Source: a virus. From it: DNA of 34,100 nucleotides. Positions 1 to 34,100 of this stretch are shown piece after piece. The DNA is taken from the IMG/VR virus record IMGVR_UViG_3300030450_003723, positions 1 through 34,100 of that record. One strand, 5' to 3'. The stretch's first letter is position 1. Every line of letters starts with the position of its first letter. The notes beneath the pieces are model-generated. The model ran no database searches. It saw only the letters and a list, made by a program, of their open reading frames with translations, and was not told the DNA's origin. Position numbers and translations under genes: made by a program.

Positions 1-913
1 CTTCTGCTGGAAAAACAATATGCATTCTTTTAATTTTAATAGATTATGCAATAAAAAACCCAAATAAAGAAATAAGTATTGTATCTGCATCTGTCCCTCA
101 TCTTCGTAGAGGTGTTTTAAAGGACTTTCTTTCTATTCTTAATAGTTTACATAGGTTTAAAGATAATCAGTTTAACAGGAGCTCCCTTAAATATACTTTT
201 ACTAATAATAGTTATATAGAATTCTTTAGTACAGACCAACCTGATAAATTAAGAGGAGCAAGAAGAACAGACTTATTTATAAATGAGTGTAACAACGTTA
301 GCTTTGAATCTTACAATCAATTAATGGTTAGAACATCAGGTAGTATATGGTTAGACTATAATCCATCAATATTATTTTGGGTAGATAAAGAATTAATAGG
401 CCAAGAAGATACAGATTTTATTACCCTTACTTATAAAGATAATGAGGTATTACCACGAAGTATAGTTAAAGAAATAGAAAAAGCAAAGGAAAAAGGAAAA
501 ACATCTACTTACTGGGCCAATTGGTGGAAGGTATATGGATTAGGTGAATTAGGAAGTTTAGAAGGTGTTTGTATTTCTGATTGGAAGGAAATAAGTAATA
601 TACCAAATGAAGCAAGACTATTAAGCTACGGTATGGACTTTGGATATAGTGTAGACCCAACAACATTAATTGCTTTATATAAATGGAATGAAGCTTATAT
701 ATTTGATGAAGTTCTATATAAAAAAGGAATGTTAAATAGAGATATTAGCAGAACATTAACACAATTAGATATAAAAGAAAATATAATAGCAGATAGTGCT
801 GAGCCAAAAAGTATAGCCGAACTTGTAGGATATGGCCATAATGTTTATCCTGTAAGTAAAGGAAGGGATAGTGTAGTATATGGAATTAACTTAATAAACC
901 AAAACGAAATATA
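1..913. repeat. Left copy of diverged terminal direct repeat (terL region)
   Basis: Bases 1-913 align without gaps to 33188-34100. I count about 37 substitutions (about 96% identity). Most fall in third codon positions; only about five amino acids of terL change (Gly-Ser to Asn-Asn, Arg to Gln, Ser to Pro, Ala to Ser). The pattern is that of two natural variants under purifying selection, not random sequencing error. It implies a genome unit of about 33,187 bp read slightly past one full turn. Confidence 0.9.
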
Positions 914-1094
914 CATAACGCAAAGAAGTAAAAACCTTAAAAGAGAATTACAGGGATATGTATGGGCTAAAGATAAAGAGGGTAATACATTACAGAAACC
1001 TACAGGTTCCCATCCTGATTGTATTGATGCTGCGAGGTACGTTTTAACTGATCATTTAGAGAATCCTAATAAAGGACAATATTACATCTATTAA
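3..1094 (+). CDS. terL: Terminase large subunit, 5'-truncated at window edge
   Basis: This is the motor and nuclease that packages DNA into the prohead. The frame is open from base 3, and its first 26 residues are missing here but can be read from the right-hand copy, giving a full length of about 390 residues. The partial sequence begins inside the Walker A motif (SAGKT) and continues with the Walker B/acidic stretch TDLFINE. Acidic residues typical of the RNase H-like nuclease follow: MDFGYSVDP, IIADSAEP and HPDCIDAARY (about D238, D290 and D368 in full-length numbering). This order fits the Terminase_3/SPP1-type family. The small subunit lies just upstream in the other copy. The ATG at 324 is internal and not the real start. 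Confidence 0.93.
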   Translation, partial: SAGKTICILLILIDYAIKNPNKEISIVSASVPHLRRGVLKDFLSILNSLHRFKDNQFNRSSLKYTFTNNSYIEFFSTDQPDKLRGARRTDLFINECNNVSFESYNQLMVRTSGSIWLDYNPSILFWVDKELIGQEDTDFITLTYKDNEVLPRSIVKEIEKAKEKGKTSTYWANWWKVYGLGELGSLEGVCISDWKEISNIPNEARLLSYGMDFGYSVDPTTLIALYKWNEAYIFDEVLYKKGMLNRDISRTLTQLDIKENIIADSAEPKSIAELVGYGHNVYPVSKGRDSVVYGINLINQNEIYITQRSKNLKRELQGYVWAKDKEGNTLQKPTGSHPDCIDAARYVLTDHLENPNKGQYYIY

Positions 1095-1110
1095 AATAAA
1101 TGTTTATAAT

Positions 1111-1143
1111 TTGTTTATATGTTAAATATTTTTATTATATTAG
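1111..1143 (+). promoter_or_regulatory. Candidate promoter downstream of terL
   Basis: The 74-base gap after terL contains TTGTTTATAT (1111-1120), a member of the TTGTnnnnAT family seen in most intergenic gaps of this genome, followed by a TATATTAG-like block at 1136-1143. The next start codon is about 50 bases downstream, so a promoter is more plausible than a ribosome-binding element here. Sequence evidence only. Confidence 0.35.
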
Positions 1144-1168
1144 CTATGTATAACAAAAATTAATAATC

Positions 1169-1360
1169 ATGTCAAAGAGCAAAGAACAATTTAAACACAA
1201 TTTAAAAAGAACAAAAGAAATAAGATTACATAATAGAAAGATAACAAAACAATTTTTTAGAGAATCTGATCCTGATAAGAAATGGAAATTACTTAGAAGT
1301 ATAGAGCCAGAAGATTATAGCTTATTAAATAACCATTTACATCATCCAGATAATTATTAA
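1169..1360 (+). CDS. Hypothetical small basic protein (63 aa)
   Basis: No family was recognised. The protein is 63 residues long, very rich in Lys, Arg and His (MSKSKEQFKHNLKRTKEIRL at the start), with no membrane segment and no cysteine. A helical, nucleic-acid-binding or structural role is possible but unproven. The ATG follows an A/T-rich leader without a Shine-Dalgarno sequence, as is normal for this genome. It is the first gene after terL and may begin the transcription unit served by the candidate promoter at 1111. Confidence 0.6.
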   Translation: MSKSKEQFKHNLKRTKEIRLHNRKITKQFFRESDPDKKWKLLRSIEPEDYSLLNNHLHHPDNY

Positions 1361-1374
1361 CCAAAACAAAAATT

Positions 1375-1524
1375 ATGAAAATTAAATTAAGAGAATTAAC
1401 ACCAGAACAAAACAGAAAAAATTTAATGATAATATTAAAAGAAGGATTAAGACTTATGGTATTAATATTTGCTTTTGTATTATTCTGTAAAGCAAGTTGG
1501 AAGTTTCTAATATGGATTTGGTAA
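1375..1524 (+). CDS. Small single-pass membrane protein (49 aa)
   Basis: An ATG at 1375 opens a 49-residue frame ending in TAA at 1522-1524. The first half is charged (MKIKLRELTPEQNRKN) and the second half is strongly hydrophobic (LRLMVLIFAFVLFCKA), followed by a Trp-rich tail (SWKFLIWIW). One transmembrane helix with a cytoplasmic N-terminus is the simplest topology. It overlaps the next gene by 13 bases, which suggests translational coupling. The function is unknown; it could be an inner-membrane accessory protein, and it lies far from the main lysis block. Confidence 0.5.
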   Translation: MKIKLRELTPEQNRKNLMIILKEGLRLMVLIFAFVLFCKASWKFLIWIW

Positions 1525-1778
1525 TACCTAAACATATAGAAAAGAAATATCCAGATTATAAAAAGAAATTAGCCTGTTGGAATAAAAAATATTTTGTAAT
1601 AGTTAAACCAATAGAAAAGGGATATAAAAAAGGAGGATATCCTGTAACACTTATAATGGATTTTGATGGTACAAAAAAATATGGTAAAGAAATTTATGAT
1701 CAAAATAGTGAAAAATTAGAAAAAAAAATTATATATTTATATAAGCACATTTGGTATTATTATATTTATAAAAAATAA
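1512..1778 (+). CDS. Hypothetical protein (88 aa)
   Basis: No family was recognised. The chosen start is the ATG at 1512 (MDLVIPKHIEKKYPDYKKK) rather than the earlier in-frame ATG at 1497, because the 1512 start gives a short 13-base overlap with the membrane-protein gene upstream. The product is Lys/Tyr-rich with a predicted beta-strand core (YFVIVKPIEKG, YPVTLIMDFDG) and a Tyr-rich end. It is the last gene before a good terminator hairpin, so it closes the small transcription unit downstream of terL. Confidence 0.6.
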   Translation: MDLVIPKHIEKKYPDYKKKLACWNKKYFVIVKPIEKGYKKGGYPVTLIMDFDGTKKYGKEIYDQNSEKLEKKIIYLYKHIWYYYIYKK

Positions 1779-1799
1779 TTAGATTAGTTTTTAATAGTT

Positions 1800-1844
1800 A
1801 AAAAAGGGGGAATTAGTTACTTTATACAATATCTCCCTTTTTTT
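1800..1844 (+). terminator. Rho-independent terminator
   Basis: A 12-bp stem pairs AAAAAAGGGGGA (1800-1811) with TCTCCCTTTTTT (1832-1843), with one G-U pair and a loop of 20 bases, and ends in a T-run. It separates the small genes after terL from the tail block. Confidence 0.8.
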
Positions 1845-1845
1845 A

Positions 1846-1855
1846 TTGTATATAT
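1846..1855 (+). promoter_or_regulatory. TTGTATATAT element abutting a start codon
   Basis: TTGTATATAT lies directly against the ATG at 1856 and directly after a terminator. The same 10-base spacing from TTG to ATG recurs at 11939, 12745, 15066 and 17815. It is a candidate promoter core for a leaderless or nearly leaderless transcript of the tail block, or else a translation signal. Confidence 0.5.
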
Positions 1856-2509
1856 ATGAAAGTTGAAATACTGGTTCCAGATAAATTAAGTGAAATAACT
1901 TTAGGGCAATATCAAAAGTTTGTTAAACTAAATACTGAAGAAAATAAAGATACTCCATTTCTATTAGAAAAGATGGTAGAGATATTTTGTAGTTTAAATT
2001 TGCAAGATATATTAAAGATTAAATTTACTTCAGTACAACAAATAGCTAATAAGTTAAATAAACTATTTGAAGAAGAACCTGAACACATAAAAACATTTTC
2101 ATTAAATGGAGTTAATTATGGATTTATTCCTAACCTTGATGATATGACTCTTGGTGAGTATATAGATCTTGATAGTAATTTATCTGATTGGGAAAAAATA
2201 CATATTGCAATGGCTGTATTATATAGGCCTATTAAAGTTAAGAAAAATAACAAATATAATATAGAAGAATATACAGGACCAAACAACGCTGAACGAATGA
2301 AAGATATGCCATTAAATATCGCAATGGGTAGCATGATTTTTTTTTACAATTTAAGCAACGAATTGCTGACAACTACCCTGAACTTTTTGGTGAACGAGAT
2401 GGAGGAATCAATGACTTTGGAGCAACAGCAACTTTTGGAGCAAAATGGGGTTGGTATCAATCAATCTATGGACTTGCTAAAGGGAATGTTGCCGAGTTCG
2501 ATAAAGTAA
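1856..2509 (+). CDS. Putative tail assembly chaperone, short (0-frame) form
   Basis: A 217-residue protein that opens the tail block, with the pattern MKVEILVPDKLSEITLGQYQ then a GFIPNLDDMTLGEYIDLD segment, which I associate with conserved structural-module proteins of Bacteroidota phages. The coding frame runs through a T9 tract (2337-2345). After it, both this frame (ending LPSSIK) and the -1 frame look like real protein, and the dual-coded stretch 2346-2509 is visibly richer in G+C than its surroundings. That arrangement is the hallmark of lambda G/GT-type tail chaperones. The chaperone role is inferred from this architecture and its position in the tail genes; it is not the family's usual place directly upstream of the tape measure. 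Confidence 0.6.
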   Translation: MKVEILVPDKLSEITLGQYQKFVKLNTEENKDTPFLLEKMVEIFCSLNLQDILKIKFTSVQQIANKLNKLFEEEPEHIKTFSLNGVNYGFIPNLDDMTLGEYIDLDSNLSDWEKIHIAMAVLYRPIKVKKNNKYNIEEYTGPNNAERMKDMPLNIAMGSMIFFYNLSNELLTTTLNFLVNEMEESMTLEQQQLLEQNGVGINQSMDLLKGMLPSSIK

Positions 2510-2607
2510 CTAAATTAAATGTACATAAATGCTTATTGTATTTAGCATTTGAAAAAGAAAAAGTAGAATTAGAAAAAAAATTAATTAAACAAAAAAGTAG
2601 AATATGA
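2332..2607 (+). CDS. -1 frame extension of tail chaperone (frameshift product)
   Basis: In the -1 frame relative to the upstream gene, an open stretch runs from 2332 to a TGA at 2605-2607. It has no usable ATG near its beginning. Its product contains GINDFGATATFGAKWGWYQS, then a YGLAKGN segment, KLNVHKCLLYLAFEKEK and a charged helix, with amino-acid content typical of a real protein. Its stop overlaps the next start as ATGA (2604-2607), the same coupling seen across this genome. Slippage at 2338-2344 (T TTT TTT) would join 163 residues of the 217-aa gene to 87 residues here, giving a protein of about 250 residues. An alternative is a single-base indel in the T run, by mutation or sequencing. 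Confidence 0.65.
   Translation, partial: HDFFLQFKQRIADNYPELFGERDGGINDFGATATFGAKWGWYQSIYGLAKGNVAEFDKVTKLNVHKCLLYLAFEKEKVELEKKLIKQKSRI
2338..2344 (+). other. Candidate -1 ribosomal frameshift slippery site
   Basis: Zero-frame codons here are ATT TTT TTT TAC, which gives a perfect T TTT TTT heptamer where both P- and A-site tRNAs can re-pair one base back. The -1 frame is open from here to the ATGA overlap with the next gene. I did not find an obvious strong downstream pseudoknot by eye. Confidence 0.6.
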
Positions 2608-3062
2608 AAGGGTTCTATAATTTAACAAGTGAATTAAAAACAGCTTTATTAGCAGAGCCATTTTGTAATACAGTTACAACAGGTAGTTTAGATGATATTG
2701 ATTTAAACAAACAAACTATTTATCCACTTGGTCATATAATAGTTAATAATTGTACTGTAGCAACAAATGTATTTACTTTTAATGTATCTGTATTATGTAT
2801 GGACATAGTAGATATTGATAAAAAAGAAACTACAGATATTTTTGTAGGTAATGATAATGAGCAAGATGTTTTAAATACTCAATTATCAATAATAACCAGA
2901 GTAATGAATAAACTACAAAGAGGAGATTTGTATACTAACCTTTATCAAATAGAAGGAACAGTATCATGTGAACCTTTTGTAGATAGATTTGAAAACAAAT
3001 TAGCAGGATGGGCTGCAACATTTGATGTATTAGTTCAAAACGATATGACAATATGCGACTAA
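2604..3062 (+). CDS. Putative tail terminator/tail completion protein (152 aa)
   Basis: The protein starts at the ATGA overlap with the frameshift extension upstream and overlaps the next gene by 10 bases. It is 152 residues, mostly predicted beta strands with helices near the ends, containing GFYNLTSELKTALLAEPFCN at the start and LAGWAATFDVLVQNDM near the end. Size, fold impression and its place next to an HK97 gp10-like gene fit the neck/tail-terminator class (gpU-like), but there is no diagnostic motif. It may also simply be a conserved Bacteroidota phage virion protein of unknown role. Confidence 0.5.
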   Translation: MKGFYNLTSELKTALLAEPFCNTVTTGSLDDIDLNKQTIYPLGHIIVNNCTVATNVFTFNVSVLCMDIVDIDKKETTDIFVGNDNEQDVLNTQLSIITRVMNKLQRGDLYTNLYQIEGTVSCEPFVDRFENKLAGWAATFDVLVQNDMTICD

Positions 3063-3562
3063 AAGAAACAAAAGAAGCATTAATAAAATTTAGAAATTTT
3101 GTAATACAACAAAGTAGATCAAGATTAACTAAAGGAAAAAAGAATGTAAATAAGGATTTATATAATAGCTTAGAAGGTAATGTTAAGGTTATGCCTAATT
3201 CTATTAATGTACAATTTAGCATGGAAGATTATGGAGTGTTTCAAGATAAAGGTGTAAGTGGAAAAGAAAAAAAGTATAATACACCTTTTAGTTACACAAA
3301 TAAAATGCCACCTTTAAAACCTTTAGCTAATTGGGCAAAGTTTAGAAATATTAGATTAAGAGATAAAAAAGGAAGATTTTCTAAAGGCAATTATAATACT
3401 ATAGGATTTTTAATAGCAAGAAGCATATATAAAAAAGGTATTAAACCAAGTTTGTTTTTTACTAAACCATTTGAACAAGCATTTAAAAAATTACCAGAAG
3501 AATTAACAGAAGCTTTTGGATTAGATATTAAAAACTTTTTACAATATACAATAAGACAATGA
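3053..3562 (+). CDS. HK97 gp10-like tail completion protein
   Basis: A 169-residue basic protein. The stretch MEDYGVFQDKGVSGKEKKYN is characteristic of HK97 gp10-like head-tail or tail-completion proteins, which commonly carry Y-G-x-x-x-x-x-G near the middle. A Lys/Arg-rich central part (RLRDKKGRFSKG) precedes a C-terminal helical region (FEQAFKKLPEELTEAFGLDI). It overlaps the gene before (10 bases) and after (4 bases), so all are probably translated together. Its role would be to join or complete the tail at the head interface. Confidence 0.65.
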   Translation: MRLKETKEALIKFRNFVIQQSRSRLTKGKKNVNKDLYNSLEGNVKVMPNSINVQFSMEDYGVFQDKGVSGKEKKYNTPFSYTNKMPPLKPLANWAKFRNIRLRDKKGRFSKGNYNTIGFLIARSIYKKGIKPSLFFTKPFEQAFKKLPEELTEAFGLDIKNFLQYTIRQ

Positions 3563-5112
3563 GTACAAAGATAAACGCAAGAAGTCCATTTTATTTAAGT
3601 TATACAGAACCTACAGTTCCAACTCCTACTTTTAATTGTACTATAGCAGGGCCAACAAGTTCTTCAAGTGGAGAAAGTAATAAATTTGATGTTGACCAAG
3701 CAGGAGTTATAACACTTCCTTTACTTGATTTTGGACAGATTGATTCTATATCAAGTTCTGATTCAGGTTTTGCAAATGACAAATATGCTACAGTATCTAC
3801 CCCTACAACAAGAACTATTACTTTAAAAATTAGAATACCTGATGGATTTTCAAATACTTCTGATGTGTTTTTTAATTGTGATGTAACTGCAACCCAACCT
3901 ACTTTTAGCGCAGGAAGTTCTTGTACAACTAATACAACTTTAAATGGATCAGTACCTACTCAAACTATTACAAGAGGTGGATCTACAGCATCAGTTACTT
4001 TATCGAGTTATTTTACAGCAGGAAGTTCTGCAATTACAGGATATACAATTACAAATAACCATACAGAATTTGTAACTACTTCTTTAAGCGGATCAGGAGC
4101 AAGTCAAACATTAACATTAAATTCTTCTGACATTTGTGATACCAAAGTTATTTATGTAACAGCAACAGATGCATTAGACAATAGTTGTCCTGCGGTGCAA
4201 CCTATAACAGTTACAATAAATGGATGTGGAGCAGCAACTTGTAGTGATAATAGTTTTTCAGGAGGATCAATAAATCAAGCAGGAACAACAATTACAAAAC
4301 CTTATGCTTCTTTTGGAACAGTAGGAAATATATCTTTAACAGATGGAGGAGCACCAATTACAAGTGTAGCTGCTAATAGTGGAGCAACCTCCCAAGATGT
4401 TACATTATGGTTTACTTTAACAGTGCCTGATGGATATTCTAACGCAGGTTCTTCTATAAATTGTTCATTTGTTTTATCACAAGCAGGAACAGGATTAGAT
4501 GCAGGAACTTGTGAATTAGCTAATTTATCAGGTCAGTCAATTTCTACAAGGGGAGTTATTGATCCAGGTGTTGCTAATCATGATGCTTTTTATACAGGAA
4601 CTCCAATTGCAGTAGGAACAAGCTTACCTAATGTTACTGATAGATATGAAGAAGTTAATGAAGATACACCAAGAACTCCTAAAATTAAAGTAACTGTAGG
4701 AACAGGATTTTCTAATTCAGGAGCAATATTAGAATGTCCTATAAACTTAACACAACCTGCAATATTACCAAGTTGTTTTGCAGCAGGGGCAAGTACAGAA
4801 TTTTATATAAGCCAAGGTTTTTCTAATCCTTTTGATGTAACTACAGTTTGTCAAAATACATATTCTGTAAATAAACCAGTTAAAAGAAGTAACACAATAG
4901 CTAACATGGAAGATTTAGCAACTAATAATGGTTTAGTTTGTGAAGGATCTACTCCATTTAGAGGAGGGGGTTTATGGTATGTAGCAGCATCTTTATCATT
5001 CTTAAAAGCAGGAAAAAGAGGATCAGCTAATCAATTAATTAGAATTAACGACAATGGTATGTGTATTGATTATTTATGGTTTAGCTGTCAAACATTAACA
5101 ACAGGAAGTTAA
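3559..5112 (+). CDS. Virion protein with repeated Ig-like/BACON-like domains (517 aa)
   Basis: A Ser/Thr/Gly-rich protein beginning MSTKINARSPFYLSYTEP. Three related modules of about 90-100 residues can be aligned by eye. Each ends with a pattern of a Gly-Phe/Tyr-Ser-Asn turn, a Cys-containing strand and a final Gln: IPDGFSN...FNCDVTATQP near residue 110, VPDGYSN...INCSFVLSQA near 310, VGTGFSN...LECPINLTQP near 395. Between modules one and two lies a cadherin-like piece (YFTAGSSAITGYTITN; VTATDALDNSCPAVQPITVTI). The C-terminal 110 residues form a separate globular domain. Repeated Ig folds on the outside of virions often bind host surface sugars. It could be a tail decoration or a fibre-like protein. 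Confidence 0.65.
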   Translation: MSTKINARSPFYLSYTEPTVPTPTFNCTIAGPTSSSSGESNKFDVDQAGVITLPLLDFGQIDSISSSDSGFANDKYATVSTPTTRTITLKIRIPDGFSNTSDVFFNCDVTATQPTFSAGSSCTTNTTLNGSVPTQTITRGGSTASVTLSSYFTAGSSAITGYTITNNHTEFVTTSLSGSGASQTLTLNSSDICDTKVIYVTATDALDNSCPAVQPITVTINGCGAATCSDNSFSGGSINQAGTTITKPYASFGTVGNISLTDGGAPITSVAANSGATSQDVTLWFTLTVPDGYSNAGSSINCSFVLSQAGTGLDAGTCELANLSGQSISTRGVIDPGVANHDAFYTGTPIAVGTSLPNVTDRYEEVNEDTPRTPKIKVTVGTGFSNSGAILECPINLTQPAILPSCFAAGASTEFYISQGFSNPFDVTTVCQNTYSVNKPVKRSNTIANMEDLATNNGLVCEGSTPFRGGGLWYVAASLSFLKAGKRGSANQLIRINDNGMCIDYLWFSCQTLTTGS

Positions 5113-5122
5113 AAATAATATT

Positions 5123-6109
5123 ATGAGTTTAAGAACAGCAATATTACAATTATATGTTTATTCAGGAACAGAAGGAGCACAAACAACAAGTGATCTAAAA
5201 TATACTATTGAAAAAGAAATTATTGATGGTGATACTAAAATACTTTTTGAAATAGGTGAATTAGTAAGAGATTATATAGACATAACTTTTAATGATGATT
5301 ATGTATGTAATACTAAATGGGTAACAGCAATCACTACCCTATATGATGAAAATAATGAAATATTTACCTATAGCAATCCTGTAACTAATCATTATGTTGC
5401 TTTAAATGGTTATGGTTATTTTGAAGATGAAATAAATCCCCAATTATCTACAGATGCTTTAGTAAGCAGTACTTATATGTATATACCTGAAAGCACAACA
5501 TCTAAAATAGGTGTTTGGGCAGAAGGTGTTGGAAAAGTAACAATAGATGGTTCAGATACTGAAATAACTGATAATGGTAATTCTAATCAAAAAATACAAT
5601 ATGTAACTATTCCTGCAAATAGTTCAACTATACAAGTTTATGACACGCATGATAGTAGTATTTTAAAAACAATAAATATTACTAATGTATGTGAGCCAAA
5701 ATTTACTCCTTATAAAATAACATTTGTAAACAAGTATGGAGCTTATGAAAATATTTGGTTCTTTAAAAAATCAACAGAAAGTTTAAGTGTAACTGATGAA
5801 AAATTTAAACGTAATACTATTAATAATTCTACAGTTACTTACAACACTTACGAAGGCCAACAAGAAAGATATAATGTCAATGGACTTACTTCACTTAGTT
5901 TAAATACAGGATTTGTAAATGAGGATTTAAATAAAACTATTGAAGAACTATTTTTAAGTGAAAATGTTTGGATCAGATATGAAAGTAAAACACAACCTAT
6001 AATACCAAAATCAAAATCATTTGTTTTTAAAACTAAACTTAATGATAAACTTATAAATTATACAGTAGATTTTGAATTTGCATTTAATAAAATTAACAAT
6101 GTTAGATAA
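5123..6109 (+). CDS. Putative tail/baseplate structural protein (328 aa)
   Basis: A soluble beta-rich protein beginning MSLRTAILQLYVYSGTEGAQ, with an N-terminal domain (IGELVRDYIDITFNDDY, about residues 44-60), a middle Ser/Thr/Asn-rich region and a C-terminal domain starting near KITFVNKYGAYENIWFFKK. The pattern resembles structural proteins that sit beside the large tail protein in many Bacteroidota siphophages and prophages, but I cannot place it in a named family. Its stop codon overlaps the next ATG (6109), suggesting coupled synthesis with the 1127-residue tail protein. Confidence 0.55.
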   Translation: MSLRTAILQLYVYSGTEGAQTTSDLKYTIEKEIIDGDTKILFEIGELVRDYIDITFNDDYVCNTKWVTAITTLYDENNEIFTYSNPVTNHYVALNGYGYFEDEINPQLSTDALVSSTYMYIPESTTSKIGVWAEGVGKVTIDGSDTEITDNGNSNQKIQYVTIPANSSTIQVYDTHDSSILKTINITNVCEPKFTPYKITFVNKYGAYENIWFFKKSTESLSVTDEKFKRNTINNSTVTYNTYEGQQERYNVNGLTSLSLNTGFVNEDLNKTIEELFLSENVWIRYESKTQPIIPKSKSFVFKTKLNDKLINYTVDFEFAFNKINNVR

Positions 6110-9100
6110 TGGTAGGATTAGAGCTTTATGTCAAAGATGAAGAAAATGTTTTTCAGCGTATTGAGTTATTTAAGGATGAAAGTGTAACTATTACCCAAAG
6201 CTTACAAGATGTAAAAGATATTGCTAAAGTCTTTTCAGATTATTCACAAACTTTTAACGTACCTGCTTCTAAAAAAAATAATAGGGTTTTTGAACACTTT
6301 TACAATTACCATATAAATATATTTGATGCCAGAAGAAAAAAGGATGCTAAATTATATTTAAATCATCAACTTTTTAAAGAAGGTAAAATAAAATTAGAAG
6401 GTACTACATTAAAAAACAATAAAGCTCACACTTATAAACTAACTTTTTTTGGAAGTGGAGTAAATTTAAAAGATATATTAGGAGAAGATAAATTAGATGC
6501 TTTAGTAGGCCTTAATGAATTTAATTTTGATTATACAACAGCTAATCTAAAAGCTTACATGTCTGATGGTTTAGATGTTTTAGCTTTTGGTGAAGATTTT
6601 GAAGATGCTATTGTTGTTCCTTTAATATCTGCTAAAAAAAGATTTATTTTTGATTCCGCAGGAACAAATACCAATACAGATACTACTTGTAATTTATCAT
6701 CTTATGGACAAGGAGCAGAATTAACACAATTAAAACCTGCTATTAGAGTTTATGCTATTATAAAAGCTATAGAAGCGCAATCTAATTACAATTTAACTTT
6801 TAGTGATGATTTTTTTAATGAAACTAATCCTGAATTTTATAATCTTTATATGTGGTTGCATAGAAAGGAAGGAAATCTTTTTGATGAACAACAACCTGCT
6901 TCTTTCCTTTTTGAAGATTTAAAAAATGATGGAGGTTATAACGAAAAAGTGGTATGTGATTTTAATAATTCAAGAACATCATTTACAACACCTGCATCAG
7001 GTTTAAAAAGAACACAAAGAAACCAAGAAAGATATTTAACTATAGAAATTATTGCTTCCGCTCAAACTTCAAGTAATAAATTTGATTTTATAATTTATAA
7101 AGATGGTCTTTTATATAAAGAGTATAAAGATTTACAAGGAGATACAGTAGGAAACAATCCTATAGTAAAAGGTAAAAAAATACCAAAAGGAACATATAGT
7201 TTTGCTATATTTGGAAGTCATCCAAGTTCTTTTGAAATTATTGGACTTGTTGAAATGGATAAAACATTTTTAGGTGGATTATTTAATAGTAGCGGAGGAA
7301 GGGATAAAAGAAATTTTACTGCCACTACAACAGTTGGAACAACTAACAAATTACAAGCAATAACTCAAGTGCCTGAAATTAAGGTGATTGACCTATTATC
7401 TGGACTTTTTAAATTATTCAATCTAACAAGTTTTCAAAATGAAGATGGAACTATAGAAATAAAATCTTTAGATGCTTTTTATAGAGGAACAACATTAAAA
7501 CCTGTAGTTACTTATGATGTAACCAAAGAAATAGATAAAACAGATTTAACAGTAGATAGTGTTTTACCTTTTAAAGAAGTAAGTTTTAAATATCAAGGTT
7601 TAGATAGTTTTATAACTAAAAGCCATAATGAATTATTTAATATTGAATGGGGATCCTTAAGTTATTCAGGAAATGAAGATACAAAATTAGAGGGTCAGTC
7701 ATATAAAATAGAAGTTCCTTTTGAACACATGAAATTTGAAAGATTGTTAAATGTAACAGGAGGAGCAACAACAGATATTCAATATGGATGGAGTGTAGAT
7801 ATAGACCAAAATTCCTATTTAGGAAAACCATTATTATTTTACCCTGTTAAAAAAACAGTTGATGTTAAAATATTAGAATTAGATAATGCTACATCCTCAA
7901 CGTTAACTTCTGTTTATTTACCTTCTAACTCATATTCTTTATCTGCTACAGATGCATCAGGTGCTGATACTTCAGGTAATATTAACTTTAATGCAGAAGT
8001 AAATGAATATACAGGAAGGCCATTTGAGCTTAGTTTGTTTGAGCAATATTATAAAACATATTTAAAAGAAATATTTGATCCTAAAAGAAGGTTAACAACT
8101 ACTTCTGCTTATTTACCACTTAGTACAATACTTAATATTAAGTTAAATGATAGAATAAGAATTTCTGATAGGTTATATAAGATAAATAAAATGACAACTA
8201 ATTTTGAAACTAATAAAACAGTTTTTGAATTAATAAATATTGTTGTTTCAAGTGGATTAGCTCCATCTACAGTTTTAACAGATGACAATACTGAATTTTT
8301 AGCAATTATTCCACCAACTATTATACCATCAGTAAATTGTATAACAGTAGATACAACAGGATATACTGCTGATGATACAGTTTTAAGAGCAGATTATGGA
8401 TGTAATACTGATGATGTAGAATCCTTTAATGTTAGCCAACCTATTCCTGATACTATTGATTCAAATATAATAGTAGCTGATGTAGAACCTTGTACAGTTG
8501 TAGCTCCAACATTAACAGAAGCAACACAAAAAACAAATACTTCTACAAGTGTTTTCTTTACTCATAATTTAACTACTCTTGGAAGTGTATGTAAAAAGAA
8601 CCAAGTAAGTGATTACGGATGGTTAATTGCAGATGCAGATGCTACATTAAGGGGAAGTGATGATATAGATACATTAATTGGAACAGGTGGTGTTACAAAT
8701 AGAGCGTTTACAAATGGTTCTGTAGGAGATTATACAACAGAAGTTACAGGGCTTACACATCCTGATGATAAATATTGGAGATTTTATGCAAGAACAAATA
8801 CAGATTCTGCTTATGATAAAGCAGATGTAATTAGTGATATATATGGGGCTTCTACTTTTACTGGAGTAAGCTATACAGAAACTACAGCAGTACAGGACTA
8901 TCTTATTTACGATTTTGAAAATATAAGAACCATAAGAATTAAAAGTTATGCAGGAGATATTTATGATTATCAAGGGGTGTTTGGAAATATGCTAATTTAT
9001 TCTAAAATTATACCTTATGTTGTAAAAGGGCCTCCACTTCCTGCTGCTAATTGCGTAACTGTATCAAATCAAGATGAAAGCCCTCCTGTTTGGTGTAATT

Positions 9101-9492
9101 ACGGAGCTTATACAGCAAGAACATCAACTTCACATTTTGGTTTTAGTAACTTTCATAGTTCAACAGGTCGAGTTGGTTATCATGCTACAGATAGATCCAC
9201 AGCCGAGCAAGAAGCAATTAAAGGGTATGAAAATTGGGGCTATTTAAGCGCTACTTATTATTACCCAGTTCCTTATGCAAATATGCCTATAAATGGAGTT
9301 TACTATCATGGTTTTATACATGAAGGAACGTCAATTTATACTCAAATAACAGGAGGAATGACTTTAGCTCCTGATGGTTACTATGCTATGTGGAACACAT
9401 CATCATCAGGAAAACATACAAGTAATGTAGGATTTTCTGTTAGATTATTAAATGGATATATACAAGACAAACAAACATTTTATAAAACATGA
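6109..9492 (+). CDS. Large tail/baseplate protein with variable C-terminal host-contact region (1127 aa)
   Basis: The N-terminal part (SQTFNVPASKKNNRVFEHFY around residue 45, then FFGSGVNLKDILGED near 105) matches the type of large tail protein found in many Bacteroidota siphophages. The core to about residue 740 contains strand-rich domains and a conserved LKEIFDPKRRLTT/ILNIKLNDRIRISDRLYKIN segment, reminiscent of baseplate hub proteins. After that the sequence changes character: Cys-bearing linkers, a fibronectin III-like unit (SVFFTHNLTTLGSV to YWRFYARTN) and a Tyr/Gly/Ser-rich end. The last 370 residues probably face the host. The C-terminal boundary and function are inferred. Confidence 0.65.
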   Translation: MVGLELYVKDEENVFQRIELFKDESVTITQSLQDVKDIAKVFSDYSQTFNVPASKKNNRVFEHFYNYHINIFDARRKKDAKLYLNHQLFKEGKIKLEGTTLKNNKAHTYKLTFFGSGVNLKDILGEDKLDALVGLNEFNFDYTTANLKAYMSDGLDVLAFGEDFEDAIVVPLISAKKRFIFDSAGTNTNTDTTCNLSSYGQGAELTQLKPAIRVYAIIKAIEAQSNYNLTFSDDFFNETNPEFYNLYMWLHRKEGNLFDEQQPASFLFEDLKNDGGYNEKVVCDFNNSRTSFTTPASGLKRTQRNQERYLTIEIIASAQTSSNKFDFIIYKDGLLYKEYKDLQGDTVGNNPIVKGKKIPKGTYSFAIFGSHPSSFEIIGLVEMDKTFLGGLFNSSGGRDKRNFTATTTVGTTNKLQAITQVPEIKVIDLLSGLFKLFNLTSFQNEDGTIEIKSLDAFYRGTTLKPVVTYDVTKEIDKTDLTVDSVLPFKEVSFKYQGLDSFITKSHNELFNIEWGSLSYSGNEDTKLEGQSYKIEVPFEHMKFERLLNVTGGATTDIQYGWSVDIDQNSYLGKPLLFYPVKKTVDVKILELDNATSSTLTSVYLPSNSYSLSATDASGADTSGNINFNAEVNEYTGRPFELSLFEQYYKTYLKEIFDPKRRLTTTSAYLPLSTILNIKLNDRIRISDRLYKINKMTTNFETNKTVFELINIVVSSGLAPSTVLTDDNTEFLAIIPPTIIPSVNCITVDTTGYTADDTVLRADYGCNTDDVESFNVSQPIPDTIDSNIIVADVEPCTVVAPTLTEATQKTNTSTSVFFTHNLTTLGSVCKKNQVSDYGWLIADADATLRGSDDIDTLIGTGGVTNRAFTNGSVGDYTTEVTGLTHPDDKYWRFYARTNTDSAYDKADVISDIYGASTFTGVSYTETTAVQDYLIYDFENIRTIRIKSYAGDIYDYQGVFGNMLIYSKIIPYVVKGPPLPAANCVTVSNQDESPPVWCNYGAYTARTSTSHFGFSNFHSSTGRVGYHATDRSTAEQEAIKGYENWGYLSATYYYPVPYANMPINGVYYHGFIHEGTSIYTQITGGMTLAPDGYYAMWNTSSSGKHTSNVGFSVRLLNGYIQDKQTFYKT

Positions 9493-9626
9493 TAGAAAAT
9501 ATATTAACGCTATTAAGAATAGCTAAAGAAAAAAAAATTAGAGGTACTTATATAGATATAGCCCTTGGAAAAAACAAATTTCCTGAATCTATAAGAGAAG
9601 CCTACCAACACTTTAAAAACTTTTAA
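9489..9626 (+). CDS. Small conserved-looking helical protein (45 aa)
   Basis: The ATG overlaps the stop of the large tail gene (ATGA) and the stop lies two bases before the tape measure start, so the frame fills the gap exactly. The product MIENILTLLRIAKEKKIRGT then YIDIALGKNKFPESIREAYQ is mixed amphipathic helix with no membrane segment. Its exact fit between two tail genes supports reality. Function unknown; tail assembly factor is a guess from position. Confidence 0.5.
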   Translation: MIENILTLLRIAKEKKIRGTYIDIALGKNKFPESIREAYQHFKNF

Positions 9627-9628
9627 CA

Positions 9629-11215
9629 ATGGCAGAAAAAATTAATATTGATTTGGATTTAAAAACAGGATCAGCAATAAAAGATACTTCAAAAATTGCT
9701 GATAATATCCAAGATATAGGTAAAGCATCCAAACAAACAGAAAGAGGAGTAAAAAGATTCTCCACAACACTTGGTAATATAGGAAAAGCTACTGGCGTAG
9801 TTACTTTAGTAGTAAAAGCATTTGAAGTATTACAAGAAACATTTAATAAAAATCAAAAAGTTGTAGATATTTTCAACACTGGTATGGAAGTATTAAGTTT
9901 AGCATTTAATGACTTATTTACTTTCTTAAGCAACAACGTAGGAAGTGTTGTTAGTTGGTTTCAAGGCATATTTAGTGATCCTGTTGGGGCTATAAAGGAT
10001 TTTGGTACAGCTATAAAAGATAATTTAATAGAAAGGTTTAATAGTTTTTTAGATACGCTTGGATTTGTAGCAAGTGCAGTTAAAAAAGTGTTTAGCGGTG
10101 ATTTTGCAGGAGCTTTAGAAGATGTTAAAAGTGCAGGTAAAGAAAGTTTAGATGTTTTAACTGGTGTTGATAATACATTTGAAAAAACTACTGAAACTGT
10201 TAAAAATATAATTCCTTCAATCAAAGAATATACTAAAAGTACATTTGATTCAGCAAAGGCTATTGTGGAATCTAATAAAGCTGCACAAATTGGTATAGCA
10301 CAAAACAGAATTATATTAGAACAAAAAGATAGAGAAGCAGAAAAGCTAAGACAAATTAGAGATGATGAATCTAAAACAATAGAAGAAAGAATAAAAGCAA
10401 ATAATGATTTAGCTAAAGTTTTACAAGAGCAAGAAGATTTAATGACTGCAAATGCAGATGCACTTATAAGAGCAGCACAATTACAATACGAAAAAAATGC
10501 AAGTGATGAAAACTATATAGCTTTATTAGATGCTAAGGCAGAAAAAGAAGGAATATTAGCACAAGTTGAAGGGTTTAGATCAGAACAATTAATAAATCAA
10601 ATTTCTTTACAAAAAGAATTAACAGAAGCAGCAAAAGAAGAAGCTGAAGTACAATTAGAAATTCAAAAAGAAAAACAACAAGCCATTCAAGATACTTTAG
10701 ATGCAACTATAGATGCAGCAGGAGCAGAAACTAAAATTGGTAAAGCTTTATTTATTGCTAAACAAGCTATTTTAATTAAAGAACAAATAGCAGAAGCTTC
10801 AGCTACACTTCAAAGAATATCATTAAGGGCTTCAGAAGCAGGGGTTGATATAGCAAAAGGAACATCTGCAACAGCTAAAGTAGGATTCCCTCAAAACGTA
10901 CCTTTATTACTTGCTTTTGCAGCACAAGCAGCAGGAATTATATCAAGTGTAAAATCAGCAGTAAAAGCAGCAAAAGGATCAGCAAGTAAAATGGGTGGAG
11001 GATCAGGAGGAGGAGATTCTGTTGGTGGAGTAGATGTACAAGCAGGAGGAGCAGCACCTGCATTTAATGTAGTTGGAGCAGCACCAGAAAACCAATTAGC
11101 AGAAGTTATAGGTGAAGATAATAAAAAACCAACTAAAGCTTATGTGGTTTCACAAGAAGTAAGTAATGCACAAGCTTTAAATAGAAATATTGTAGAAGGT
11201 GCATCAATAGGTTAA
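9629..11215 (+). CDS. Tape measure protein (528 aa)
   Basis: The protein sets tail length and leaves with the DNA. It starts with MAEKINIDLDLKTGSAIKDT, a usual tape-measure opening. A long amphipathic/hydrophobic region follows (about residues 55-190; includes SVVSWFQGIFSDPVGAIKDF), then a Glu/Lys/Gln-rich coiled coil (about 205-355; REAEKLRQIRDDESKTIEER). A hydrophobic Ala-rich helix pair comes next (FIAKQAILIKEQIAEASATL; LLLAFAAQAAGIISSVKSA) and a Gly/Ala-rich end. At about 0.15 nm per residue a tail near 80 nm is expected. It lies after the baseplate-type genes, not before them as in lambda-like phages. Confidence 0.8.
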   Translation: MAEKINIDLDLKTGSAIKDTSKIADNIQDIGKASKQTERGVKRFSTTLGNIGKATGVVTLVVKAFEVLQETFNKNQKVVDIFNTGMEVLSLAFNDLFTFLSNNVGSVVSWFQGIFSDPVGAIKDFGTAIKDNLIERFNSFLDTLGFVASAVKKVFSGDFAGALEDVKSAGKESLDVLTGVDNTFEKTTETVKNIIPSIKEYTKSTFDSAKAIVESNKAAQIGIAQNRIILEQKDREAEKLRQIRDDESKTIEERIKANNDLAKVLQEQEDLMTANADALIRAAQLQYEKNASDENYIALLDAKAEKEGILAQVEGFRSEQLINQISLQKELTEAAKEEAEVQLEIQKEKQQAIQDTLDATIDAAGAETKIGKALFIAKQAILIKEQIAEASATLQRISLRASEAGVDIAKGTSATAKVGFPQNVPLLLAFAAQAAGIISSVKSAVKAAKGSASKMGGGSGGGDSVGGVDVQAGGAAPAFNVVGAAPENQLAEVIGEDNKKPTKAYVVSQEVSNAQALNRNIVEGASIG

Positions 11216-11235
11216 AATTAAAAATTAATAAAATT

Positions 11236-11526
11236 ATGAAAGAGTTAAATGAAGAAACAAAATTTCAAGTAAGCATAAAAACTTTAATAGCAATAGCTGT
11301 TGGAATATTTACTTTGGTAGGTTTTTGGTTTGCATTACAAGCTGATATAGAAGAAGCTAAGGAATTACCAAAACCAGAAGTAAGTAGAACTGAATATGAT
11401 CTAAAAGATCAGCTTATAAGAGAGACTATTTTAAATACAGAAAAAAAAGTAGATGAAAATGGTAAAACCTTAGACAAAATAGAGGAAAGATTATATGAAA
11501 TTAACACTACAAAGAAAAAAAGATGA
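11236..11526 (+). CDS. Membrane-anchored coiled-coil protein (96 aa)
   Basis: A short cytoplasmic N-terminus (MKELNEETKFQVSIK) leads into one hydrophobic helix (TLIAIAVGIFTLVGFWFALQ, about residues 16-35), then a charged heptad-like region to the end (KDQLIRETILNTEKKVDENG). One-pass topology with the coiled coil outside or inside cannot be decided by eye. It overlaps the next gene, which has a signal peptide, so the pair may act together at the envelope. Holin accessory, spanin-like or virion-membrane factor are all possible. Confidence 0.6.
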   Translation: MKELNEETKFQVSIKTLIAIAVGIFTLVGFWFALQADIEEAKELPKPEVSRTEYDLKDQLIRETILNTEKKVDENGKTLDKIEERLYEINTTKKKR

Positions 11527-11912
11527 AATATTTAGCAATTTTAATGATGTTTTTATTTAGTTTTCAACAACCTGAAATAAAACTTTTAGAAATAAACGCA
11601 GAATGGAATAAAAGGAATGATGTAAAATTAAGCACTCTACCAAAGGAGTATAATGGCATTCCTATAAAAAAAGACTATGCATTATTAGAAAATCAAGCTC
11701 CAAAGTTAAAAGCTACTATAAATGCAGTTCCAGTTATTATACTAATTATAGATGGTAAGTTAAAATCACAATGGACTGCCGATTTATCCTTCCAATTAAA
11801 ATTAGACAAAGAAGAAGTAATAGAAGCTCTTGATTGGCACTTTAAAAGTTATACAGGAACCGCAGGAAGCACTATAGTTGCTCCTAAAAGAAGAAAAACA
11901 ACTAATAATTGA
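11523..11912 (+). CDS. Secreted thioredoxin-fold protein lacking the CXXC active site
   Basis: Residues 1-15 (MKYLAILMMFLFSFQ) look like a signal peptide. The mature part follows the thioredoxin order: a first strand and the EINAEWNKRND segment, in which W28-N-K-R-N32 occupies the place of WCGPC; a helix and strand; then INAVPVIILIIDGK with the Val-cis-Pro turn (residues 67-79), and LSFQLKLDKEEVIEALDWHF as the C-terminal part. Both catalytic cysteines are replaced by Asn, and the protein has no Cys at all, so redox chemistry is excluded. A binding or chaperone role is more likely. It is coupled to the membrane gene upstream by ATGA. Confidence 0.6.
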   Translation: MKYLAILMMFLFSFQQPEIKLLEINAEWNKRNDVKLSTLPKEYNGIPIKKDYALLENQAPKLKATINAVPVIILIIDGKLKSQWTADLSFQLKLDKEEVIEALDWHFKSYTGTAGSTIVAPKRRKTTNN

Positions 11913-11938
11913 AAAAATAACAAATAATATTAAAATTA

Positions 11939-11948
11939 TTGTATATAT
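11939..11948 (+). promoter_or_regulatory. TTGTATATAT element abutting the protease start
   Basis: Identical to the element at 1846, again directly before the ATG (11949). A TAACAAA sequence lies just upstream at about 11918, comparable to TAACAAA before the elements at 12745, 15066 and 17815. Candidate promoter for the head block. Confidence 0.5.
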
Positions 11949-12530
11949 ATGGACATTATAGAACTTTTTATAGATGAAAATGATGAAGTTTCAGGGATTG
12001 AAGCTATATCAGTAGTAGAACAACCTGCTATAGAGGAAGATTTTATAGCTTTAAAAAACCAAGAGTTTAAACTTGCAGAGGTAGATAAGGAAAAGCGTAT
12101 TTTAATGGGCGCAGCACTGATTCCTAACAAACCTATATATAGAAAAAGCGGAGATCAAGAATATTATATATATTTTTCACGTGATACAGTTAGAAAAGCA
12201 AGTGAATTGTTTTTTATTAGAGGAAATCAAAGTAATTCAACATTTGAACATCAATTACCATTAGAAGGATTAACAGCAGTTGAATCATGGATAGTTGAAG
12301 GTGAAAAAGATAAATCAAGAATGTATAATTTAAATGTTCCTATTGGAACTTGGATGGTTTCTATGAAAGTTAACAATGATGAAGTTTGGAAACAAGTAAA
12401 AGCTGGAGAAGTAAAAGGATTTTCAATAGAAGGATATTTTGCAGATAAATTAGAAAGACCTAACGAACCAAACGAATTAAAAGCACAAGAAAAGATAGAA
12501 AAATTAAAAAAATTATTAAATGGCAACTAA
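11949..12530 (+). CDS. Prohead protease, XkdF-like serine protease
   Basis: The protein matures the prohead by cleaving scaffold and other head proteins. The beginning (MDIIELFIDENDEVSGIEAI, then VVEQPAIEEDF) and the ILMGAALIPNKPIYR strand are typical of the XkdF-type family (PF14550-like). Candidate catalytic residues are His101 in TFEHQ and Ser159 in GFSIEGY, with the usual GTWMVSMKVNNDEVW segment between them. Length of 193 residues is normal. It is followed by scaffold and major capsid genes, as expected. The 3' end overlaps the next gene by 11 bases. Confidence 0.8.
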   Translation: MDIIELFIDENDEVSGIEAISVVEQPAIEEDFIALKNQEFKLAEVDKEKRILMGAALIPNKPIYRKSGDQEYYIYFSRDTVRKASELFFIRGNQSNSTFEHQLPLEGLTAVESWIVEGEKDKSRMYNLNVPIGTWMVSMKVNNDEVWKQVKAGEVKGFSIEGYFADKLERPNEPNELKAQEKIEKLKKLLNGN

Positions 12531-12717
12531 ATATCCAAGTCCACAAAATAAATCAAGGGGATGTCTTTGTAAAGATAACGAAACATATAGCGTTGATTGT
12601 TGTGATGGTAGTTTAGAAGCTCAAGGTGTTGGAAGTGTAACAATGGGGGCAAGTGATTCAGCAGGAACAATAAACAACACAAATTCAGAAAGAACTATAA
12701 CTTCAACAAGCAGTTAA
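12520..12717 (+). CDS. Small Cys-rich head-region protein (65 aa)
   Basis: The first half is MATKYPSPQNKSRGCLCKDN then TYSVDCCDGS, with two cysteine pairs (CLC and CC) that could bind zinc or form disulfides; the second half is Ser/Thr/Gly-rich and probably disordered. Such mini-proteins occur between protease and scaffold genes in related Bacteroidota phages to my knowledge, with no assigned role. It may be a minor head component. Confidence 0.6.
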   Translation: MATKYPSPQNKSRGCLCKDNETYSVDCCDGSLEAQGVGSVTMGASDSAGTINNTNSERTITSTSS

Positions 12718-12744
12718 AAATATAACAAACTAATAATAAAAATA

Positions 12745-12754
12745 TTGTAATAAT
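12745..12754 (+). promoter_or_regulatory. TTGTAATAAT element abutting the scaffold start
   Basis: TTGTAATAAT sits directly before the ATG at 12755, a variant of the TTGTATATAT element with the same spacing. TAACAAA occurs at 12723-12729. It may boost expression of scaffold and major capsid protein. Confidence 0.4.
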
Positions 12755-13414
12755 ATGAAAGCTACAGATATGTTAAATCAAGTAAAAGAAATTCTTGGTG
12801 TATCTAATAGTGAAAAAGAAGAAAAAGTAGAACTTCAAGAACAACCTAAAGAAGAAACTAAAGAAAATTCTACAGAAACTTCTAAAGAAACTAAATTAGA
12901 AACACAAGAAACAAAATTAGCACAAGCAACCCTTAAAAACGGAACTGTTATTGAAAGTGAAAACTTTGAAGCAGGTCAAGAAGTTTTTATAGTTACAGAA
13001 GATGAAAAAGTTGCTTTACCTGTTGGCGAATACGAACTTGAAGATGGTGAAACTTTAGTAGTTGAAGAAGAAGGCATTATTGCTTCTATTGGTGCTGCTG
13101 AAGAAGCTCCTGAAGAAGAAGTAGAAGCTAAAGAGGATGAAATTTATGCTACTAAAGAAGAATTAAAAGAAGTTTTATCATTAGTGGAAGAAATTAAATC
13201 AATGTTAGAATCTAAAGAATTATCTAAAGAGGAAAACAAAGAGGAAGTACAGCAAGAAAAAGAGGAAAAGCAGGACCTTTCTGTACAAGAACCTGTCAAG
13301 AAAATAACGCACAACCCTGAATCAAAAAATCAAATCGATCTTAATATTAAAAGAAAAAGAACAGATAGTACATTGAGTAGGGCTATGGCAAGAATAGCAA
13401 ATATTAATAATTAA
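12755..13414 (+). CDS. Putative scaffolding protein (acidic, 219 aa)
   Basis: A strongly Glu/Lys-rich protein directly upstream of the major capsid gene. Residues 1-55 are disordered-looking acidic sequence. Residues about 56-115 form a compact beta-rich unit (ATLKNGTVIESENFEAGQ; ALPVGEYELEDGETLVVEEE). A coiled-coil-like helix follows (TKEELKEVLSLVEEIKSMLE), and the end is basic (NIKRKRTDSTLSRAMARIAN), as is usual for scaffold C-termini that bind capsid protein. The acidic composition, position and basic tail support the scaffold role. Confidence 0.65.
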   Translation: MKATDMLNQVKEILGVSNSEKEEKVELQEQPKEETKENSTETSKETKLETQETKLAQATLKNGTVIESENFEAGQEVFIVTEDEKVALPVGEYELEDGETLVVEEEGIIASIGAAEEAPEEEVEAKEDEIYATKEELKEVLSLVEEIKSMLESKELSKEENKEEVQQEKEEKQDLSVQEPVKKITHNPESKNQIDLNIKRKRTDSTLSRAMARIANINN

Positions 13415-13426
13415 AAAAAATAAATA

Positions 13427-14353
13427 ATGGCAACAACAACGTCAATAACTACTACGTATGCAGGTGAGTTTGCAGGAAAATACGTAAGTGCAGCTATACT
13501 TAGTGGTTCTACATTAGCAAATGAGCTAATTACTATAAAACCTAACGTTAAGTTTAAAGAGGTTATGAAGAAAGTAGCAACTGATGATATTGTGAAAGAC
13601 GCTACATGTGATTTTACAGCAACATCAACTGTTACACTTACTGAAAGAATTTTACAGCCAGAATTTTTTCAAGTAAATTTACAATTATGTAAAAAAGATT
13701 TTCAATCAGATTGGGAAGCAATTGAGATGGGATATTCAGCATTTGATAACCTACCTCCAAGTTTTTCAGATTTCTTAATTGCTCATGTTTCGGCAAAAGT
13801 AGCATCAAGAATTGAAACTAACATTTGGAATGGTGTAAATGGAACAGCAGGACAATTTGATGGATTTAAACAAACTTTAGCAGCAGATGGAGATGTTAAC
13901 GATGTAATTGCTACAGACGTTACGGCTTCTAATGTTATTACTGAAATGGGTAAAGTAGCTGATGCTATCCCAAGCGCAGTATATGGTGCTGATGATTTAA
14001 CAATCTATTGTGCTCCTAACGTAATAAGAGCTTACGTAAGAGCCCTTGGAGGATTTGCTTTAGGTACTGGATTTGGTGCAGGTTATAAAGATGAAGGACA
14101 AATGTGGTATAGCAATCAAGCATTATCGTTTGATGGAATTTCAGTTGCAATGGCAAATGGTTTACCTGACAACATTATGATTGCAGCAGAAAAATCTAAC
14201 TTATTCTTTGGAACTGGCTTAATGTCAGATCAAAATGAAGTAAAAGTTATTGATATGGCTGACTTAGACGGCTCACAAAACGTTAGAGTTGTTATGAGGT
14301 TTTCAGCAGGAATTCAACATGCTATTGGTGGAGATATAGTTCTTTACACATAA
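13427..14353 (+). CDS. Major capsid protein
   Basis: A 308-residue protein after protease and scaffold and before a strong terminator, the usual setting for a highly expressed capsid gene. It has the length and alternation of an HK97-fold capsid protein without a long N-terminal delta domain. Recognisable parts are a middle helix region (FDNLPPSFSDFLIAHVSAKV, about residues 105-124), ASRIETNIWNGVNG, and a C-terminal strand-rich end (QNVRVVMRFSAGIQHAIGGD). No closer named family could be assigned from sequence alone. Confidence 0.8.
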   Translation: MATTTSITTTYAGEFAGKYVSAAILSGSTLANELITIKPNVKFKEVMKKVATDDIVKDATCDFTATSTVTLTERILQPEFFQVNLQLCKKDFQSDWEAIEMGYSAFDNLPPSFSDFLIAHVSAKVASRIETNIWNGVNGTAGQFDGFKQTLAADGDVNDVIATDVTASNVITEMGKVADAIPSAVYGADDLTIYCAPNVIRAYVRALGGFALGTGFGAGYKDEGQMWYSNQALSFDGISVAMANGLPDNIMIAAEKSNLFFGTGLMSDQNEVKVIDMADLDGSQNVRVVMRFSAGIQHAIGGDIVLYT

Positions 14354-14380
14354 TAGTTAAAACAATTAATTAATCATAAA

Positions 14381-14418
14381 AGGTAGGTAAGGTAATTTTA
14401 ACCTACCTGCCTTTTTTT
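14381..14418 (+). terminator. Rho-independent terminator after the major capsid gene
   Basis: AGGTAGGT (14381-14388) pairs perfectly with ACCTACCT (14401-14408) across a 12-base loop, followed by GCC and seven T. It lies 28 bases after the capsid stop codon. Confidence 0.85.
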
Positions 14419-14432
14419 AAAACTTTATTCTC

Positions 14433-14981
14433 ATGGCATGTTTACTCACAGCAGGAAGAAAAGAACCGTGTAAGGACGTGGTAGGCGGCATAAAAGCTGT
14501 CTATTTCGCTAATTTTGGTGATATAACTATAGCTTACGATTCAACAGATACAGATGTAGTTGAAGATTTAGGCACAGTTACAGTTTATGAATATGAAGTT
14601 AAGGGTAATTCTTCGTTCGAACAAACAATTAATAGTTCAAGGGAAAATGGAACTACGTTTTTTGAGCAAACGTTAAATTTAACTTTAAAAAAATTAACTG
14701 TACAAGATCACAAAGAGTTAAAACTTTTAAGTTATGGCCGACCACATGTAATTATTCAAGACTACAATAATAATGCATTTTTAATGGGTGCAGAAAATGG
14801 AGCAGAAGTAAGTGGCGGAACAATTGTTACAGGAGCAGGAATGGGAGATTTAAGTGGATATACACTAACTCTAACAGGACAAGAGCTTAAACCAGCTAAT
14901 TTCTTAGAAGGAGCTACAGCAGCTAATCCTTTTGCAGGACAAACTGGAACAGTAACTATAACACAAGGTACTAACTCGTAA
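14433..14981 (+). CDS. Putative major tail (tube) protein
   Basis: The 182-residue protein opens MACLLTAGRKEPCKDVVGGI and includes NGTTFFEQTLNLTLKKL and ELKLLSYGRPHVIIQDYNNN, then a Gly-rich GDLSGYTLTLTG segment. I associate this pattern with abundant tail-tube-like virion proteins of Bacteroidota siphophages. It sits alone between two terminators, which fits separate, high-level expression. The first 80 bases of the gene are richer in G+C than the surroundings, possibly from recombination or codon constraint. A head decoration role is the main alternative. Confidence 0.6.
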   Translation: MACLLTAGRKEPCKDVVGGIKAVYFANFGDITIAYDSTDTDVVEDLGTVTVYEYEVKGNSSFEQTINSSRENGTTFFEQTLNLTLKKLTVQDHKELKLLSYGRPHVIIQDYNNNAFLMGAENGAEVSGGTIVTGAGMGDLSGYTLTLTGQELKPANFLEGATAANPFAGQTGTVTITQGTNS

Positions 14982-15003
14982 GAATTTTCATTTGGTTACT
15001 TTT

Positions 15004-15033
15004 AAAAGGGTGCTATTTTAGCACCTTTTTTTT
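15004..15033 (+). terminator. Rho-independent terminator after the tail tube-like gene
   Basis: GGTGCTA (15009-15015) and TAGCACC (15019-15025) form a perfect stem with a 3-base loop, flanked by AAAAG before and eight T after. Confidence 0.88.
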
Positions 15034-15065
15034 GTTTTAATAATAACAAAATTGATTTTTTTTTA

Positions 15066-15075
15066 TTGTATATAT
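15066..15075 (+). promoter_or_regulatory. TTGTATATAT element abutting a start codon
   Basis: Third exact copy of TTGTATATAT, directly after the terminator at 15004 and directly against the ATG at 15076. An upstream AACAAAATTG (15045-15054) has the same 14-base TTG-to-TTG offset as the site at 17815. Best-placed candidate promoter of the set. Confidence 0.55.
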
Positions 15076-15426
15076 ATGATTGTATTAAAAGAGACAACTG
15101 ATTCACAAACTATAAAGTTTATTCCAAGAAGATGGGTAAGTGGTAATAATTATAATATAAAAATTATAAACGAAACCACTAATAAAGAGGTATATAATCA
15201 AAATAGTACAGCAATTACAGAAAATTTATATTACAATCAATTTAGTGCGGTGTTTAGTTTAAAAGAAGATACTTATTATACTATAACAATTACAGGAGTT
15301 ACAGTAACAGGCGTAGTATTTGAAGGTAAAATTTATTGTACAAATCAAGTAGATTTACCAGAATATACTATAAATTCAGGAGAATATACAGAACACTCAA
15401 CAACAAATGAATATATTATAATATAA
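15076..15426 (+). CDS. Hypothetical virion-region protein (116 aa)
   Basis: The start at 15076 is preferred over an earlier in-frame ATG at 15052 because the earlier one lies within the T-rich regulatory region. The product MIVLKETTDSQTIKFIPRRW is a beta-rich single domain with LKEDTYYTITITGVTVTG and IYCTNQVDLPEYTINSGEY, ending TTNEYIII. It lies just upstream of the portal. I have the impression of a conserved small structural protein of Bacteroidota phages, but no function can be named. Confidence 0.6.
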   Translation: MIVLKETTDSQTIKFIPRRWVSGNNYNIKIINETTNKEVYNQNSTAITENLYYNQFSAVFSLKEDTYYTITITGVTVTGVVFEGKIYCTNQVDLPEYTINSGEYTEHSTTNEYIII

Positions 15427-15428
15427 AT

Positions 15429-17189
15429 ATGGATAATTTACACATAGTTAATTTAGCATCATATAATAGACCTAAAATTACAGAAGATAAACGTAAGAAT
15501 TGGGTAAACTATGGTGATGACAATAATTATTATCAATACCTAATAGATTTATATACAAATTCCACTACAAATCATTCAATTATTAATGGAGTTTCAAATA
15601 TGATTTATGGAAAAGGTATAGATGCAACAGATAGTAATACCAAAACTGAAGAATATGCTGCACTAAGATCAATATTTAGTAATACTGATTTAAAAAATGT
15701 AGTATTAGATTTAAAATTATTAGGTGAAGGATCTTTTCAAATAATTTATGATAATGGTAAAGTAATAAAAGCAGAACATTTTCCAAGACAAACATTAAGA
15801 GCGGAAAAGATGAATGAATATGGAAAAATTGAAGCTTATTATTATTTTTATGATTGGTCAAAATTAAAACCAAATAGCAAACCTGAAAGAATAGCAGCAT
15901 TTGGATGTGGAAATGGTAAAGAACCTGAAATTAAGATAGTAAAAAAATATGTAAGTGGTTATGATTATTATTGTCCTGTAGATTATCAAGGAGGTTTAGC
16001 TTATGCAGAATTAGAAGGAGAAGTAGCAGATTATTTAATTAATGATGTTCAAAATGGTTTTAGTGGAACTAAAGTTGTAAACTTTAATAATGGAATTCCT
16101 GATAAAGAAAAACAATTAAACATCAAAAGTGATGTAATGTCAAAACTTACAGGATCCAAAGGTGAAAAAGTAATTATAGCTTTTAATAACAATGCTGAAA
16201 GTAAAACAACAATTGATGATGTTCCTTTAAATGATGCACCACAACATTATGAATATCTATCAAGAGAATGCCAAAATAAATTAATTGTGGCCCATAGGGT
16301 AACAAGCCCATTATTACTTGGAATTAGAACAGAAAACAATGGTTTAGGTAGCAATGCAGATGAAATAGAGACCGCCAGTTTACTTTTTGACAACATTACA
16401 ATAAAACCATATCAAGAACTTTTAATTGACTGTATAGATAGTATTTTAGCAGTTAATGGTATTACTTTAAAACTATATTTTAGAACATTACAACCCCTTG
16501 CTTTTATAGATACTGAAAAAGCTATTACCGATGAAGCAAGAGAAGAAGAAACTGGTGTTAAAATGTCTAAGGAGGAGTTAAAAGATTTTGATGATGAACA
16601 AATATTTAATGAATTAAGTGAATTTGGTGAAGATGAAGATTTAGAAAATTGGGAACTTATAGATGAACAACCTGTAGATTATGAAAAGGAAGAGGAATTG
16701 GATAAAGAAATAGAATTAAAAAACACAGAGTTAGCTACACAATTAGCATCAACAGGTAAAGCAATACCTAATGCTAAAAGTGATCAGGATGAAGTTACAA
16801 ATGAATTAAAAGCTTTTAGGGTAAGATACCAATACGCTCCTTTATCAACACAAGCAAATAGCAGACAATTTTGTAAAAAAATGGTAGCTGCAGCAAAACT
16901 ATATAGAAAAGAAGATATAATAGCAATGGGTAATAAACCTGTTAATGCAGGATGGGGACCAAGAGGTGCAGATACTTATAATATATGGTTTTACAAAGGC
17001 GGAGGATCTTGTCATCATTATTGGATGCGCAAAACATACATGGCAAGGGGTAGTTTTCCTGATGTAAAAAATCCTAACGCTGAAATTACTGTAAATAAAG
17101 CAAAAAAAGAAGGATTTAAACCAGAGGTAAATGATAAAAAGGTAGCAAAAAGGCCTGTTGATATGCCTAATAATGGATTTTTAAAATAA
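15429..17189 (+). CDS. Portal protein with C-terminal extension
   Basis: A 586-residue protein forming the DNA entry ring. The N-terminal 400 residues have the portal pattern: NWVNYGDDNNYYQYLIDLYT near the start, a NHSIINGVSNMIYGKG helix, LKLLGEGSFQIIYDNGK, and the later HRVTSPLLLGIRTENNGLGS, which matches portal segments near the channel. A very acidic linker follows (FDDEQIFNELSEFGEDEDLE). The last 130 residues form a distinct domain (YQYAPLSTQANSRQFCKKMV, then RGADTYNIWFYKGGGSCHHY) with Cys and paired His. The gene starts three bases after the previous stop. Confidence 0.8.
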   Translation: MDNLHIVNLASYNRPKITEDKRKNWVNYGDDNNYYQYLIDLYTNSTTNHSIINGVSNMIYGKGIDATDSNTKTEEYAALRSIFSNTDLKNVVLDLKLLGEGSFQIIYDNGKVIKAEHFPRQTLRAEKMNEYGKIEAYYYFYDWSKLKPNSKPERIAAFGCGNGKEPEIKIVKKYVSGYDYYCPVDYQGGLAYAELEGEVADYLINDVQNGFSGTKVVNFNNGIPDKEKQLNIKSDVMSKLTGSKGEKVIIAFNNNAESKTTIDDVPLNDAPQHYEYLSRECQNKLIVAHRVTSPLLLGIRTENNGLGSNADEIETASLLFDNITIKPYQELLIDCIDSILAVNGITLKLYFRTLQPLAFIDTEKAITDEAREEETGVKMSKEELKDFDDEQIFNELSEFGEDEDLENWELIDEQPVDYEKEEELDKEIELKNTELATQLASTGKAIPNAKSDQDEVTNELKAFRVRYQYAPLSTQANSRQFCKKMVAAAKLYRKEDIIAMGNKPVNAGWGPRGADTYNIWFYKGGGSCHHYWMRKTYMARGSFPDVKNPNAEITVNKAKKEGFKPEVNDKKVAKRPVDMPNNGFLK

Positions 17190-17197
17190 GATAAAAC

Positions 17198-17701
17198 ATG
17201 GCACAAGCATTATTTATAACAAGAAAAGATATTGTAAGACATACTTCCCTTTCAGGCGGAACTGATACAGACAAATTTATACAATATGTAAAAATTGCTC
17301 AAGATATACATTTACAAAATTATTTAGGAAGTGATTTATATGAATATATAGAAAATCATATTATTGCAGGTACTTTATCAGGCCATTATCAAACGCTTGT
17401 AGAAACATATTGTAAACCTGTTTTAATACATTGGGCAATGGTGGAATATTTACCTTTTGGAGCTTACACAATTTCAAATAAAGGTATATATAAACATACA
17501 AGTGAAAATGCAACAAATGTTGAAAAAGATGAAGTAGATTTTTTAATAGAAAAAGAAAGAAAAACAGCACAATATTATACAAATAGATTAATTGACTATT
17601 TAACTTTTAATGCACCAAGTAAATTTAGTCAATATTATACATCAAGCAACGAAGATATATCACCAGATACAGAAGCAGATTTTGGTGGATGGGTATTGTA
17701 A
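17198..17701 (+). CDS. Head-tail connector/adaptor protein (DUF6712-like)
   Basis: A 167-residue mostly helical protein directly after the portal, the standard place for the gp6/gp15-type adaptor. It opens MAQALFITRKDIVRHTSLSG and has IQYVKIAQDIHLQNYLGSDL, a pattern I associate with DUF6712 connector proteins of Bacteroidota phages, then VETYCKPVLIHWAMVEYLPF and a Tyr-rich C-terminal helix (ERKTAQYYTNRLIDYLTFNA). Its expected role is to dock the tail to the portal. Confidence 0.7.
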   Translation: MAQALFITRKDIVRHTSLSGGTDTDKFIQYVKIAQDIHLQNYLGSDLYEYIENHIIAGTLSGHYQTLVETYCKPVLIHWAMVEYLPFGAYTISNKGIYKHTSENATNVEKDEVDFLIEKERKTAQYYTNRLIDYLTFNAPSKFSQYYTSSNEDISPDTEADFGGWVL

Positions 17702-17718
17702 TAAATGCTGTTTAAATT

Positions 17719-17823
17719 ATGAGATACAAACCAAAGGAAAATAACATAACTAAGCTAAAAAATTATTTAGCTAAAATAAATAAAAATATAAATAACAAAA
17801 TTGTAAAAAAATTATTGTATTAA
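17719..17823 (+). CDS. Possible small basic peptide (34 aa)
   Basis: An ATG at 17719 opens a 34-codon frame (MRYKPKENNITKLKNYLAKI then NKNINNKIVKKLLY) ending at TAA 17821-17823. Composition is Lys/Asn-rich, which in this AT-rich genome arises easily by chance, and the frame overlaps a regulatory-looking TTGTATTAAT element. Its reality is uncertain; the stretch may instead be a leader region. Confidence 0.3.
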   Translation: MRYKPKENNITKLKNYLAKINKNINNKIVKKLLY

Positions 17824-17824
17824 T
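17815..17824 (+). promoter_or_regulatory. TTGTATTAAT element abutting a start codon
   Basis: TTGTATTAAT lies directly against the ATG at 17825. AACAAAATTG occurs just upstream at 17794-17803, with the TTG 14 bases before the second TTG, matching the spacing upstream of 15076. Candidate start of the tail-fibre transcription unit. Confidence 0.5.
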
Positions 17825-18040
17825 ATGGCTAACAGCATAAATTGGGGAAAAATATATTGTGAAATGATCACAAATGGAGGTTTTGGAGCAGATGTAGCTT
17901 CAACCACAAGAGCAATATATGATCCTTCAGCACCAACTTGTTGGGATACGTTTTCAATAACAGCGGATAGAACAACAATTTCAGGAGTAGCATTTTTAGC
18001 TGATACAACAAATTATACAGCAGACGTAACACAAATATAA
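17825..18040 (+). CDS. Hypothetical small virion-region protein (71 aa)
   Basis: The product MANSINWGKIYCEMITNGGF continues GADVASTTRAIYDPSAPTCW and ends in a Thr/Ala-rich strand region. It has two Cys and no membrane segment. Small proteins opening with an INWGKIYC motif occur beside fibre genes in marine Bacteroidota phages to my recollection, but I know no function. It ends seven bases before the fibre gene, and the two are probably expressed together. Confidence 0.55.
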   Translation: MANSINWGKIYCEMITNGGFGADVASTTRAIYDPSAPTCWDTFSITADRTTISGVAFLADTTNYTADVTQI

Positions 18041-18046
18041 TATAAC

Positions 18047-18916
18047 ATGGCAAAACAAACGATAAATATTGGAACAACCGCTAATGACGGAACTGGGGAT
18101 CCGATCAGAACGGCCTTCGATAAGGTAAATGATAACTTTACAGAACTGTATAATGATGATGCAGGAGATGTAAATTCAGTAACTGCAACAGCACCACTAA
18201 GTGGAGATGCTACAACAGGAGCAATTACTTTATCTCTTTCAGATGATTCAATTAAAGAAGTAAAATTAGATTGTACTAATTCCCCTACAGATAATTATTT
18301 ACTTTCTTATGATTCTGCTTCAGAAGGATTTACTTGGGTAGAAGCAGCAACAGGAGATATTACAGGAGTAACAGCAGGAGATGGATTAACAGGAGGTGGA
18401 ACTTCAGGAACAGTAACTGTATCTTTAGCATCAGCAAGTGCAGGTGATGGATTGTCTTATTCTTCAGGAGTTTTAGCAGTAGGTGTAGATGATTCTACTG
18501 TTGAGTTAAATTCTGATGCAGTAAGAGTTAAAGATTTAGGAATTGCTACAGGAAAATTAGCAAATGATTCAGTTACTTCTGGAAAAATGGGGGTAGAATA
18601 TACAACTGCTACACCTTTATCTTCAGCCGCTGCAATAACAGTAGATACTTCATTAAGTGATGTATTTACTTTTACAGCAGGACATAGTTTTACTTTAAAC
18701 TTTACAAATGTTGTAATTGGTGATATGAAAAGTTTTATGATTACAGGAGGGGGTGGTTCTTATACTGCTTCTTTAGGAACTTCCAATACAGCATCGTGTA
18801 CTTTTAATAAAATTAGTGGAACTTATTCAGATACAGGATCAGCTAAAAACCTAATACAAATAAAATGGGTTGCAGTTAATGAAGCTTGGTATACAATTAG
18901 TCAAATAGCATCTTAA
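18047..18916 (+). CDS. Tail fibre protein (289 aa)
   Basis: The N-terminus (INIGTTANDGTGDPIRTAFD followed by KVNDNFTELY) is a well-known phage tail-fibre attachment motif. The rest is Gly/Ser/Thr/Asp-rich repetitive sequence (GDITGVTAGDGLTGGGTSGT; LNSDAVRVKDLGIATGKLAN) typical of trimeric fibre shafts, ending in a beta-rich head (SFTLNFTNVVIGDMKSFMIT). The motif-coding DNA at about 18095-18130 is clearly more G+C-rich and uses different codons (CCG, GCC, TTC, CGG) from the rest, which suggests a recombination joint. It probably works with the assembly protein and large adhesin downstream. Confidence 0.75.
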   Translation: MAKQTINIGTTANDGTGDPIRTAFDKVNDNFTELYNDDAGDVNSVTATAPLSGDATTGAITLSLSDDSIKEVKLDCTNSPTDNYLLSYDSASEGFTWVEAATGDITGVTAGDGLTGGGTSGTVTVSLASASAGDGLSYSSGVLAVGVDDSTVELNSDAVRVKDLGIATGKLANDSVTSGKMGVEYTTATPLSSAAAITVDTSLSDVFTFTAGHSFTLNFTNVVIGDMKSFMITGGGGSYTASLGTSNTASCTFNKISGTYSDTGSAKNLIQIKWVAVNEAWYTISQIAS

Positions 18917-18926
18917 AAATAAAAAT

Positions 18927-19412
18927 ATGAAAGCATTAAGTAATAACGGAAAAATAACAATTTATAATAGTGTACCTGATAGTTTTACTTCAAGTATAGG
19001 ATCTGTTATGGGTGGTGGTAAAAATTTATCTGAAGAAGAATTATTGGCACACGGAATTTATGATTGTAACCATCCTGAAGGATATGATAGTAGAATACAT
19101 AACTTATCTAAAAGTCCAAAATTTGATTCAGTTAATCAAGTTTACAACTATACAAAAACTAATAAGACTTGGACGGAGACATTAGCAGAATTAAAAACTC
19201 GACAAATAGCACATTTAAAATCATTAGCAAATAGTAAATTAAAAGAAACAGATTGGTATATAATTCGCAACGCTGAATTAGGAACAGAAATACCAAGTGA
19301 TATAACATCAGCAAGAGCAGATATAAAATCAAGTGTTGACACTAAAGAAAGTGAAATCAACGCTCTTACTAAAAAAAGTGATGTAGTTATTTACGATATA
19401 AATATTTCTTAA
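18927..19412 (+). CDS. Tail fibre assembly-like protein (DUF4376/XkdW-like)
   Basis: A 161-residue protein between two fibre genes. The C-terminal part has the pattern of fibre assembly and XkdW-like proteins: AHLKSLANSKLKETDWYIIR, then AELGTEIPSDITSARADIKS and KESEINAL, in which TDWYIIR, a charged IP turn and a regular Arg/Lys helix recur in this family. The N-terminal 75 residues are less conserved and carry Asn/Gly-rich loops. Its stop overlaps the next ATG by one base. It is expected to be a chaperone or small tail component for the adhesin. Confidence 0.65.
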   Translation: MKALSNNGKITIYNSVPDSFTSSIGSVMGGGKNLSEEELLAHGIYDCNHPEGYDSRIHNLSKSPKFDSVNQVYNYTKTNKTWTETLAELKTRQIAHLKSLANSKLKETDWYIIRNAELGTEIPSDITSARADIKSSVDTKESEINALTKKSDVVIYDINIS

Positions 19413-22135
19413 TGGCAATAAATAATAAATTATTAGGAGGTGCTACTGGGGATACTCCAAGTAGTATAGACCCAAGAGATCATTTTGGAACTGTTTTATA
19501 TACAGGAAATGGATCAACACAATCTATAAACGGAGGTAAATATGATGCTTGTGCAAGTTTTAATGGTAGCAATTCGATAATAAACTTTGGAGCAGGAGGT
19601 ATTCAGGCTACTTCTGCTGTATCAAATTCTTTTTCTATTTCTTGGTGGATGAAAACAACGGCTACTGATAAAAACGCATTATTTAACACTTATGGAAGTG
19701 GTTCTGGGGCGTTTGGTTTTTCTTTAGAAATGGGTTATGATGTAAGTACAGCGGGAAAACTTAAACTATGGACTAATTATGGAAGTACTGTAACTACTGG
19801 ATTTTCTACAGGCGCTATTAATGATGGAAATTGGAAACATATTGTTATAGTTAAAGATGTTTCAGGTGCTACTATGAAAGTATATGTAAATAATAGTGAG
19901 GTATTAAGTGCAAGTATAGGTACAAGTGCTCACGTTGGTAATCCATTAGTGTTTGGTAGTTATACTGATCACGCAGCTTATGAATATACAGGACTATTTG
20001 ACCAAGCAAGAGTTTATGATAGTGCATTAAGTTCTTCCGAAATTACTTCTTTATATAATGAATCTTATGCTAATTCTTTTAAAGTTAATTTTCCAACAGG
20101 TAAAACAGCAACAGCATTATATAGATTAAATGGAAACGCTAATGATGAAACAGGGGCTTACGATGCTACAGCTACAAATGTTACTTGGAAATATGGAGTG
20201 AATTTTACGCCTGATATGGTGTGGATAAAATCAAGAAGCGAATCAGGACACCATAGTTTATTTGATACAGCAAGAGGAGTTTCAATGTATTTAACTCCTA
20301 ACCAAAATGGAGCACAAATTGATCGTACATCTAACAGCGCAGGTGTTACTGCTTTTAGTTCTGGTGGATTTACAGTTAATGATCCAGGTGGAGCAAGTGA
20401 AAATTATTACGTTAATCAAAATGCTGTTACTTATGTTGGCTGGTGTTGGAAAGTTAATAATGGAACTACTGCTTCTGATGGTACTGGAGATATAGCAAGT
20501 ACAGTTCAAGTTAATGATGATGCAGGTATATCTATTGTTACTTATACAACAAACGGAAACAATTCTGCTCGTGTTGGGCACGGACTTGCGACTACGCCAA
20601 AAGCTGTACTTATCAAAAAAAAGGACACATCAGGTGCTTGGCATTTTATGACTACTGCAATAGATGGTAGTTTTGATGATTTTATATTAGATAGTGATGC
20701 ACAAAAATCCGATAGTTCTTTAACAGCCCCAAATTCAACAACTTTTGCAGCAGAGTCAGGATCAGCTTCAGCAACAATGATCGCTTATTGTTTTCACGAT
20801 GTAACAGGTTACCAAAAAATTGGCACTTATACAGGGAATGGAAGCGCAAACGGAACATTAGTAGAAACAGGATTTTCACCTGCATTTTTAATGGTAAAAA
20901 GGTCAGACACTTCAGCAAACTGGAGAATTTATGACAATCAAAGATCACCAAGTAATCCAATAGATAAAGAAATATTTCCTAACCTTTCCAGTGCAGAAGC
21001 TACTTTTTCGGCTGTAAATTTTTATGATGATGGGTTTCAATTAATATCAACAGACGCAAGTTCTAATGCAAGTGGAGGTACTTATTTATATTTAGCAATA
21101 GCAGCACCACCTGAAACAACAACTCCAACACTTGCAAAAAGTTTTAAAGTTTTAGGATATACGGGAGACGGAACGACAGAAAATATTATTGATGGAGTTG
21201 GATTTTCTCCAGATTTATTGTGGATTAAAGCAAGAAACGCAAATGGTAGTAATTCAGGTTACAATGTTATAGTAGATAAAATAAGGGGAGCAAGACAAAC
21301 TCTTTATACAAATTTAGCAGATGCTCAACTTGATAGATCAGCGACAGATTATGCAGTAAGAAGTATTAATGCTGATGGTTTTACAGTTGGAGATGATTCA
21401 ACAGGACAATATAGTGTTAATGGAGCGGCAGGAGGAACATATTCTGGTACTCCACCAAATTACATTTCTTATAGTTGGAAAGGAAGTGGATCATCAGAAG
21501 TATTAACCGCAGGAAGTAGAAATGTTGTAGCAAGTGTTAATGACGAAGCTGGATTTAGCATTGTAAAACTTGATAAACCTGACACTAATACAGATACCTA
21601 CGCTCACGGATTAAGTGCTGCCCCTGACGTAATAATTTTGAAAAGAACAGGAAGTTCAGATGATTGGCATATGTATCATAAGGATTTAGGTAATTCTGTA
21701 AGAATATCTTTAAATAGTGATGCAGGAAAAGTAACAGGAACAGGAGTTTGGGGTTCTACAAGCCCAACGTCAAGCGTGTTTACTTTACAAAATCAATTAG
21801 GAGGTGAACATATAGCTTATTGTTGGCGAGAAATTTCTGGATTTTCAAGTTTTGGAACTTATACAGCTACAGGGAGTGCAGGAAGTCCAACAATTACTAC
21901 AGGGTTTCAGCCTGACTGGGTGCTTGTAAAAAATACAGTAAAAACTCAAGAGTGGGTTTTAATAGATAGTGTAAGAGGGTTAGGCAACTCAATACAACCA
22001 AATAGTGATTCGCCAGAATATACAGGAAATAGTATTACAGTTAGTAGTACTGGCTTTACAATTAATGTAGCAGGTGGGGGTGTTAACTATCAAAGTGGTG
22101 ATGTGTTTATTTATATGGCATTTAAAATGAATTAA
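19412..22135 (+). CDS. Large tail adhesin with LamG-like and repeated DUF7483-like modules (907 aa)
   Basis: Residues about 45-225 form a concanavalin/LamG-type domain (SNSFSISWWMKTTATDKNAL; DGNWKHIVIVKDVSGATMKV; FDQARVYDSALSSSEITSLY). The rest consists of repeated modules, each beginning with a GFxPDxVxIK-like strand followed by a Trp/Asp-containing strand. Six can be picked out, for example NFTPDMVWIKSRSESGHHSL, FSPAFLMVKRSDTSANWRIY, FSPDLLWIKARNANGSN and FQPDWVLVKNTVKTQEWVLI. Each module tends to end with a TYTGNG-like or SYSWKG/AYCW strand. This is the arrangement of marine phage fibre proteins of the DUF7483 type. A receptor-binding role, probably for surface polysaccharide, is likely. 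Confidence 0.75.
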   Translation: MAINNKLLGGATGDTPSSIDPRDHFGTVLYTGNGSTQSINGGKYDACASFNGSNSIINFGAGGIQATSAVSNSFSISWWMKTTATDKNALFNTYGSGSGAFGFSLEMGYDVSTAGKLKLWTNYGSTVTTGFSTGAINDGNWKHIVIVKDVSGATMKVYVNNSEVLSASIGTSAHVGNPLVFGSYTDHAAYEYTGLFDQARVYDSALSSSEITSLYNESYANSFKVNFPTGKTATALYRLNGNANDETGAYDATATNVTWKYGVNFTPDMVWIKSRSESGHHSLFDTARGVSMYLTPNQNGAQIDRTSNSAGVTAFSSGGFTVNDPGGASENYYVNQNAVTYVGWCWKVNNGTTASDGTGDIASTVQVNDDAGISIVTYTTNGNNSARVGHGLATTPKAVLIKKKDTSGAWHFMTTAIDGSFDDFILDSDAQKSDSSLTAPNSTTFAAESGSASATMIAYCFHDVTGYQKIGTYTGNGSANGTLVETGFSPAFLMVKRSDTSANWRIYDNQRSPSNPIDKEIFPNLSSAEATFSAVNFYDDGFQLISTDASSNASGGTYLYLAIAAPPETTTPTLAKSFKVLGYTGDGTTENIIDGVGFSPDLLWIKARNANGSNSGYNVIVDKIRGARQTLYTNLADAQLDRSATDYAVRSINADGFTVGDDSTGQYSVNGAAGGTYSGTPPNYISYSWKGSGSSEVLTAGSRNVVASVNDEAGFSIVKLDKPDTNTDTYAHGLSAAPDVIILKRTGSSDDWHMYHKDLGNSVRISLNSDAGKVTGTGVWGSTSPTSSVFTLQNQLGGEHIAYCWREISGFSSFGTYTATGSAGSPTITTGFQPDWVLVKNTVKTQEWVLIDSVRGLGNSIQPNSDSPEYTGNSITVSSTGFTINVAGGGVNYQSGDVFIYMAFKMN

Positions 22136-22136
22136 T

Positions 22137-22280
22137 ATGGATTTAAAAGTATGGTCAGCTAATGGATTCGCAATTCTTTTTTCTTTAATGAATGAAGCTA
22201 ATGCAATATTACAGACCATAGTTTTAGTCCTTACAGCAACATATACGATTATATCAATTTATCAAAAATTAAAGAAATGA
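22137..22280 (+). CDS. Small holin-like membrane protein (47 aa)
   Basis: An ATG at 22137, two bases after the adhesin stop, gives MDLKVWSANGFAILFSLMNE then ANAILQTIVLVLTATYTIIS and a short basic tail (IYQKLKK). There are two hydrophobic stretches, the second clearly membrane-spanning. The stop overlaps the next start as ATGATG (22277-22280). Its size, charge pattern and place at the head of the lysis block support a holin or holin-like role, but several membrane genes compete for it. Confidence 0.6.
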   Translation: MDLKVWSANGFAILFSLMNEANAILQTIVLVLTATYTIISIYQKLKK

Positions 22281-22672
22281 TGCCAAAAAATGGAGTGGCG
22301 AAAGAAATACGTCATTATGTTGGAGCGTTACTTATATTCTTTTTTATAGTAGCTTTAGTTATAGGTTTTATTCAATTTCCTGTTTTAGATTCCAACAAAG
22401 AAGTAGTTATGATGTTAGTAGGAACATTATCAGCATCATTAGCAATGGTCGTTTCTACAATTACAGGAAGTAAACCTGATGACATTGAAGCTATGAAAAG
22501 TAAAATAGAAAAATTAGAATTAACAATAGAAAACTTACATAAAAATAAAGACGAATACGAAAAAATGATTATTAACTTACAAAATCAAATGGTAGAAAAT
22601 TATGACAATATTTTAGATAGAGTTATATTAAAAAGTGCTATGGATTTTGACGATAAAAGAAATAAGATATGA
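22277..22672 (+). CDS. Two-helix membrane protein with coiled-coil tail (131 aa)
   Basis: After a short basic start (MMPKNGVAKEIRHYVG) there are two transmembrane helices (ALLIFFFIVALVIGFIQFPV; VVMMLVGTLSASLAMVVSTI) with a short loop between. A long charged coiled coil then runs to the end (MKSKIEKLELTIENLHKNKD). Such a layout occurs in phage holin-associated proteins. It is coupled to the genes on both sides by 4-base overlaps. An alternative role is a membrane anchor for another lysis factor. Confidence 0.6.
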   Translation: MMPKNGVAKEIRHYVGALLIFFFIVALVIGFIQFPVLDSNKEVVMMLVGTLSASLAMVVSTITGSKPDDIEAMKSKIEKLELTIENLHKNKDEYEKMIINLQNQMVENYDNILDRVILKSAMDFDDKRNKI

Positions 22673-22803
22673 AAGAAAAAATAAGTAAATTTAAAAATTG
22701 GTATATTTCTAAGTATAATAATAATAAAAAAGTATTTATATTAGTACATGCTTTTATAGCAATAGTATTAATTGCTGAAATTATAAGATTAATTAAGTCA
22801 TGA
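22669..22803 (+). CDS. Small single-pass membrane protein (44 aa)
   Basis: The ATG overlaps the upstream TGA and the stop overlaps the M15 peptidase ATG (ATGA at 22800), so the frame is bracketed by coupled genes. The product has a basic N-terminal half (MKEKISKFKNWYISKYNNNK) and one hydrophobic helix (FILVHAFIAIVLIAEIIRLI), an N-in/C-out topology by the positive-inside rule. It is probably a lysis accessory protein. Confidence 0.55.
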   Translation: MKEKISKFKNWYISKYNNNKKVFILVHAFIAIVLIAEIIRLIKS

Positions 22804-23171
22804 ATTATTTTACTTTTAGTGAATTCGATAGTCCTGACCTTCCTAACAGTGGCAGAAATATGGATCCAAAATTTTTAGAATTATTGGATCATGCAAGAGG
22901 AATAGCAGGAATACAATTTAAAATAAATAGTGGTTATAGAACTCCAGAACATAATAAAAAAGTAGGAGGAAAACCAAGAACAGCAGTTTCAAAAGGTAGT
23001 AGCCACATGTATGGGTTAGCTGTTGATATTTCATGTAATTCTTCAAGAGATAGATCAATAATTTTAAATGCATTAATAGAATCAGGATTTACAAGAATTG
23101 GTATAGCTAATTCATTTATACATGTAGATTTAGACAAAAGTAAATCACAAAATGTTATTTGGGTTTATTAA
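22800..23171 (+). CDS. Endolysin, M15-family peptidase
   Basis: A 123-residue zinc peptidase that cuts peptidoglycan cross-links at lysis. The typical motifs are present in order: NSGYRTPEHNKKVGG (about 43-57), SSHMYGLAVDI with His69 and Asp76, and FIHVDLD with His108, which gives the His-Asp-His zinc site of the M15A/M15_3 D-Ala-D-Ala-type peptidases. There is no signal peptide, so it needs a holin to reach the wall. It is the only enzyme in the lysis block. Next gene starts at its stop (TAATG). Confidence 0.88.
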   Translation: MNYFTFSEFDSPDLPNSGRNMDPKFLELLDHARGIAGIQFKINSGYRTPEHNKKVGGKPRTAVSKGSSHMYGLAVDISCNSSRDRSIILNALIESGFTRIGIANSFIHVDLDKSKSQNVIWVY

Positions 23172-23578
23172 TGAAAAAAAAATTTCAAGATACTGCTGTA
23201 GGTAAATTCCTATTAAATAAAATTCCTAATGTTGTTAGTAAAATTGCAAAAGACACACCAGTTGGTAGTGTTATAGAAGCTATTATTGGTGGTTCGGAAA
23301 TGTCTGAAGCTGACAAACAAATAGCATTAGAAAAATTAAGATTAGAAAGAGCAGAAATAGATGGTACTACAAGAAGATGGATTGCAGATAGTAGATCAGG
23401 ATGGTTAGCACAAAATGTAAGGCCTTTAACATTAGTGTTTTTAACTATTAGTTATGTAGTAGGTTGGTATTTAGGTTATCCATTAGATTCTATTACTGGT
23501 CTTTTATCTATTGTTATAGGTGGTTATTTTGGATCAAGAGGTGTGGAAAAAGTATTTGGAGATAAGATGCATAAGTAA
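23171..23578 (+). CDS. Holin-like protein, PF11351-like (135 aa)
   Basis: The start at 23171 (TAATG overlap) is preferred over an in-frame ATG 12 bases earlier. The N-terminal half is soluble and charged (SEADKQIALEKLRLERAEID), followed by RRWIADSRSGWLAQNVRPLT, a motif of the gene-transfer-agent release/'holin of 3TMs' family. Two membrane helices follow (LVFLTISYVVGWYLGYPL; GLLSIVIGGYFGSRGVEKV). Given its place after the endolysin, it is the best candidate for the main holin, though the 47-aa protein upstream is an alternative. Confidence 0.7.
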   Translation: MKKKFQDTAVGKFLLNKIPNVVSKIAKDTPVGSVIEAIIGGSEMSEADKQIALEKLRLERAEIDGTTRRWIADSRSGWLAQNVRPLTLVFLTISYVVGWYLGYPLDSITGLLSIVIGGYFGSRGVEKVFGDKMHK

Positions 23579-23709
23579 TGGCAAGAAAAATTATTAACAC
23601 TTATAAAATTAAAAAAAGAATTAGGCGTAAAGGTATACACTCTAAGAACTTAAGCAGATTAAAAAAAAGTAAAAATTACAAAAAACCTTATAGAGGTCAA
23701 GGTAGATAG
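23578..23709 (+). CDS. Small very basic protein (43 aa)
   Basis: The start overlaps the holin stop (TAATG). The product MARKIINTYKIKKRIRRKGI then HSKNLSRLKKSKNYKKPYRG ends QGR; 20 of 43 residues are Lys or Arg. The ending KNYKKxYRGQGR recurs, in my memory, at the end of lysis or late blocks of marine Bacteroidota phages. It may bind nucleic acid or membranes. Function unknown. Confidence 0.55.
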   Translation: MARKIINTYKIKKRIRRKGIHSKNLSRLKKSKNYKKPYRGQGR

Positions 23710-23712
23710 TTA

Positions 23713-23764
23713 ATAAGTAAACCCATAAAACTATTTACTTTTTGAAAAAAAAAATATAAATTTG
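23713..23764 (+). promoter_or_regulatory. Gap with weak hairpin and candidate host-type promoter
   Basis: The 99-base gap between the late block and the replication block contains an A/T-only hairpin (AGTAAA and TTTACT, followed by a T-run) near 23715-23743, a weak terminator at best. It also holds TAAATTTG (23757-23764), an exact match to the TAnnTTTG -7 box of Bacteroidota sigma-A promoters; the -33 TTG box is not well spaced. It is probably the early promoter, 45 bases before the next ATG. Confidence 0.45.
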
Positions 23765-23808
23765 GTGGGTTAGTGGTAAAATAATTAACATATTAAAAAT
23801 ATAAAATA

Positions 23809-24051
23809 ATGTCTGAAGAAAATACTATTAGAAATTTAGCTGATAAAATAATAAGTGATTATAATTTAACAGTAAAAGAAAAAACTGATAACCTATTAAA
23901 ATTAAATACTATTCAACATAGTAATTTAGGTATAGATAGTTTGAAAGCTGAAAAAGCTAAAGTAAAATCTGATAGTAAATACATCTTTAAACAAATTCAA
24001 ACTATAGATAATAAACTTGGAACTGGTTTTATAAAATCTATGGATGCCTAA
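23809..24051 (+). CDS. Hypothetical early protein (80 aa)
   Basis: First gene after the candidate early promoter. It is a helical, charged protein (MSEENTIRNLADKIISDYNL; SLKAEKAKVKSDSKYIFKQI) with no membrane segment or cysteine and no recognised family. Its end overlaps the NinG-like gene by 8 bases, so the two are probably translated together. First-transcribed phage genes often target host functions, but nothing here shows this. Confidence 0.6.
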   Translation: MSEENTIRNLADKIISDYNLTVKEKTDNLLKLNTIQHSNLGIDSLKAEKAKVKSDSKYIFKQIQTIDNKLGTGFIKSMDA

Positions 24052-24460
24052 AAAGCGTAAAAAATCCTTAACAAGAAAAAAATTAATACATAAATTAGAT
24101 ACTATATTTAGTTTATATATAAGATTAAAAAATGCTGATCATAATGGTTTTTGTAAATGTTATACATGTGATAAAAAGTATCATTGGAAAAAAATACATT
24201 GCGGACATTTTATGTCAAGAAAGAATTTTAGTACAAGGTGGGAAGAAGATAATGTAGCAACACAATGTGTAGGTTGTAATTTATTTAAACATGGAGAACA
24301 ATATATATTTGGATTAAAATTAGGTAAAGAATTATCAGAAAAATTATATTTAGAAAGTAAAAAAATAGTTAAATTTACAGATGATGATTTAAATGAAATG
24401 ATTGAAAATTACAAACAAAAAGTGTTAGTTTTAAAAGTTAAAAATATAGATATAGTTTAG
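24044..24460 (+). CDS. NinG/Rap-like HNH-type recombination nuclease
   Basis: A 138-residue protein with the layout of lambda NinG (Rap): a basic N-terminus (MPKKRKKSLTRKKLIHKLDT), a first Cys pair (C39, C42), IHCGHFMSRKNFSTRWEEDN with His55 and Asn70, and a second Cys pair (C75-V-G-C78-N). Four cysteines would bind zinc, while His and Asn belong to the HNH-like site. In lambda this enzyme resolves branched DNA during phage recombination. It lies upstream of an annealing protein, so a recombination module is likely. A terminator follows. Confidence 0.8.
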   Translation: MPKKRKKSLTRKKLIHKLDTIFSLYIRLKNADHNGFCKCYTCDKKYHWKKIHCGHFMSRKNFSTRWEEDNVATQCVGCNLFKHGEQYIFGLKLGKELSEKLYLESKKIVKFTDDDLNEMIENYKQKVLVLKVKNIDIV

Positions 24461-24493
24461 TTTAAGAATTGTTTTTTTGTATTGTTCTTTGTT

Positions 24494-24529
24494 AAAAAGG
24501 TTAATAAGTTTTTATTAGCCTTTTTTTTT
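24494..24529 (+). terminator. Rho-independent terminator after the NinG-like gene
   Basis: GGTTAATAA (24499-24507) pairs with TTATTAGCC (24512-24520) with one G-U pair and a 4-base loop, flanked by AAAAA before and nine T after. Confidence 0.85.
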
Positions 24530-24557
24530 GTTAATAATTTTTTAATATATTTACTGT

Positions 24558-24794
24558 ATGAATAATACAAATCAAATTAATCAAAGTGTAATAGAGAACT
24601 ATTGCGTTGATGTAGAAAAAGAAAATGATCTTTTAAAAGCTAAATTAGGAAAAGCTCAAAAAGAATTACTACAACTAAGAAGTGAAAAGTTGTATAGAGA
24701 AAAAGATTTAGAACATTATAAAAATCTTGTAAAAATTAAAGATGATACAATAAAACAATATAATCAAGCATTATTTAACCAAATAAAAAAATGA
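24558..24794 (+). CDS. Coiled-coil protein (78 aa)
   Basis: A short Asn/Gln-rich start is followed by a long heptad-like helix (VEKENDLLKAKLGKAQKELL; LRSEKLYREKDLEHYKNLVK). One Cys, no membrane segment, no named family. It overlaps the ERF gene by 4 bases (ATGA) and may be a regulator or partner of that recombinase. TTTACTGT directly precedes its ATG. Confidence 0.6.
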   Translation: MNNTNQINQSVIENYCVDVEKENDLLKAKLGKAQKELLQLRSEKLYREKDLEHYKNLVKIKDDTIKQYNQALFNQIKK

Positions 24795-25315
24795 AAACAA
24801 AGAAAACAATAAATGAAAAACTATTTGAATTACAAAATGAGATAGGTACTATAAGTAAAGATACAAAAAACCCTTTTTATAAAAGTAAATATTTTGACAT
24901 AAATTCATTAATAAAACAATTACAACCTTTATTAAAAAAATATAGATTATTATTACAACAGCCAATAGAAGAAAACATGGTAGTTAGTAAATTAATTTGT
25001 TTAGATGAAGGTGGTGCAAGTTTAAGTTATTTAAAACTTCCAGAAATAACAGACCCTCAAAAAATAGGTAGCTGTATAACATACTACAGAAGATATACAT
25101 TAGCGAGTTTATTAGGATTACAAGCAGTAGATGATGATGGTAATTTAGCATCTCATAATCCTCCTAAACCAAGTAAACCAACTTTAAATGTAAATACAAA
25201 AGAGTATGAAAACGTTTTAGATGCTATGTTAAATAGAAATGTATCTATTAAAGAAGTATCTAATCATTATATATTAACAAAAGAAATAGAAGATAAATTA
25301 AAAAATATAAAATAA
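24791..25315 (+). CDS. erf: ERF-family single-strand annealing protein
   Basis: A 174-residue ssDNA-annealing protein for phage recombination. The diagnostic pattern is complete: KDTKNPFYKSKYFDINSLIK (about residues 19-38), a LQPLLKKYRLLLQQPIEEN helix, PEITDPQKIGSCITYYRRYT (about 86-105) and ASLLGLQAVDDDGN. The last 40 residues differ from long ERF proteins and are helical. It ends immediately before the OB-fold gene, with a PD-(D/E)XK exonuclease encoded about 5.8 kb downstream as its likely partner. Confidence 0.88.
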   Translation: MKTKKTINEKLFELQNEIGTISKDTKNPFYKSKYFDINSLIKQLQPLLKKYRLLLQQPIEENMVVSKLICLDEGGASLSYLKLPEITDPQKIGSCITYYRRYTLASLLGLQAVDDDGNLASHNPPKPSKPTLNVNTKEYENVLDAMLNRNVSIKEVSNHYILTKEIEDKLKNIK

Positions 25316-25648
25316 ATGGAAATTAAAGGTAAATTACATAAAATATTAGAAGTAGAAACATTCCCAAATTTTAGTAAAAGATGTATTATAGTAGAAACAA
25401 AAGATGGAGAATATAGTCAATTTTTAAATATAGAATTTTATAAAGATAAAATAGAATTAATAGACAATTTTAAAGTAGGTGATATGATAAATGTTGCTAT
25501 TAATTTAAGAGGTAAAGAAAATAAAGGTAAATTTTGGAATTCAATAAATGGTTGGAAAATTACTGAATTAAAAGAGGAAGTTACACATGGTCAACAAAAC
25601 CCAGATAGAGATAGTTCATTATTTGAAAATGAAACGCCTCCTTTTTAA
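25316..25648 (+). CDS. OB-fold protein with SSB-like C-terminal tail (DUF3127-like)
   Basis: The 110-residue protein starts right after the ERF stop. Its core alternates strands as in DUF3127 OB-fold proteins (MEIKGKLHKILEVETFPNFS; GDMINVAINLRGKENKGKFW; NGWKI). The end is a flexible polar segment and a short acidic tip finishing FENETPPF, which closely recalls the acidic DDDIPF tip that single-strand binding proteins use to recruit partners. It probably coats ssDNA made by the exonuclease and during replication. Confidence 0.75.
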   Translation: MEIKGKLHKILEVETFPNFSKRCIIVETKDGEYSQFLNIEFYKDKIELIDNFKVGDMINVAINLRGKENKGKFWNSINGWKITELKEEVTHGQQNPDRDSSLFENETPPF

Positions 25649-25819
25649 ATGAGACAAAAAAGATCAGATAAATTAAAAGAACATAAAAAAGGTGATCCTA
25701 TTCCTTGGGATTTTTGGAATTATAATTTAAATATTATATTAGGCTATAAATATAAACCTACAATTATTAAAAATAATTATTGGAAAAATAGTTATAATAA
25801 TAATAGAAAAAAATTATAA
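25649..25819 (+). CDS. Small Asn/Lys/Tyr-rich protein (56 aa)
   Basis: The ATG follows the previous TAA directly, and the stop overlaps the next ATG (TAATG at 25817). The product has a basic start (MRQKRSDKLKEHKKGDPIPW) and an aromatic-rich remainder (DFWNYNLNIILGYKYKPTII). The tight placement between two replication genes supports it, but no family is recognised. Confidence 0.5.
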   Translation: MRQKRSDKLKEHKKGDPIPWDFWNYNLNIILGYKYKPTIIKNNYWKNSYNNNRKKL

Positions 25820-26730
25820 TGATAGCACAGACAAATAAAATTCAAAATAAAATTCTTGATATAAAACACGGAAGAATTAAACAAGGATTAAAAATTGGCG
25901 TAGATATTATAGATGAATATATACGATATAAACAAGGTAACTTTAATTTAATAATAGGTCACGCTAACGTAGGCAAAACTACTGTTATGCTTTATTTATT
26001 TACTTTATATGCTATTAGATATAAATTAAGATTTTTAATTTGGTCATCTGAAAATACATCTGATAGTATAGTAAGAAAGATTATAGAGTTTAAAATGAAT
26101 AAAAATATTGAAAAAGCAAGTGAAGAAGAAATAGAAGATGCTATAGATTGGTGTGATTTACATTTTAAAATAATAGATGTTGATGAGTTATATGATTATA
26201 AAACACTTTTAAAATTAGCTAACCAAATAAAAGATGCTTGGGATTACAACGCACTTTTAATTGATCCTTATAATAGTTTGAAAAAAGAAACAGGTTTATT
26301 AAAAATGGTTGGCGGTCATGAGTATGATTATCAAGTTGCTACTGAGTTTAGAATATTTTCAAAAAAAAGAAATGTAACTATTTATTTGAATGCTCATGGT
26401 GTAACTGAAGCGTTAAGAAGAACACATCCAAAAGGACATGAATATGAGAATCTTCCAATGCCATTAGGATTATCAAGTGTTGAAGGTGGAGGTAAATGGG
26501 GAAATAGAGCAGATGATGTTTTGTGTATACATAGATATACAAGCCACCCTAATGAATGGATGTTTAGTCATTTAAGTGTTTTAAAAGTTAAAGAAAACGA
26601 AACAGGAGGAAGATGTACCCCTTTTGAAGAACCTATAAAATTAAGAATGACAATTAACAATACAGGTTTTTCTTTTATGGGTAGAGATTTAATACATGAA
26701 AAACCAATAAATACAAAGTTATCAATATAA
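25819..26730 (+). CDS. RecA-fold replicative helicase-like ATPase (303 aa)
   Basis: A DnaB/RepA-type motor without a primase or DnaB N-terminal domain. Walker A is GHANVGKTT (residues 47-55), the Walker B strand is ALLIDPYNS with Asp149, and a sensor-type NAHG lies near 193, followed by VEGGGKWGNRADDVLCIHRY, a segment usual in phage DnaB-like and RepA-like ATPases. C-terminal strands carry LSVLKVKENETGG. It lies beside SSB-like and annealing genes, so it probably unwinds DNA for phage replication. A loader role cannot be excluded. Confidence 0.8.
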   Translation: MIAQTNKIQNKILDIKHGRIKQGLKIGVDIIDEYIRYKQGNFNLIIGHANVGKTTVMLYLFTLYAIRYKLRFLIWSSENTSDSIVRKIIEFKMNKNIEKASEEEIEDAIDWCDLHFKIIDVDELYDYKTLLKLANQIKDAWDYNALLIDPYNSLKKETGLLKMVGGHEYDYQVATEFRIFSKKRNVTIYLNAHGVTEALRRTHPKGHEYENLPMPLGLSSVEGGGKWGNRADDVLCIHRYTSHPNEWMFSHLSVLKVKENETGGRCTPFEEPIKLRMTINNTGFSFMGRDLIHEKPINTKLSI

Positions 26731-26741
26731 TATATTTTTTA

Positions 26742-26936
26742 TTGTTTATATGTTTAGTCTTTTTAATGATAGGTCATTATCATAAAGCAGATATTACTAT
26801 AACAATAATAAAAGGATTTATGATTGGAGCATTATATCACAAAGAACAATACGGAAAAGAAACAGAATATACCTTACAATGTTTATTAGGTATTTTTAGT
26901 GTAAATGTGATATGGTCAAAAATAAGTCAGAATTAG
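26742..26936 (+). CDS. Small membrane protein (up to 64 aa), TTG start
   Basis: The frame opens at TTG 26742 or at ATG 26766; the longer form begins with a hydrophobic helix (FICLVFLMIGHYHKADITIT), followed by KGFMIGALYHKEQYGKETEY and a second hydrophobic stretch (LQCLLGIFSVNVIW). Two membrane segments are likely. The TTG is itself part of TTGTTTATAT (26742-26751), a member of the recurrent regulatory family, so the ATG start may be the real one. It overlaps the sigma-like gene by 25 bases. I recall similar small proteins in Bacteroidota phages without a known role. Confidence 0.55.
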   Translation: MFICLVFLMIGHYHKADITITIIKGFMIGALYHKEQYGKETEYTLQCLLGIFSVNVIWSKISQN

Positions 26937-27499
26937 ATTGGTTAGCTATTGTCGCTAAGCAACATGATGAATGGATTAAAATCATAAATGGTTTTGGTGA
27001 GTATGATTATGCAGAAGATTTAGTTCAAGAGTTTTATATTACATTACATAAATATGCAAATAAAGAGAAAATTATTAGAAATGATGTCGTTAGTAGGGGC
27101 TATTGTTTTTTTACTCTTAGGAGTTTGTATTATCAGTATTATAATAATAAAAAGAAAATTAATAAATTTAGTATTGATGATTTGGAATTTACCTACCAAA
27201 TTGCAGACGATTCGCAAATGGATGAGCAAATAGCATTTCATAAAATATGTACAATGATAGATGAAAAATTAAATAGTTTGCATTGGTATGATAAAAAATT
27301 ATTTACTATATATAAGGACACTCATTTAAGTATAAGAAAATTAGCAGCAGAAACTAAAATAAGTTGGGTAAGTATTTTTAATACATTAAAACATATTAAA
27401 CAAGAAATAAAAGAAGAATACTTAGAAGATTGGCAAGATTATAAAAATAAAGATTATGAATTAATAAATAAACGTTATGGCAAAAAAAGAAAAAAATAG
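26912..27499 (+). CDS. Sigma-70 family (ECF-like) RNA polymerase sigma factor-like protein
   Basis: A 195-residue protein with the layout of a small sigma factor. Residues about 20-80 resemble region 2 (YDYAEDLVQEFYITLHKYAN, then the aromatic RGYCFFTLRSLYYQYYNNKK helix). A linker follows, and residues about 118-165 resemble region 4 with a helix-turn-helix (LSIRKLAAETKISWVSIFNT then LKHIKQEIKEEY). The C-terminal tail is Lys-rich. It is a candidate switch to late transcription from phage promoters such as the TTGTnnnnAT sites. The role is inferred; DNA binding without true sigma activity is possible. Confidence 0.65.
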   Translation: MVKNKSELDWLAIVAKQHDEWIKIINGFGEYDYAEDLVQEFYITLHKYANKEKIIRNDVVSRGYCFFTLRSLYYQYYNNKKKINKFSIDDLEFTYQIADDSQMDEQIAFHKICTMIDEKLNSLHWYDKKLFTIYKDTHLSIRKLAAETKISWVSIFNTLKHIKQEIKEEYLEDWQDYKNKDYELINKRYGKKRKK

Positions 27500-27878
27500 A
27501 AAGTATAAAAAATTTAAAGAAAACTATAACAAATCATCAAAGGGTGTTGGTGATACAGTTGAAAAAATTACTAAAAAAACTGGTATTAAAAAAGCAGTTA
27601 AATTTTTAGCAGGAGAGGATTGCGGATGTGATAAAAGAAAAGAAAAATTAAATAATATTTTTCCTTATCATTTACCAGAATGTTTCACTGAAGATGAATT
27701 TGATTATTTATCAGATAAAATTGGTAAATTAAATCAAGTAACTCCTGAAGAACAAGAAAGAATTTTAAAGATATACAATAGAGTGTTTAAGCAAAATATT
27801 CAAATGACCAATTGTGGGCCATGTTTTTTAAATGAAGTGTGGTCAAAGATAGAAAGAATATATAAAGAATATATTTAG
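27477..27878 (+). CDS. Cys-rich protein, possible zinc binder (133 aa)
   Basis: It overlaps the sigma-like gene by 23 bases. The N-terminus is very basic (MAKKEKNRKYKKFKENYNKS), followed by VGDTVEKITKKTGIKKAVKF, a CGC motif (GEDCGCDKRKEK), LPECFTEDEFDYL and NCGPCF near residue 112. Five cysteines in three clusters suggest a metal site. I recall proteins of this pattern in many Bacteroidota phages next to replication genes, without known function. The tight overlap with the sigma-like gene hints at a shared regulatory task. Confidence 0.6.
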   Translation: MAKKEKNRKYKKFKENYNKSSKGVGDTVEKITKKTGIKKAVKFLAGEDCGCDKRKEKLNNIFPYHLPECFTEDEFDYLSDKIGKLNQVTPEEQERILKIYNRVFKQNIQMTNCGPCFLNEVWSKIERIYKEYI

Positions 27879-27912
27879 AAAAAAATTAGAAATTAATTAG
27901 AAAAGTAATCAA

Positions 27913-28221
27913 ATGAAAAAAATAGAAAATTTAAAATACATACAATACGTAACTAATTTTAATATAGTTAGTAGCACATTACAAAAATGGATTAAATTAA
28001 AACCTAATAAAGAAGTAGATCAGATGTTAGGTGCTTTAGCAGAAATTGCAGGATATGTAAATAACTTAGAAAGCAATGAAAGCATGAGGAATAAAATTAT
28101 TAGCCAATATAGAGCAGATAAAATTAGAGCTATAAATAGAGCACAAAGAGCAGAGGAAAAAATAGAGGAATTGGAGAAACAAGTTGCTGCTTATAAAACT
28201 AAACAAAAATTAGGGTTATGA
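27913..28221 (+). CDS. Hypothetical coiled-coil protein (102 aa)
   Basis: Helical throughout: an N-terminal part with LKYIQYVTNFNIVSSTLQKW, a middle (MLGALAEIAGYVNNLESNES), and a long charged C-terminal coiled coil (NRAQRAEEKIEELEKQVAAY). No family was recognised. Its stop overlaps the next ATG (ATGA). Confidence 0.6.
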   Translation: MKKIENLKYIQYVTNFNIVSSTLQKWIKLKPNKEVDQMLGALAEIAGYVNNLESNESMRNKIISQYRADKIRAINRAQRAEEKIEELEKQVAAYKTKQKLGL

Positions 28222-28391
28222 GTTTAAGAGATAAATACAAGGATTCTTTACCAGATAATTATTTTGAAACCGATTTATCTTTTAAAGAACTAACAGCAAA
28301 TTATGAATTAGAAAAAATAGAGTCTATTAATTCTATATGTAAAACTATGTTAAATAAAATATCAGCTATAGAAATTTTGCTTAAAAAATAA
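28218..28391 (+). CDS. Hypothetical helical protein (57 aa)
   Basis: Opens at the ATGA overlap with the preceding gene. The product MSLRDKYKDSLPDNYFETDL then SFKELTANYELEKIESINSI is acidic at first and helical later, ending EILLKK. One Cys, no membrane segment. The coupling supports it. No function can be named. Confidence 0.5.
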   Translation: MSLRDKYKDSLPDNYFETDLSFKELTANYELEKIESINSICKTMLNKISAIEILLKK

Positions 28392-28395
28392 ATTA

Positions 28396-28419
28396 TTGTT
28401 AAAAAATTGTTTATATTTA
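28396..28419 (+). promoter_or_regulatory. Candidate promoter for the nucleotide/DNA-modification block
   Basis: The 50-base gap holds TTGTTAAAAA then TTGTTTATAT (28408-28417) overlapping TATATTTA. TTGTTTATAT is the same element as at 1111 and 26742. The next ATG is 24 bases downstream. It would drive the coupled genes from 28442 to 32829. Confidence 0.4.
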
Positions 28420-28441
28420 CAAATAAATAAAAATGTAACAA

Positions 28442-28699
28442 ATGAATTTATATAAAAAAATAAAATTTGAAAATATAGGATATTATTTAGATTACATGAT
28501 AGATAATAAATACATAGGATCTATAATAATAGAAAAACCCGATAGAAAACAATTTGGATATTATGGTAGAAAACATCATACAGCAACCAAAGATATTATT
28601 ATTAAAAATAAAAAAATAAAAAAAGGTCAAAGATATACTACATATTTAAATCAATTGTGTGGTAAAAGTAATTTTTATGAAAAAATAATACAAAGATGA
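28442..28699 (+). CDS. Hypothetical protein at head of modification block (85 aa)
   Basis: A basic, Tyr/Ile/Lys-rich protein (MNLYKKIKFENIGYYLDYMI; RKQFGYYGRKHHTATKDIII). It has a compact alpha/beta look, one Cys, no membrane segment and no recognised family. It overlaps the following pyrophosphatase by 4 bases and is therefore the first cistron of the candidate hypermodification operon. A role in that pathway is possible but not shown. Confidence 0.55.
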   Translation: MNLYKKIKFENIGYYLDYMIDNKYIGSIIIEKPDRKQFGYYGRKHHTATKDIIIKNKKIKKGQRYTTYLNQLCGKSNFYEKIIQR

Positions 28700-28974
28700 A
28701 AATTAATACAAAGGATCAAATAGTCTTATCTGTTTTAAAAAAAATGGATGAACGTAGTTTAGTTGGCCAAAAAAAATATGGTGCAACTATGATGGAAGAA
28801 ATAGAAGGGCAAAAAAAAGATTTAAATAGATTTCTTAATGATGTACAAGAAGAAATTATGGATGCTCTTTTATATATTGAAGCTGCTAAAAGATGTTTAC
28901 AAGATGAAATTGAAGAAGGTATGTTAAAGCAATATTACACAGGTTCAATTAACGATTATATTAGAAAAAAATGA
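28696..28974 (+). CDS. All-alpha NTP pyrophosphatase-like protein (MazG/dUTPase superfamily), 92 aa
   Basis: The protein would hydrolyse a (deoxy)nucleoside triphosphate to monophosphate and PPi. The pattern Q-K-K-Y-G-A-T-M followed by FLNDVQEEIMDALLYIEAAK (about residues 46-66) gives the EExxD metal-binding arrangement of all-alpha NTP-PPases. The length suits a single-domain phage enzyme. It starts at an ATGA overlap and ends in an overlap with the glucosyltransferase gene. By analogy with T4 gp56 (dCTPase) it may remove dCTP and supply dCMP for the hydroxymethylase nearby, but substrate cannot be read from sequence. Confidence 0.65.
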   Translation: MKINTKDQIVLSVLKKMDERSLVGQKKYGATMMEEIEGQKKDLNRFLNDVQEEIMDALLYIEAAKRCLQDEIEEGMLKQYYTGSINDYIRKK

Positions 28975-30149
28975 GGATAGCAATATTATTAGGACGAGGT
29001 ATTGAAGGTTGTGGTGTAACTAGATTTGCTACAGAATTACAATCTTATTTATTAAATAATAATTATAAATGTGAATCTTTTGCAGGTTTAGATAAAAAAT
29101 GGGGTAGAAAAAATTCCCAAAAAACAAATATAATTGAATTTAATAATGATGAAATAAATAAAATAAAAAATAAATTAAATGAATTCGATATAGTTTTTTA
29201 CCAGTCATTACCTAGTAAATCTAATTCAGAGTTCTATAAAAATAAATTTTTTGATGAATTAGTATTAAATATAAATAAACCATTAAAAATAATTTTTCAG
29301 AATGATCATAAAATACATTCTTTAAATAGGAATAGTATGTTATGGGAAACAGTATCTGAAATGGATTGTGCTTTTACTTTTGGAAAAGGAACTGTGTTTA
29401 ATAAAAAAATAAAACAATTAAATATAAATACACCTGTAAAGTTTTTTAATAATGGTCATGATTTTACTAAATTAACTCATTTAATAAAAAAAGAACAAAC
29501 CAAAAAATTATCTTACTTAGGTAGATTTGCCACTTTTAAAGAGCCTGATAGAATGATATATTTGCAACCTTTACTTTCAAAACATAATATAATATGTGAG
29601 GCTAGAGGTATAGAGAAATCAATAGGAGCTAAAACAAAGTTTTTTTCTACTGATCAAAAAGATTTAAAATCACCAGAACATAGTAATATTAAATATAGAA
29701 ATAAAAGTATAGTTGATGAACAAGATTTAAATTATTTACATGTATATGGACCTTATGATAGATTACCAACTTTAGAATTATTATCCAATAATATGTTTGG
29801 TGCAAATTTTTTTAATTTAAAAAAAGAAGAATATAATAATATAATAGAATATACAACATTAGAAATGATAAACATAGGTATGATTGTTGTTGTTGATAAA
29901 CAATGGGCACAAAATAATTATCATATTGAAGGTGATAGTTTTTATGACTTAAATTGTTTTATTTATAATGATAGAAATGATTATAATTCTACAGTAAACA
30001 ATATAGTTGAGTTAGCTAATAATCAAGAATTAAGAAGTAAAAAAAGAAGATTAGCATATAACGTTGCTAAAAGCCATTGTGATGTGAATATAGCTTTTAA
30101 AGATTTAATAAATAAAGCAAAACAAGTAAACAAGTATGTGGCAATTTAA
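28971..30149 (+). CDS. DNA glucosyltransferase, T4 alpha-glucosyltransferase (AGT)-like
   Basis: A 392-residue GT-B fold enzyme, close to the length of T4 AGT (about 400). The N-terminus MRIAILLGRGIEGCGVTRFA resembles, from memory, the T4 AGT start (RGLEGCGVTKF). Other matching points are FQNDHKIHSLNRN (residues 109-121, cf. QHDH in AGT), LGRFATFK with Arg185 and Lys190 (183-190, cf. GRTTTWK), and EYTTLEMINIGMIVVVDK (293-310, cf. EYTHLE). AGT transfers glucose from UDP-glucose to 5-hydroxymethylcytosine in DNA. The upstream pyrophosphatase and downstream ThyA-family gene fit that pathway. A sugar-modifying enzyme for another target is the alternative. Confidence 0.75.
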   Translation: MRIAILLGRGIEGCGVTRFATELQSYLLNNNYKCESFAGLDKKWGRKNSQKTNIIEFNNDEINKIKNKLNEFDIVFYQSLPSKSNSEFYKNKFFDELVLNINKPLKIIFQNDHKIHSLNRNSMLWETVSEMDCAFTFGKGTVFNKKIKQLNINTPVKFFNNGHDFTKLTHLIKKEQTKKLSYLGRFATFKEPDRMIYLQPLLSKHNIICEARGIEKSIGAKTKFFSTDQKDLKSPEHSNIKYRNKSIVDEQDLNYLHVYGPYDRLPTLELLSNNMFGANFFNLKKEEYNNIIEYTTLEMINIGMIVVVDKQWAQNNYHIEGDSFYDLNCFIYNDRNDYNSTVNNIVELANNQELRSKKRRLAYNVAKSHCDVNIAFKDLINKAKQVNKYVAI

Positions 30150-30795
30150 AAATACTACAGAAGCCTTTGAACATTATTACATTAAAATAGATTCACAACC
30201 GCCTTCACCTAATGGAACAAAATTTTTAGTTAATCAGATTTTTACAATAACAGATACTTCAGATCATATAATTAAAACTCCATGGAGAAATTTTAAAATA
30301 GATTATGCAGAAGCAGAATGGAAATGGTATTTATCCAAAAATAGATCAGCGAAAGAAATTGCTAAACTAGCTAATGTATGGTATAATCACATGGATGAAC
30401 GTGGTTATGTTAATTCAAATTATGGTTGGCAATGGAATAGAAATAATCAAATAGAATATATTATTAATGAATTAAAAAGAGATAAATATTCTCGTAGAGC
30501 TTTAATAACTATTTATGATGCAAAAGAACATGATCAATATAAAAACGATACTCCTTGTACTTTAAACATACAATTTTATTTTACACCAGATTCAGATAAA
30601 TTACACATGACTGTTTTAATGAGAAGCAATGATTTGTGGTATGGTTTTTGTAATGATTCATATTGTTTTTTAAAACTACATCAATTAATTTGTAATAATT
30701 TAAATACAGAACAAGGATTTTATACGCATTTTGCTCAGAATATACATATATATGAAAAACATTATAATAAAGTATTAAAATATAATAACTTATGA
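30136..30795 (+). CDS. Thymidylate synthase-family protein, candidate dCMP hydroxymethylase
   Basis: A 219-residue member of the thymidylate synthase/pyrimidine hydroxymethylase family. Visible family parts are YGWQW (96-100), QIEYIINELKRDKYSRRALI with Arg120-Arg121, the catalytic Cys141 in DTPCTLNIQFYF, MRSNDLWYGFCND (162-174) and IHIYEKHY near the end. Thymidylate synthase has Asn in GLPFN. Here Asp174 falls at the same distance after the Gly, as in the dCMP-hydroxymethylase type; Asn173 next to it makes the alignment slightly ambiguous. The gene overlaps the glucosyltransferase by 14 bases. Ordinary dTMP synthesis remains possible. Confidence 0.72.
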   Translation: MWQFKNTTEAFEHYYIKIDSQPPSPNGTKFLVNQIFTITDTSDHIIKTPWRNFKIDYAEAEWKWYLSKNRSAKEIAKLANVWYNHMDERGYVNSNYGWQWNRNNQIEYIINELKRDKYSRRALITIYDAKEHDQYKNDTPCTLNIQFYFTPDSDKLHMTVLMRSNDLWYGFCNDSYCFLKLHQLICNNLNTEQGFYTHFAQNIHIYEKHYNKVLKYNNL

Positions 30796-31097
30796 ATTTA
30801 AAAAATGAATTTAATTCCATTAGACTTTGGGCTAATGAAAGAAAAATAACAAATAAAGGTGATAATAAGACTCAGTTAGTTAAATTAGTTGAAGAAATAG
30901 GTGAATTATCAAAAGCGATATTAGAAAATAATAGTACAGAAATAGAAGATGCTATTGGGGATAGTGTAGTTGTTTTAACTAATTTAGCAACATTAAGTAA
31001 TTTAAGAATAGAAGATTGTATTAATAGTGCTTATAAAGAAATAAAAAATAGAGAAGGTAAAATAATTAATGGAACATTTGTAAAAAATAAAATATGA
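30792..31097 (+). CDS. MazG-like NTP pyrophosphatase (101 aa)
   Basis: A clear MazG-type all-alpha domain: TQLVKLVEEIGELSKAILEN (about residues 28-47; the EExxE motif), STEIEDAIGDSVVVLTNLAT (about 49-68; the EDAIGD motif) and INSAYKEIKNREGKIINGTF, which carries the usual Arg-x-Gly end. It would hydrolyse NTPs or dNTPs with Mg2+. It is coupled by ATGA overlaps to the ThyA-family gene before it and the exonuclease after it. Two pyrophosphatases in one small operon suggest separate substrates, for example dCTP and dUTP. Confidence 0.82.
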   Translation: MNLKNEFNSIRLWANERKITNKGDNKTQLVKLVEEIGELSKAILENNSTEIEDAIGDSVVVLTNLATLSNLRIEDCINSAYKEIKNREGKIINGTFVKNKI

Positions 31098-32158
31098 AAT
31101 ATGTAAATGCTGATCAGCAATTAAATAAAATAAATAAAAATACAGGTAAAAAATATAAAACAATAACATTTAATTGTGAAAAAAATAGATTTAACACGTG
31201 GGTTGGTTTAAAATTAATGATAAAATATAAAGGAGAAGATATAGAATTTGTAAATAAAGAACACATAAAAATTTTAGAAGACCATTTAAATGAAACTCAA
31301 AATTCAACAGCAGATTCTTGTTTTATATGGGAAAAAGATTTAATGAGCATATTAGTTAAAATGAAAGACACAGAAAAAGTCCAATTATTAAATGGTGAAT
31401 TTTATAATAAAAAAGAATTATTATCAAAAATGTATAGTGATGGATTTTATTATGGTGAGTTAGGAAAATTAGCACTTTCATCCTCAGCAATAAAATCATT
31501 ATTAGATTCTCCAAAAGCATATAAAAGATCTTTATATTTTAAATCTGATTCCGGTGTTTTTAAAACAGGAAGACTAATACATTTAGCAGCATTAGAACCA
31601 GATAAAATAGATTCTTTATGTCATATAGTTAATTGTAAAACTTATGCTTGTAAAGAATATAAAGAAAAAGTAAAAGAGGTTGGTAGTCCTAATTTTGTTT
31701 TTACAATAAAAGAATATGATAAAGCTATGTATTTAGTAGATGCATTATTACAAAATGATGTTTGGCAGGATTTTACAAGAAATGCTAAATTTGAAATTCC
31801 TGGTTTTGATATAGTTAATGGTCATCCTTTTAGAGCAAAAGCAGATATATTAAGTGATGATACTATGGGAGATTTAAAAACAACAAGTGATTTAAAAGCA
31901 TTTAAATATGCATCTAAAAAATATAGTTATGATGTACAAGTTTATTTATATTGTAATATATTTAAAAGACATTATAAAGATTTTATGTTTTTTGCTTTAG
32001 ATAAATCTACAGGTGATTTAGGGATATATGATATAAGTGAAAGTTTTTATGATAGCGGAAAGGATAAAGTTTTATATGCAATAGATATTTATGAAAAATA
32101 TTTTAGAGATGAAGAGGAGGATTTGAATAATTATATAATAAAAGGTACACTTGAATAA
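31094..32158 (+). CDS. PD-(D/E)XK exonuclease, RecE-like (354 aa)
   Basis: The nuclease core is in the C-terminal 225 residues: LSSSAIKSLLDSPKAYKRSL (about 128-147), TGRLIHLAALEP with Gly159/His163, the motif II-III run FRAKADILSDDTMGDLKTT with Asp251, Asp260 and Lys262, and YDVQVYLY (motif IV-like Gln). This matches the exodeoxyribonuclease VIII/PDDEXK_12 family. The N-terminal 115 residues are extra and of unknown function (FNTWVGLKLMIKYKGEDIEF). It would trim dsDNA ends to load the ERF annealing protein. Start overlaps the MazG stop by 4 bases. Confidence 0.82.
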   Translation: MKYVNADQQLNKINKNTGKKYKTITFNCEKNRFNTWVGLKLMIKYKGEDIEFVNKEHIKILEDHLNETQNSTADSCFIWEKDLMSILVKMKDTEKVQLLNGEFYNKKELLSKMYSDGFYYGELGKLALSSSAIKSLLDSPKAYKRSLYFKSDSGVFKTGRLIHLAALEPDKIDSLCHIVNCKTYACKEYKEKVKEVGSPNFVFTIKEYDKAMYLVDALLQNDVWQDFTRNAKFEIPGFDIVNGHPFRAKADILSDDTMGDLKTTSDLKAFKYASKKYSYDVQVYLYCNIFKRHYKDFMFFALDKSTGDLGIYDISESFYDSGKDKVLYAIDIYEKYFRDEEEDLNNYIIKGTLE

Positions 32159-32375
32159 AGAATTAATAGATGAATTTTATTTACTTAGTTTAATAGATAT
32201 ATCAAATGGAGCGGATATAAGAGAATTAGAAAAAGTAATTAAAAAATATGAAAAGGCAGAAAACTACGAAGCATGTGCAGGAATATTAAAAGCTATACAT
32301 GAATCAGGATTTATGACTATAGGTGATATTAAAAAAACAATTAAAGAAGAAACTAAAGATAAATCAAATGACTAA
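32151..32375 (+). CDS. Hypothetical helical protein (74 aa), TTG start
   Basis: The frame has no early ATG; it opens with TTG at 32151, overlapping the exonuclease stop by 8 bases. The product (NKELIDEFYLLSLIDISNGA; ADIRELEKVIKKYEKAENYE) is all helix with one Cys and no known family. Tight overlaps on both sides support it. Confidence 0.5.
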   Translation: MNKELIDEFYLLSLIDISNGADIRELEKVIKKYEKAENYEACAGILKAIHESGFMTIGDIKKTIKEETKDKSND

Positions 32376-32829
32376 AGAACAAATTAAAAAATTAGTAATA
32401 GAAAATACAGGAATAAATATAGATAACCCTGTAAGAAAAAGAGCTTTTGTAGAAGCAAGAGCAATATACTATAAACTACTAAGAGAATACACATCATTAT
32501 CATTATCAGAAATAGGTGATTATGTTAAAAAGAATCATGCAACAGTAATACATGGTATTAAAAATCTTAATGATTGGTGTGATGTAGATATAGGATTAAG
32601 AAATAAATACCTTAATATTAGAAGTGGATTGGATGTTATAAAAGAAAATGTTGAAATAGATAATGCGGATGTAGAAAAAATAGTAGATAAATATATAAAG
32701 CTAAAACAAAAAACTTCTAAACTAATAGAAAGCAATAAAGAATTATTAGAACAAATAAAGAAGCTAACTAATAAATATAATGAAAGAGAAAAACAATTAA
32801 AAAAGAATGGTTATATAATTAGTATTTAA
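32368..32829 (+). CDS. Stand-alone DnaA domain IV-like DNA-binding protein (153 aa)
   Basis: The start at 32368 (MTKEQIKKLVIENTGINIDN) is preferred because it overlaps the previous stop by 8 bases; an in-frame ATG 45 bases earlier would overlap much more. Residues about 28-66 match the DNA-binding domain IV of DnaA: ARAIYYKLLREYTSLSLSEI, then GDYVKKNHATVIHGIKN, corresponding to the basic loop and the DHTTV signature helix. The rest is a coiled coil (IVDKYIKLKQKTSKLIESNK). No AAA+ domain is present. It may mark the phage origin or compete for host DnaA boxes. Confidence 0.75.
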   Translation: MTKEQIKKLVIENTGINIDNPVRKRAFVEARAIYYKLLREYTSLSLSEIGDYVKKNHATVIHGIKNLNDWCDVDIGLRNKYLNIRSGLDVIKENVEIDNADVEKIVDKYIKLKQKTSKLIESNKELLEQIKKLTNKYNEREKQLKKNGYIISI

Positions 32830-32848
32830 CAATAATAAAGTTTTTTTA

Positions 32849-32858
32849 TTGTATTATT
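32849..32858 (+). promoter_or_regulatory. TTGTATTATT element upstream of terS
   Basis: In the 52-base gap before terS, TTGTATTATT follows TTTAACAATAATAAAG with the same general layout as the other sites. The next ATG is 24 bases downstream. A short inverted repeat (CAATAAT and ATTATTG) also overlaps it. Candidate promoter for packaging genes. Confidence 0.4.
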
Positions 32859-32881
32859 GATTAATCAAGTTTTTTCAAGTT

Positions 32882-33112
32882 ATGGCACACGGAGGTAAAA
32901 GACCAAACTCAGGTAGAAAATCCAAATCAGAGGAAGTTAATTTAATAGAAAAATTAAGTCCTTTAGAAGACATGGCCTTTGAAGCATTAAAAGCAGGAGT
33001 TAAAAAAGGAGATTTTAAATATGTCCAACTGTTTTATAATTATTATGCAGGTAAACCAAGAGAAACTAAAGACATCTCAATAAATGAAGATGTTCCATTA
33101 TTTATAGATTAA
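32882..33112 (+). CDS. terS: Putative terminase small subunit (76 aa)
   Basis: Begins MAHGGKRPNSGRKSKSEEVN, the GGxRPNSGRKSK-type basic start common to small phage DNA-binding/packaging proteins, then a helical region (LSPLEDMAFEALKAGVKKGD; KYVQLFYNYYAGKP) like the oligomerisation part of terminase small subunits. It lies immediately upstream of terL, with start and stop overlapping (TAATG at 33110-33114). The short length is at the low end for the family. It would select viral DNA for packaging. Confidence 0.72.
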   Translation: MAHGGKRPNSGRKSKSEEVNLIEKLSPLEDMAFEALKAGVKKGDFKYVQLFYNYYAGKPRETKDISINEDVPLFID

Positions 33113-34100
33113 TGATAGTTAAAAAAACTATTGCATTATCAAAATTACAAAAGTTAGAAAATCGTATTAAAATAGTTAGAGGAGGTACTTCTGCTGGAAA
33201 AACAATATGTATTCTTTTAATTTTAATAGATTATGCAATAAAAAACCCAAATAAAGAAATAAGTATTGTATCTGCATCTGTCCCTCATCTTCGTAGAGGT
33301 GTTTTAAAGGACTTTCTATCTATTCTTAATAGTTTACATAGGTTTAAAGATAATCAATTTAACAGGAGCTCCCTTAAATATACTTTTACTAACAATAGTT
33401 ATATAGAATTCTTTAGTACAGATCAACCTGATAAATTAAGAGGGGCCAGAAGAACAGATTTATTTATAAATGAATGTAACAATGTTAGCTTTGAATCTTA
33501 TAACCAATTAATGGTTAGAACATCAAATAATATATGGTTAGATTATAATCCATCAATATTATTCTGGGTAGATAAAGAATTAATAGGCCAAGAAGATACA
33601 GATTTCATTACACTTACTTATAAAGATAATGAGGTATTACCACAAAGTATAGTTAAAGAAATAGAAAAAGCAAAGGAAAAAGGAAAAACATCTACTTACT
33701 GGGCTAATTGGTGGAAGGTATATGGATTAGGAGAATTAGGAAGTTTAGAAGGAGTATGTATTCCTGACTGGAAGGAAATAAGTAATATACCAAATGAAGC
33801 AAGATTATTAAGCTACGGTATGGATTTTGGATATAGTGTAGACCCAACAACATTAATTGCTTTATATAAATGGAATGAATCCTATATATTTGATGAAGTT
33901 CTATATAAAAAAGGAATGTTAAATAGGGATATTAGCAGGACATTAACACAATTAGATATAAAAGAAAATATAATAGCAGATAGTGCAGAACCAAAAAGTA
34001 TTGCAGAACTTGTAGGATATGGTCATAATGTTTATCCTGTAAGTAAAGGAAGGGATAGTGTAGTATATGGAATTAACTTAATAAACCAAAACGAAATATA
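33112..34100 (+). CDS. terL: Terminase large subunit, 3'-truncated at window edge (second variant)
   Basis: The true N-terminus is visible here: MIVKKTIALSKLQKLENRIK followed by the Walker A motif GGTSAGKT (residues 24-31). TDLFINE (Walker B, about residues 115-121) and the first nuclease acidic residue in MDFGYSVDP (about D238) follow, and the frame is open to the window end at about residue 329. Compared with the left copy the protein has five substitutions, including Asn-Asn for Gly-Ser and Pro for Ser. The two copies are one gene seen twice at the ends of a circular or circularly permuted genome, from two strains. Confidence 0.93.
   Translation, partial: MIVKKTIALSKLQKLENRIKIVRGGTSAGKTICILLILIDYAIKNPNKEISIVSASVPHLRRGVLKDFLSILNSLHRFKDNQFNRSSLKYTFTNNSYIEFFSTDQPDKLRGARRTDLFINECNNVSFESYNQLMVRTSNNIWLDYNPSILFWVDKELIGQEDTDFITLTYKDNEVLPQSIVKEIEKAKEKGKTSTYWANWWKVYGLGELGSLEGVCIPDWKEISNIPNEARLLSYGMDFGYSVDPTTLIALYKWNESYIFDEVLYKKGMLNRDISRTLTQLDIKENIIADSAEPKSIAELVGYGHNVYPVSKGRDSVVYGINLINQNEI
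33188..34100. repeat. Right copy of diverged terminal direct repeat (terL region)
   Basis: Corresponds to bases 1-913 with no indels and about 37 substitutions. See the left copy for the pattern of changes. Exact physical redundancy of a phage end would be identical in sequence, so this overlap records population variation or a tandem of related genomes. Confidence 0.9.

Follow-up and report, generated by a model that had tools for sequence, protein, structure and literature searches.

Records of AGT-type DNA glucosylation come for the most part from T4-like phages, with genomes of ~160-175 kb, and from phage G, at 498 kb (PMC13216743). The T4 dCMP hydroxymethylase is without a C-terminal tail (PMC6400193). 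Modified cytosines are also found in phage VPE25, whose DNA resists bisulfite conversion (PMC4999554), and the MetaGPA study found that Asp at position 177 together with an altered residue at 147 in ThyA homologues marks modified-cytosine contigs, as against ordinary ThyA; the paper contains no mention of Bacteroid-, MazG or siphovir- (PMC8670742). Literature searches found no published Bacteroidota phages with an AGT-hydroxymethylase pathway.

The window analysed here is the whole 34,100-nucleotide stretch of viral record IMGVR_UViG_3300030450_003723. With a 913-bp overlap between its two ends (96% identity), it amounts in practice to a complete genome of ~33.2 kb. We consider it likely, with a probability of roughly 0.8, that this phage makes alpha-glucosyl-5-hydroxymethylcytosine DNA by a minimal pathway that relies on kinases of the host and probably also on its replicase, and that its AGT and hydroxymethylase genes form an imported, exchangeable module.

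By portal protein, the closest deposited relative is Nonlabens phage P12024S (Inhavirus; 37%), which resembles the window phage in size, early-gene set and Bacteroidota host but lacks an annotated hydroxymethylase, glucosyltransferase or MazG. The bacterial contigs that carry related hydroxymethylases belong to MAG bins with mixed labels (Sphingobacteriaceae, Saprospiraceae, Flavobacteriaceae, Aliivibrio and others) and do not pin down the host.

A glucosyltransferase beside a hydroxymethylase

The ORF list confirmed the four overlapping genes of the preliminary description at its coordinates (Table 1). The same overlapping run, with 4- to 14-bp overlaps at its junctions, also takes in an upstream ORF (28442-28699) and a downstream exonuclease, which is a recombination partner outside the modification pathway.

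Table 1. Features of the modification locus and its flank, with positions in the window.
Feature	Position	Strand	Basis
92-aa all-helical protein, conserved phage family; proposed NTP-pyrophosphatase-like	28696..28974	+	ORF, family alignment, model
DNA alpha-glucosyltransferase (AGT), T4 AGT family, 392 aa	28971..30149	+	PF11440, phrog_2888, PDB 1y6f, model
Predicted dCMP 5-hydroxymethylase, T4 gp42-like, ThyA fold, 219 aa, Cys141/Thr142/Asp174, no C-terminal tail	30136..30795	+	PF00303 1.4e-24
MazG-type pyrophosphohydrolase; candidate dCTP pyrophosphatase in place of T4 gp56	30792..31097	+	PF03819; phrog_1992/phrog_715
PD-(D/E)XK exonuclease, exonuclease VIII-like	31094..32158	+	PF12684 8.1e-17; phrog_412 1.3e-26
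AGT and hydroxymethylase segment, read as recently imported	28951..30795	+	CTAG map, synonymous-codon shuffles, nucleotide identity

Judged by sequence comparison, the second gene of the four is a full-length homologue of T4 AGT, in keeping with its first description as an AGT-like glucosyltransferase. It matched Pfam PF11440 over residues 14-351 (E 6.8e-15; 55.4 bits against a curated cut-off of 25), phrog_2888 (1.1e-67), and, over residues 1-379, the T4 AGT crystal entries (1y6f; E 7.5e-26). Thirty positions are invariant in an alignment of the window AGT, T4 AGT and the phage G AGTs. When a structural model was used in a fold search, the top nine PDB matches were all T4 AGT (best E 7e-16), followed by BshA at 1e-6; confidence in this model was moderate (pLDDT 61) because the alignment was shallow, and it was used for the family match and not for details.

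The third gene encodes a ThyA homologue of the dCMP-hydroxymethylase type, with a predicted activity converting dCMP to hydroxymethyl-dCMP. Its best PDB relative is T4 gp42 (E 6.9e-14), the catalytic Cys141 is present, and the dCMP-selecting residue at ThyA position 177 is Asp174, aligned with Asp179 of T4 gp42 and Asn177 of E. coli ThyA. Two controls, the SPO1 dUMP hydroxymethylase (gp29) and E. coli ThyA, both have Asn at this dUMP/dCMP switch. The Asp reported earlier holds: the window protein does not carry the dUMP-type Asn. The Cys141/Thr142/Asp174 set was invariant across all fetched hydroxymethylase relatives, and at position 147, the other residue on which the MetaGPA distinction rests, the window protein carries Thr. 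It stops shortly beyond the His-x-Tyr motif, and the ThyA C-terminal tail is missing.

These residues bear on whether the ThyA-like protein might instead act on dUMP, or make hydroxymethyluracil (hmU) or 5-methyl-dCMP, with the transferase decorating that base. One T4 AGT crystal structure (1y8z) includes DNA with hmU, and Asn-to-Asp variants of ThyA can produce 5-methyl-dCMP (PMC8670742). We regard this as highly improbable: Asp174 and Thr142 occur in the window and in all relatives, whereas the SPO1 enzyme has Asn; the tail is missing, as in the T4 hydroxymethylase; and hydroxymethylcytosine (hmC) is the substrate of the AGT and BGT families to which the partner enzymes belong.

The two genes are closely linked in related phages. 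The preliminary description had called for a check of co-occurrence, and the hydroxymethylase proved to be the next gene in 13/13 intact AGT loci with downstream sequence. The hydroxymethylases of these 13 loci and of the window form one clade with support of 100; in a tree with T4 gp42 and phage G the branches were very long, so the placement of those two was not used. Gene order (92-aa gene, AGT, hydroxymethylase, MazG) is kept even in contig L109, where the AGT is only 44% identical. GT4 enzymes, BshA and PimA among them, also have the GT-B fold, and a transferase of this fold could in principle target host surface glycans or another non-DNA acceptor, its place beside the hydroxymethylase being coincidental. 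We give this almost no credence, as the sequence and fold searches both rank T4 AGT first, far ahead of the GT4 enzymes, and the pair is co-inherited and adjoins in every intact locus; the transferase thus groups with T4 AGT and not with surface-glycan families.

Pyrophosphatases, missing partners and the proposed pathway

The identification of the fourth gene as MazG-like was well founded. Its product matched Pfam PF03819 (1.5e-6; 28.8 bits against a curated cut-off of 22) and the MazG-like pyrophosphatase families phrog_1992 and phrog_715 (2e-32 and 8e-30), and E-E-x-x-E and E-x-x-D motifs are visible in the ORF. In 80 of 89 other loci MazG is the neighbour of the hydroxymethylase or lies close to it, but because MazG genes are common across phages generally (1309 phage records), this linkage is no proof of a dCTPase role.

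The first gene had been read as an all-alpha NTP pyrophosphatase. The all-helical part of that reading stood, with a model at pLDDT 82, and an alignment of the family (n=19) showed an invariant E-E-x-x-D motif and invariant D7, R20, G24, Y28, E52, E53, D56 and Y60. The pyrophosphatase class did not: the protein had no match in Pfam, in the PDB by profile or in the PDB by fold (Foldseek), and hhalign probabilities against MazG, DUF6378 and T4 gp56 were below 5%. In most related loci a DUF6378 protein occupies its slot.

T4 requires gp1. Profile searches of the window and 6-9 related contigs found no kinases of the gp1 (PF21448), thymidylate (PF02223) or cytidylate (PF02224) types, in agreement with the preliminary description as regards gp1, no gp56-type dUTPase_2 (PF08761), and no DNA polymerase A (PF00476), family A being the polymerase family searched. 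Host phosphorylation of hydroxymethyl-dCMP is therefore an assumption, and with gp1- and gp56-type genes missing the locus is a partial copy of the T4 pathway that must lean on the host. The earlier T4-like reading is supported, with qualifications: an AGT and an Asp-type hydroxymethylase do adjoin in one genome, but the gp1 and gp56 types are absent and the first gene is no more than a proposed pyrophosphatase. MazG may substitute for gp56.

In the proposed pathway, the hydroxymethylase would convert dCMP to hydroxymethyl-dCMP with methylene-tetrahydrofolate, and MazG would probably hydrolyse dCTP to dCMP, feeding the hydroxymethylase and excluding plain cytosine. Host kinases would phosphorylate hydroxymethyl-dCMP up to the triphosphate, for insertion into DNA by the host replicase. 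Once replication is over, AGT would glucosylate the hydroxymethyl group with UDP-glucose from the host as donor, and the glucose on virion DNA may shield it against restriction and possibly against some Cas nucleases. What the sequence establishes is the enzyme families, their key residues and linkage, the alternative modules and the CTAG pattern; enzyme activities, the MazG substrate, reliance on host kinases and polymerase, glucosylation of virion DNA and protection are inferred. Under this reading, hydroxymethyl-dCMP should be a substrate for host kinases and hydroxymethyl-dCTP for the host replicase, and the presence of the two core enzymes in a genome of this size indicates that the chemistry may require very few genes of the phage.

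The window AGT is only about 26% identical to T4 AGT, so its sugar or acceptor could differ. Another sugar on hmC (arabinose or a host-specific sugar) would have a parallel in RB69, for which PMC6024577 indicates hmC arabinosylation, and the missing phage kinase, family A polymerase and gp56 would also suit partial cytosine modification, through a host polymerase and competition from residual dCTP. Both variants seem unlikely to us. The closest families are the UDP-glucose-using T4 AGTs and the phage G AGT homologues, and no sugar-nucleotide synthesis genes were seen among the annotated window genes.

CTAG sites and a possible exchange slot

Overall avoidance of C-containing palindromes was considered as a marker of modification and was uninformative, at 0.75-0.85 in the window, P12024S, T4 and phage G alike. 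The same comparison exposed a pattern in one palindrome: P12024S avoids GGCC and CCGG, and the window avoids CTAG instead. All four CTAG sites of the window (29020, 29212, 29602 and 30367) lie inside the AGT-hydroxymethylase segment, within 1.8 kb (chance about 9e-6), and the remainder of the window has none, where synonymous-codon shuffles put the expectation for coding sequence at 52. The AGT gene is 85-86% identical in nucleotides to those of three related loci (L002, L003 and L004), whose flanking genes are about 67-72% identical to those of the window.

The confinement of CTAG to the two genes suggests recent import, and the pair was apparently acquired where related phages hold other DNA-decorating enzymes; the module would have entered a genome already purged of every CTAG. 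In a metagenomic contig, a similar picture could arise from chimeric assembly or from chance, and the imperfect overlap of the window ends points to mixed strain variants. We nevertheless find this quite improbable beside recent import, given the CTAG counts, the seamless gene overlaps at the junctions and the excess identity of AGT over its flanks. The pattern suggests that one phage lineage met the same type of host defence first by losing sites and then by modifying bases.

In related phages, the slot next to the hydroxymethylase is filled by AGT, a T4-type beta-glucosyltransferase, a methyltransferase, or a trio of SGNH-like, unknown and PLP-enzyme genes (positions 3315-5984 in contig L079). 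The beta-glucosyltransferase, a second type of hmC-acting enzyme, was found in 7 loci (PF09198 1.5e-13 in contig L090), and contig L110 reads as a natural hybrid of the AGT and PLP types, an assembly chimera at 5205 being the alternative. This hybrid, together with the restriction of CTAG to the AGT-hydroxymethylase module, suggests that decorations are swapped by recombination. We see about even odds that, among these small Bacteroidota phages, the slot beside a fixed dCMP hydroxymethylase-MazG core exchanges cytosine decorations under restriction pressure (alpha-glucose, beta-glucose, a methyltransferase product and the product of the trio, in that case a cytosine hypermodification of a new type). 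Small phages thus appear to trade base chemistries as modular parts, and the slot offers a natural collection of cytosine decorations in which one enzyme set is apparently undescribed.

Comparison with known systems

As in T4 (gp42, AGT, BGT, gp56, gp1), the window combines an AGT-family transferase with an Asp-type, tail-less dCMP hydroxymethylase and an adjacent pyrophosphatase gene, in a genome of 33 kb as against 169 kb. The two core genes adjoin in its overlapping array and lie about 10 kb apart in T4. Unlike T4, it has MazG instead of gp56 and a single transferase, and neither a gp1 kinase nor a family A polymerase was found.

Among deposited phages, the AGT closest to that of the window belongs to Bacillus phage G (gp313/gp306; 32%), which also encodes an Asp-type ThyA homologue (gp319) a few kb from AGT. 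Phage G differs in its 498-kb genome, its two AGT copies and its nearby thymidylate kinase and dCMP deaminase.

The MetaGPA modified-cytosine contigs share with the window a ThyA homologue with Asp at 177 and an altered 147, plus a decorating enzyme, but the one characterised there is a carbamoyltransferase, unlike the window AGT (PMC8670742). The Enterococcus siphophages VPE25 and VFW, like the window phage, pair an Asp-type ThyA homologue (35% identical to that of the window) with a glucosyltransferase; they differ in genome size (86 kb), in their Enterococcus host and in having a beta-glucosyltransferase instead of AGT. By this analogy, VPE25 is the closest tested precedent for the pathway proposed here.

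Genome organization and core enzymes of the cassette

The overlapping ends of the window (1-913 and 33188-34100) are 96% identical, differing at 37 mismatches, which makes the sequence in effect a complete genome that closes into a circle at about 33.2 kb. The ends represent two strain variants of the terminase region, and the join shows strain variation. The four overlapping open reading frames of the preliminary description were all recovered on the plus strand, in an array that extends in both directions (see table); neighbouring frames share 4-14 bases. The rest of the genome is a standard tailed-phage gene set: terminase, portal, head protease, tail and fibre proteins; endolysin and holin; and NinG, Erf, SSB, a DnaB-like helicase and an HTH protein of the DnaA type. 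The nearest deposited relative by portal protein was Nonlabens phage P12024S (37%), whose early region is similar but whose annotated genes include none of the cassette; by way of this relative we infer a siphophage morphology and a Bacteroidota host.

The top PDB relative of the hydroxymethylase was T4 dCMP hydroxymethylase (6.9e-14). Alignment with T4 gp42, phage G gp319, the homologues of VPE25 and Bacteroides phage BF503P4, SPO1 dUMP hydroxymethylase and E. coli ThyA placed D174 at ThyA N177, bearing out the proposal of a ThyA-family protein with Asp near the specificity position, and T142 at ThyA H147; catalytic C141 and E61 and the His-x-Tyr motif were kept, and the dUMP-acting controls, SPO1 and E. 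coli ThyA, had Asn, not Asp. Cys, Thr and Asp occur without exception in the window and in the 89 further loci of the comparison (91 rows, the window counted twice among them). In MetaGPA, modified-cytosine ThyA proteins are best told apart from ordinary ones by positions 147 and 177 (PMC8670742), and the T4 D179N substitution lowers kcat by up to about 3600-fold (PMC6400193). The window protein ends without a C-terminal tail; the T4 enzyme also has none (PMC6400193).

Phage BF503P4 (L094) carries two ThyA-family copies (2154-2915 and 4989-5669). Each has the dCMP-type Asp, but in the first the alignment shows Leu in place of the conserved catalytic Glu. Hydroxymethylase-MazG neighbourhoods were also found on bacterial MAG contigs of several phyla (L112-L119; bins of Sphingobacteriaceae, Saprospiraceae, Flavobacteriaceae, Aliivibrio and others), which are probably phage contigs binned with their hosts.

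The glucosyltransferase matched Pfam AGT (6.8e-15), phrog_2888 (1.1e-67) and, along its entire length, T4 AGT crystal entries (7.5e-26). Thirty positions, among them T4 R204, K209, E306 and E311, were invariant across the window AGT, related AGTs, the two of phage G and that of T4. A structure model predicted with moderate confidence (pLDDT 61) had T4 AGT for all its nine best PDB matches (best 7e-16), with GT4 enzymes trailing at 1e-6. Among 624 deposited phage records with a match, the closest was a phage G protein (32% identical), and the carriers among the matches listed were T4-like phages of ~150-175 kb or phage G, except for one 7-kb and one 13-kb T4 gene record and one 46-kb record with the match at its end.

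Accessory genes and missing pathway parts

The suggested MazG-like gene is MazG by Pfam. Of the 89 other loci, 80 have MazG adjacent to the hydroxymethylase or close by, 58 of these within 50 bases (window copies excluded from both counts). The window copy is the strongest candidate to fill the part played by the T4 dCTPase gp56, with the caveat that MazG is common among phages generally. The first gene encodes an all-helical protein carrying a conserved E-E-x-x-D motif, but Pfam, PDB profile, Foldseek and hhalign searches returned no known match, and the proposed identity as an NTP pyrophosphatase stays putative. It does belong to the cassette neighbourhood: in the related locus L109 the 92-aa gene is likewise followed by AGT, the hydroxymethylase and MazG in exactly this order, even though the L109 AGT is just 44% identical to that of the window.

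Neither the window nor 6-9 related contigs yielded a gp1-type, thymidylate or cytidylate kinase, a gp56-type enzyme or a DNA polymerase of family A. The host would have to phosphorylate hydroxymethyl-dCMP, and would probably incorporate the triphosphate, if the pathway works.

Linkage and ALTERNATIVES: a proposed exchange slot upstream of the hydroxymethylase

Searching by AGT alone retrieved 16 loci, and in all 13 where AGT is intact and the sequence extends past it the next gene is the hydroxymethylase. The hydroxymethylases linked to AGT, 14 when that of the window is counted, make up one side of a branch (SH-aLRT 100). In loci fetched with the hydroxymethylase, the slot flanked by a DUF6378 gene and the hydroxymethylase-MazG pair had varying contents. 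The slot beta-glucosyltransferases match deposited ones full-length, with PF09198 scoring 1.5e-13 in L090 and weakly in L061. The trio comprises an SGNH-like protein with a GDSH motif, a second protein for which Pfam, PHROG and PDB gave no informative match, and a PLP-dependent enzyme (PALP 1.4e-6, under the PALP cut-off); with the dCMP hydroxymethylase it is a candidate for an undescribed cytosine hypermodification. On the hydroxymethylase tree the trio label requires 11 changes and the methyltransferase label 7, indicating that decorations moved repeatedly.

Coordinates of the window array, slot contents and hybrid region (L numbers are related loci or contigs fetched for comparison)
Feature	Sequence	Coordinates	Remark
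Upstream ORF of array	window	28442-28699	
First gene	window	28696-28974	
AGT	window	28971-30149	slot content
Hydroxymethylase	window	30136-30795	
MazG	window	30792-31097	
Exonuclease	window	31094-32158	downstream in array
T4-type beta-glucosyltransferase	L061, L090, L085, L089, L066, L067, L037	L061 1395-2531; L090 4223-5248	slot content, 7 loci
SAM methyltransferase			slot content, 11 loci
Trio	L079, L013, L016, L034, L047, L058, others	L079 3315-5984	slot content, about 25 loci; directly upstream of hydroxymethylase
Hybrid region	L110	5001-5919	inside 95-97% identical backbone

Contig L110 shares 97% nucleotide identity with the AGT phages L003 and L007 as far as about codon 68 of AGT, where the gene is truncated and continues, in frame, as STINSYRDWRDLKDFK, the C-terminal end of the PLP gene (in L079 this gene ends NLIHSYRDWNDLRDFK); a hydroxymethylase from a non-AGT lineage follows, and 95% identity with L003 returns from base 5910. 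The contig looks like a recombination of an AGT module with a trio module that would have broken both decorating enzymes, though it may be an assembly chimera.

CTAG distribution and comparison with known systems

About 77 CTAG sites are expected genome-wide from tri- and dinucleotide counts, whereas the window has four (29020, 29212, 29602 and 30367), every one within AGT or the hydroxymethylase. When synonymous codons were shuffled within each gene, the AGT-hydroxymethylase pair had 4 observed against 1.5 expected and the other annotated genes 0 against 52; the probability of all four falling in 1.8 kb by chance is about 9e-6. The window AGT is 85-86% identical in nucleotides to those of three related loci (L002, L003 and L004), and the flanking genes of these loci about 67-72%. 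The simplest reading is that a lineage long selected against CTAG recently imported the AGT-hydroxymethylase pair, with MazG and the rest resident. The absence of CTAG suggests past hosts with a CTAG-cutting defence, and tolerance of the imported sites would be consistent with a functional cassette or with a switch to another host. P12024S (L095), the relative without the cassette, is under different restriction pressure: it strongly avoids GGCC (0 versus 32 expected) and CCGG (2 versus 32), and CTAG is not avoided.

The proposal of a T4-like pathway is supported, though as a partial copy: both core enzymes of the T4 glucosyl-hydroxymethylcytosine system were recognized by sequence, but no gp1- or gp56-type gene was found in the window. 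The cassette would work like that system. Modified-cytosine chemistry in a siphophage is not new, because the 86-kb siphophage VPE25 has modified cytosine and an Asp-type ThyA homologue, along with a beta-glucosyltransferase (PMC4999554). The novelty lies in the small genome, the compact gene arrangement, the occurrence of AGT among these phages and the exchange slot.
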